DNA from: a bacterium
GTDB taxonomy: Bacteria; Patescibacteriota; Saccharimonadia; Saccharimonadales; UBA4665
Reading direction: 5' to 3'
Assembly (NCBI GenBank): GCA_021809645.1
Contig: JAJZKE010000003.1
Coordinates: forward strand, 1 to 49,416
Length of the DNA stretch: 49,416 nt
Shown here: positions 1-49,416 of the stretch, one piece after another
Numbering within the stretch: the first letter of the stretch is position 1
How the letters are laid out: every line of letters starts with the position of its first letter
The notes under the pieces: model-generated
Databases searched by the model: none
Told to the model about the DNA's origin: nothing
What the model saw: the letters and a program-made list of their open reading frames with translations, nothing else
Translations under genes and position numbers: made by a program

Positions 1-235
1 TTGATACTGTTGTTGATAATGAATTAATATTGTTTGGTGAAAAATTAGAATATGCTTGATTTATTATTGAGTTAGAACAAACGTTTTGATTGTTTTTATT
101 ACTATTGATATTAATAACTATTGCAACTATTCCTACCGCTATAACTACAACTATAAGTGGTATTAGCCAACGTAAGTTTTTATGGAAGAAGTTCTTTTTA
201 GATACGACTACAACTGGTTCTTCTTTTTGTGTCAT
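1..235 (-). CDS. hypothetical single-TM membrane protein, truncated by window edge (3' part missing)
   Basis: Reverse complement from the ATG at 235 reads MTQKEEPVVVVSKKNFFHKNLRWLIPLIVVVIAVGIVAIVININ..., open to base 1; one N-terminal hydrophobic helix. Confidence 0.6.
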   Translation of the reverse strand, partial: MTQKEEPVVVVSKKNFFHKNLRWLIPLIVVVIAVGIVAIVININSNKNNQNVCSNSIINQAYSNFSPNNINSLSTTVS

Positions 236-281
236 GGCTCTGTTCATTAAATAGCCCTATATGTTAAATATTATACTACCT

Positions 282-650
282 TTAAACATCTAAAAATACT
301 ACTACTTGGTTAGCTTTGACATGCATTAAACCACCACTAATATTTATTTTTTGTTCTTCTCCACTCGATGCTCTGATAATTAAAGTTGGAGGTTCAAGTA
401 AACAAATAAAATTATGGTGACCAGGTAATACGTCAAATGGTCCAGTTGCATTAACTCCACTAACAGAAAAAGCTTGGCCTTCAAAATAATTGTTAAAAGG
501 ACTAGATACCTTAACCTGCATAGTTGAAGACTTATTTTTCTTTTTAGAAAATTCCTGGACTGCTAATGATTCTTGTTTTTCTTTTTTATTCTCAGGTTTT
601 TGCCATTGATCCTCGGTTAAAACTTTGGGGTTTTTATCGTTATTACTCAT
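282..650 (-). CDS. atpC: F1 ATPase epsilon-like subunit (beta-sandwich domain only)
   Basis: Last gene of the F1 operon, overlaps beta by 4 nt; MQVKVSSPFNNYFEGQAFSVSGVNATGPFDVLPGHHNFICLL resembles the epsilon N-terminal domain; no helical C-terminal domain. Confidence 0.7.
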   Translation of the reverse strand: MSNNDKNPKVLTEDQWQKPENKKEKQESLAVQEFSKKKNKSSTMQVKVSSPFNNYFEGQAFSVSGVNATGPFDVLPGHHNFICLLEPPTLIIRASSGEEQKINISGGLMHVKANQVVVFLDV

Positions 651-1948
651 ACGATAATCTCTTCGATACTTTTAAGTGTTTCTTCCCTGGTAAAGTATTC
701 GCCGGGAATACCATTATGCTTAGTCATGACCGACATATTTTGAGTAAAGTTAGTTATTAACTTTTTTGCTTTAGCGTAATCGCTTCTATCAGCTGGGCTT
801 AATTCGTTTTCACCAATAATTGCAATGATACCTTTAAGTGATTCATATTTCTCGAGAAGTTCTTGAACTCTGACGCTCAATAAATAATGTCGTTCACCAA
901 CTATTTCTGGAGTTAAAAGTGATGAAGAGGTTAGCATTAAATCAACTGCCGGCCTAATACCTTGTTCAGCTACCCTTCTTGAGAGTACGATTACTGAATC
1001 CATTTCATGTTGGATAAATTGAACCGCTGGATCAGATGTATCATCAGCCGGGACATAAATAGTTTGAACAGATGTTATTGAACCGTTTTCATTAGAACTA
1101 AGGCGATCTTGTAAAATTTTAACATCAGAAAATATTGTTGGTTCATATCCGCCTTCGCTAGGTATTTGATCGATTATTGTTGAAAGTTCGTTTTTAGCCT
1201 GAACATAACGATACATATTATCAGCAAAAAAAAGTACATCTTTCTTATATTCATCACGAAATACTTCAGCCGAAGCAGCTGCTGAAATACCAATTAATGA
1301 TCTCTGAATTGGATTTTCGTTCATTTGGGCGAAAAACATACAAGTATTTTTCAGTAGATCATTTTCTTTAAGGGTTACCCATAATTCATGGCCCTCTCTT
1401 ATGCGTTCACCGATACCACTAAAGAAAGCTAGCCCACTGTCTGATTTGGCAACGTTGTTAATTAATTCCATCGTTAAGACTGTTTTACCAACTCCAGCAC
1501 CACCAACAATTCCAATTTTTCGTCCTTTGACAAAAGGTGTGAAAAAATCAATAACTTTAATACCTGTTGTCATTATCTCTGGTTTTGATAAGCTAAAATT
1601 ATCACTTTTCGGCGGTATTTTAAGTATATTTTTACGCTTAATGTCAGTCGGTAATTGTTCTTGACCATCAATTACGTCACCAAAAGAGTTTAAGATTCGA
1701 CCAATTATTTGATCGCCGACAGGTATTTCTATACCCTTTTTAAGCCTTTCAACTTCTTGACCTTTGGTTACTCTAAAATCTGATCTGATATTAAGACAAC
1801 AAGCTACATTTCCTGATTCTAGATGATCCACTAAAAGTTCAGTATTGGAGCTATTATTAACTCTAACTAACTCGTTGGCTAGAGGTGGATCGCTATCAAA
1901 AGTAGCCTTAACAATCATTTCCTTAACTGAAGTTATAACACCTGGCAT
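647..1948 (-). CDS. atpD: F1 ATPase subunit beta
   Basis: P-loop GGAGVGKTV, GERIREG motif, operon position. Confidence 0.93.
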   Translation of the reverse strand: MPGVITSVKEMIVKATFDSDPPLANELVRVNNSSNTELLVDHLESGNVACCLNIRSDFRVTKGQEVERLKKGIEIPVGDQIIGRILNSFGDVIDGQEQLPTDIKRKNILKIPPKSDNFSLSKPEIMTTGIKVIDFFTPFVKGRKIGIVGGAGVGKTVLTMELINNVAKSDSGLAFFSGIGERIREGHELWVTLKENDLLKNTCMFFAQMNENPIQRSLIGISAAASAEVFRDEYKKDVLFFADNMYRYVQAKNELSTIIDQIPSEGGYEPTIFSDVKILQDRLSSNENGSITSVQTIYVPADDTSDPAVQFIQHEMDSVIVLSRRVAEQGIRPAVDLMLTSSSLLTPEIVGERHYLLSVRVQELLEKYESLKGIIAIIGENELSPADRSDYAKAKKLITNFTQNMSVMTKHNGIPGEYFTREETLKSIEEIIV

Positions 1949-2805
1949 TAATTTACTGTTCCTAGTCTATTTTTCTTAAGTCCATTAATTATTTCTTTTA
2001 GCCTTTCGTCTTTAATGGCTCTCTTAGTCCGACTATACTGCAAATGTATTTCTTGCTTTTCATTAATTGATCTTTCTTTTGATGCCGTCATCGCTTTAAA
2101 CCTTGAAGCATATTGGGCAAGCTTAGAGCTTAAGATCAATTGGCTGATAGCTATTTGAGTCATTGAAAACTCAAGGTGTTCGGCTACTGATTGAGCATCT
2201 GGTTCAAAGATATATGTTTTTTCATTTATAACATATTTAGAATCATCGTTGACTGTCTTATTCCTAACTGCTGAGACCAATTCAATATCACCTACTTTTT
2301 GTTCCATTAAAGTAACGTATTCTTGATAAAAAATAAATGTTGCCTGATATTTCTGGACCTCTCTAACAATTGGCATGGTATTAATATTTTGATCATAAAC
2401 TGGTAACTTATAATATTTTTTATAGGGGATGCCTCTTTGGGCTAACTGAAAAGCACCATGCCGACCGATAACAATAATGTCATTTTTCTCTTTGTCGTAT
2501 TTTTTAAGCATATAGTTGATTAGCCTTAAGTCTATATCACCGCTAAAACCTCCTTCAGCTGTAATAACTATATAGAGATCTTTGGGGATTAGTTTTTTAC
2601 CTTTAACACGTCCGTAATTAAAATCTTGGTTAACTTTTATCTGTCGATATATGGACCATATTTCTTTAAAAAATTCGGTTGATTGCAATACACTGTTTTT
2701 AGTTTGAGCAACTTTAAGAGAAGCAATACCTTCAAAAGCACTAGTTAGCTTAACAAGCGTATCCATTGCTAATTCTTCTCGAGAAAGTTCATTTAATTGT
2801 TTCAT
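1948..2805 (-). CDS. atpG: F1 ATPase subunit gamma (divergent)
   Basis: Position between alpha and beta; central VITAEGGFSGDIDLRLINYM resembles the gamma 'GLCG..N' region; helical termini. Confidence 0.85.
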   Translation of the reverse strand: MKQLNELSREELAMDTLVKLTSAFEGIASLKVAQTKNSVLQSTEFFKEIWSIYRQIKVNQDFNYGRVKGKKLIPKDLYIVITAEGGFSGDIDLRLINYMLKKYDKEKNDIIVIGRHGAFQLAQRGIPYKKYYKLPVYDQNINTMPIVREVQKYQATFIFYQEYVTLMEQKVGDIELVSAVRNKTVNDDSKYVINEKTYIFEPDAQSVAEHLEFSMTQIAISQLILSSKLAQYASRFKAMTASKERSINEKQEIHLQYSRTKRAIKDERLKEIINGLKKNRLGTVN

Positions 2806-4319
2806 TTACTAACTCCAGCGGCTTTCTTTTCTTCTTTATCGACTTTTGGTTGTTGATTGATGTTAGATTGATTAGTACTCATCGTTTTTGATGAGTTTTT
2901 AGAGGTCAAACAAATCTGCAGTAGTTCATCACTAACTTTATCGAGTTGCTGGTCATCTTTAACTTTAGCGGCATATTCATTAACGTTAAGCTTAAGTTTA
3001 TCAACATCAATACTATCTGTATCTTTTAGATTAGTGATTATACCCATAAGAAGTTGCTGAGCAATCAGTGAATATGAAACTCCAGGCGGTTGGGCAATAA
3101 TTTGGTTGATGAGGTTACCAATATTAAGCGCTCTCTTAGATTCATCACTAAGTTCAGTCCCAAAGTGAGAATATTCTTGAGCCTGTCGAAAATCAGCTAA
3201 TATTTTTAGAGCACTAGCTGCTTGGCTTTTTTGACGATTGTTATGACCTACTCCTCCAGCTCGAGTAACACTTAAACCAAAGTCTAGGGCTGGCCTGATG
3301 CCGCTTCGAAATGTATCCATATTTAATATCCATTGACCATCAGTAATACTCATTATATTAGTCGGCAAAAAAGCAGTAATATCACCACCGGCAACATGGA
3401 CAATAGGCAAGGCAGTCAGCGATTTACCACCATTTGCTAAACGTCCTGCTCTTTCTAACAAACTAGAGTGAGCGTAGAACATGTCTCCTGGGTAAGAGTC
3501 TCTTCCAGGGTTAATACCAGATAAAAGAGAAATTTCTCGATGAGCATGAGCATGCGATGTTAAATCATCGTAAATTATGATAACGTCCTGATTGCATTGC
3601 TGCCATAAGTACTCAGCCATTGAACATGCCACATAAGGAGCTAAGTAGCTAAGAACTAGAGATTCAAAAATAGTTGAAACAACAACTATAACTTTGTCCA
3701 TTACACCGTTTTCATTAAGGCGAGTTAACAGACTGTCAATATCACTACGCCTTTTAGCTATCAAACAATAGACGACTAATTGATCGGTGTTTTTTTGGTT
3801 TATAGTCAGTTGACTGGCAAGCGTACTCTTGCCTGATTTAGCGTCTCCAAGCAAAGCCATTCGTTGGCCTCTGACAATTGGTAATAACGCATCAATGGCA
3901 ATAATACCGCTTTCCAGTTGCTGTTCGACAAGTTGCCTAGTATTGAGTGGCGGTGATTCATTGAAGATAGGCCAAACGCTATCAGCTAATATCGGTCCTT
4001 TGCCGTCAAGAGGATTACCAGTAACTGATATGACCCTGCCTATTAAGCTCTTGCCTACTTTAGTAACTAATTCTTGGTGTTGAATGACAGCAATTGCACC
4101 AATCGATAATTCTTCCACACCTAAATGAAGAACAACAACATAATTCTCTTCAACTTGATGAACAAAACCTTTTGAACCATCTTCAAAGATTACGATGGCA
4201 TGTATCTGGCAAGGTTGAAGACCGGAAATTTTGATCATAAACTTATTAGCTGCTATCACCTCTCCGACGGGATTACCAGCTTCGACTAGTCGGTTAAAAT
4301 GTTGATTCTTACTATTCAT
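2802..4319 (-). CDS. atpA: F1 ATPase subunit alpha
   Basis: GDAKSGKST P-loop, INPGRDSYPGDMFYAHSSLLERAGRL motif, SVTRAGGVGH. Confidence 0.93.
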   Translation of the reverse strand: MNSKNQHFNRLVEAGNPVGEVIAANKFMIKISGLQPCQIHAIVIFEDGSKGFVHQVEENYVVVLHLGVEELSIGAIAVIQHQELVTKVGKSLIGRVISVTGNPLDGKGPILADSVWPIFNESPPLNTRQLVEQQLESGIIAIDALLPIVRGQRMALLGDAKSGKSTLASQLTINQKNTDQLVVYCLIAKRRSDIDSLLTRLNENGVMDKVIVVVSTIFESLVLSYLAPYVACSMAEYLWQQCNQDVIIIYDDLTSHAHAHREISLLSGINPGRDSYPGDMFYAHSSLLERAGRLANGGKSLTALPIVHVAGGDITAFLPTNIMSITDGQWILNMDTFRSGIRPALDFGLSVTRAGGVGHNNRQKSQAASALKILADFRQAQEYSHFGTELSDESKRALNIGNLINQIIAQPPGVSYSLIAQQLLMGIITNLKDTDSIDVDKLKLNVNEYAAKVKDDQQLDKVSDELLQICLTSKNSSKTMSTNQSNINQQPKVDKEEKKAAGVSK

Positions 4320-4837
4320 GCCTGAACCTGATTACCTTGAACTTTTGATTGCTTAATTCTTGATATTAATAAATTATGAGTTGTTTTAAGACGATTCTTA
4401 AGAGACATATCAAACACTTTATTATTGGTTCGGACTACACAGCCAACTCCAATAGAGGGTATTAGACCGACGACCAATAGACAATTGGGGCTAATCTCCC
4501 GACGAAACCATTGGGTAATTTTAGATACAACTTCCTCATCAGCTTCAACGCCAAAACTAATGTTTATAACCGGTGCTGATGCTTTAAGCTTCTCCAGCCA
4601 GTTGATTAATGATGTTCTAACTTCCTGGTCGTTATAATTAATATGGTTAAGATTTATTAATTCAGTTAATTTCGTTGACGCTTTAAGCTGTACTTTTTGA
4701 TCTGGCTTTAAGATTGATGATTGTTTTAAATGATCATCGACTAAATTTAGTTCCCTTATTAGTCGTGAGATATCTATCTTCTGAGTAACTGACAGCGGTA
4801 AAATATATTTATCATCAGACATTCTTAATATCCTCAA
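4316..4837 (-). CDS. atpH: F1 ATPase subunit delta-like
   Basis: Operon position; overlaps alpha via ATGA; C-terminal LLVVGLIPSIGVGCVVRTNNKVFDMSLKNRL resembles the delta C-terminus. Confidence 0.75.
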   Translation of the reverse strand: MRILRMSDDKYILPLSVTQKIDISRLIRELNLVDDHLKQSSILKPDQKVQLKASTKLTELINLNHINYNDQEVRTSLINWLEKLKASAPVINISFGVEADEEVVSKITQWFRREISPNCLLVVGLIPSIGVGCVVRTNNKVFDMSLKNRLKTTHNLLISRIKQSKVQGNQVQA

Positions 4838-5441
4838 TCATCGCTTTTTTATTTGTCTCTAGATCAGCTAGGATGAATTCAAGCTGATCTTCAAGACTAA
4901 CTTCTTTGCCAATAGCATCTACCACGTAGTGGCTAATTATGTCAGTCATTTGTTGTTCAAAGTTATCAACAATAATTAGTTTGTCATTTTCGATCTCTTT
5001 TTGAACCTGCTCTCGAAGAAGTTTCCGTTGTTCTTCAATAGCCAAAGTCGTCCGTTGCAATGACTCAATAGCTAGATCTCGAGCATCGTTAATAGATTGT
5101 TCGTATTTATTTAACTCTTCTCTAACTTTTGCGCTTAACTCAGATTTCATGAATTCATTAAGTTGCGAAGAGGTTAATCTAAGATCCTGCTGGAGGAATT
5201 CGGCGCTATCATTAATAATTTTTTCAAAGTGTAAACGGCCTCTATTTCTAAGCTCTTCTCTAAAATCATCGTTAAAGATGTGTTCAACGTCTTTTTCGGC
5301 AGCTAGGGTATGATCTTCTAGTATATCTTCAGGTTGGCTGCTTTTATTTGACAGCTTATTAAGTTTTAGGGTCAACCAGATAAAAGCAATGCCGCCAACA
5401 ACAATTACTGCCACTACTAGATAAAACCACCAAATTGTCAT
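4815..5441 (-). CDS. atpF: ATP synthase subunit b-like (one N-terminal TM plus long coiled coil)
   Basis: TM helix followed by a charged coiled coil; first gene of the operon. Confidence 0.75.
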   Translation of the reverse strand: MTIWWFYLVVAVIVVGGIAFIWLTLKLNKLSNKSSQPEDILEDHTLAAEKDVEHIFNDDFREELRNRGRLHFEKIINDSAEFLQQDLRLTSSQLNEFMKSELSAKVREELNKYEQSINDARDLAIESLQRTTLAIEEQRKLLREQVQKEIENDKLIIVDNFEQQMTDIISHYVVDAIGKEVSLEDQLEFILADLETNKKAMIEDIKNV

Positions 5442-5527
5442 ATTTGTTTACCCACCATACTATAAACTAGAGCGTAAGCGCTATAGTTTATTGATAGTAT
5501 ATCCTAGGTAGGAATAATCCAAAAGAT

Positions 5528-6673
5528 TTATTTAAGTAATTTTTTAAGAGTTGAAACTGTATAGTCAAGTTCATTTTTAGTCGTTTGATTGCCTAAAGTA
5601 AAACGGATTGAACTTTGGGCATCTAAGTCACTTAAGCCGATAGCTTTTAAGACTGATGAGGGTTCTTCACTAGATGCACTACAAGCTGAACCGGCCGCTG
5701 CCATAATGCCGGCTAAATCAAGTTTAATCAAGAGAGCTTCATTATCAACGCCTTTAAATGTAACGTGAACATTATTCGCTACCCGACTATTTAACGAGCC
5801 ATTAACAACTAAGTCGACTTCTAATGTCTGTAACTGATCAATAAAATATTGCTGTAATTTTAAGATTCTCTGAGCATTATCCTTTCGATTTTGTTGAGCT
5901 AGATCAAGAGATTTAGCAAAGCCAATTATCGATGGTACGTTTAAGGTTCCGCTTCGTAGGTTTCTTTCTTGACCACCACCATAAATAATTGGTTTAAGTC
6001 GGCAGCCGCTTTTTAAATAAAGTGCTCCGCTTTGCTTCGGACCATATATCTTGCCGCCATTTAAAGTCATCATATCTAGGCCCAACCTAGAAACATGTAA
6101 ATCAAGATAATTAGCTGCTTGGGCAGCATCACTATGAAGATAAAGAGGTACTTTAACACCTCTCATTAATCGGGATTTTCTAATTTCTGATATTAAATGA
6201 CTAATTTTATCTAAGGGTTCAATAGTACCTATCTCATTACTGACATAGATTACGCTGATTAATGCTGTTTGGTCATTAATCAATTCTTTTAGATTTGATA
6301 ATTTTAATAAACCTTGAGAATCAACCGGGCAAATTTTAAGATCATATTTTTTAGCTGGTTCACTAACTGAAGGATGCTCGATTGCTGATATTATTAGATT
6401 GCTGCCAGGGTTATTATCCATAACTCCTGATATGGCTAAGTTGTTAGCTTCACTGCCGCCGGCTGTAAAAATTATTTCATTCGATTTAACGCCAATGTTT
6501 AAAGCTACTTGTTTTCTTGCTTGATCAATATTATCTTTGATTTTTTGGGCTAGCAGGTAATTAGCTGAAGGATTAAAGAAATTCTTTGAGAAATACGGTT
6601 CCATTGCGTCCATAACTCGATCATCAACTGGTGTGGCGGCAGCATAATCGAGATATACTGATTTTTTAGTCAT
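5528..6673 (-). CDS. cysteine desulfurase (NifS/IscS family)
   Basis: YLDYAAATPVDDRVMDAM, GGSEANNLAI, HSDAAQA, NGGKIYGPKQSGALY, GSACSASSEEPSSVLKAIG. Confidence 0.95.
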   Translation of the reverse strand: MTKKSVYLDYAAATPVDDRVMDAMEPYFSKNFFNPSANYLLAQKIKDNIDQARKQVALNIGVKSNEIIFTAGGSEANNLAISGVMDNNPGSNLIISAIEHPSVSEPAKKYDLKICPVDSQGLLKLSNLKELINDQTALISVIYVSNEIGTIEPLDKISHLISEIRKSRLMRGVKVPLYLHSDAAQAANYLDLHVSRLGLDMMTLNGGKIYGPKQSGALYLKSGCRLKPIIYGGGQERNLRSGTLNVPSIIGFAKSLDLAQQNRKDNAQRILKLQQYFIDQLQTLEVDLVVNGSLNSRVANNVHVTFKGVDNEALLIKLDLAGIMAAAGSACSASSEEPSSVLKAIGLSDLDAQSSIRFTLGNQTTKNELDYTVSTLKKLLK

Positions 6674-6692
6674 ACCTTTAGTATATAGCTGG

Positions 6693-7067
6693 CTAGTTCG
6701 AATTAAGTAGCGGCTCGTAGTAATTTAATGCGGCCGGTACATATTTTTTAATAGCTCGATATAGATGATCGGCTTCTTTGGCTTCAACTCTTTGATATGA
6801 TTGACCGTTCTGAGATTTAATAGCGCCATCAGGCCTTAATATATAACGTGTCGAAAGAACATGTTTTTGGCCTTTATCATCAATCCATTCTTCGTGCCAG
6901 ATCCAAGTGTACTCATCCAGACAAAAGAAATCACGATGATGATTCTTGGGTATCGGGCCAAAGATATTACGTCCAAATTTCTTTGATTCGAAACGCATAA
7001 GTTCACTTTGAGCAGCAGCTATTTTTTGAGCATCATTTCTTGGTAATATTTTTGGTAAGATAGACAT
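6693..7067 (-). CDS. conserved hypothetical protein
   Basis: Intact 124-aa ORF, 2 nt from the neighbouring co-directional ORF. Confidence 0.7.
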   Translation of the reverse strand: MSILPKILPRNDAQKIAAAQSELMRFESKKFGRNIFGPIPKNHHRDFFCLDEYTWIWHEEWIDDKGQKHVLSTRYILRPDGAIKSQNGQSYQRVEAKEADHLYRAIKKYVPAALNYYEPLLNSN

Positions 7068-7069
7068 CT

Positions 7070-7402
7070 TTAAGCAGCCTCACTAATATTTGGGTCGGCT
7101 TTTTGAATTTTGTCATCTTTAAATATCTGATCGACTGAATGACGAATTTCTTCAACATCTAAAACGCTACCAGTTCGATCATTAGCATTTACTACTTGAG
7201 ATGATGGAAAAGTTTGGGGAAAATAATCTCCTTGACCTTCAAGACTACCGGCGCTATTAACAGCTGAAAAGTTTTCATTGTTAATTCCGGTCAACCAGGT
7301 CTGAGCATGAATTAAGCTAGAAGATAACACTGTGGAGCGATGTTTAATACCTTCCCAGTTTTCTCCTCTAAATAACCGACTTAACTCCCTAGAGTCTGTC
7401 AC
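7070..7402 (-). CDS. hypothetical protein
   Basis: Intact 110-aa ORF in a tightly spaced gene string. Confidence 0.65.
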   Translation of the reverse strand: MTDSRELSRLFRGENWEGIKHRSTVLSSSLIHAQTWLTGINNENFSAVNSAGSLEGQGDYFPQTFPSSQVVNANDRTGSVLDVEEIRHSVDQIFKDDKIQKADPNISEAA

Positions 7403-7434
7403 TTGCTTTTAGTCCCTTCTCTTTAGTCATCTTA

Positions 7435-8256
7435 TTAAAAGATCATATTGAATAATTTGTTGGCGTTACTAGTAGTTTGGTCAGCTAGTGTTTCTAGGCT
7501 TTCGCCTCTTAAACTAGCTAAGTACTCCGCCACAAGCCTAACATTTTTAGGCTCATTTATACTACCACGAAAAGGTACAGGAGTCAAGAAAGGAGAATCT
7601 GTTTCAAGAAGTAATTTATTGATTGGAATAGACTTAAAGATTTCTTTTTGATGATGATCTTTAGTAAACGTAGATATGCCGTTAAGACCAATATATAGCT
7701 CTCTTTTGAGGGCTTCTTCTAGATTACCTAGGTTATCAGTAAAACTATGGATAACCCCCCTTATATTTTTAAAATTGTTAATAATCGGCCAGAAATCATC
7801 AAAAGCTTGCCTAACATGAAAAATAACAGGTAGGTTATTCTTGATTGCCAGATCAAGCTGAAACTCTAATATTTCTCGCTGTGAACGATGATCAGAATAG
7901 TTATAGTAAAAATCTAATCCACATTCACCAATAGCAACTACTTTTTCTTGGTGAACTAAGGAGGTAAACTCCTGTTTTTTATTAGAATCATTAACGTATT
8001 TTTTAGCTTCGTGAGGATGTATGCCTACCGAACACCAAATATCGTTATTTTGAGCAGTTTGAATCGCTAAGTAACTATCACTTAGATTACAACCAACAAC
8101 AATTAATTTATTAACTCCTTGATGATGGGCTCTTTTAATTACCTCTTCTTGAGTTAAGCCAAGTTTAGACCAAAGATCTATAGTTGTTTCTTCCCCATCA
8201 TTATGGCCAATCGATTGAATATGACAATGAGTATCAACTAAATCAATCATGGTCAT
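7435..8256 (-). CDS. tatD: TatD family hydrolase/DNase
   Basis: DTHCHIQ, GIHPHEAK, GECGLDFYY, HSFTDN, LLLETDSPFLTP. Confidence 0.93.
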   Translation of the reverse strand: MTMIDLVDTHCHIQSIGHNDGEETTIDLWSKLGLTQEEVIKRAHHQGVNKLIVVGCNLSDSYLAIQTAQNNDIWCSVGIHPHEAKKYVNDSNKKQEFTSLVHQEKVVAIGECGLDFYYNYSDHRSQREILEFQLDLAIKNNLPVIFHVRQAFDDFWPIINNFKNIRGVIHSFTDNLGNLEEALKRELYIGLNGISTFTKDHHQKEIFKSIPINKLLLETDSPFLTPVPFRGSINEPKNVRLVAEYLASLRGESLETLADQTTSNANKLFNMIF

Positions 8257-9682
8257 TTCTAGGAAAAAGATTCTCGGTCATTTTATGGATTACTTTTTGA
8301 TTAAAAGCGATTTTAATCTTCTCCGCCGTATCGGGTAAGAGTGGCGTTAATAGATCGGCTATCTGTAAAAGGCTGCTGGCTTGATAAGCTAGTACCTCTC
8401 TTAAGTGCTCAGTATCATTAGTTTTAGCAATCTGCCAAGGTTTTTCTTGATCAATATATTGGTTAAGCCCCTTAATCATATCGTAGACTTGCTCTATAGC
8501 CTTATCAAAACGACAATCCTTGAGAGCTTGTTCATAAAGTGCAACATCATGTTCTGATGGTGGTATATCGCCAATTTGGCCGTTTAAAAACTGCTCAATC
8601 ATAGCTAGTGTTCGAGATACGACATTACCTAAATCATTAGCTAGTTCGTTGTTATAACTAGCTGAAAAAGTTGTCAACGAAAAATCACCGTCACTATAAC
8701 TCGGTATATGTCTTAGAAGATAGTACCTTAAAGCGTCAGAACCATAATTAGCAACAATATCTTCAGGAGTTATAGCGTTACCTAGGCTTTTTGACATTTT
8801 TTGACCTTCGATATTAATAAAACCATGGACGTAAAGAGTCTTAGGCAACTCTAAACCAAGCCCCATTAAAATGGCTGGCCAAATAGCGGCATGAAACCGA
8901 ATAATATCCTTGCCAACAACCTGAACATCTGCAGGCCAAAATTGCTTAAAATCATTATTGTCTGGATAACCTAAAACAGTTATGTAATTAAGTAACGCTT
9001 CAAACCAAACATACATAACTTGATTGTTATCACCAGGTACATCTATGCCCCAAGAAATCTTATCTTTTGGCCTTGATATTGATATGTCTTCCAACCCAGA
9101 TTCTATTAAACTCAAAACCTCATTTCTTCTGGTTTGTGGAATAATTCTAAACTTTCCATTTTTAATAACTTCAGCGATTTTATTACTGTACTTTGATAAA
9201 TTAAAAAAGTAATTTTCTTCTTCAATTCTCTCAAATGGCCGATTATGATTAGGACAAATACCGCCCAGCTCCTTAACTTCTGTTTCGGTAAAGAAAGCCT
9301 CGTCGCCCGTACAATACCAACCGATATATTTAGCTTTATATATATCCTTTTCAAGACTTTTCCAAATTAATTGGGCACCCTTTTGATGATTTTTGTCTGT
9401 AGTCCTAATAAAACGATCATTGCTGATGTTTAAAAGATTACTCAGACTTTGAAACATTTTAACCATCTTATCGGCATATTCTTGAGGCTGTAGCCCGGCT
9501 GCTTGAGCTCTTTCAGCTATTTTACCACCGTGTTCGTCAACACCAGTTGAAAAAATAACTTCTTGGCTTTGTTGTCTAGCGTATCTGGCTAGGACATCAG
9601 CAATAATAAATTCCATAGCATGGCCTAGATGAGGCGGAGCGTTAATATATGGTATTGATGTTGTAACGTAATATTTAGACAT
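8243..9682 (-). CDS. metG: methionyl-tRNA synthetase
   Basis: TTSIPYINAPPHLGHAMEFI, KMSKSLGN, WFEALLNYIT; overlaps tatD by 14 nt. Confidence 0.96.
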   Translation of the reverse strand: MSKYYVTTSIPYINAPPHLGHAMEFIIADVLARYARQQSQEVIFSTGVDEHGGKIAERAQAAGLQPQEYADKMVKMFQSLSNLLNISNDRFIRTTDKNHQKGAQLIWKSLEKDIYKAKYIGWYCTGDEAFFTETEVKELGGICPNHNRPFERIEEENYFFNLSKYSNKIAEVIKNGKFRIIPQTRRNEVLSLIESGLEDISISRPKDKISWGIDVPGDNNQVMYVWFEALLNYITVLGYPDNNDFKQFWPADVQVVGKDIIRFHAAIWPAILMGLGLELPKTLYVHGFINIEGQKMSKSLGNAITPEDIVANYGSDALRYYLLRHIPSYSDGDFSLTTFSASYNNELANDLGNVVSRTLAMIEQFLNGQIGDIPPSEHDVALYEQALKDCRFDKAIEQVYDMIKGLNQYIDQEKPWQIAKTNDTEHLREVLAYQASSLLQIADLLTPLLPDTAEKIKIAFNQKVIHKMTENLFPRNDHD

Positions 9683-9686
9683 CTAA

Positions 9687-10103
9687 TTAGTCCAGTAATT
9701 TAATTACTTCTTCTCTTTCTAGATCGTCAAGTTCGGCAAAAAGATCAGTTTCATAGTGCTCAGCTTTTTGATAAAGGTAATCCTTGTATGATCTCGGGAT
9801 AAGATGAAAATGAATATGATCTATTTTCAAAGCATCTTGGTTTATGAAAGGTCGATAGTTTTGGCGTATATCACAACCTTCACCCAGTTTACCGATTATT
9901 TTCTTTTCAATAAAGAAAATTAATTGAAAAATATCATTAATCTCTTTTTCCTTAAGTTGCCAAGGCTTTTCGATATGTCTTTTGGGAACGACTAAAAAAT
10001 GGCCGGGAACTTTTCTCGGATCACTTAATATTACTTGGGCGGTATCATTTTCTTTAATAATCCTAGTAAGAGGATTACAAAAAGGGCAGCCATTCTTAAC
10101 CAT
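9687..10103 (-). CDS. HIT family protein
   Basis: CPFCNP start, VPGHFLVVPKRHIE, histidine triad IDHIHFHLIPR. Confidence 0.9.
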   Translation of the reverse strand: MVKNGCPFCNPLTRIIKENDTAQVILSDPRKVPGHFLVVPKRHIEKPWQLKEKEINDIFQLIFFIEKKIIGKLGEGCDIRQNYRPFINQDALKIDHIHFHLIPRSYKDYLYQKAEHYETDLFAELDDLEREEVIKLLD

Positions 10104-10131
10104 TTATTTTCCTTTTTATCATTTAATTATA

Positions 10132-11430
10132 TCAAGTTGGTTGATCAACGTACTCTTGACATAGTTTTTCGAAGACGGCGTTAGTCCAACCAAAACCTTC
10201 CTGTGACGGATAAACGCCTTTAGTTGGCGGTTTTTCAGGAGTAACAACATTATACTTCTCAAGAAATATACCGTGCTCATTAAACCAGTTTAAATTAGTT
10301 TTTAGCCATTTCATAGCTATCCTTTTAGCGTCTTTATGGTAACCATATTTCTCTAAACCTTGAATAACCAGATAGTGAAGCGGAGCCCATCCGTTAGGAA
10401 AAGCCCATTGAGTTGGCGTACCACCAAAAACTAATTGGCCGACTGGTAGAGAATCAGTTGTTGATAATCCTCCTTTATGTTCAAAACGCTTTAAGTCTTT
10501 GACTAAAGCAGCTGCCTGAGTATTATTGACCATACCGACCCATAAAGGATAGTAAGTTGCTAAAGACACTACTGAACCATGACGTTGTTTGACATAATTA
10601 AAATCAAAGTAAAGACCCTTAATCTTATCCCACATTAATTCATTGATCAGATCTTTCCGTTTATTGGCTTTTTCTAACCACATCATTTCTTCTTCTCTAT
10701 CGCCTAGAATATTTGCAGCTTTAGCAAAATCAGTTTCATATTTATATAGCAAGGCGTTTAAATCAACTGGTAAATAATTAAGAGCTCGACGGTTAAAACG
10801 AGGAGTTAAATCCCAGCCGCTCTCGGCTTCTGCTAAATCATGTAAGTAGTTAATATCATAGTATCTCGATAATCCTTTGTAGACCTGATGAGCAACCGGC
10901 TTATTAACCCCCATCCATACTTCGTTGTATTCATCTTTAGCCGTCTCTATATGTTCAGCAAACCATTTATTATCCAGATTATATGCTTCATAAACATCGA
11001 AGATAAAGGAAGTTAAAAAAGGTGGCTGGGAACGACCAGTTAAATATGTTCTAGAAGCGTTAGGAATAAGACGAATTCTTTTAAATAAATAAATAAGATT
11101 ATCTAAGATACCGATAACTAAATCGCGATGTTCATTATCTAAAATGCCTTGAATCATAAAGTAACTGTCCCAATAGTACATTTCGTTAAAATCAAATTCT
11201 GTTTTTTCGTTATACGCAGGTACTAGGTATGGATGAGGTAAACCTAATAAACTTTCGTCATCTTTAGGATGAAAACGAGTGACCTTTGGCCAATAATCGC
11301 GAATGTATTGACGTGCAGCAGCAACATCTTTGGGCTCCAGATCAACATTTGATCTGATTGAAAATATTCTTTTAGCATTAATCATTTTGATACCTATTTT
11401 AAGCCTAGGCTTATCAGTTAGGACGGTCAA
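10132..11430 (-). CDS. trehalase-like (GH37-like) glycosidase
   Basis: FDFNEMYYWDSYFMIQGIL and PTQWAFPNGWAPLHYLVIQGL resemble the two trehalase signatures. The true start may be an internal Met (MINAKRIF...). Confidence 0.8.
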   Translation of the reverse strand: MTVLTDKPRLKIGIKMINAKRIFSIRSNVDLEPKDVAAARQYIRDYWPKVTRFHPKDDESLLGLPHPYLVPAYNEKTEFDFNEMYYWDSYFMIQGILDNEHRDLVIGILDNLIYLFKRIRLIPNASRTYLTGRSQPPFLTSFIFDVYEAYNLDNKWFAEHIETAKDEYNEVWMGVNKPVAHQVYKGLSRYYDINYLHDLAEAESGWDLTPRFNRRALNYLPVDLNALLYKYETDFAKAANILGDREEEMMWLEKANKRKDLINELMWDKIKGLYFDFNYVKQRHGSVVSLATYYPLWVGMVNNTQAAALVKDLKRFEHKGGLSTTDSLPVGQLVFGGTPTQWAFPNGWAPLHYLVIQGLEKYGYHKDAKRIAMKWLKTNLNWFNEHGIFLEKYNVVTPEKPPTKGVYPSQEGFGWTNAVFEKLCQEYVDQPT

Positions 11431-11460
11431 GGATATTTATTAAAATACTAAGCCAAATAA

Positions 11461-11490
11461 AAGACATCTCTTTAATTAGAGATGTCTTTA
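11461..11490 (-). terminator. Rho-independent terminator between the RRM and trehalase-like genes
   Basis: Perfect 11-bp stem aagacatctct/agagatgtctt with a 6-nt loop and flanking T/A tracts. Confidence 0.75.
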
Positions 11491-11510
11491 TCCTGAGAAC
11501 AGGTTTAACC

Positions 11511-11828
11511 TTAACGGTTTCGATCAAAAGATCGTTCTCTTGGACGGGCTTCACTAACAATGATAGCTCGGCCGTCGAGTTCTTTGCCGTTTAGGCTGTC
11601 AATTGCCTTTTTAGCTTCATCGTCATTACTCATCTCAACGAAACCAAAACCTTTTGATCGGTTGGAATCGCGGTCAAAAATGACGTTAGCCGAATTGACT
11701 GTACCGGCGCTTGAGAAAAAATCTCTCAATTGATCGTCGGTAGTATTCCACGACAATGACCCAACAAACAACCTTGTTGCCACTAGATCACTCCTTTTAT
11801 TTAGCTTGGAGGTAACCTGGTGGACCAT
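11511..11828 (-). CDS. RRM-domain RNA-binding protein
   Basis: RNP2 RLFVGSLSW and RNP1 SKGFGFVEM. Confidence 0.93.
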   Translation of the reverse strand: MVHQVTSKLNKRSDLVATRLFVGSLSWNTTDDQLRDFFSSAGTVNSANVIFDRDSNRSKGFGFVEMSNDDEAKKAIDSLNGKELDGRAIIVSEARPRERSFDRNR

Positions 11829-11945
11829 AGTTAGCTGCTCCTCAAAGACACTTTTTAATATATTCCCTAGAACCGAACTATTGTTACTTAGCAGCTTTAT
11901 CTAGTTGACAGTAATATTACTTCATTAACTCATTAAAAAGCAAGC

Positions 11946-12581
11946 CTATATTTCAATATTTATTGGTTGACCATCAGTTGGTTTTAGAAATTTAATGCCA
12001 TTTTTGCTAAATAATCCCTCCAACATAGCATAGATACCTAATCGAGCTTCATCTCGATAATGCCAGTCATGAATCGGGATAATGTATTTAGGCTGTAAGT
12101 CTAAGCCTAACTGAGCAGCATGATTAACGCTACCCCAGGGAGCAGTTATAGGTAAAGCTAAAATATCTTTAGAAACACTAAAATGATGACTATCTCCGGG
12201 ATGACTAAGGCTATTTAAATAATGAACGCCAATATTTTCTGGGGGCAGAAAAATGGGTTCAATGGTCTCGTGCGGTGCTTCAAATACCTCGGTGTATTGG
12301 TCGCCGGTACTAGTTGCCTTTATACCTTGTTCTTGTAATTGTTGGCAAGCTGAATTGGTAGTAATAATATTAACCTCTGGAAACTTAGTGACGACTGCTT
12401 TAATGAAAGGAATATGAAAATGATCAGCATGTTCGTGAGTGATCAATATATCATCAATTCGGTCTATATTATCAAGTTTAAATAGTCCTGATTCCCAAGA
12501 ATAATTACCTGGATCAATTAAACCAACTCTTTGGTCTGATTCAACTAGCAAACAGGCATGAACATATTTAGTTATTTTCAT
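11946..12581 (-). CDS. MBL-fold metallo-hydrolase (UlaG-like)
   Basis: ILITHEHADHFHIPFI, LSHPGDSHHF, IPIHDWHYRDEA. Confidence 0.88.
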   Translation of the reverse strand: MKITKYVHACLLVESDQRVGLIDPGNYSWESGLFKLDNIDRIDDILITHEHADHFHIPFIKAVVTKFPEVNIITTNSACQQLQEQGIKATSTGDQYTEVFEAPHETIEPIFLPPENIGVHYLNSLSHPGDSHHFSVSKDILALPITAPWGSVNHAAQLGLDLQPKYIIPIHDWHYRDEARLGIYAMLEGLFSKNGIKFLKPTDGQPINIEI

Positions 12582-12602
12582 AATTTTACCCTCCTAATAT
12601 AT

Positions 12603-13058
12603 TTAAACACTTACTTGCCATTGATCATAAATACCTATTCGTTGATCGAAGTCATTAAAGAATTTTTCAAGGCCATCCATCTCATTCCAGACTAGATAAT
12701 TGGCTCTTGGTTTTATTTGATCTAACAAATCTGTATTTTCAGATAGGCAGTAAATTAAATTTCCTCTTGCTTTGGTGATGTTCTTTATTCTTATATCCTC
12801 AGGGGCATCAATAAAAACAAGGCCTCCTTCTTTTTTAATTATCTTAGCTTCATCAAGGTTAGTAACCTTTAGAACTACTCCACCAATATATTCTTCTGGT
12901 CTGACACGCCAATAATCAATCTCATCAGTTTGGCAACTTCCTAAAACCATAAACTGATGGTCCCTATTTAAGTGATTAATAACCGTATTAATACCGCTGC
13001 CTTGAGTACCGCTGACACCTAATAACAGCCCTCTTTCGTGAGGATTATAACTTTTCAT
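12603..13058 (-). CDS. nucleotide/dephospho-CoA kinase-like protein with degenerate P-loop
   Basis: GVSGTQGSGINTVINHL at the N-terminus resembles GxxGxGKST without Lys; the rest resembles a P-loop kinase fold. Confidence 0.5.
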   Translation of the reverse strand: MKSYNPHERGLLLGVSGTQGSGINTVINHLNRDHQFMVLGSCQTDEIDYWRVRPEEYIGGVVLKVTNLDEAKIIKKEGGLVFIDAPEDIRIKNITKARGNLIYCLSENTDLLDQIKPRANYLVWNEMDGLEKFFNDFDQRIGIYDQWQVSV

Positions 13059-13359
13059 TAATATTGATTGTATATCTATTTATTTATTAATCTAGCATTA
13101 AATTTACTCTGAGGTAATTATCTTTATTGCCAACAAGGCAACTCTAAGTCTATGAGGTTAGCTATACCCTATCAGTTATTAACTTTCTTGAAGAGATAAA
13201 GCAGTCTCGTCCAATCTGTCATTCATATGATTGGTGGAGCGACTTGAAAAAAGTTCACTCCTCATTATTGATGAAATTAATAGGTAGTACTTAACCCTTG
13301 GTGACGTCTATCTTGAGTATGAGTATAGACAGGGATATAACAAAGGCGACACAAAAAAA

Positions 13360-13785
13360 TTAGGTTTTAAAGGGATTGATCACTGTTAATTTGCCGAATT
13401 TTTGTCCGTCCTGAAGATCTTCGCTGTAGAGAGTATCACAGCCAAGATCAATAGCTGCTTGCACAATTAGTGCATCATAATAGCCTAGAGAATATCTGTT
13501 ATGTAAGTCCAGTGCACTCTCATAAAAACTTGGGTCTGGAGTATGATTCATAAGAGGAAATAATACTTCGGTAAGTACAGTTTTTAAATCTGTCGTAACC
13601 ATGAACGGCCGTTCACCGCGTAACATTACTTGGCAAAACTCCTGCACAACCTGGGAGCTAACTACGGCCTGACTATGTATGGATAAATCCTCCAATAGGT
13701 CTTGAGCTATACGCTGTTTTCTTAAGTCACGAGCATCATGCGCATATATTACTACATTGGTATCAACGAAAGCCGTCTTTGACAT
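13360..13785 (-). CDS. PIN-domain toxin (VapC-like)
   Basis: AFVDTNVVIYAHDARD, late acidic residues (SLGYYDALIVQAA, LYSEDLQDG); directly abuts the RHH antitoxin. Confidence 0.9.
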   Translation of the reverse strand: MSKTAFVDTNVVIYAHDARDLRKQRIAQDLLEDLSIHSQAVVSSQVVQEFCQVMLRGERPFMVTTDLKTVLTEVLFPLMNHTPDPSFYESALDLHNRYSLGYYDALIVQAAIDLGCDTLYSEDLQDGQKFGKLTVINPFKT

Positions 13786-14001
13786 TTAATGTTCATTCAT
13801 TTCTTCACGAGTATACTTACGGTCTGTCTTCACATAACTGACCTGCTTCATGATTTCCCTAAAACGCTCAGAAGTTATAGGTACAGCATACTGCTTCATC
13901 CATGTTCGTACCTCTTCATTAAGAGTGGTACCTTTGCTCACGGCTCGTTTACGTGCTTTTGATAGTACTTGTTCGTCAACCGAAAAAGTAACATTTTTCA
14001 T
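13786..14001 (-). CDS. ribbon-helix-helix antitoxin partner of the PIN toxin
   Basis: MKNVTFSVDEQVLSKARKRAVSKGTTLNEEVRTWM; stop of this gene adjoins the toxin start. Confidence 0.85.
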   Translation of the reverse strand: MKNVTFSVDEQVLSKARKRAVSKGTTLNEEVRTWMKQYAVPITSERFREIMKQVSYVKTDRKYTREEMNEH

Positions 14002-14064
14002 AATTATTAGTGTACACGAATATCGTGGGATTTGTCAATAACCATTTCTAAAAGTGATCCAAAA

Positions 14065-14100
14065 CAAAAAAGCACTAGAAAAAACTTCTAATGCTTTTGT
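14065..14100 (-). terminator. putative terminator downstream of the brnTA-like locus
   Basis: Imperfect hairpin AAAGCATTAGAAG-TTTT-TTCTAGTGCTTTTTTG on the minus strand. Confidence 0.5.
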
Positions 14101-14234
14101 GGTGGAGCGCCTTGAAAAAGTTCACCCCTCCTTATTGAGGAAATAGCTAGATGGTATGATTTACTCTGGGATGATTATCTCTATTACATACAGGTAAAAC
14201 CAGATTCAAAAGTATAGGTGTCCGCTAGAGGTTA

Positions 14235-14492
14235 TTACTTACTCTTGGCTAGATACTTGTCGGCATATGATCCTAAAACTTTATTTATCATAGTCTGGTA
14301 CTTGGCGTCATGTTTCCTGGCATACGCTTTATAAAGATCCAGACTATGTTTGTCTATAGATATGGTGATCTTCTCTTTTTTGGCTCTCTTAATAAATTCC
14401 TCTGGCGAGGGAAGAAAATCCTCAACTATAACAGCATGCTCCAATGCTTCATTAATATCGTCTGGTGCGTCGGTGTATCTAACGTTGCTCAT
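14235..14492 (-). CDS. BrnA-like antitoxin
   Basis: MSNVRYTDAPDDINEALEHAVIVEDFLPSPEEFIKRAKKEKITISIDKHSLDLYKAYARKH; start at 14492 overlaps the 3' end of the upstream brnT-like frame (the ORF-track start at 14528 is probably too long). Confidence 0.75.
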   Translation of the reverse strand: MSNVRYTDAPDDINEALEHAVIVEDFLPSPEEFIKRAKKEKITISIDKHSLDLYKAYARKHDAKYQTMINKVLGSYADKYLAKSK

Positions 14493-14747
14493 ATCTTTTC
14501 TTGCCTTTCCGCCAGTATCCAGCACCAATTATGCGAATATGGCTATTTCTTATTGTGAACCTGACGGTGGCTATTCGACCGTCGGAAGTTTTGCCAACAC
14601 AAAAATATCTTTTCTCTGACTTAGAATGGTCAACGTCAAGCATAATTAACCTATTTTTGTCAGTAAAGACGGACTTAGCTTTGTCGAATGATAGACCGTG
14701 TTTGGTTATATTGACTTTGTTCTTATTAATATCCCATCAAAGTCCAT
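14479..14747 (-). pseudogene. BrnT-like toxin gene, apparent 1-nt frameshift near the 5' end
   Basis: Minus-strand frame reads WDINKNKVNITKHGLSFDKAKSVFTDKNRLIMLDVDHSKSEKRYFCVGKTSDGRIATVRFTIRNSHIRIIGAGYWRKGKKRYEQR*, a BrnT-like sequence. Its expected start (ATG GAC TTT GA...) lies in a different frame and a stop precedes WDIN. Confidence 0.72.
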
Positions 14748-14797
14748 ACCTATTATTATACATGTTTTGATATGGCGATCAATCTATAAAAATCATT

Positions 14798-14822
14798 AAA
14801 AAGACCTCCTATCACAGAGGTC
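14798..14822 (-). terminator. tmRNA terminator
   Basis: GACCTC-TGTGATAG-GAGGTC-TTTTT on the minus strand just downstream of the CCA end. Confidence 0.85.
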
Positions 14823-14836
14823 ATAGTGATTATGCT

Positions 14837-15230
14837 TGGTGGAGCTGCCGGCGATTGCGGCCGGGTCCGCTAGTTTATCTTGATTAGTCTTCTACAGGTT
14901 TAGTCTATTTTTAATGTCAGATATGGCTTTTAAATAGACAAACTGACCATATCCTAAGCCCAGATCTTAGGAAATACTTAGGGCATTAGTACTTCAGCGC
15001 CAGAGAGATATAAAACACCTATTAACTACCCTGGATCGTTAATAGGCATTGCTCCTAAATTAAAGCAGGAGCGTAAGAACGAGGAACTAAGTTAGCGATA
15101 GCATCGCGAACATTAGCAGCTACGTTTTTAATCTTAGAAATTGCATCTAAAAAATTGTTGCCTATAACGCTGACAAGCGACCTGCTGATCTAACCGATAA
15201 AGTCCAACGTCGAGCTTAACATTCAGCCCC
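14837..15230 (-). ncRNA. ssrA: transfer-messenger RNA (one-piece tmRNA)
   Basis: 5' GGGGCTGAAT...CTCGACG and 3' CAGCTCCACCA form a 7-bp acceptor stem with encoded CCA; internal tag ORF; hairpin CCTATTAAC/GTTAATAGG and pseudoknot-compatible pairs (GCCC/GGGC with CCTAAG/CTTAGG; ATATGG/CCATAT with GTCTATTT/AAATAGAC); terminator downstream; TATAAT upstream (15241-15246). Confidence 0.93.
15055..15162 (-). other. tmRNA proteolysis-tag reading frame (predicted GNNFLDAISKIKNVAANVRDAIANLVPRSYAPALI*)
   Basis: Open frame inside ssrA from a plausible GGC resume codon to TAG just before the downstream hairpin. Confidence 0.7.
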
Positions 15231-15277
15231 ATCGACACATATTATATCATGAAATAAGTCTATCTAAAAATCTTTTG

Positions 15278-15385
15278 CACTTACTCACTACATCGTGGAC
15301 ACTCGCCTGCGTAGAATAGTTATGCCTAATGTATCACAGAATTCAGCTGGTGTTAGGTAGTTTAGTGCTTGATGGCGATATTGTC
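15278..15385 (-). pseudogene. C-terminal remnant of an IS3/IS481-type (rve) transposase
   Basis: Minus strand reads QYRHQALNYLTPAEFCDTLGITILRRRVSTM*, typical of the 'RPHQALGYLTPAEF' integrase C-terminus; upstream frame disrupted. Confidence 0.65.
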
Positions 15386-15479
15386 AGTTTCCCGAGTGGC
15401 TTCTAGGTTAATATCAGCTAGTTTTAACTGGTTGACTTCTGTTCGAAAAGTATCCGCATAACCTAAAGGCACATATATA

Positions 15480-16328
15480 TTATATGCCTATTTGTCTAAT
15501 TATTGCCTCTGACAGTTCCTGCCATTCTATTAGGCTAAGGGTTTGAGGTCTTCGGTCTTTATCAATATTAGAGTTTTTTAGAATCTCTGATATTAATTCC
15601 TTGTTAACTCGATAACCATGCCTCAAGTTATTTAAAATAGTTTTTCTTTTTGAAGAAAAACCAATCTTTATTAAGCGAAATAATTGTTCTTGCTGTTTTG
15701 GTGGTAAGGATAATTCTTTTGGTAGTAATTTAATTATCTGGGAATCAACTTTAGGTGGCGGCTCAAATTTATCTGCAGTAATTATCGGGCCTCTACTAAC
15801 CTGCCAAAAATATTGGGCAGTCAAGCCTAAAACAGATAAATTACCAGGCTCAGCGCTTAATCTATCAGCTATTTCTTTTTGAACCAATAAAACAACTAAT
15901 TCTGGACGGTTATTAAGTTGACTGATTTCTTTAATAATCTTTCCAGTTAGATAATATGGGATATTAGCTACTACCTTATATTCCCTCAGCTGTTCGAAAT
16001 TAAACTTTAAGACATCAATATTCTCAACTAATAAATTTGCTAATTTTAATGTTCTTAAATAATCAGATAATGACTCGTCTAACTCAATAGCAATAACTTT
16101 AGCAACTTTATCAACTAGTAATTTAGTTAAACTACCTGTTCCTGGACCAATTTCAACAACTAGATCAGTTGATGATAAATTGGCTAAACTAATAATCTGA
16201 TTAAGAGAATTATCATCATTAAGCCAGTGTTGGCCTAAAGATTTTTTAGGACTGAATTGATTACCAGTTTCGATAGTATCTCCAGTGCAAATAGGCATTA
16301 TACCAACCCCCATATCGACTATTGGCAT
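15480..16328 (-). CDS. rsmA: 16S rRNA dimethyladenosine transferase
   Basis: PKKSLGQHWLNDDNSLNQI, VVEIGPGTGSLTKLL, NIPYYLTGKII, FEPPPKVDS. True start probably an internal Met. Confidence 0.93.
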   Translation of the reverse strand: MPIVDMGVGIMPICTGDTIETGNQFSPKKSLGQHWLNDDNSLNQIISLANLSSTDLVVEIGPGTGSLTKLLVDKVAKVIAIELDESLSDYLRTLKLANLLVENIDVLKFNFEQLREYKVVANIPYYLTGKIIKEISQLNNRPELVVLLVQKEIADRLSAEPGNLSVLGLTAQYFWQVSRGPIITADKFEPPPKVDSQIIKLLPKELSLPPKQQEQLFRLIKIGFSSKRKTILNNLRHGYRVNKELISEILKNSNIDKDRRPQTLSLIEWQELSEAIIRQIGI

Positions 16329-17538
16329 ATGAATTACACCATTCTAGCTGGGTAATCGGGTCGGTTGGCCAATCAGAACCATAGGCAGACATTTTAATTG
16401 GTGGTGTGGCCTGACATAAGCCATACCCAACTGAAGCATAATCTGCATATTGTTGACTAAAGCCTGCCGGGCAATAACCAATGTCGCCTTGCCACTTAGT
16501 CGGACACCAGCCTGATTCGTGAGAGATAATATAACTGGCAAAACTGTAATCGGCTGGTGGTATGCCAGCTAACGCCATGTCGCCTTGGATACCACTCAAA
16601 CTGTCACCTTGGTCAACTATTTCCGTAACCGGTGGTGTTGTGACTACTGTTGCTAGCGGTGTTGAAGAGACAACTCCGTTATTACTGTTAATCTCATAAG
16701 TTATAGTTTCTTGGCCAGGTGACCCTTGCTGAACTATAGCATTTGTACCGTAAGCTAGATTAGAAACATAGATTGATTGGACAGGCATTGGAATTGTTTG
16801 ATTGACAGTCTTAATCTTAATGCCTTTATGAACGATATATATTTGTTCGTTGGCAGTTATCAACGTATTTTCTGCAGGAATAACTTGATCAGTTGGTAGC
16901 AAGTGAATATTTTCTTCCTTAATCATACCGCCAACAGTTTTAGATGGAGTACGGATATTCAGTAATACACCGTATAGATTTAGATTTACTGGTACAGCTG
17001 GAGTAATAACGACCTGTTTACCGATAGCACCATTTTTTAAAAAGTTCTGATTAGGAATAGCTGTTACTTTATCAGCGGCATAAAGTTTAATGCCGGCTTG
17101 GTCGGCTATAGCTCTAGGTGTTTTAGCAGCACTAAAAGTGAAGTAACGTACGCTATTTTCAACTATCTCTACCGGTTTAGCCCGGTAAATATTTATCCGA
17201 AAATCATCCTGATAAATATGAGTATTTAAGCTTGGCTCAACAACATCACCAGGATTGATGCGTATCTTTAGATGCTTTAATAAGGCGCCAACGGTCTTAT
17301 CATTTGATGGCACAACCTGTCTGATGCCGTCATGAGTAATGATAACTATCTTAGTCTTGGGGGTAACCTGAATAGCTTTAGAATTACCGAAGATGCCTAA
17401 CAGTCCAAATGTTAAAAGGATCAATAGAAAACCAGTTATAACCGGTACATAAATCGGATTTCTAATTAAGTATTTGGCCTTCCTTAATTGACGACGGCCA
17501 AAACGTTTTAACTTGTCCCCTAGTGATTTAGATATCAT
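16261..17538 (-). CDS. Rpf/YabE-like cell-wall protein: N-terminal TM, DUF348-like repeats, G5 domain, lytic transglycosylase-like C-terminus
   Basis: VVITHDGIRQVVPSNDKTVGALLKHLKI repeats; G5-like QGSPGQETITYEI; C-terminal SHESGWCPTKWQGDIGYCP...YGLCQATPP; overlaps rsmA. Confidence 0.85.
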   Translation of the reverse strand: MISKSLGDKLKRFGRRQLRKAKYLIRNPIYVPVITGFLLILLTFGLLGIFGNSKAIQVTPKTKIVIITHDGIRQVVPSNDKTVGALLKHLKIRINPGDVVEPSLNTHIYQDDFRINIYRAKPVEIVENSVRYFTFSAAKTPRAIADQAGIKLYAADKVTAIPNQNFLKNGAIGKQVVITPAVPVNLNLYGVLLNIRTPSKTVGGMIKEENIHLLPTDQVIPAENTLITANEQIYIVHKGIKIKTVNQTIPMPVQSIYVSNLAYGTNAIVQQGSPGQETITYEINSNNGVVSSTPLATVVTTPPVTEIVDQGDSLSGIQGDMALAGIPPADYSFASYIISHESGWCPTKWQGDIGYCPAGFSQQYADYASVGYGLCQATPPIKMSAYGSDWPTDPITQLEWCNSYANSRYGGWYNAYLHWRYYRNW

Positions 17539-17631
17539 AAGTAATTGCCTAAAGGGGAGAAAGATACCAATAAATACAATGCCCCCTAGTAGGTGCGACT
17601 TCTATTGTATCAAAATTTGAAGTCGTTTTAG

Positions 17632-19776
17632 TTATATCTTTTCTAGCGGTGCAAAAGATAGATTCAGTTTCTTAATGCCATGTCCTTTAAAGTAAATAGC
17701 TGCTGTTTCGCCATCTAATTCAACTACCGTACCTTGACCAAAAGTTTGATGGTTAACTGCATCGCCAGTTACAAGCTCGGGTATATACCTAGGTTCATTG
17801 TCATTTTGATGATTATTTAAAGAACTGGGAGTTGATGAGTAGTAGTTATTTTCAGTCTGAAATTGACCATCGATCTCGCTTAAGAAACGACTGGGTGGAT
17901 TATGCATAACACCACCATAAAGGAGACGACTAACCGCATATGACATATATAACTCTTGTTTGGCTCTGGTCATACCTACGTAACAAAGTCGACGTTCTTC
18001 TTCCATATCTCCCTGATCATAGAGAGCTTTAGAATGAGGAAAGATGGTTTCTTCCATGCCTACCATAAATATGACCGGGAACTCTAGACCTTTGGCGGCA
18101 TGAACGGTCATTAAAGTAACTTGGTCATTGTTAAAATTGGCACTGTCAATGTCACTTATTAAAGCAACCTCTTCTAAAAATCCAGCTAAACCAACTTCCT
18201 GGTATTCATTGGCCACACTTAGAAGTTCTTTAACATTTTCCTGTCGGGCTTCACCCTGAGGAGTACCATCGTCTAAATAATTAATATAATTAAGACGCCG
18301 GAGCAATGAATCGATTAATCCAGTTAAATTAGAACTGTTCTGTATTTTTCTAAGTGAAACTATAATATCCTTCAATTCAGTCAATGACTGTTTGGCTTTA
18401 GGAGTTAAGCCGGGACAATTTTGAACTTCAGTGAATGCTTGGTTTAAATTACCTAAATTATTAGCATAATCTAAAAAGAGGCTGATACTTTTCGGACCGA
18501 TACCCCTTGCAGGCGTATTGATAATTCTCTCAAAAGATATTTTATCTTCTGGTTGATAAATAAGCCTTAGGTAAGCAATGATATCTTTTATTTCTTTACG
18601 GTCATAAAACCTGACACCGCCAACTATATGGTATGGAATCCCAAACCTAATAAAGGCTTCTTCGATAGGTCGGCTTTGAGCATTGGTTCGATAAAGAACA
18701 GCATGATCATTAAAATGATAACGACCACTTTCCAAATCTTTTTTAATATATCTAACAAGCATTTCAGCTTCAGAACGTTCGTTATTAACTTCTATGATTC
18801 CGACTGGTTGGCCTTCTTCGGCTTGGGTCCAAAGTTTTTTAGTACTCCTGTTAGTATTATTCAAAATTAGAGAATTTGAAGCATCTAGAATATTTCTTGT
18901 TGATCGATAGTTCTGTTCTAGTTTTATTACAGTTGTATGGTGATAATCTTTTTCGAAATTCAAAATATTCCTAAAGTCAGCTCCACGAAACATATATATT
19001 GATTGGTAATCATCACCGACAACAGCTATATTGTTATCTTTGTTCGTTAGCAACTTAATAAGTTGATATTGGGCTGAATTGGTATCTTGATATTCGTCAA
19101 TCATAATGTATTTAAATTGTTGTCGCCATTTATCTCGTATTTCTTTGACATTTTTGAGTAAGCTAACTGTTTTTATTATCAAATCATCGAAATCAAGAGC
19201 AGTAGCTTCTTTCATTTCTTTTTCATAAAGTGGATAAATTTGGGCAGCAACTTTCTGAGATGGGGTTGAGGCAATTGCTTGATATTCCTTTGATGAAACC
19301 ATTTCATTCTTCGCGGAGCTAATAATTGATAAGCTTAGGCGAGATGGAAACGATTTTTCATCAACTGACAGTTTCTTAGCTGCTCTCTTAACTGTTGCCA
19401 GACTATCGCTGTTATCAAAAATAACGAAAGAATTTGGTATACCGATATGCTGACCATCAGCTCTTAAAATCTTGACGCAAATACCATGAAAGGTACCCAT
19501 AAAAGGCATGAAGTTATAGCTTTGCTCTCGACCACCAATCAACCTAGCTATCCGGCTACGCATTTCTTTAGCTGCTTTGTTAGTAAAGGTTACTGCCAAT
19601 ATTTCTTCCGGAAGAGCCTTATGACTATCAAGGATATATGCAATCCGATGAGTTAAAGTTTTAGTTTTACCGCTACCGGCACCGGCTAAAATAAGTAATG
19701 GTCCTTCGGTTGTTAAAACAGCTTTTTTTTGTTCAGGGTTTAATCCCTTAAATAATCTATCCTCCATTACATACAT
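17632..19776 (-). CDS. pcrA: UvrD/PcrA-family DNA helicase
   Basis: LNPEQKKAV, AGAGSGKTKTLTHRIAY, DEYQDTNSAQY, VGDDYQSIYMFRGAD, LEQNYRST, VTLMTVHAAKGLEFPVIFMVGMEE. Confidence 0.96.
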   Translation of the reverse strand: MYVMEDRLFKGLNPEQKKAVLTTEGPLLILAGAGSGKTKTLTHRIAYILDSHKALPEEILAVTFTNKAAKEMRSRIARLIGGREQSYNFMPFMGTFHGICVKILRADGQHIGIPNSFVIFDNSDSLATVKRAAKKLSVDEKSFPSRLSLSIISSAKNEMVSSKEYQAIASTPSQKVAAQIYPLYEKEMKEATALDFDDLIIKTVSLLKNVKEIRDKWRQQFKYIMIDEYQDTNSAQYQLIKLLTNKDNNIAVVGDDYQSIYMFRGADFRNILNFEKDYHHTTVIKLEQNYRSTRNILDASNSLILNNTNRSTKKLWTQAEEGQPVGIIEVNNERSEAEMLVRYIKKDLESGRYHFNDHAVLYRTNAQSRPIEEAFIRFGIPYHIVGGVRFYDRKEIKDIIAYLRLIYQPEDKISFERIINTPARGIGPKSISLFLDYANNLGNLNQAFTEVQNCPGLTPKAKQSLTELKDIIVSLRKIQNSSNLTGLIDSLLRRLNYINYLDDGTPQGEARQENVKELLSVANEYQEVGLAGFLEEVALISDIDSANFNNDQVTLMTVHAAKGLEFPVIFMVGMEETIFPHSKALYDQGDMEEERRLCYVGMTRAKQELYMSYAVSRLLYGGVMHNPPSRFLSEIDGQFQTENNYYSSTPSSLNNHQNDNEPRYIPELVTGDAVNHQTFGQGTVVELDGETAAIYFKGHGIKKLNLSFAPLEKI

Positions 19777-19805
19777 TTTAATCTAGAAGAGGGCCTAGAT
19801 TAAAA

Positions 19806-20594
19806 TTAATCTTTCTTTTTTGACTGATAAACTAAAAAGGCTTTATCGATAATGCTGGCAAAGCTTTGGTAATCAAGGCTAGCTGCACCAACCAAAGTAC
19901 CGTCACAGCCATCTAAAGCTAAGTAGCCACCAACAGAATCATCATCAACGCTACCACCATATAAAACTCTAACATCGTTTGAAACTTTTGCGCCGTACAG
20001 CTCGCTTATCTGGTATCTTATATAGTCGATAACTTTTTGGATTTCGTTTGGTTCGGCATTCTCGCCGCCAAAGGTTGATATAGCCCAAACTGGTTCATAG
20101 GCAACGGTAACATTTTTAACTTCTTCTGCCGTTAAATTAGATATAGCTGACATCAGTTGATCATGAATGACTCTTTTAGTTTCACCAGCAGTTCGCTCTG
20201 GCTTTGACTCGCCGATACATAAAATTGGTTTGATGCCATTTCTAATAGCGGCCGTAACTTTATCTCTAATTAACTCTAAGCTCTCAGAGAAATATATTCG
20301 GCGTTCGGAATGACCGATAATTGCATAGTCAACTAGTCCAGAAAGCATTGTAAAACTAACTTCGCCGGTATACGGACCTTCATCTTTATCATAGGCATTT
20401 TGGGCTGCTAAGTGGATCTTTCGTCGATCAACTTCCAAGCTTAATGGTTGCAGCGCTAGCAGTGTAGGAGCTAAAACTACTTCTACTGAACGATGGTAAT
20501 TTAGAACTTTATTAAAATGATGAACATATAGACTGGCTTGCTGAACATTAAGATGCATCTTCCAATTAGCGACGATTAAACTTCTATTCATCAT
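19806..20594 (-). CDS. tpiA: triosephosphate isomerase
   Basis: VANWKMHLN, IIGHSERR, VTVAYEPVWAI, VLYGGSVDDDS. Confidence 0.96.
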   Translation of the reverse strand: MMNRSLIVANWKMHLNVQQASLYVHHFNKVLNYHRSVEVVLAPTLLALQPLSLEVDRRKIHLAAQNAYDKDEGPYTGEVSFTMLSGLVDYAIIGHSERRIYFSESLELIRDKVTAAIRNGIKPILCIGESKPERTAGETKRVIHDQLMSAISNLTAEEVKNVTVAYEPVWAISTFGGENAEPNEIQKVIDYIRYQISELYGAKVSNDVRVLYGGSVDDDSVGGYLALDGCDGTLVGAASLDYQSFASIIDKAFLVYQSKKKD

Positions 20595-20615
20595 ATATTA
20601 GTCTAGCATAAGCGT

Positions 20616-21899
20616 TTATTTATTACGTAATGATTCAACCCCAGGCAGTTTATGGCCTGACATAAGTTCAAGGCTAGCTCCGCCACCAGTTGAAACCAAG
20701 TCAAAATGATCAACAAGTTTACGACTCTCGATATAGCCAACTGTATCACCGCCACCAACGACTGTATACGGTTTATGCCCCATATCACCCGTTAAACCTT
20801 GAATGACTAAATCAGTACCATGTGAATATGGTCCGATACCTCCTTGAAGGGCAGGTGTTTCAGTTACTCCCATTGTACCGTTCCAAATGACCGTATTAGA
20901 CAACTGGATAGCGCCAGCTATAAAAGCTCCACTAAATGGACCGATGTCTAATATTTTTTCATTAGCATGAATATGTGATGATTGGTGAGGTGGTTTTTTA
21001 GGGTAATTTTCAATATCAGCGATAGCATGAGCCGACCAATCAACTATTCTTGTTGGTTTAGTTGGGTCGTTATTTGATGCAACAACGCCATCAAAAGGAA
21101 GACTAAAAACAAACTGTCTTTTTGTGCTTTCTCTTTTGGCAGCCGATATTATATCTCGAGCAAGAGGTAAATCATTCTTATCATAAAAACTATCACCGAT
21201 TGGTATACCTTCCGCGGCTAAAAAAGTATTAGCCATAGCCCCGCCGACAACAGTAATATCGGCAATTTCAATAAACCTTTTTAAAATATCCAATTTATCA
21301 GCAATCTTAGCTCCACCGATAATAGCCATTAGAGGTCTTTTAGGATCATGGGTCGTCTGAGTAATAGTATCAACCTCTTTTTCTAGAAGAAAGCCAGCAA
21401 CGGCCGGCAAATGTCTGGTAATAGCTACTGTTGAAGCATGAGCCCGATGAACAACTCCAAAAGCATCTTGAACAAATATATCTGCCAGTAAAGCCAATTG
21501 TTTAGCAAAGTCATCATCATTCTCTTCTTCTTCAGGATGAAAACGTAAATTTTCTAATAATAAAACTTGGCCATCTTCGATTTTTTCTGCTGCTTTTATA
21601 ACTTGTTCGCCTATACAATCTGGTACAAACTCAACTTTTTTGCCAAGTAAGTCATGGAGCCTTTTGGCAACTGGAAACAATGAAAGGTCTGAATTAACTT
21701 GACCGTCAGGTCTTCCGAGGTGCGAACATATGATTATTTTGCAATTTTGACTTAAAAGATAATGAATTGTATCAAGTGACTGCATAATCCGGTAGTCGTC
21801 GGTTATCTGACCGTTTGATATTGGCACGTTATAGTCAGTACGTAAAAGTACTTTTTTACCTTTAATGTCAATGTCTCTGATTGTTTGTTTATCTATCAT
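20616..21899 (-). CDS. pgk: phosphoglycerate kinase
   Basis: VLLRTDYNVPI, SHLGRP, GGAKIADKL, WNGTMGVTE, VGGGDT. Start chosen at MIDKQTIRDI (preceded by GGTGGGCAG) rather than the ORF-track 21953. Confidence 0.95.
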   Translation of the reverse strand: MIDKQTIRDIDIKGKKVLLRTDYNVPISNGQITDDYRIMQSLDTIHYLLSQNCKIIICSHLGRPDGQVNSDLSLFPVAKRLHDLLGKKVEFVPDCIGEQVIKAAEKIEDGQVLLLENLRFHPEEEENDDDFAKQLALLADIFVQDAFGVVHRAHASTVAITRHLPAVAGFLLEKEVDTITQTTHDPKRPLMAIIGGAKIADKLDILKRFIEIADITVVGGAMANTFLAAEGIPIGDSFYDKNDLPLARDIISAAKRESTKRQFVFSLPFDGVVASNNDPTKPTRIVDWSAHAIADIENYPKKPPHQSSHIHANEKILDIGPFSGAFIAGAIQLSNTVIWNGTMGVTETPALQGGIGPYSHGTDLVIQGLTGDMGHKPYTVVGGGDTVGYIESRKLVDHFDLVSTGGGASLELMSGHKLPGVESLRNK

Positions 21900-22109
21900 C
21901 TGCCCACCGTTATGATTATTTATATAAGTTATTATATACCTTAAATTTAACAAATATTAAATAGTGGTTTAGAGAATACTTTTGAAGTATTATATTAAAA
22001 TTAATAGCTATATAAAAATCTGATAAGATCAATAAAATCTATTATTTGATAGATAGTAGCTAGGTCTGTTGTTTAATTAATTGCTTAAAGTACAATATAA
22101 ATATTAAGG

Positions 22110-23546
22110 GTGAGCATGCTACAAAAAAATTCATCAACTATTCCAATTTCAAGTTATAAAAGAACCAAAATCATTGCTACTGTTGGTCCTAGTACTTCTA
22201 GTTATCAAGCGATATATAGTCTAATCGCTGAAGGGGCTAATGGTATACGCTTAAACTTTTCTCACGGTACACATGAAGAACGTCAACAACAAGTTCAGTG
22301 GATTAGGCAAGCTTCCAAAGAACTTCTGAAGCCAGTGGCCATTATTCAAGATCTACAAGGACCGAAAATACGTTTAGGTGATTTTGATGGGGTCATTGAA
22401 GTTAAAGCTGGTCAATCATTAGTTTTAAGTCATAATGCTAATTTTAAGCTCTCTGGAGAAGTCCCCATACAATTTGATTTAAGTAAAAAGGTTAAACGCG
22501 GTGAAAGAATATATATTTATGACGGTAAAGTAAGATCAACTGTCACTAGCGTTATTGATGGAAAGATTCATATCCGTATTGAAAATGATGGCTTACTAAT
22601 TAAACGTAAAGGAATTAATCTTCCTGATACTGATTTTAATGGCGATGTTATTACGGCTAAAGATCGAGCCGATCTAGTATTTGGTTCAACATTAGATATC
22701 GATTATGTAGCCCAAAGCTTTGTTCAATCAGCTGATGATGTCAGAGAACTTAGAAAAATACTTTCAAACCTTAATATGAAAGCTAAAGTAATGGTCAAGT
22801 TTGAAACTAAAGCAGCTATTGATAATATGGAAGAAATTGTTGCCGAAACTGATAGCTTAATGGTCGCCAGAGGTGATCTAGCTTATGAAGTTTTACCTGA
22901 AGCAGTACCGACAATTCAATCCCAACTGATAGGCTTATGCCGTCGTTATGCTAAACCAGTAATAGTAGCTACTCAAATGCTTTTTAGTATGACGACGGCA
23001 GCCGAACCAACAAGAGCTGAATTATCAGATATTGCTAATGCGGTCATGGCTGGAGCTGACTGTTTGATGTTAAGTGATGAAACAGCAAGTGGCAATTATC
23101 CAATAGAGGCCATAAAAATTATGAAGCGAACTATTCTATATAGCGAATCTCACATCTATCAAAGAGTTGAATATCCGGAGTATGTTAATCGTACCAGGCA
23201 AGCTATCATTAGCCGATCGATAGTTGATCTAGCTGAAGATATCGAAGCCACAGCTATTGTGGCTGAAACAAAGTCAGGTGCAACAGCACAGCAATTAGCT
23301 TCAAAAAGAACCAGAAAACCTATTATTGCTGTTACTAGCGATGAACGAACTTACCAACAATTGGCCATCGTATACGGTATTAAAAGCTTTGTTAGACCAG
23401 TTGACAGATTTGCTGCAACTAAGTTAACTGATTGGCTTTTAAAACAAAAGATTTTAGCCAAAGGCGACGTAGTTGTCACAGCTTCCGGTAAATACCCTGG
23501 AGTTGTAGGCACAACCGATACAATTAAAGTCCGATTATTAGAATAG
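22110..23546 (+). CDS. pyk: pyruvate kinase
   Basis: KIIATVGPSTSSY, RLNFSHGTHEE, MVARGDLAYEV, ATQMLFSM, DETASGNYPIEAI. Confidence 0.96.
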   Translation: MSMLQKNSSTIPISSYKRTKIIATVGPSTSSYQAIYSLIAEGANGIRLNFSHGTHEERQQQVQWIRQASKELLKPVAIIQDLQGPKIRLGDFDGVIEVKAGQSLVLSHNANFKLSGEVPIQFDLSKKVKRGERIYIYDGKVRSTVTSVIDGKIHIRIENDGLLIKRKGINLPDTDFNGDVITAKDRADLVFGSTLDIDYVAQSFVQSADDVRELRKILSNLNMKAKVMVKFETKAAIDNMEEIVAETDSLMVARGDLAYEVLPEAVPTIQSQLIGLCRRYAKPVIVATQMLFSMTTAAEPTRAELSDIANAVMAGADCLMLSDETASGNYPIEAIKIMKRTILYSESHIYQRVEYPEYVNRTRQAIISRSIVDLAEDIEATAIVAETKSGATAQQLASKRTRKPIIAVTSDERTYQQLAIVYGIKSFVRPVDRFAATKLTDWLLKQKILAKGDVVVTASGKYPGVVGTTDTIKVRLLE

Positions 23547-24059
23547 CTATTTTAGTTTATGGTGAATAAAGTAGTACTTGGAGGCACTAGAAGCTGGCAT
23601 TACTCTAGTATCTACTTCATCAAAACCAACTCTGTTCATTTCCGATATTGTCCAGCTACCAGTTTTATTAACTGATTCGACAAAAGCAACATGTCCTAAA
23701 CCGCCAGGGGCATGAATATCGACCATGATAGCACCATAACTAGGCGCCCGGTTAACAAGATAACCATCTGATTTAGCTCTTGATGCCCACGATATAGCAT
23801 TGCCCCATGAATTTGGAATTGGTTGATTAATCTGAGCTCTAAGTAGATAGACCCAGTAAGTGCAATTGCCAAAAGCATAATGGTCGTTAGCTGATAAAGG
23901 TCCGCTGTATAGATAAATATCTAGATTTGGTCCGCTGGAAGAATTAGCTAAAATTAATAAATTAGTGATTGAAGACAAAGCAAAAACTGGCATCGACATC
24001 AAGATTAATACAATGCTAGCGGCGATAATTGTATAATTTCGAATATTACTGCTAACCAT
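23547..24059 (-). CDS. CHAP-domain (NlpC/P60-like) amidase/peptidase, signal-anchored
   Basis: FGNCTYWVYLLRAQI (catalytic Cys), GHVAFVESVNKTGSWTISEMN (catalytic His). Confidence 0.85.
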   Translation of the reverse strand: MVSSNIRNYTIIAASIVLILMSMPVFALSSITNLLILANSSSGPNLDIYLYSGPLSANDHYAFGNCTYWVYLLRAQINQPIPNSWGNAISWASRAKSDGYLVNRAPSYGAIMVDIHAPGGLGHVAFVESVNKTGSWTISEMNRVGFDEVDTRVMPASSASKYYFIHHKLK

Positions 24060-25764
24060 ATATTTCAGATGGATCAGTAGTTATTAATGGGTGTTCATCT
24101 TTAGAGGCAATTATCCTAACTGCTACGTGAGTTTGATCAACAATCATTAAAGAGTCTCCCCTTTCATTAGTTAGGAGATAATTCTTTTCATATTCACTTA
24201 AGTTAAATTCGCTAACAACATTTTTAATAGTTGTTGTATCCTGACGCATTAATATTCTGAGGGCACTCTGAGAAGCAATAGCCCGACCGTAATTACTATT
24301 TAAAAAGTCATTAGCTTGTTGAGAAATAATAGAAACACCAAGATAATATTTTCTAGCTCTTCTAACTAAACCTGATATAAAACGAGCACTATCATCATGT
24401 TCGAGCAACATCCAACCTTCGTCAATTACTAAAAGACGTTTTTTAGGATGAGCTTTAACTTGGCTGGAAACAAAATTAGCGACTATGAGCATCATTACTT
24501 GCCTAAGGCTATCGGGCATATCTTTAATATCAAAAACTATTAACCTGTTATTTAATTTGATATTGGTTTTAGAGTTAAAGATATCTGCCATCGAACCACT
24601 GACATATTTTTCAAGACGTTCACATAATTTTAATTGGTTATAATTCTTCAACATGTCGTATAGATCATATAATTTTGCTGGTCTATCTTTTTTTAGGTTG
24701 GACAAAATTTTAACTAAGGACTTATCAACATAAGCCTTTTCTCTGGGTGATAAACCATCAACAAGCATTGAAATAATTGATGTTATATTCTCGATTTGTT
24801 CACTTATGTGTTTAACCTCTAAGCCAACATAAATTGGATCAAGAGGATTAATATGTTGCTTGGATCTTAGTGATAATTTTATATACGTTCCATTAACCGA
24901 TTCTGTTAAGTTTTGATATTCTCTTTCTGGGTCAATAACAATAATGTTTGTACCGTTAGTTAATTGCCTTAGAATTTCTACTTTAGTTAAATAGCTTTTA
25001 CCACTGCCAGACTGGGCAAAAACGATTGAATTAGCATTATTTAGACTAAAGCGATCAATGATAACTAGAGAATCGTTCGATTTATTGATACCGAATAAAA
25101 TACCGCTTGGTTGGACTAATTCTGATGACATAAAGGGAAACGTTAAGGCCGCTGATGAACTATCTAAATTACGTTTATGATTAAGCTGATCGGTTGCTCT
25201 CGGTAAAATTGATTGCATGGCCAATAATTGTTCATACCTAGCAGGCCTGATATAGAAAAGACGAGAAGATAAGACTGATTCAAGTAAAGAGGTTACCCTA
25301 TTTAGATTGACTATACTATCAGCATGAATAGCTAGATATATACTAATCTGAAAAAGTTTTTCTTGGCCTCTTAAAATCTTGTCCCTTAATTCAATCGCTG
25401 AAGACAAAGGATCGCTAATATCAGAAGTAATGATTTTGCCAGCCTTAATCATGGCTCTTTTTGTTGATTCTAGCTCTGTTATTTTTCGATGAAGTTTAGG
25501 TAAAGCATTAAGCGAAGATATTTCATGAAGATGATAGCTAATATCTATATTATGGCCAAAATTGATAAGACTATCTAACCAACCACTAGAAGCTACATAA
25601 GGATATCCGGAGATAAATAACGATCTTACATATTGGCCGTCGATGACAAGATAGTCTGGATATTCCTTAAGCCCACTATATGAAAAATGATCAACTATGT
25701 TATGTTCGCCAAGACGATATTGGGCGATATCATTGTTAGCCTGTTTTTTTCTATAATTGATCAT
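24052..25764 (-). CDS. VirB4/TraC-like type IV secretion ATPase
   Basis: Walker A FAQSGSGKSYLTK, Walker B KRLLVIDEGWMLLE, VSIISQQANDFL. Confidence 0.9.
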   Translation of the reverse strand: MINYRKKQANNDIAQYRLGEHNIVDHFSYSGLKEYPDYLVIDGQYVRSLFISGYPYVASSGWLDSLINFGHNIDISYHLHEISSLNALPKLHRKITELESTKRAMIKAGKIITSDISDPLSSAIELRDKILRGQEKLFQISIYLAIHADSIVNLNRVTSLLESVLSSRLFYIRPARYEQLLAMQSILPRATDQLNHKRNLDSSSAALTFPFMSSELVQPSGILFGINKSNDSLVIIDRFSLNNANSIVFAQSGSGKSYLTKVEILRQLTNGTNIIVIDPEREYQNLTESVNGTYIKLSLRSKQHINPLDPIYVGLEVKHISEQIENITSIISMLVDGLSPREKAYVDKSLVKILSNLKKDRPAKLYDLYDMLKNYNQLKLCERLEKYVSGSMADIFNSKTNIKLNNRLIVFDIKDMPDSLRQVMMLIVANFVSSQVKAHPKKRLLVIDEGWMLLEHDDSARFISGLVRRARKYYLGVSIISQQANDFLNSNYGRAIASQSALRILMRQDTTTIKNVVSEFNLSEYEKNYLLTNERGDSLMIVDQTHVAVRIIASKDEHPLITTDPSEIYG

Positions 25765-26390
25765 TTATCTGCCTTAGTAATAAATTCTGCATTAACTACT
25801 TTCAAAACTTTGTCGCTTAGCGGTTGCGATTTAGCAGTATGGGGGTTATAGAATGAATAGAATAAATCAACCACTTCTATAGATGTCAGTTGACGGCAGC
25901 TTAAGCCTAAGCGTGCTAAATTCTTAGAAATTATGTCGCTTCTTAAGGTAAGTTGATCATTAATAACACTTATTTCTTGGTGTTTGTCAGTCTCATAGGC
26001 TATAACGATATAGAATTGGCGACTTAATATTTTATTAGCTGATATTAATGATGAAATAAATCGTCGATAACTTTCTAGTTGTTGTTTGTAGATAATTAAT
26101 TTTTCGGTGTTAATCTGATTCTCTAATTTAAGTAAGTAACTATCCATATCGATTTCTCTTGTTCTAATTAATATTTGGATAGCGAAACCGATTGAATTTA
26201 AAAAACTTTCATAAGTATCTATGATGGCATCTTGTTCTTCTTCGCTTCTAAGTTCAAAATTGATCGAGCTAGTTTGAAGAACAATGCGATATTGATTTGC
26301 CGATATTTTAATAATGCCATTATGAACATTTTCAATATCTATTTGCTGATTACTGTTGCCTCGTTTTTTATATAGATTCAACTTTAACAT
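25761..26390 (-). CDS. VirB4 N-terminal-like/TraC-like T4SS protein
   Basis: Overlaps virB4 by 4 nt; YRIVLQTSSINFELRSEEEQDAIIDTYESFLNSIGFAIQILIRTREIDMDSYL resembles the VirB4/TraC N-terminal region. Confidence 0.65.
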   Translation of the reverse strand: MLKLNLYKKRGNSNQQIDIENVHNGIIKISANQYRIVLQTSSINFELRSEEEQDAIIDTYESFLNSIGFAIQILIRTREIDMDSYLLKLENQINTEKLIIYKQQLESYRRFISSLISANKILSRQFYIVIAYETDKHQEISVINDQLTLRSDIISKNLARLGLSCRQLTSIEVVDLFYSFYNPHTAKSQPLSDKVLKVVNAEFITKADK

Positions 26391-26856
26391 TTAATCTTCC
26401 TCTTTTATTGATGAATAGAACTCGATAACTTTTTTCAAAAAATATCCGATGACCTTTAGCTCTATCTATTGATGACAAATTAACTATTGGAGCTTTTATC
26501 GTTTGAGGATTAATATTTTGATTGTTGATATTTTGAATAGGTTCAAATGTTGCATCTTTTAGTTGACAACGATAAAGGTAAATATGAGGCCTTAAAGCAT
26601 AGCTATAAAGTAAGCGGATGATATCAATTAATAATTTATCATTTATCCTAATAGCCATTGGTGATGTCAAAATAATAGATACCAATGAGATGACAAGTTT
26701 ATATAGAGCATAATGTCCAAGTGGTGGTAATCCGAAAAATATTAAGGTACTAAAAAATATTGGCACTGATAAAAGTAACAATTGAGCTAAATTTAGATTT
26801 CCGACAATTCGATCTTCGACAGTTGTTATTTGAGCAGGGATTGCTGTTATTTTCAT
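26368..26856 (-). CDS. PrgI-family T4SS membrane protein
   Basis: N-terminal 'AIPAQITTVEDRIVGNLNLAQLLLLSVPIFFSTLIFFGLPP', two TM helices; position upstream of virB4. Confidence 0.75.
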   Translation of the reverse strand: MKITAIPAQITTVEDRIVGNLNLAQLLLLSVPIFFSTLIFFGLPPLGHYALYKLVISLVSIILTSPMAIRINDKLLIDIIRLLYSYALRPHIYLYRCQLKDATFEPIQNINNQNINPQTIKAPIVNLSSIDRAKGHRIFFEKSYRVLFINKRGRLNVKVESI

Positions 26857-28202
26857 ATCTTCTTATTCGACCTTTCCTTTACATCATTTACCCGTTTATT
26901 AGCTGGGTTACTACCGGAGTTGCTCGAGATTGTACCTAGTTGTCGATAAGAGTAATCCCGGTAATTAGCGATCGCTGAATTTTGTCTACCGGGTATAAAG
27001 GAATTTACGAAACTAGTAGCTTGGCTACCTAGATAGCTGGCATTAATCACTAATCTTTGACCAATTTTACGAGTCATTCTTGGTCCAATAGACGCATATG
27101 ACAATTGGCTCATTACCCCCTGAGTTTTAATAAGAGCAATTAATGTAGCTAGGCCGACAATCATGGACATCAAGGGATCTGGTTTTGATCCATTACTAGA
27201 TATCATGCCGCTCAATATGGAAGCTGCCAACTCTAAGATAACGACATGAATAAATAGTACGAAAATTGATGAAAAGTATCTTTTCGATGCAGAAATAGCC
27301 ATATCTCTTAGGCTTGGCAATAACCAACATAAGATAACTAATGGTGCTAGAACTGCGCCAAGATATATAACTACAATTCTGCCAACATAAAAAATTAGCA
27401 ATATGACACTAAATACTAAAAAGATAACCATAATGATAAGAGCCGCTAAACCATACGCTGATGGCTGTTTAACAACCTGCTCTAAAACCTTCCATACCGA
27501 ATGGGCAGCATTTTGACCGCCGATGGCTTTAATCATTGCATTCGATAAGCTAATAACTGTATCGATTAAAAAGATTGAACTGTTAATCAACAAAAAGGCG
27601 AAACCAACTTTGGGTATAATTTGTTTGATATCAATACTTTCAAGTCCTAAACTGATATACCCCATGGTATGTAAACCGATCAACATAATAACAATAACTA
27701 ACAAGGAATCAGCTATGCCAACTGCACTAACCCAGAGATCAAAAACACTATGATTTGCCGCCGCCAATGGTGTCCCGGAAGTAAAATATGTTAATGCTTT
27801 TAAGAAAGGTATAGCGACAGTCTCAATAACACTGCTAAAAATACCAGAGATAACTTTTATAACAACTGATATAATGCCCCCTGATTTTGAAGGCTTAATG
27901 GACTTAAGGTTTGGAACAACATTAGTGTTTTTAACATGGTAGACAGGCCCATATGCACTTTTTAAGAAACTCGATATTATACCGGCAGCTAAAACTATAA
28001 TTAAACCGACTAAAGCGTTTTTTATAATCCTTTTGGCTCTACTTAATTTTTCGGGGTCACCTTTAGAAGTAATGTATTGCCAACCACCAATAATTAGAAA
28101 AATAGTACATAGAATTGAAGCGATTAATGCAATGGCCGTTACTGTTGGAGCTATTGAATGGCTTATAATGCTGCCAGCCGTAGTCGCAAAGAGAATACGC
28201 AT
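26853..28202 (-). CDS. VirB6/TrbL-like polytopic protein with N-terminal pilin-like domain
   Basis: Multiple TM helices; N-terminal IIGGWQYITSKGDPEKLSRAKRIIKNALVGLIIVLAAGII parallels the adjacent pilin-like ORF. Confidence 0.7.
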   Translation of the reverse strand: MRILFATTAGSIISHSIAPTVTAIALIASILCTIFLIIGGWQYITSKGDPEKLSRAKRIIKNALVGLIIVLAAGIISSFLKSAYGPVYHVKNTNVVPNLKSIKPSKSGGIISVVIKVISGIFSSVIETVAIPFLKALTYFTSGTPLAAANHSVFDLWVSAVGIADSLLVIVIMLIGLHTMGYISLGLESIDIKQIIPKVGFAFLLINSSIFLIDTVISLSNAMIKAIGGQNAAHSVWKVLEQVVKQPSAYGLAALIIMVIFLVFSVILLIFYVGRIVVIYLGAVLAPLVILCWLLPSLRDMAISASKRYFSSIFVLFIHVVILELAASILSGMISSNGSKPDPLMSMIVGLATLIALIKTQGVMSQLSYASIGPRMTRKIGQRLVINASYLGSQATSFVNSFIPGRQNSAIANYRDYSYRQLGTISSNSGSNPANKRVNDVKERSNKKI

Positions 28203-28205
28203 TGT

Positions 28206-28616
28206 TTAGCCACCAAAAGCATTAGTTGCCATCCCTGATACTATATTAGACAAAACAAAAGCGGCTATCGTAACAGCTAAGCCAATAGCTGAAAAAAGAA
28301 TTGTCCGTTTTGCTTTTTCAAGTCTTTGTGGATTACCAGAACTGGTTATATAACTAAAACCGCCAACCACAAAGAACCCTGTTGCCACCAAACCAGCTAA
28401 ACCAGCTAAAGCTTCGATGACAGTTTTTATAAAACTTGAAACTTTTGAAACATCGGCAGTTGCCGAATTAGCATAACAAATTGATACTATAAAATATGGC
28501 GATAAAGATAAAATGATATAACTGAAACGTTTACTAAGTGTTTTGTAATATGACATTTTATGATGATCTCCTAAAAAGTTAAAACCATCATAATAAATAG
28601 TCGGATCATATAGCAT
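28206..28616 (-). CDS. VirB2-like T4SS pilin-family protein (start probably MSYYKTL..., near 28556)
   Basis: Signal-like helix then two hydrophobic helices around GGFSYITSSGNPQRLEKAKRTILFSAIGL. Confidence 0.7.
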   Translation of the reverse strand: MLYDPTIYYDGFNFLGDHHKMSYYKTLSKRFSYIILSLSPYFIVSICYANSATADVSKVSSFIKTVIEALAGLAGLVATGFFVVGGFSYITSSGNPQRLEKAKRTILFSAIGLAVTIAAFVLSNIVSGMATNAFGG

Positions 28617-28725
28617 CCATAAGCATTTATGGATTATTAAATTCCACTAATAATAAGTTATATGACTCTATATATTGAAGTAATTAAGTCAACAATAATT
28701 TTGTTAATAATTATTAAATATTATC

Positions 28726-29826
28726 TTAGCCGCCGACGTAACCGCCTGCATACTGAAATACAAAATACGCCCAGATTATTCCCATAATACCAAAAATTAT
28801 AGGATATAAGATCTTGTGAGCTTTAAGGTAATCAAAAGCCATCAATGGAATTGAATAGGCTTCTAGAACATACCTATTAAAGCCACCGAATTGGTTACCA
28901 ACAATCGGTATTAATAAGAATAAGAAACTAAAAATTGATAGACTTCGCCTTTTATTCCACCAGTAAATTATGGCGATAATTAGCAAAAGAATAAAAAAAA
29001 TGTTAAAGAAGTCAGCTTTTGATATAAGTTCTGAGTAGTTATGATTTAGCCAACCGTGGTTCTTTTGGGAAAGTATAAAAGCTAGTGGCTGAGAGAATCT
29101 TACGGTCAAATATATGCTATAACCGACCAGTCCTAAAATACCAATAATAAAAGTTATTGCTATCTTATATAGTTTCTCTTTTTCTTCATACAATATCAGG
29201 CAAGCTAAAACTAAAGCAAAACCACCGTTAGCATTGGCAACTGTAGCTATCAAACCAAATATGCCTGATGCTAAATAGTTCTTTTTCAAAGCGAAATAGA
29301 TAGATGCTAAACCGGTAAATATTAATAAGCTTGTAGCATACGTTGCGGCTAAGAAAATAGCCGTCGGAAATAATATAAAGAACATTAAGCCTGTCACTGC
29401 TTCAACGTTCTTCTTGATATTAAAAAGATGTTTCAATATCTTTATATAAAAATAAACAGCACCAATCAGACTCAACCAAGAAACAAGTATGGCACTATTT
29501 AAGGGTGAACTAATCATATAATGGACAAGGTGAATAAGCAGTGGATATAAAGGGAAAAAATTAGTTTGTTTGACGCTCTGATAACCGTGTAATGAAAGAG
29601 AAATATAGTTAGGCCCATCCCAATTAGACATAAAAGAAAGAGGATTATTCGGTTCAGCTTTGTATCTAGCAATAGGATTGGTAGTCGGTAAAACTACTTT
29701 ATTGTTGTACCAGCCAAAGCCAACAGCGATAATAATGAATGAAATTGAAACCAGTAAAGCTAGTAGCAGAGTATGCTTGTTTAAAAGTTTTATAAATTTA
29801 TTTAATAGTCTATTAATATTTTTCAT
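28726..29826 (-). CDS. polytopic membrane protein, PIG-V/GPI-mannosyltransferase-like
   Basis: WDGPNYISLSLHGYQSVKQTNFFPLYPLLIHL followed by many TM helices. Confidence 0.65.
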   Translation of the reverse strand: MKNINRLLNKFIKLLNKHTLLLALLVSISFIIIAVGFGWYNNKVVLPTTNPIARYKAEPNNPLSFMSNWDGPNYISLSLHGYQSVKQTNFFPLYPLLIHLVHYMISSPLNSAILVSWLSLIGAVYFYIKILKHLFNIKKNVEAVTGLMFFILFPTAIFLAATYATSLLIFTGLASIYFALKKNYLASGIFGLIATVANANGGFALVLACLILYEEKEKLYKIAITFIIGILGLVGYSIYLTVRFSQPLAFILSQKNHGWLNHNYSELISKADFFNIFFILLLIIAIIYWWNKRRSLSIFSFLFLLIPIVGNQFGGFNRYVLEAYSIPLMAFDYLKAHKILYPIIFGIMGIIWAYFVFQYAGGYVGG

Positions 29827-29864
29827 CCATTCAATCTAACTACCCATCATATTTTAATACATTG

Positions 29865-30767
29865 TCATGTAACTTGCTCTGAAACACCTAGTTTTTGTTT
29901 GATTTTTAGCCCAGCAATCAAAATACCTAGAATTAATAAAAAGATAATATATACCGAGCGATCAATAACATTAGCTAAAACAATAGTGTTAGAAGTAACA
30001 TGGTTTAACTTTTCTGTAAGTATCAGTAAACCCTCTCTAATACCTATGGCACCTGGAGTCAGAGCAGCAAATAGAGCTAAATTAGCAACGCCCGTATAAG
30101 TAATAACTTGGTTGAAATGAATGCCTGATGTAATGCTATGAATTTCGATAAAATAAATAACTGATTGGAGAACAACTTGGCAAAAAGTAGCTAATGTTAA
30201 AAAGGCTATACTTTTAATGGACAATTCTAATCTAACCTGTTTTTTCTTTTTTAAATATATTCTAATAGCTAAGACAGCTATTAAGATGAAAATCAATATT
30301 ACTGGCAGTGATAAATATATTGGTTGGCTACCGACCAAGATAAAAATAACTGATAGAAGGCCATAGATTAAATAATAAAAAATTGTTGATAAAGTATAGT
30401 TTAAATATTTTAATGAATAATTTTTTTTCATGTAGTAAGCTCTGAATGCTGGTCCGGTTTGACCTGGTATAAAGAAATTCATAAATAACGAATAGGCATT
30501 AATTAGCCCATTTTCTTTAAAAGATATTTTAATATTAACCAGCTTCATCGTAGCCTGATATATCAATATTAAGACGGCTAACATTAAGATATATAAGAAG
30601 AAGACCTCGACCGCGACAAACGGTGATATCTTTTTTAAATCTGTTAGTAGGGTATGGTGCTTATAGAAATAGTAGACGGCAGCCGTTAAAGTCGATAGAA
30701 TTATCACTATATTAAGAGTCCGTTTAGAGATTCTTAACGATTTTTTAAGCTTATTGATTATGTCCAT
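29865..30767 (-). CDS. UPF0104/lysylphosphatidylglycerol synthase TM-domain family protein
   Basis: Polytopic; FMNFFIPGQTGPAFRAYYMKK and ALTPGAIGIREGLL motifs. Confidence 0.75.
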   Translation of the reverse strand: MDIINKLKKSLRISKRTLNIVIILSTLTAAVYYFYKHHTLLTDLKKISPFVAVEVFFLYILMLAVLILIYQATMKLVNIKISFKENGLINAYSLFMNFFIPGQTGPAFRAYYMKKNYSLKYLNYTLSTIFYYLIYGLLSVIFILVGSQPIYLSLPVILIFILIAVLAIRIYLKKKKQVRLELSIKSIAFLTLATFCQVVLQSVIYFIEIHSITSGIHFNQVITYTGVANLALFAALTPGAIGIREGLLILTEKLNHVTSNTIVLANVIDRSVYIIFLLILGILIAGLKIKQKLGVSEQVT

Positions 30768-30825
30768 GACCTTATAATCATTTTAGAGTATTCTCAGTTA
30801 AATTTAGATAATTGATAATTAAGTT

Positions 30826-32358
30826 ATGATAAATAATATTACCGATAGAATCCATAGCATACTGAACAGTAAGGGTTTTTTTAAGTTCGTTATCATCTTT
30901 TTCATCATTGAGGCTAGCTGGATCGCTTTGACGGCAATATATCCTCAAGCTTTTGATGAACAGTATCATTTTGGTCTTATTAAGCTTTATTCTCATCATC
31001 TCTGGCCTTTCTTTTCTAAACAACCTGCTGGGGCTAATCAATTCGGAGCTGTAGCTGTTAACTCTTCATATCTATACCACTATTTAATGAGTTTTCCCTA
31101 TAGATTTATTGAACTTATTACTAAAAATCAAGATATTCAAATTATCATCTTAAGATTTATCGATATTGCTATGTTTACTTATGGTTTGATCTTATTTAGA
31201 AAAGTTCTTTTAAAGACCAGATTGTCAAAAGCAATGTCTAATCTTATAATCTTCGTCTTTATTCTTATACCTATTGTCCCTCAACTTGCTGGTCAAGTAA
31301 ATTATGATGACCTGATGATACCATTAGTTGCAGCCGTTTGTTTACTATCGTTTAATATGATAGATCAAATTAAGAAGCATCAGCTTAGTTTTAAAACAAC
31401 TGCCTTGATGTTAATTTTGGCAACCTTTACTAGTTTGGTAAAATTTGCCTTTTTACCAATCTATTTGGCCGTTGTCCTTTTTTTTGTATTCTACATCTAT
31501 CGCTATCATCGATCATATTTTTTTAAAATATGGAATAGTTTTATATTAGATTTTAAAAAACAATCATTAAAGTTAAAAATTGTTTTAATCTCTCTTCTTT
31601 TAATATCAGTCGCTATGTTTGCTCAAAGAGATTTAGTTAATATAGTTAAGTATCATTCTTTAAATCCTAGTTGTTCGAGTGTTTTAAGTATAAAAGATTG
31701 CAAAGCGTATCCTGTTTGGTATGCCAACTATATTCGACACAAAGCTATCATCGATCATAAAAAGTCAGCTTCTGATAATATCATTGTTTATATTGGACAA
31801 TGGCTATATTGGATGTGGTATCGTTTATTTTTCGCAGTCAATGGACCAGGCAGTCATTTTACAAATTACCCACCATTGCCCTTGCCAAGCGCAATGGCTT
31901 TAATAGTTGGTGTAAGCGGCTTAATAGTGGCTATTAAATACCGGAAAAAGATACTTAAAGCTAATCCTTACGTCATATTGCTCTTTCTAATGAGTCTTAT
32001 ATATCTAATTGCTTTAATAACTCAAGGATATTCGACTTATCGATTTACAGCAGTTTTAGAGAATATGAATGGTCGTTACCTTTTGCCAATATTAATTTTA
32101 ATCGGAGCAATCTTAGCAAGAGCTTTTTCTTTGGCTTTTAAAAAATACGGTCACTTAAAAGTTATCGCTGCTTGTATTACCATCATTATGCTTTTAGAGG
32201 GTGGCGGTATTTTTACCTATATCATAAGAAGTAATGACAGCTGGTATTGGCATAGTAATAAGGTTGTTAAGGTTAATAAAGTTGTCCGTAAAATTACCAA
32301 AAAAGTCGTTGTTACGGATAAGAAATCTTATGCCACTAAAGTCTGGTTCTTCAATTAA
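30826..32358 (+). CDS. DUF2142-like polytopic membrane protein (possible lipid-linked glycosyltransferase)
   Basis: PQAFDEQYHFGLIKLYSHHLWPF; many TM helices; late NGRYLLPILILIGAIL. Confidence 0.6.
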   Translation: MINNITDRIHSILNSKGFFKFVIIFFIIEASWIALTAIYPQAFDEQYHFGLIKLYSHHLWPFFSKQPAGANQFGAVAVNSSYLYHYLMSFPYRFIELITKNQDIQIIILRFIDIAMFTYGLILFRKVLLKTRLSKAMSNLIIFVFILIPIVPQLAGQVNYDDLMIPLVAAVCLLSFNMIDQIKKHQLSFKTTALMLILATFTSLVKFAFLPIYLAVVLFFVFYIYRYHRSYFFKIWNSFILDFKKQSLKLKIVLISLLLISVAMFAQRDLVNIVKYHSLNPSCSSVLSIKDCKAYPVWYANYIRHKAIIDHKKSASDNIIVYIGQWLYWMWYRLFFAVNGPGSHFTNYPPLPLPSAMALIVGVSGLIVAIKYRKKILKANPYVILLFLMSLIYLIALITQGYSTYRFTAVLENMNGRYLLPILILIGAILARAFSLAFKKYGHLKVIAACITIIMLLEGGGIFTYIIRSNDSWYWHSNKVVKVNKVVRKITKKVVVTDKKSYATKVWFFN

Positions 32359-33317
32359 TCTTTGTCCTTATAGACATACTTTTTAATTAATTCTAAGGAA
32401 TCCTCAGCTAGGATACGATTAATCCTGACTAGATCTGCAATTACTCCTAGAGAAAATGATATAAAAGAAGCTATCAAAAAGACCACGCCAACTATTAAAG
32501 ACTGCAAATGTTGACCTGGCTTTTTATATACAGCGAAGTATACTAAATAACGAATAAATGGTATCCCGCCAACTATTAGAAAAAAGATGCCGAAAGTTAA
32601 AAATACAGCATACGGTTTATACATTAAATAAGCTCTAACAATAGTTACGCTCGATCGTCTGATGTGTTGCCAAGATGACTTAAACTGTCTTGATTCGCGA
32701 AGTTTAGGGTTAGTTTCAATTGGTACAATAACTATTGATTGTTTTTTGTTAGCTGCTTGTAAGGTTGTCTCCGTAGCCCATGAATAATCGGCTACTGGGT
32801 TAAGCTGGATAGCTGCCTGCCTAGTATAAGCCCTGAAGCCACTGATAGCGTCAGGGACGTTTGAGCCAGCAGCTTTATTTAATACCCAAGTTCCTAATTT
32901 TTGAAATAATTTCTTACGACGAGAGAAATGGTCTATTGTTTGAGTCATTCGATCTGATATAACTACATCAGCTCGACCTTCTAGGATTGGTTTAATTAAT
33001 TCAGGTATCTTTTCTTGCTTATATTGATTATCACCTTCTGTTAAGACAATAATGTCAGCCCCCATTTCGAGTGCTTTGTTTAAGCCATGACGAAAAGATC
33101 GGCTTAGCCCCTGGTTGCGATTATGATATAGAAAATGTTTAACACCGAATGACTTGGCTACTTCGACAGTTTTATCAGTTGAACCATCGTCTATTAACAA
33201 TATCTCGATCTTATCGATGCCTTTAATTTTTTTAGGTATGGTCTTAAGAACAAGAGGTAGAGTGTCCTCTTCGTTAAGACAAGGTATCATAATAACCAAC
33301 TTAATAGACTGTTTCAT
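32355..33317 (-). CDS. GT2 glycosyltransferase (dolichol/undecaprenyl-phosphate mannosyltransferase-like) with C-terminal TM pair
   Basis: MIPCLNEEDTLPLVLKTIP, LIDDGSTDKT, DIIVLTEGDNQY, two C-terminal TM helices. Confidence 0.9.
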   Translation of the reverse strand: MKQSIKLVIMIPCLNEEDTLPLVLKTIPKKIKGIDKIEILLIDDGSTDKTVEVAKSFGVKHFLYHNRNQGLSRSFRHGLNKALEMGADIIVLTEGDNQYKQEKIPELIKPILEGRADVVISDRMTQTIDHFSRRKKLFQKLGTWVLNKAAGSNVPDAISGFRAYTRQAAIQLNPVADYSWATETTLQAANKKQSIVIVPIETNPKLRESRQFKSSWQHIRRSSVTIVRAYLMYKPYAVFLTFGIFFLIVGGIPFIRYLVYFAVYKKPGQHLQSLIVGVVFLIASFISFSLGVIADLVRINRILAEDSLELIKKYVYKDKD

Positions 33318-33436
33318 ATTTATCCTGATTACCTAGACTAGCTAAACCCACCTATTCAAGCTATGTGCTGTAATTCTTATATAATTTAACTATTAGTATA
33401 CCAGACGTCTGAGATATAACTGATATATCTAGAACA

Positions 33437-34030
33437 CTAAGTAATGATCTGATCTCGATAAGATTTAGCACCGTCAATTATAATATCAGCCTTTTTATCA
33501 GGGTGATATTGACTAATGTATCGGTCTTCCATGGGCTTCCAAAGTTCTTGCCAAACTTTTTCGGCTCGATCTTTAGGCATACTTGATCTTTTAATGCCTC
33601 TTTTAATGGTTAAATCCCTTGGAGTCTCCACCCAAATCTTCAAATCATAATCTATCTCAAAAGAGAAACTATATACCCGATCAACAAAGATACCTTTGGT
33701 TATTTTTAAAGATAAATTTTTTAGATGAGGTTCGTTATCCCAATCATAGGCATGATAATTAATTGTCTTCTTATTATCCTGAAGAGGTTTAATAATATCC
33801 CGCGCGAACCTCTCTCCGTTATATCCTCCCCACGAAATAGGATGTTGAATAGGTTCAAAATAATCATCACCACACAAAAAACTAAATTCCGGCAATATGC
33901 TATTTAGATATTTAGAAAGTGATGTTTTGCCTGATCCAGCTCGACCGTCAATAGCTATTAAATAATACTCACCATTTTTTGGTGGTTTTAAATAAATTAT
34001 TTCTTTTAATTTAATTTTGTTTGTTGACAT
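33437..34030 (-). CDS. uridine kinase-like P-loop kinase
   Basis: IAIDGRAGSGKTSLSKYL, CGDDYFEP, IKRGIKRSSMPKDRAE. Confidence 0.8.
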   Translation of the reverse strand: MSTNKIKLKEIIYLKPPKNGEYYLIAIDGRAGSGKTSLSKYLNSILPEFSFLCGDDYFEPIQHPISWGGYNGERFARDIIKPLQDNKKTINYHAYDWDNEPHLKNLSLKITKGIFVDRVYSFSFEIDYDLKIWVETPRDLTIKRGIKRSSMPKDRAEKVWQELWKPMEDRYISQYHPDKKADIIIDGAKSYRDQIIT

Positions 34031-34111
34031 ATTTTCATTCTAACTATCAGTGATGGAGATCACAATATCATAATTAACTGTGAGATATATTTAAAAAGAA
34101 AGGGAAAATCA

Positions 34112-34660
34112 ATGTCAAAAAATAATAGAAAAACAATTGATAAAATATTAACTTCTATAGGAATTATTGCAACCATAGCCTTATTGGTAATCGGTGGATT
34201 ATCTTGGTGGGCTTATTCATTTACTTCTAGTAATGTTCATAACGAGCTAGCATCACAGAAAATATACTTTCCTCCTAAGGGCAGTCCCGAGCTTAAAAAT
34301 GCTAATATTGGACCATTTTTAAATAAATATGCTGGTCAACAACTGCTAACTGGCCCGCAAGCTAAAGCCTATGCCGATCATTTTATTGCCGTTCATTTAT
34401 CGGAAGTAGCAAATGGTAAAACTTATTCTGAAGTTAGTTCAGAATTACAAGCTAATCCTAATAACGCAAAGTTAAAAGCTGAATCTCAAACCCTTTTTCA
34501 AGGAGAGACTTTAAGAGGCTTGCTACTTGGCGATGCCTATGCTTTTTCAACAGTGGGCATGATTGCTAAAATAACAGCTATCGTTTGTTTTATAGCTGGC
34601 GGTTTAATGTTGATATTAGTCTTACTAGGATTTTGGCACTTAACAACTTTAGATAATTAG
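34112..34660 (+). CDS. hypothetical membrane protein, two TM helices
   Basis: Intact ORF; N- and C-terminal hydrophobic helices; RBS-like aaagaaaggg upstream. Confidence 0.7.
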   Translation: MSKNNRKTIDKILTSIGIIATIALLVIGGLSWWAYSFTSSNVHNELASQKIYFPPKGSPELKNANIGPFLNKYAGQQLLTGPQAKAYADHFIAVHLSEVANGKTYSEVSSELQANPNNAKLKAESQTLFQGETLRGLLLGDAYAFSTVGMIAKITAIVCFIAGGLMLILVLLGFWHLTTLDN

Positions 34661-35013
34661 TATCCGTTGCTAACAGTTTCAATCGTCTAATACGACTTCT
34701 CTAACAATCCTAGCCTTATCTACATAGTCATTGCTGACTTCAGCAAATTCAATAAATTGTATTAAGGGGTTGAACCTACGCTAACATGATTACAAGCTCC
34801 TGTGTGTATGCCAGAACCGAATAAGGTCTTATCGTCAACAGTAGCCATAAATGAATTATATACTATCCTATATTGGCCCGCACTGCATTGTCGAGATCTA
34901 TTCCTGTCCAATTACTCATCTACGTGTCCTCAGAGTATAAGTGCCATAAAGAATGATTGACATCAACATCAATTTCTGTATTATGATAACTATTAACTAA
35001 CATAAAATAAAAA

Positions 35014-35433
35014 ATGAAAAAAAATGAAAAATCAAAAATAGGTAAGAGTAAAAAAATAAATCAACAAGGTTTTATTAGCCTAAGTTCACTTAGGAAACCA
35101 ATTACATTAGCTATAATCGGAGCAATCATTGTTGTTGCTGCAGCTTTAGTTTATGTGATACATAGCACTAAACAAACGGGTAGTGCTGCCTCAACTTCGA
35201 CACAGCAACAAACATTATCACCCGCACAAGGAAGCGTGACTACTCAGCCTCAGCCTACTCCGACTTCTCCCCCGGCTACTCCGACTACGGTTTCACCAAC
35301 TACTACAACTTCATCAGAGGCTAAACAGCCAACTGAAGTTAAACAATCACCGGAATCAGGGAGTAGTAGTTCGTCATCTAGCACAGATAAAAGTTCGACA
35401 AGTTCATCAACTTCAACCTCTAAAGATAATTAG
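35014..35433 (+). CDS. hypothetical single-TM protein with S/T/P-rich extracellular tail
   Basis: Basic N-terminus, one TM helix, long low-complexity S/T/P tail. Confidence 0.6.
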   Translation: MKKNEKSKIGKSKKINQQGFISLSSLRKPITLAIIGAIIVVAAALVYVIHSTKQTGSAASTSTQQQTLSPAQGSVTTQPQPTPTSPPATPTTVSPTTTTSSEAKQPTEVKQSPESGSSSSSSSTDKSSTSSSTSTSKDN

Positions 35434-35437
35434 ATAG

Positions 35438-36460
35438 TTACTTTGAATTTAAAGGTTGAACATTCTTTAAACTATTGACTGGTTGATTACCGTTATATTC
35501 TGTAACTAACGTATTGTATTCTATATTTAATTGATTATATCTATTGATCGCACTATTCTCCTGAGCTATGTAATTTTTATAGATATTGTAGTTGTATGCG
35601 TCTTCGTAAGAGTTACCGATTTTAGCCCAAGCTAAACTATCGGCATAGGCTTTGTTGGCTTCGTTATTATCATTGGTTATAGTTGTTTGAATTTGGCTTA
35701 GTTGGTTTTGTTCATTCTTAAATATTGAAGTTATATTGTTGTAGTTATCGACAGTTAGCAAACGGTCATTAAAATATGGCGCATAAAAGTTAGTTAAATT
35801 CTTAGATAAATTAGAATATTCAGTACCTAATAGAGAAAAAAGTTCCAAATCCCGATAATTAGGTTCTGTTTTAGCAAAATTTATTACCTGAGTATTAAGG
35901 GTATGACTATTGATATTATTATAATTAGCTTCGATCGCTTGAATTAAACTAGTCTGTTTATTGGTGCTTGCAATATTAAAGTAAACAGAATGAAGCATTT
36001 CGTAAGCAGCTGTCACTATCTCTTGATCATAAAGATTTGGTGGCATTTTTCTGATATATATTCGACCATTTGCATTATTATATCGACTTGGTACAAAGCA
36101 GCCTTGCTCAATGAAACCATTCCTATTATTAGCGGCCGCATTAGCTGCACAATCTTTTTCCATTTGTATGTCTGATACAATCTGAGGTTTAGATCTTAAA
36201 AAAACCAACTCTCCTTCTCTGCTCATACCTGCTTGTTGAGCTAAAGATATCATTGCTGGATTAGCATTTCTAATTATTAAATAATTTGATATGGGACTAA
36301 AAAAAATAATAAACGCCGATATTGCCAGTCCTAGACAAAATACAATAACTGCAATTAAATATTTCTTTTTTATTTTGGATATATCGTTAGGATTCGAGCT
36401 ATCTAATTGCTGACTTTGATGATCAACTTGTTGATGAATATCAAGGTTGCTTTCTTCCAT
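35438..36460 (-). CDS. hypothetical membrane-anchored protein with degenerate zincin-like motif (YEMLH)
   Basis: N-terminal TM; IVTAAYEMLHSVYFN resembles an HExxH helix with the first His replaced by Tyr. Confidence 0.65.
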   Translation of the reverse strand: MEESNLDIHQQVDHQSQQLDSSNPNDISKIKKKYLIAVIVFCLGLAISAFIIFFSPISNYLIIRNANPAMISLAQQAGMSREGELVFLRSKPQIVSDIQMEKDCAANAAANNRNGFIEQGCFVPSRYNNANGRIYIRKMPPNLYDQEIVTAAYEMLHSVYFNIASTNKQTSLIQAIEANYNNINSHTLNTQVINFAKTEPNYRDLELFSLLGTEYSNLSKNLTNFYAPYFNDRLLTVDNYNNITSIFKNEQNQLSQIQTTITNDNNEANKAYADSLAWAKIGNSYEDAYNYNIYKNYIAQENSAINRYNQLNIEYNTLVTEYNGNQPVNSLKNVQPLNSK

Positions 36461-36543
36461 GACAAGAATTGTACAAGCTTATTCTTAAAAAAAGAAACTT
36501 GAGTTATTAGTTGTCTTAAAGTCTATTTAAAAAATACTTTTAG

Positions 36544-36798
36544 CTATCTATATTTTGCTTGAACGGTATCTTGATTAATACCATTGATCAGATTACTATA
36601 ACCTTTTTTATCTAAGATTTGGATAGCGATAGCAGACCTGTTACCCGACTGACAATACAATATTATCTGGCTGTCCTTTGATAAAGTTAAGTATTTTTCG
36701 AAATTATTTATATCTGATAATGAAATATTGACAGCCCCTTCAATGTGACCTTGAGAATATTCATCTGGTGTTCTGACGTCGATAATTGTTTTAGTCAT
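36544..36798 (-). CDS. rhodanese-domain protein
   Basis: TIIDVRTPDEYSQGHIEGAVNI; active-site loop YCQSGNRSAIA. Confidence 0.92.
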   Translation of the reverse strand: MTKTIIDVRTPDEYSQGHIEGAVNISLSDINNFEKYLTLSKDSQIILYCQSGNRSAIAIQILDKKGYSNLINGINQDTVQAKYR

Positions 36799-37010
36799 TT
36801 TAGTTCTTTTTTAATCTCCAGATATTGTTCTTTAGTTATTTCATCCTTTGCGTATCGATTTTTTGCTATGTCTAGCGGATTATCACGATTACTCGAAACG
36901 ACTCTATATATTATATAAATGACTACAATTAAAACAATAAACCAAAATATTACGCTAATTGTCCGTAAACCCCAATCTCCTCTGTCCATATTTGGTCCGT
37001 AATAATACAC
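36795..37010 (-). CDS. small membrane protein with SHOCT-like C-terminus
   Basis: One TM helix then IAKNRYAKDEITKEQYLEIKKELK. Confidence 0.75.
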   Translation of the reverse strand: MYYYGPNMDRGDWGLRTISVIFWFIVLIVVIYIIYRVVSSNRDNPLDIAKNRYAKDEITKEQYLEIKKELK

Positions 37011-37296
37011 CAGTTTGCTCCCCTATGATTATTTTATAGATAGTTATAAATATATGCTGTGACAGGAGTCACTATTACACTAATTTACAATCTTTATCTA
37101 ACTATTCTTTTAAATATTTGTTATAGATAATTTGTTTGGAGTTATATCAAACTTAGCTCATATAATCCTATAGACAAGGTTTTTAAAATAAACACGACAA
37201 TAAAATGGACACATATAACCGAAAAATTACGTGGCACCTTAATAAAACTACTCCTACTAGGCAGGGATTAAGAGCTAATAATTATTTTGATCTTTC

Positions 37297-38712
37297 TTAT
37301 GATTTATTATTTTCTTGTTTTAAGGTATTAATAAATTGATTAACCTTTATTTCTTCTTGTTCACCACTTTTTAAATCTTTGATAACTACCTTATCTTTAT
37401 TGTCCTCGTTTGCAAAGAATATTAATATTTTTAAGGATCCTATTTTGTCAGCAGTTGATATTTGTTTTTTCATTTTTTCACTTTTTGGTAATGTTATTGA
37501 CGGGTCAATAATAACTGAATAATGGTTATCCCTTAATGTTTTAGCAACTCCAAGAATTTCTTGAAGTCGACTATTCAGCTTTGAATCATCATCGTGGACG
37601 CTAACAATATAGTAATCAATATCAATATCTTTGGTTTTAGGCATTAAGTTCCTTGATTCAAGTAATATTTCCAGTGGCACAAAACCAATACCAAAGCCAA
37701 CTCCAGTTACTTCAGTTTTACCACCAAATTTTTTAGTAAAGTTATCATATCGACCACCGCCCAAGATTGATCGGTTCATACTTTTTTCTGGTGTTCTATC
37801 ATAGGCTTCAAAGACTGTACCGGTATAATAGCCTAGACCTCTAACGGTAGCTGGATCGTAAATACAGAATTCACTAAATCCATAGTTAGCTATCCATACA
37901 AAGACCTCTTGGAGTTCTTTGTATTCTGCTGAAGTGGCAACCGACTTAAATTTATCGTTTTTAGAAATATCTTCTAACGAATTGATTGCCATCCACTGCT
38001 TTAGACCTTCTATTTGTAAATCTTTAAGACCAGCATTTATTAACCGTTCCTCGAATACATCAGCAGGAATTTTGGACTTAGCATCTATGGCTGATAGGAT
38101 TTGGTATTTTATAACTGATGATTCAATATTTAATACCTCAAATACCTTTTCAATTAGAGACCGACTGTTTATTTTTAAAACTAGGTCTTTAGAGGTTAGC
38201 CCAAGACTTGTTAAGATATCTAGAGCAATAACTATAACCTCAGCATCAGATAATGCTTTAACATTTGGTTGTAGAGGACTTTTCTCAAACTTGTCTAAAT
38301 TAAATTGTCCAAATTGTCTCTTTCTACCAGACTGTGGTCTTTCATTGCGGTAGATATCTGAATCGGAATACCACCTAACTGGAAATGAAAGCCTTTTTTC
38401 TGCTTTAGCTAACATATATGCTATCGTTGGTGTAGTTTCTGGACGGAGTATATACGTTTTATCGCCAGAAGAGATATAATAACCCTCTTTTAGGATATCG
38501 TCACTTGACTTTATTTTGTAGAATTCAATTGGTTGGAGTGTTGGACCGTCTACTTGTTTATATCCCCAAGATTTAGCAACCTTAGCAATAGCTAAATGAA
38601 GCTTTCTTAACTGGTCCATCCGTTCAGGATAAATATACTCAGCACCTCTAATATTGCCAGCTATTAAAACATCTGAGGGACTGATTTCTACTGATTCTGG
38701 GACTTGGCTCAT
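37297..38712 (-). CDS. hisS: histidyl-tRNA synthetase
   Basis: Class II motifs: RPETTPTIAYMLA, WYSDSDIYRNERPQSGRKRQFGQFNLD, GLGYYTGTVFEAY, GGGRYDNF, GVGFGIG. Confidence 0.95.
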   Translation of the reverse strand: MSQVPESVEISPSDVLIAGNIRGAEYIYPERMDQLRKLHLAIAKVAKSWGYKQVDGPTLQPIEFYKIKSSDDILKEGYYISSGDKTYILRPETTPTIAYMLAKAEKRLSFPVRWYSDSDIYRNERPQSGRKRQFGQFNLDKFEKSPLQPNVKALSDAEVIVIALDILTSLGLTSKDLVLKINSRSLIEKVFEVLNIESSVIKYQILSAIDAKSKIPADVFEERLINAGLKDLQIEGLKQWMAINSLEDISKNDKFKSVATSAEYKELQEVFVWIANYGFSEFCIYDPATVRGLGYYTGTVFEAYDRTPEKSMNRSILGGGRYDNFTKKFGGKTEVTGVGFGIGFVPLEILLESRNLMPKTKDIDIDYYIVSVHDDDSKLNSRLQEILGVAKTLRDNHYSVIIDPSITLPKSEKMKKQISTADKIGSLKILIFFANEDNKDKVVIKDLKSGEQEEIKVNQFINTLKQENNKS

Positions 38713-38940
38713 TAATATTCCTCGTATAGAAATATACTATAGCAAAATTTATTACATTAAGCATAAGCCAAGAGAATAATCTTTTGCTTACTTACAAGCT
38801 CTATTTATGAATTTCTGACATTCTTTATAATTACTAAGTTATTCTTTGCATTTTCTTATTATGGCTTTTATATATCGGTTTAATTTTAATTACCTAAAAT
38901 CGAAATTATTAGATTAAATGATATATTTTTTAAAAAGACT

Positions 38941-40233
38941 TTATTGTTGAGACCAATAAGACGAATTAACACTCTGTTCAGGAGATTCCCTAGGTACTAC
39001 ATTAGTTGACGTCGTTTGGTTTGGATTAGATGATTGATCTACGTTCGGTCGTACTATAGTGGGTACAACTAGACTACCCACTTTAGGCAAATTGGGTGAT
39101 AATTGTCTTGGCTGAAATTGGCTAGAAGATGCTTGATTAGATGTCATTACAACTTCGTTGTTAGTAATCGGTATAGGGAGGTCATTTAAAGAATTAGATG
39201 GTGGCATTATTTTTAATTTATGCTTATCTCTAAAACGCCAAAAACCAATACCGCCAAATAGTAAAACTAATATTATGATGGCTGGGATAACGACAGTAAG
39301 GGAATTAAAACTTTTAGCTAAACGAAAATTAACTGGTTTATTATTTCCGGCTATTATTGATAATTTAGAATTAGTAGTTACATCGCCTGGGCGAATAATT
39401 GTTATTGTATTTAATCCGGTATGAACGTTGCTAAAAATAACTTGACCAGCACTATTTGTGTAACGAATTAATGTTTTATCGATTATAACTTTAGCATTGG
39501 CTATTGGCTGTCCATGACTGTTCGTTACGATAATTGTTATATTCCCGAACGGTGGATTTTCAGCAATAGTTGTACTTGTTGGTGTGCTAATTGGTGTGTT
39601 CTTAGCAGTTGAACTTATTGGAGCCGTGGTACCGCCTTTATTAGCTATAACCGGAGTAGAGGTAGGAGTAGGAGTATAGCTAGAAGTTTGATGCGGAGAG
39701 GAAGTAGAAGTCGGAGCAGGCGGAGGTAATGGGTTGCTTAAAGTAAAGCTAGCCGACGTTAAGGCTCCGTTCCAGACACTATTTTCATAATTATTTTGAA
39801 TGTCTGAAGAAGAAGTAATACTAATAGATGTTGATCCAGCGGCTAATACGGTAAAATTAACTTGAGCTACAGGATAGGTACCACCGCCAACTGGGTTAGG
39901 TGAAGATGCACAAGAGACTTCTACTGATCCACCACCGCCAGTTTGCTGAGCACATAGGGTAAAAGGACTACCCGATAACGTAAGACTGTTATACCTTAGG
40001 TAAGTACTATTATATGCTAGATAAGCCTGCACTCCTTGAACATTATCACCACTAGAACTTGTTTCTGTAATATTAAGAGTAAAAGAGTTTCCGGTCACGT
40101 AGCTGCCACTTGAAGGATAAAGAGAAAAATAAGCATCACCAGCAGCCATAGAAGGTACAGTAGTTAATGCTAAACCTATGCTTAACATTATTACTATAAG
40201 ACTAATTAGACTTTTTATTTTATAGTGCTTCAT
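38941..40233 (-). CDS. membrane-anchored surface protein: cohesin-like domain, S/T/P linker, carboxypeptidase-regulatory-like domain, TM, cytoplasmic tail
   Basis: Signal peptide; DAYFSLYPSSGSYVTGNSFTLNITETSSSGDNVQGVQAYLAYNSTYLRYNSLTLSG...VAQVNFTVLAAGSTSISI is cohesin-like; GNITIIVTNSHGQPIANAKVII...VFSNVHTGLNTITI; TM LTVVIPAIIILVLLFGGIGFW. Confidence 0.75.
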   Translation of the reverse strand: MKHYKIKSLISLIVIMLSIGLALTTVPSMAAGDAYFSLYPSSGSYVTGNSFTLNITETSSSGDNVQGVQAYLAYNSTYLRYNSLTLSGSPFTLCAQQTGGGGSVEVSCASSPNPVGGGTYPVAQVNFTVLAAGSTSISITSSSDIQNNYENSVWNGALTSASFTLSNPLPPPAPTSTSSPHQTSSYTPTPTSTPVIANKGGTTAPISSTAKNTPISTPTSTTIAENPPFGNITIIVTNSHGQPIANAKVIIDKTLIRYTNSAGQVIFSNVHTGLNTITIIRPGDVTTNSKLSIIAGNNKPVNFRLAKSFNSLTVVIPAIIILVLLFGGIGFWRFRDKHKLKIMPPSNSLNDLPIPITNNEVVMTSNQASSSQFQPRQLSPNLPKVGSLVVPTIVRPNVDQSSNPNQTTSTNVVPRESPEQSVNSSYWSQQ

Positions 40234-40251
40234 CTTGATATATCTTTATCA

Positions 40252-40419
40252 TTATATTTTATAACCGTAATTTTGAGCTAAAATAATTAGATCAGGTAAC
40301 CCTATAATTGACCCACCGGTAATATTACCCTGGGCATAGCCGCCAGGCTTACCGTAATTTTGAGCTAAAATAATTAGATCAGCCAGCCCAACTTCGGAAC
40401 CAGAATTAAAATCACCATT
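40252..40419 (-). other. dockerin-like duplicated F-hand segment
   Basis: Two repeats ending GLADLIILAQNYG / GLPDLIILAQNYG at the extreme C-terminus. Confidence 0.72.
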
Positions 40420-43400
40420 AGTAATATTAATATTATAGTTAATTGAACTAGTATTGCCTTGATTGTCTTTGGCAATAATTTCAACATTATAAATACCGTC
40501 GGCAAATTTAGTCGTATTTAAATTAAAATCATAAGGTGGAGAAGTATAAGTTTGTACAACTTGACCATTAATTAAAAGTTGAGCTTGAGTAATAGTATTG
40601 GTTAAGCTTGAATTTATTGTCGTATTAACCGACCAATGACCATAAATAGACTGATTATTGGTTATTGAACTAGTATTAATAGTCGGGGCTGTTCCAATGC
40701 CAGATCCAGGACCATAGGCTTCAACGTCGTAAATAGAAGTAAGATCATTGCTTGTCCCCATTTGCGGCCAAAAACCAGGCGGCAAGCCATTACCGTAACC
40801 AGAATAATCGATTTGCATATTTGTTATTTCGATTTGACTAACCGTCTGAGGTGTAAAAGTAATTAAATTGTTTCGGTTATAATACTGATTGGTAACTGTA
40901 GCAACAGTATTGAAAATACCATTACCACTATTAACTTTGACTTCATAACCCCTCAAACCCGTTACACTTGATCCGATACCTGTACTAGAAATAAAAACTC
41001 GATCAATTGTAACTGGACTTTTTAGGCTAATAGTCAGCGTTGGATTATTATCAGCATAGGTGGCCGACCAGACATTACTGCCTTGCCGTCCACTACAAAT
41101 TAAATTATTACCTCCAGCATCATCGATGCCATAGAGAACAACATTAGGATTAACTGTTGTTCCATTTGAACATTCATATGAGCTCGAAGCAGTAGCACTT
41201 GCCCCTTGGCTTACTAAGGCATAATTTGTACCATAACTTTCAGCAGCTTTAATAGTTAAATTTTGTCCGTTCGGGATACTAATATATTGGACTTGACCAG
41301 TTAAAGTTAACATCGAATTGCTGCCTAGGGTAGAGCTATCGCCGTATTCAGAAGTAATACTCATTGTACCCCCGCCTGATAAGGTCGGTACAACATTAAC
41401 ATTGTAATTATCAGACCATATAGCAACAACATCATTATTATTAGTAGCAGATGGTCCGTAAAGTGCAGCAAATGTATGTGGCGTACCGGTTGATAACCAA
41501 TTCATAAAAGTTCTACCACCTAAATTCGCTTGATAGTTAACAGCTGCTAATCCGCCAGGATTTAAAATATTCTGGGCTCCACCCAAAAGTTCCCAATATG
41601 TCCCATTTACTTGATATTGACCACTGTTAAAAAAATTATTATATCTATTGATTCCATCTGATTGATATAAAATCATTTTAGTCACCAAAAGATCACCTTG
41701 ATTATAATAATTATATGGGCTTGCAAGAGTATTATTCCAAAAACCGCTTTCGGTATCATAAATTGGACCACTATATCCTTGAGAAGTCAGATAAGTTTGT
41801 AAAGCCTGAATCTGTCCTGTTTCGCCAGTATTATTGTAAATTGAAGGTATTATATTGCCCTGCTCTACTTCAGATCTATTCCAACCGGTATAACCGTGAA
41901 AAGCTACAATATTTAAATAATTTAATGCACCTGCAGCTACATATTGAGAATAATTAGAAACTGAATAATTTTCATTGGAGATACCAATGACTTGATCACT
42001 GCTAGACACACTTTTAACTGCGTTATAACAAGGTTCTAGAGCATTAGTAACATAACTAGCTGCTGAACTAAAACTATTATTATCAGGTTCATTCCAACAC
42101 TCCCAGTCAGTAATTTCAGGAAATTCAGCAACTACCAAACTCACTAGTCGTTGCCACTGTCCTGAAGAAATGGCATTTTGATCAAAAGTAGTCCCAGTTC
42201 CTAACTGAAAGTCATAAACAATACCGTCTTGTTTGGCGAGTGAAGCGGCAGAAGAAATATCATTAATCATTGAACTTGGACAGTTTAGTGTCGTTGATGA
42301 CGTAGGAGTAGTTATTCCAGGAAAGCAAGAATCAATAGTATAACTTGAACGATATAGCCTTTGACCAAAATCATTGGCTAGAGTTATACCTGAAGTATCA
42401 CTACCTGAAGGTAGGCTAGCAGGATTAAAAAATGAATCATTAGACGCCCCGATCGTATAATCAGTACATGCCGCACCGACTACAGTACTTCCCTGATTCA
42501 AAATAACATTAACTTGATATACGCCTGGGTTTGCTGCCGGCAGGGTCAATGGCACATTAGCTGTATTATTGACATAGTCTGAAGAATTAGATGGTATAGA
42601 GAAAGAAATTGGAGTACCAGTTTGATTAGACATTATTTGTTGTATGCTCGATATGGTATAAGTACCACTAAATTGGCTAGCATTATTTTGCCACCATTGA
42701 TTGAAATAAATGCTGACACTCGGTGTTGTTCCAGCTGGAAAATAATTACTAGAACTAGCCGACGTTGTAATGCCAGCACCTAATCCTAAATTAAAAGGCA
42801 CACTTTGAGGTGCGGCTAAATAATCCTCAGCAGTAGTAACCGGAACATCAATCAGTGCATTAGGTGAACTATATGGATTTTCACCGGCATAATAAATATT
42901 GCCGTTAACAACTACTAAGGTTGGGTTTGGATCAGGATCTTGCAGCGGACCTCCTGCTCCATAATCTGCGCCCATTGTTCCTAATAAACCTCCACTTGAA
43001 TTAAAAAATGCTACACTTCTATTAAAATATGAAGTTACTACTATATCGCCATTGGCCATAATATTGGCAGCGGTAGGCGTAAACCAACTAGTACCTGATG
43101 ACCCAGCACTCATATAAAATGTTTCTGTTGTTGCTGTTGAATTCCAAATCTCTATAGTGCCATTATTAGCCATTACGACTAAATCATTATTGTAAGATAA
43201 GGCATTCGTAACAGTGTTGCCAACAATGTTATTTGTCCCCATATTGGACCCATTGGCAGCATTAAAAGTTTCAGAATTACTACTTAAAGTAGCAGCAATT
43301 CGCTCTACACCGTTACTATCTACATAACTATATAACCCCCCCTCTATAAGACCAGAAGTGTATGTCGCCCAACCAAGAGTGGCGGAAGTATCTCCGGGTG

Positions 43401-43941
43401 ACCATAGCCACTGCATAACTGCACCACCAGCACTACTATCAGCATAGGTTCCAATATATATATTACCGCTTGCATCTAGAGCAAACGGCGCAGAAGTAGA
43501 CTGGCCCTGATATGCGGCAGGTATGTTAATTGTAAACGAATTAATTAAACTATTCGTCGTGGCATCATAAACATAAAAGGTTGGAGAAATACTGTTTCCA
43601 TTTTGATCAATATACCAACGCGGATCCTGTCCAGAACTGCCGGGCCAATAAAGATAGCTATATATGCTACCGCCACCTCCACTAGGTGTAATAACGCTAG
43701 TAAAGGCGGGACTCGGTAAGGTTCCGGTGTAAGGTGCTTCATCACTTAATTGACGAACACCGCACACGGGAACGGCTGGTGTGGTAGGTATTTGTTGAGC
43801 AAAAGATTTAGGAGTAGACCGAGGCAAAATAAATATACCAATTACTGCTATCATTAGACAGATTATTAGTTTAAACACTGTGTGACGTATTTTTATCCCC
43901 AGTCTACTAACAAACTTTTCAAAAACTATAAATTTTTTCAT
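40252..43941 (-). CDS. large secreted multidomain protein: N-terminal propeller-like region, clan GH-A/GH39-like TIM-barrel, discoidin-like domain, Ig-like domain, C-terminal dockerin-like repeats
   Basis: Signal helix; DWECWNEPDNN and YDTESGFWNN as GH-A-like acid/base and nucleophile motifs; discoidin-like NPTLTISLKSPVTIDRVFIS; Ig-like; C-terminal GDFNSGSEVGLADLIILAQNYG...GNITGGSIIGLPDLIILAQNYG. Confidence 0.78.
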   Translation of the reverse strand: MKKFIVFEKFVSRLGIKIRHTVFKLIICLMIAVIGIFILPRSTPKSFAQQIPTTPAVPVCGVRQLSDEAPYTGTLPSPAFTSVITPSGGGGSIYSYLYWPGSSGQDPRWYIDQNGNSISPTFYVYDATTNSLINSFTINIPAAYQGQSTSAPFALDASGNIYIGTYADSSAGGAVMQWLWSPGDTSATLGWATYTSGLIEGGLYSYVDSNGVERIAATLSSNSETFNAANGSNMGTNNIVGNTVTNALSYNNDLVVMANNGTIEIWNSTATTETFYMSAGSSGTSWFTPTAANIMANGDIVVTSYFNRSVAFFNSSGGLLGTMGADYGAGGPLQDPDPNPTLVVVNGNIYYAGENPYSSPNALIDVPVTTAEDYLAAPQSVPFNLGLGAGITTSASSSNYFPAGTTPSVSIYFNQWWQNNASQFSGTYTISSIQQIMSNQTGTPISFSIPSNSSDYVNNTANVPLTLPAANPGVYQVNVILNQGSTVVGAACTDYTIGASNDSFFNPASLPSGSDTSGITLANDFGQRLYRSSYTIDSCFPGITTPTSSTTLNCPSSMINDISSAASLAKQDGIVYDFQLGTGTTFDQNAISSGQWQRLVSLVVAEFPEITDWECWNEPDNNSFSSAASYVTNALEPCYNAVKSVSSSDQVIGISNENYSVSNYSQYVAAGALNYLNIVAFHGYTGWNRSEVEQGNIIPSIYNNTGETGQIQALQTYLTSQGYSGPIYDTESGFWNNTLASPYNYYNQGDLLVTKMILYQSDGINRYNNFFNSGQYQVNGTYWELLGGAQNILNPGGLAAVNYQANLGGRTFMNWLSTGTPHTFAALYGPSATNNNDVVAIWSDNYNVNVVPTLSGGGTMSITSEYGDSSTLGSNSMLTLTGQVQYISIPNGQNLTIKAAESYGTNYALVSQGASATASSSYECSNGTTVNPNVVLYGIDDAGGNNLICSGRQGSNVWSATYADNNPTLTISLKSPVTIDRVFISSTGIGSSVTGLRGYEVKVNSGNGIFNTVATVTNQYYNRNNLITFTPQTVSQIEITNMQIDYSGYGNGLPPGFWPQMGTSNDLTSIYDVEAYGPGSGIGTAPTINTSSITNNQSIYGHWSVNTTINSSLTNTITQAQLLINGQVVQTYTSPPYDFNLNTTKFADGIYNVEIIAKDNQGNTSSINYNINITNGDFNSGSEVGLADLIILAQNYGKPGGYAQGNITGGSIIGLPDLIILAQNYGYKI
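40264..40382. repeat. 32-nt exact direct repeat (40264-40295 and 40351-40382)
   Basis: accgtaattttgagctaaaataattagatcag occurs twice with an 87-nt period (29 codons). Confidence 0.95.
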
Positions 43942-44326
43942 TTTTTTAGCTTAAGTATTTTCATATCTATAACTTTGTGTTTAAGCTTATTCTTATAATA
44001 TTTTAACGTGATTCACATAAATTTAATAGTTATTCATAATTACTCAACAGGTGTCAAATAATTTATTACTCTGATAAAACAAAATCTAATCGTTATAACA
44101 AATATTTGTTTGAGCTTATAAAACGTTACTCTAGGTATCATATTTTAGAATTTAGAAAGATAGATGACAACATTAGATTAAAACTGAAATAAAAAATTCT
44201 ATTCTGGTGACCCTAAGCCACCCGATTTATAAAGTTTTGGCAAGTGAAATTATTAAATGGAGTTGCTAAGTTATCTATGGTATATAATGGTTGGTATATT
44301 TAAAATCTAGATTGTAAAATTTAAAG

Positions 44327-44956
44327 ATGAGTGATCAAAACGATGATACGGTCTTGTATGTTAACCATGACAATATCCCAAAAGTTCCTCCAACACAACA
44401 ACCCGTAACAATTCCACCACAATTATCAGAGCCAAAAGAAGAACTACCAAAAAAGGAACAATTAAATACTGCAACTAGTCCCATACACGACAACTATAAC
44501 CAGGGGATGGCAGAGACAATCCAACCAAATTATCAAGATCAGACAAAGAAAGATATTTTCAATAATCAGGACAGTACTTTATCTTATACAGAACCTGTAA
44601 AATCCCCAGAAAATGTGAGTTCATATGGCAGAATCCAATTAAATGAATATTCTCAACAGCAGGACAATTCTGGTCAAACAGTGGATGACGAATTACCAGG
44701 AGTAGTGATTAGTCCAACGTTACCACCTCAATCTTATATCCAAAATAGCATTCCTATGCAAGCTGTAGCTCAGAATCCGAATATTCAAGTATACACTGGA
44801 ACGAATTATGATTCGCTGGAAGAAGAAGGAGAAAGCGATGATGAAAATCTAAATTTATTATCATATTTAACCTTTGGTAGAGCCGTTGCTATTATACTTG
44901 TAATAATAGCCCTGTTATTCTTAATAGATCTAAAAGTAAAATTTTTAATATTCTAG
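44327..44956 (+). CDS. hypothetical tail-anchored membrane protein, P/Q-rich
   Basis: Intact ORF; disordered-looking N-terminus; C-terminal TM AVAIILVIIALLFLIDL. Confidence 0.65.
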   Translation: MSDQNDDTVLYVNHDNIPKVPPTQQPVTIPPQLSEPKEELPKKEQLNTATSPIHDNYNQGMAETIQPNYQDQTKKDIFNNQDSTLSYTEPVKSPENVSSYGRIQLNEYSQQQDNSGQTVDDELPGVVISPTLPPQSYIQNSIPMQAVAQNPNIQVYTGTNYDSLEEEGESDDENLNLLSYLTFGRAVAIILVIIALLFLIDLKVKFLIF

Positions 44957-45378
44957 ATCTTAATCGGCAGTATAGTGACGGAATCTATACTAAACGTCGA
45001 ACCATTTTTAACCACATTAATATTGAAATTAAATTTCTTGTTTAAATTATGATCCACTAAACTGCCTACTATATCAATACTGCTGCTTGAGGAAATAAAA
45101 TTACTGTAATTAATACTAAGATTTTTACCTTTAAGTCCATATAACTTATCTGAAAACAATATATAAGGATTCTTGGACTGAAGATTTTTATCAGTTAGCT
45201 GATATGCAGCTTTAAAGTTACCACTGTTGGCATCAGCAAAGAAATTTTGAACTTCTTGACGTTGATAAGCAGCGTTAGTAAACCAGAAATACTTATTATG
45301 TCCAATAACTACAACAACTGATATAACAACTAATGCGACCAAGCTAATGATGAACGAAGGTTTTTTTATAAATTTCAT
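44953..45378 (-). CDS. hypothetical membrane-anchored protein (DUF4878/NTF2-like look)
   Basis: N-terminal TM then NFFADANSGNFKAAYQLTDKNLQSK; overlaps the upstream gene by 1 nt. Confidence 0.6.
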   Translation of the reverse strand: MKFIKKPSFIISLVALVVISVVVVIGHNKYFWFTNAAYQRQEVQNFFADANSGNFKAAYQLTDKNLQSKNPYILFSDKLYGLKGKNLSINYSNFISSSSSIDIVGSLVDHNLNKKFNFNINVVKNGSTFSIDSVTILPIKI

Positions 45379-47171
45379 TAAAGACCTCCAGGAACAGTTA
45401 TTGAACCAGATAGAGTTGCTGGTGGTGGACAGGTATGGCTAGAATATGTAGCCAAGTAGTACCAAACATTTTCGCCGACAATACAGTTATTGTTATTTAA
45501 AGGACTACCTAGATTACCACTTATATTCCGATCGACAAGCTGTTTAAATACAACAACTGCTCTACAAGTTCCTGAACCGAAGTAACCAGTAGCGTTAACC
45601 CTATAATTGTAACTATTGCTTATAAAAGATGCCATTAGTAAATCCTGTAGGGCAATAATGCATGATCCTTTTTCAAAAGGTGATGTGTAATTAAGGGTAA
45701 CGTTATATGGAACTATTCCCTTCTGACAACGTCCAATACTAGCCAATGTATTTGAACTGCTAGAGGCACTGCTGCTGTTTGAGCTACCTGCATTATTATT
45801 ACCACCACCGACATAAATTGGCGCAGGAATTGCGTACGATCCACCCCCTCCGCTAGGGCTAGAAGTGCCCCCTCCGCTAGGGCTAGAACTATGACCTCCA
45901 ACAGGATTAGATGCATATGTTCTAACTACAGGAGCAGGCTTTACGCTGTAAAATATTTGTGATGTTGCGCAAATTGCAGCTTCTACTGAAGAACATACTC
46001 TATATGTTAGTGAGTCTCCGCCACTATAACCCGATGTTGAATTATAGGTAACTACACCACTAGATGAAACTGCCGCACTACCATGTGATGGATCATTGAC
46101 TATCGACAACGATGAAGCTAATGGATTATTAGCTACACCAGCAACAACATTAGTTGATACTGATTGGCCACTAACAACAACAGCACTTCTGTTTACTAGT
46201 GATGGTGGTGGTGGCGTGTATTGAGGTCTACCTTCGTATTGTGCATCTCCAAATGAAAATATTCCACCATCGGCGGCAGCTAACCAGTAACCCCTGTAAT
46301 CTGGTGTATGGGTTATACCAACTACAGGTGCATTTAGAGGTTGACCTCCCATTGATCCATAGAATGGTGCACCGTAAGAGAAAACGCCACCATCAGACCC
46401 CACTAACCAGTAACCTCCTCCTGGAGGACCGGCAGTAATGCCAACGATATTGCTTACACCTGTTGGACTACCTCCCTTATACAATGCATCACCATAAGAG
46501 TACACTTGACCATAATTATCTACTAGCCAATAACCATTTCCACTTGGGGTAGCAGCGATACCTACAAAATGCCCAGTGTAACCACTTGGGCTACCTCCTA
46601 GATATGGAGCACCACCAAAAGTATAAATCTGACCCGTTGAATCTAGGATCCAATAGCCACCTGTTGAAGAAGCTGCTATACCCACTACGCTACCTGTATG
46701 TGGCATAGGTGCCCCATTATTGTTATTCATACCACCTGCATATCTAGCACTTCCAAAAGCGTAAACTGCTCCGTCAGCGCCTACCATAAAATACCCTGTA
46801 TCTGTACCATTGCTAATTTGATCCGCAATACCGACAATTGGAGCTGATAGATTTCCGCCGAGGTTACCTAGAGAACCATGAAATGCCGAGCCACCATAAT
46901 TAAAAATACCACCATCTGAAGCTGCTAATACGTACCCTGTACTACTGCCACTATCCACAATCGCAACAGGTGGAAAGTTTAGTTTTACCATGGGTGCATC
47001 AGCAAACGAATGCAAAATTATACCAGTACCTATAGCAACAACTACTATCGCCACTATTAATAGTTGAACTTTACTAAATTTGAAGTTCTTAAAACCAAAC
47101 GATGCAGATTTTACCTTATATGAATTAGCTCTTGCCTTTGTTCTTGATTTAGTTTTTTTATTTGTTGTCAT
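45378..47171 (-). CDS. surface protein: six propeller-like GYWLxxxDGGIFxYG repeats, cadherin/Ig-like domain, S/G linker, peptidoglycan-binding-like domain
   Basis: Six internal repeats read directly; NPLASSLSIVNDPSHGSAAVSSSGVVTYNSTSGYSGGDSLTYRVC; C-terminal LQDLL...GYFGSGTCRAVVVFKQL. Confidence 0.75.
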   Translation of the reverse strand: MTTNKKTKSRTKARANSYKVKSASFGFKNFKFSKVQLLIVAIVVVAIGTGIILHSFADAPMVKLNFPPVAIVDSGSSTGYVLAASDGGIFNYGGSAFHGSLGNLGGNLSAPIVGIADQISNGTDTGYFMVGADGAVYAFGSARYAGGMNNNNGAPMPHTGSVVGIAASSTGGYWILDSTGQIYTFGGAPYLGGSPSGYTGHFVGIAATPSGNGYWLVDNYGQVYSYGDALYKGGSPTGVSNIVGITAGPPGGGYWLVGSDGGVFSYGAPFYGSMGGQPLNAPVVGITHTPDYRGYWLAAADGGIFSFGDAQYEGRPQYTPPPPSLVNRSAVVVSGQSVSTNVVAGVANNPLASSLSIVNDPSHGSAAVSSSGVVTYNSTSGYSGGDSLTYRVCSSVEAAICATSQIFYSVKPAPVVRTYASNPVGGHSSSPSGGGTSSPSGGGGSYAIPAPIYVGGGNNNAGSSNSSSASSSSNTLASIGRCQKGIVPYNVTLNYTSPFEKGSCIIALQDLLMASFISNSYNYRVNATGYFGSGTCRAVVVFKQLVDRNISGNLGSPLNNNNCIVGENVWYYLATYSSHTCPPPATLSGSITVPGGL

Positions 47172-47238
47172 TATGACTATAACTACTAATTATAGATAGT
47201 CTAATTGAATGTAATTATTATTGTCAAATAAAAAATCT

Positions 47239-47871
47239 CTACTCCTTGTATTCTTCTTCTACATCGCCAATCAAACGAAATCTTAGTAAAGATAGTCGAA
47301 GCAATATTGTATATATATGGAATGTTACAACAAGTCCACTAAAAGCAAACAATGCGTAAAGAGCATAGTGAAGAACGTTGATATGTTTAACCCACTGATC
47401 CATAACAGCAGAAGAAGCTGGATATAAAAAACTAACAAAGAAAACTGTTAAAATTAAGAGCAATATAATAGCACACAACCTGAGGATTACTCTTAATGAA
47501 ACTTCTATCCAATATATTTTTCTGGAATCACCTTGAAAAAGAAAATGAGTGCCTATCATGACATCATTTCGCGCTGCAAAATATGAATTAAATATAATCC
47601 AAACCAAACAGTAACAAAAAGCCCCTACCGCAGCCCAAATTAAATATTCTAACGCTTGATTCGCAAATGGTGCTTTACTAATAAATCTTAAAGTATCGTG
47701 CCAATAACTTGAAATCAATGAGTTGAAAGTATAATGTGTTCCTGCGAACAGTTTATTAACCAGTGGTAGAAAGCTGCCAAGAAAAACAACAATAACGGAA
47801 ATACTTACATATAAAACCAAACCTGAGCCACTTGGAGATAGCATTATTCTTATTTGTTTTAAAGCATTCAT
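47239..47871 (-). CDS. hypothetical polytopic membrane protein
   Basis: About four hydrophobic helices in an intact 210-aa ORF. Confidence 0.65.
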   Translation of the reverse strand: MNALKQIRIMLSPSGSGLVLYVSISVIVVFLGSFLPLVNKLFAGTHYTFNSLISSYWHDTLRFISKAPFANQALEYLIWAAVGAFCYCLVWIIFNSYFAARNDVMIGTHFLFQGDSRKIYWIEVSLRVILRLCAIILLLILTVFFVSFLYPASSAVMDQWVKHINVLHYALYALFAFSGLVVTFHIYTILLRLSLLRFRLIGDVEEEYKE

Positions 47872-48212
47872 CGATGATAATTTTTTTATTTTAGTTTGAT
47901 TATACTTTATAGAATCAAGTATATAGCAATTTTAACTTAAACAAATCTGTTATTTATCTGTTACAAGAATTGCTATTCATAACTGAATAATTTCAAAGAT
48001 TAACAGTTAATCAAAGTGTTAAACTCTTATCTGTTAAAAAATCACTGACAATTTGCTCTGACAAATTCTGATTTGGCAACTCTAGAGCATTTGGTTTATA
48101 AGCTTATAGTGACAGAAATAATATGTTGGTGAGCAATGCTTAAGATAGTATCTGAACAGAAATACTCTTTAAACTAGCATAAGTATATGCTAGAGATTTA
48201 TCAAATGTAATG

Positions 48213-48300
48213 CGCTTACTCACTACATCGTGGACACTCTTCTACGTAAAATAGTTATTCCCAATGCATCTTCAAAATCATTGTTTCGTATATTGTTAAA
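48213..48300 (-). pseudogene. C-terminal remnant of the same IS3/IS481-like transposase seen at 15278-15385
   Basis: Minus strand reads NDFEDALGITILRRRVSTM*, matching CDTLGITILRRRVSTM* at 15278; DNA ttactcactacatcgtggacactc shared exactly. Confidence 0.6.
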
Positions 48301-48483
48301 GATCCATTCAAAATCTATAGCGTCTAGCGAGAAAATACACACTGCCCTAAAAACTACACCTGCTGCTTATACTGCTTCATTAAACCGAAATAGAGACAAG
48401 GTGTTCGCAGAAGAGTTAGGTTGACAATTTACAGATACATTAACAATGAAAATGCGGCTTAACACCAAATCTGGACTGCTCCT

Positions 48484-49416
48484 CTAATCTGGTGCTCTAG
48501 AGAACAAACTACAAAGGATTGTAATAGTACGGGTTTTAGAGCAGCCTCTGTGGGTTATCAGCTTGTCTTTCCAAACCCCAAATCTGCCGTCTAATGGGCT
48601 CGTTGTGTTAGCTACCCTAATACCACTTTCTTGTATGTAATCATGTTGGTAGGTAAACAAATATGGCAGGTTTCTGCACAAGCTGAAATAGGCTCGTCTG
48701 GTACGTTCATGGGCATACCGTTTGGTAACCGAATCACGCTGTTTGAGCCACTTACCGTGCTTTTTGTACCAGCCAGCAAGGGCATCCTCAAACGTTAGTT
48801 CGTCTGTTCGAGCAAGCGTTAAGGCAATAGTTCGTAGTTCAATGTTCTGAGTTAGCCGTGGCTTCTTAGTTAAGCACTGGGTAATGGTCATGAGCTGGTG
48901 AAACTGGCAATGCTGGACGGGTATGCCTTTGCTCTCCAGCATCGTTCGTACGCCACGCCGTCCGTCAATTGTGACGGCCAGGATACTGTAGCCCATAGCT
49001 TCAATGGTATCTGTCGCTACCTCATAATCTACAGTTCTTTCTGTGCCTTCTACGACGGCATGGTACAGCACCGTATTCTCACCACTAGCAGTGTCAGCAT
49101 ACGGGTCGATGACGACCAGAAGGCCAAAGTCCCCAAAGTAAGTGACGTCCATAATGACAGCTACGGTACGTGGCTTCTGAATAATGCGAGGCGGTATGTA
49201 AGTATTTAGTTGGGACCGGATACAACCAGTACTTTTTTGGTACTCTTTGGCTAAACTATTAACCGTACGGCCGTCAAAAGCGTACTGATTCCACACCTTA
49301 TCTCGTAACTTTTGTGGTCGTGGTTTACTCGTCCATGACGTGTTACATCCATGACAGTAGTACCTTTGTTTGCCTCCCTTTAAGCCGTTTTTCTTTACGT
49401 TGGTACAATACGAATA
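48484..49416 (-). mobile_element. IS256/IS1249-like transposase, 5' end beyond the window
   Basis: Frame is open to the window end: YSYCTNVKKNGLKGGKQRYYCHGCNTSWTSKPRPQKLRDK (zinc ribbon) precedes the listed ORF; VIMDVTYFGDFGLLVVIDPYAD, TIDGRRGVRTML, HCQFHQ, TTSPLDGRFGVWKDKLITHRGCS. Confidence 0.85.

Follow-up and report, generated by a model that had tools for sequence, protein, structure and literature searches.

Coupling of cohesin and dockerin domains is a textbook feature of cellulosomes, and both domains also occur outside cellulosomes, as in Archaeoglobus fulgidus and in the glycosidases of C. perfringens. Scaffoldin-like cohesin and dockerin proteins have been described in ANME without cellulose use (PMC9012536), cohesins and dockerins outside cellulose use in Ca. 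Stygibacter (PMC8542988), and dockerins in Omnitrophota (PMC10066038). Within the CPR, a report on Shapirobacterales describes expressed cohesin and dockerin genes, read there as a cellulosome (PMC9123182). A study of the epibiont Southlakia epibionticum places the dockerin protein SEML1_0315 among the essential envelope proteins, and its authors speculate on host glycans (PMC10633639). How CPR bacteria with reduced genomes fix and choose the proteins of their host-contact surface is a largely open question, and the gene pair described here bears on it.

Layout of the two-gene locus

The window, i.e., the whole 49,416-nt stretch of DNA analyzed here, carries two adjacent ORFs on its (−) strand. 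The upstream gene encodes a 1,229-aa protein and the downstream gene a 430-aa protein, with 18 nt from the stop codon of the first to the ATG of the second; on re-checking, these ORFs, their strand and the gap matched the initial annotation exactly. The features of the two genes are as follows.

40252–43941 (−): dockerin-bearing cargo gene (ORF, 1,229 aa, modular, secreted)
42886–43200 (−): beta-propeller-like stretch, residues 248–352 (phmmer against PDB, TRIM2 NHL domain, E = 1e-7; NHL of TRIM2/3)
41212–42444 (−): glycoside hydrolase clan A/GH39-like region, residues 500–910 (weak Glyco_hydro_39, E = 0.044, below cut-off, plus motifs)
42082–42105 (−): WECWNEPD motif with E618 (sequence)
41737–41760 (−): YDTESGFW motif with E731 (sequence)
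40813–41091 (−): F5/8 type C module (discoidin, NedA-like galactose-binding), residues 951–1043 (PF22633, E = 1.8e-6, above cut-off)
40480–40686 (−): Big_7 Ig-like module, residues 1086–1154, directly before the dockerin (PF17957, E = 2.7e-5)
40264–40422 (−): dockerin, two F-hands, ending 3 residues before the C-terminus (profile A2, E = 1.3e-18; phmmer to 2y3n_B)
38941–40233 (−): anchored cohesin gene (ORF, 430 aa, membrane-anchored)
39730–40146 (−): cohesin domain (profile A1, E = 5e-40; Foldseek TMt of 0.70–0.82 to several solved cohesins)
39541–39729 (−): S/T/P-rich linker (sequence)
39319–39540 (−): CarboxypepD_reg-like beta-sandwich stalk, residues 232–305 (PF13620, E = 4.6e-7, just under cut-off)
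39244–39300 (−): C-terminal TM helix, residues 312–330 (hydropathy 2.71; K/R-rich right after)
38944–39243 (−): predicted cytoplasmic tail, 100 residues (topology after the TM helix)

The 430-aa protein thus runs from a signal peptide through the cohesin, the S/T/P linker and the CarboxypepD_reg-like domain, which is present in relatives too, to one TM helix and the tail. The helix at residues 312–330, with basic residues just after it, agrees with the membrane anchoring proposed earlier for this protein. The only hydrophobic stretch of the 1,229-aa protein is N-terminal (residues 16–44), with no later TM segment by hydropathy. No Pfam family was found in its N-terminal 450 residues, the propeller-like stretch at residues 248–352 included, and its first 900 residues had no match at E = 0.001 in 98 relatives. 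The Ig-like module and the dockerin are kept together in relatives. The initial annotation had overlooked this module and the F5/8C module, as well as the loss of Ca2+ ligands in the second dockerin repeat.

The 1,229-aa protein had been called glycosidase-like, a description supported only by the WECWNEPD and YDTESGFW motifs and the weak GH39 match (E = 0.044): for residues 500–905, phmmer against PDB gave nothing useful, and an NCBIfam search was also empty. E618 (WNEP) and E731 (DTESG) lie 113 residues apart and would form the catalytic glutamate pair of the GH-A-like region. Judging from these motifs, the protein is probably a GH39-like surface protein and a putative glycosidase. A CBM_19 match (E = 0.0026, residues 627–670) was rejected, as it is below its cut-off and falls inside the presumed barrel.

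Profile searches found one dockerin and one cohesin in the window genome, which is 91% complete, so that further genes could be hidden in the missing part. With one of each, the anchor here is 1:1, and the term "scaffold" used in the initial annotation is too strong for this genome, multi-cohesin proteins being found in some relatives. The nearest relative within the genus, a genome that is 87% complete, yielded neither a cohesin nor a dockerin gene in the profile search. Promoter and terminator scans at the locus returned about as many sites as expected from shuffles. The G+C content of the locus (0.36–0.40, compared to mostly 0.30–0.34 around it) was considered as a sign of transfer, but the neighboring 45–46.5 kb is equally raised, and no such origin is claimed. 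Near the pair, at 45378–47171 (−), the window encodes a 597-aa protein with GYWLV..DGGVFSFG-type repeats, Big_9 and a Gly/Ser-rich part, which is likely another surface protein. A tmRNA gene lies at 14837–15230 (−) (Rfam RF00023, 66 bits).

Identity of the cohesin and dockerin domains

Searched singly, the window domains gave marginal matches. Pfam Cohesin (PF00963) matched residues 47–153 of the 430-aa protein weakly (E = 0.04; 14.6 bits versus a cut-off of 24.1) and the isolated domain at E = 0.0011. The 1,229-aa protein, searched alone with Pfam, had no Dockerin_1 (PF00404) match; its best single dockerin match was the solved B. cellulosolvens dockerin 2y3n_B (phmmer, E = 0.0022, over residues 1175–1226). 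A direct search of the window genome with Pfam Dockerin_1 and Cohesin found nothing at E = 0.001. Since the direct search missed this divergent pair, profiles were built from relatives and iterated over 98 related genomes searched for cohesin and dockerin loci, which yielded 40 cohesin ORFs and 35 dockerin ORFs.

An alignment of 36 of these cohesins matched about two dozen PDB chains, nearly all of them cohesins, with 2vn5 of C. cellulolyticum as the best hit (E = 5e-9). A 34-member dockerin alignment likewise matched solved dockerins, the best again being 2y3n_B (E = 6e-13). When the members were tested one by one, Pfam Cohesin was found in 33 of 36 and Dockerin_1 in 33 of 34. The predicted structure of the window cohesin (pLDDT of ~94) has the beta-sandwich (jelly-roll) fold of cohesins, and its top Foldseek matches are cohesins (TMt up to 0.82). 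At the other end of the pair, two F-hand repeats, as in a dockerin, occupy residues 1176–1226 of 1,229, and this is the duplicated C-terminal segment as quoted in the initial annotation. That annotation had named the two domains cohesin-like and dockerin-like and proposed an HMM search, in which the window copies alone stay under the Pfam cut-offs while the alignments of their relatives match cohesins and dockerins. Together with the AlphaFold/Foldseek cohesin fold, these profiles of relatives (E = 5e-9 and 6e-13) uphold both assignments; the single-sequence evidence is marginal, and it is the relatives that make the identity firm. On profile and model grounds, we identify the window domains as a cohesin and a degenerate type I-like dockerin.

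Linkage and topology across relatives

The main test proposed earlier for the pair was whether the two genes co-occur in relatives, and they proved linked far beyond chance. Among 393 genomes of the order Saccharimonadales, a cohesin was found in 82 to 83, a dockerin in 77 and both in 63, and in 59 of these 63 a cohesin and a dockerin lie within 2.5 kb of each other. Dockerin is followed by cohesin on one strand, as in the window, in 39 of the 59 pairs, the gap from domain to domain being mostly about 100 bp; in 11 close pairs of the order, the two are on opposite strands. Order-wide co-occurrence gave a Fisher odds ratio of 70 (P = 1e-41), a figure that ignores phylogeny and is inflated because the genomes are not independent and some of them supplied seeds. 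A CPR-wide sample of 333 genomes, which included few seed genomes, contained a cohesin in 138, a dockerin in 146 and both in 108 (Fisher P = 3e-27, which also overstates the case), and at least 40 of the genomes tabulated have a close pair. In the control genomes, Dockerin_1 was found in 2 of 14 and Cohesin in 1 of 14.

The proteins also follow a topology rule. In 44 of 45 distinct dockerin-only ORFs, the dockerin lies no more than 13 residues from the C-terminus, and no TM segment lies beyond residue 60 in any of the 45. For cohesin ORFs with a complete C-terminus, a TM anchor is present in 50 of 61 lacking a dockerin and absent from 9 of 10 carrying one (P = 2e-5, which ignores phylogeny). 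By these counts, the proteins mostly carry either a TM anchor or a dockerin plug and seldom the two together. Proteins with one to three cohesins and a dockerin of their own stand beside an anchoring single cohesin in L063, L060, L062 and L101 (in L063, three cohesins and a dockerin in one protein, then the single-cohesin anchor gene). Such cohesin proteins with a terminal dockerin look like adaptor scaffoldins.

The cargo varies while the cohesin-dockerin coupling persists. In relatives, it includes polysaccharide deacetylases with CBM4_9, FN3/Ig arrays, beta-helix proteins, a sortilin/BNR-type propeller and subtilases, and catalytic domains are few among 20 such cargo proteins. Genomes of genus g26 (L063; G183, G201) carry 9 to 10 cohesins, some in three-cohesin proteins with a dockerin. 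One Saccharimonadia genome, G040 (L057, L105 and other contigs), has ten dockerins and two cohesins and may be a one-anchor, many-cargo system.

Some loci have a less recognizable neighbor. In family f35 of the order, C-terminal dockerins sit on subtilases (Peptidase_S8; L111:7711–9174, L119:139–2106 and L120:7020–8975), and the next gene in L119 and L120 encodes a small, beta-rich protein with a signal peptide and a TM segment; no cohesin match was detected in this protein, which may be a cohesin that has diverged strongly. L115:7295–12602 and L116:6118–10946 encode proteins of 1,100 to 1,270 aa with a C-terminal dockerin (and Listeria-Bacteroides repeats in L115), each followed, in the layout of the window, by the gene of a divergent partner, a 490-aa protein with a signal peptide and a TM segment in which Pfam detected no cohesin. 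At L117:1–14236, a 2,649-aa protein that combines 18 cadherin-like domains with a terminal dockerin precedes two weakly cohesin-like proteins.

Dockerin recognition residues

In type I dockerins, each repeat touches the cohesin through its loop positions 10 and 11. The window dockerin has L-A at these positions in one repeat and L-P in the other. Across 34 dockerins, positions 10 and 11 were identical between the repeats in 66% of cases, compared to 23% after shuffling (none of 5,000 shuffles reached 66%). Positions 2, 4 and 8 showed no excess repeat-to-repeat agreement in the same set, and a recent duplication alone is therefore insufficient to explain the agreement at 10 and 11. Between neighbors, cohesin similarity tracked the similarity of the dockerin recognition residues (29 pairs; partial r = 0.45 after correction for the other dockerin positions, 0 of 5,000), a correlation to which shared phylogeny may contribute. 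No clear set of cohesin columns emerged when covariation with dockerin positions 10/11 was computed column by column (top partial r = 0.21), and this result carries no weight in the argument.

At the Ca2+ loop positions 1, 3, 5 and 12, repeat 1 of the window dockerin reads D-N-G-D and repeat 2 N-T-G-D. The second repeat is without most of its Ca2+ ligands, so that intact ligands are not found in both repeats as they mostly are in relatives, and because of this degenerate site we call the window domain dockerin-like. Given that sequence, one of the two binding modes may dominate. We also modeled dockerin and cohesin as one chain by in-frame read-through, with three stops read as residues. In the fused window model, the dockerin reached a pLDDT of about 85 and the cohesin about 94, with a whole-chain pTM of 0.64; a fused model of the L098 pair had good domain folds and the same pTM (0.64), a value that argues neither for nor against the interface.

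A probable cell-surface docking pair

Taken as a whole, the two genes very likely form a cell-surface docking pair in which an anchored cohesin displays a dockerin-tagged protein. The downstream gene would supply a receptor that carries one cohesin and is fixed in the membrane by a single C-terminal helix; the beta-sandwich stalk and the S/T/P linker would keep the cohesin away from the membrane. The upstream gene would supply a secreted multi-module protein that has no anchor of its own and ends in a dockerin. After export, this dockerin would bind the neighboring cohesin and so keep the cargo on the cell surface, where its F5/8C and GH39-like parts could meet glycans of a host or a matrix, binding and probably cleaving them. 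Such a pair might serve in host attachment.

The dockerin could instead pair with cohesins on other cells or in other proteins, as a between-cell adhesin, with the neighboring cohesin capturing foreign dockerins. The lifestyle of Saccharibacteria relies on contact with other cells (PMC10633639), and 61 of 139 dockerin domains have no cohesin within 2.5 kb (some of them lie on short contigs), G040 being one example. However, the conserved tandem order, the co-divergence of neighbors and the presence of one of each in the window genome favor self-pairing, and we consider docking between cells unlikely. That the domains do not dock at all and are merely structural, i.e., that the F-hands form a Ca2+ cap, the sandwich is an adhesion module and the linkage marks a surface-protein locus, is a very improbable account. 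It would fit the degenerate second F-hand of the window, the pTM of the fused model and the fact that many beta-sandwich modules look alike, but it sits poorly with repeats that agree at the cohesin-contact positions and not at neutral ones, and both the strong linkage and the TM-or-dockerin rule would be expected of a docking system.

A true multi-enzyme, cellulosome-like scaffold for polymer breakdown has in its favor the proteins with one to three cohesins and a dockerin at the four loci named above (L063, L060, L062 and L101). We rate it as extremely improbable for the window, since the genome as assembled has one cohesin and one dockerin, there is no CBM2/CBM3 scaffoldin, and few of the 20 cargo proteins have catalytic domains.

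As a probable cell-surface docking pair, the locus represents a linked 1:1 socket and plug found in about a sixth of the sampled Saccharimonadales and well beyond, and would give a concrete, testable surface-display system. It provides a partner hypothesis for the essential dockerin protein of a genetically tractable epibiont (PMC10633639), and the pair family is a new source of natural cohesin-dockerin specificities. More tentatively, and with the odds somewhat against it, the membrane cohesin could be a general socket across the CPR for exchangeable effectors on host-dependent cells (adhesive arrays, deacetylases, glycosidases and subtilases), a swap of cargo changing the partner cell or glycan. 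If so, the essential Southlakia dockerin protein would depend on such a membrane partner.

Comparison with known cohesin-dockerin systems

The clostridial type I pairs (C. cellulolyticum CipC, C. thermocellum and A. cellulolyticus) belong to the same domain families by profile and fold and, as here, combine an F-hand duplication with matching positions 10 and 11 and a C-terminal dockerin on the cargo. In contrast to the multi-cohesin scaffoldin with CBM3 of clostridial cellulosomes, anchored by SLH or sortase, the system described here has a single anchored cohesin held by a TM helix, with receptor and cargo in adjacent genes at 1:1 and a cargo that is mostly non-catalytic and adhesion-type. 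The window genome, with its one cohesin, lacks the several cohesins of a cellulosomal scaffoldin, and no CBM3 or cellulase families were found in the window pair or in the 20 cargo proteins of relatives. Closer in design are the anchoring scaffoldins OlpA and OlpC, in which likewise one surface cohesin holds a dockerin protein directly, but through SLH repeats instead of a TM helix with a CarboxypepD_reg, FN3 or Ig stalk. The type II X-dockerin dyads of CipA and ScaA share the Ig-like module right before the dockerin and kept together with it; the module there is X and here Big_7.

Compared to the non-cellulosomal systems of Archaeoglobus fulgidus, ANME, C. perfringens and Ca. Stygibacter, the CPR pair stands out as a linked unit that is conserved across a phylum with ultra-small genomes and that obeys a clear rule of topology. 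The passages on cohesin and dockerin genes in the two CPR accounts include neither a linked cohesin partner nor a general layout (PMC9123182, PMC10633639), and we found no description of a linked cohesin-dockerin pair in CPR in the open-licence literature. The domain families are therefore known, and what is new is their linked 1:1 arrangement and its CPR context.
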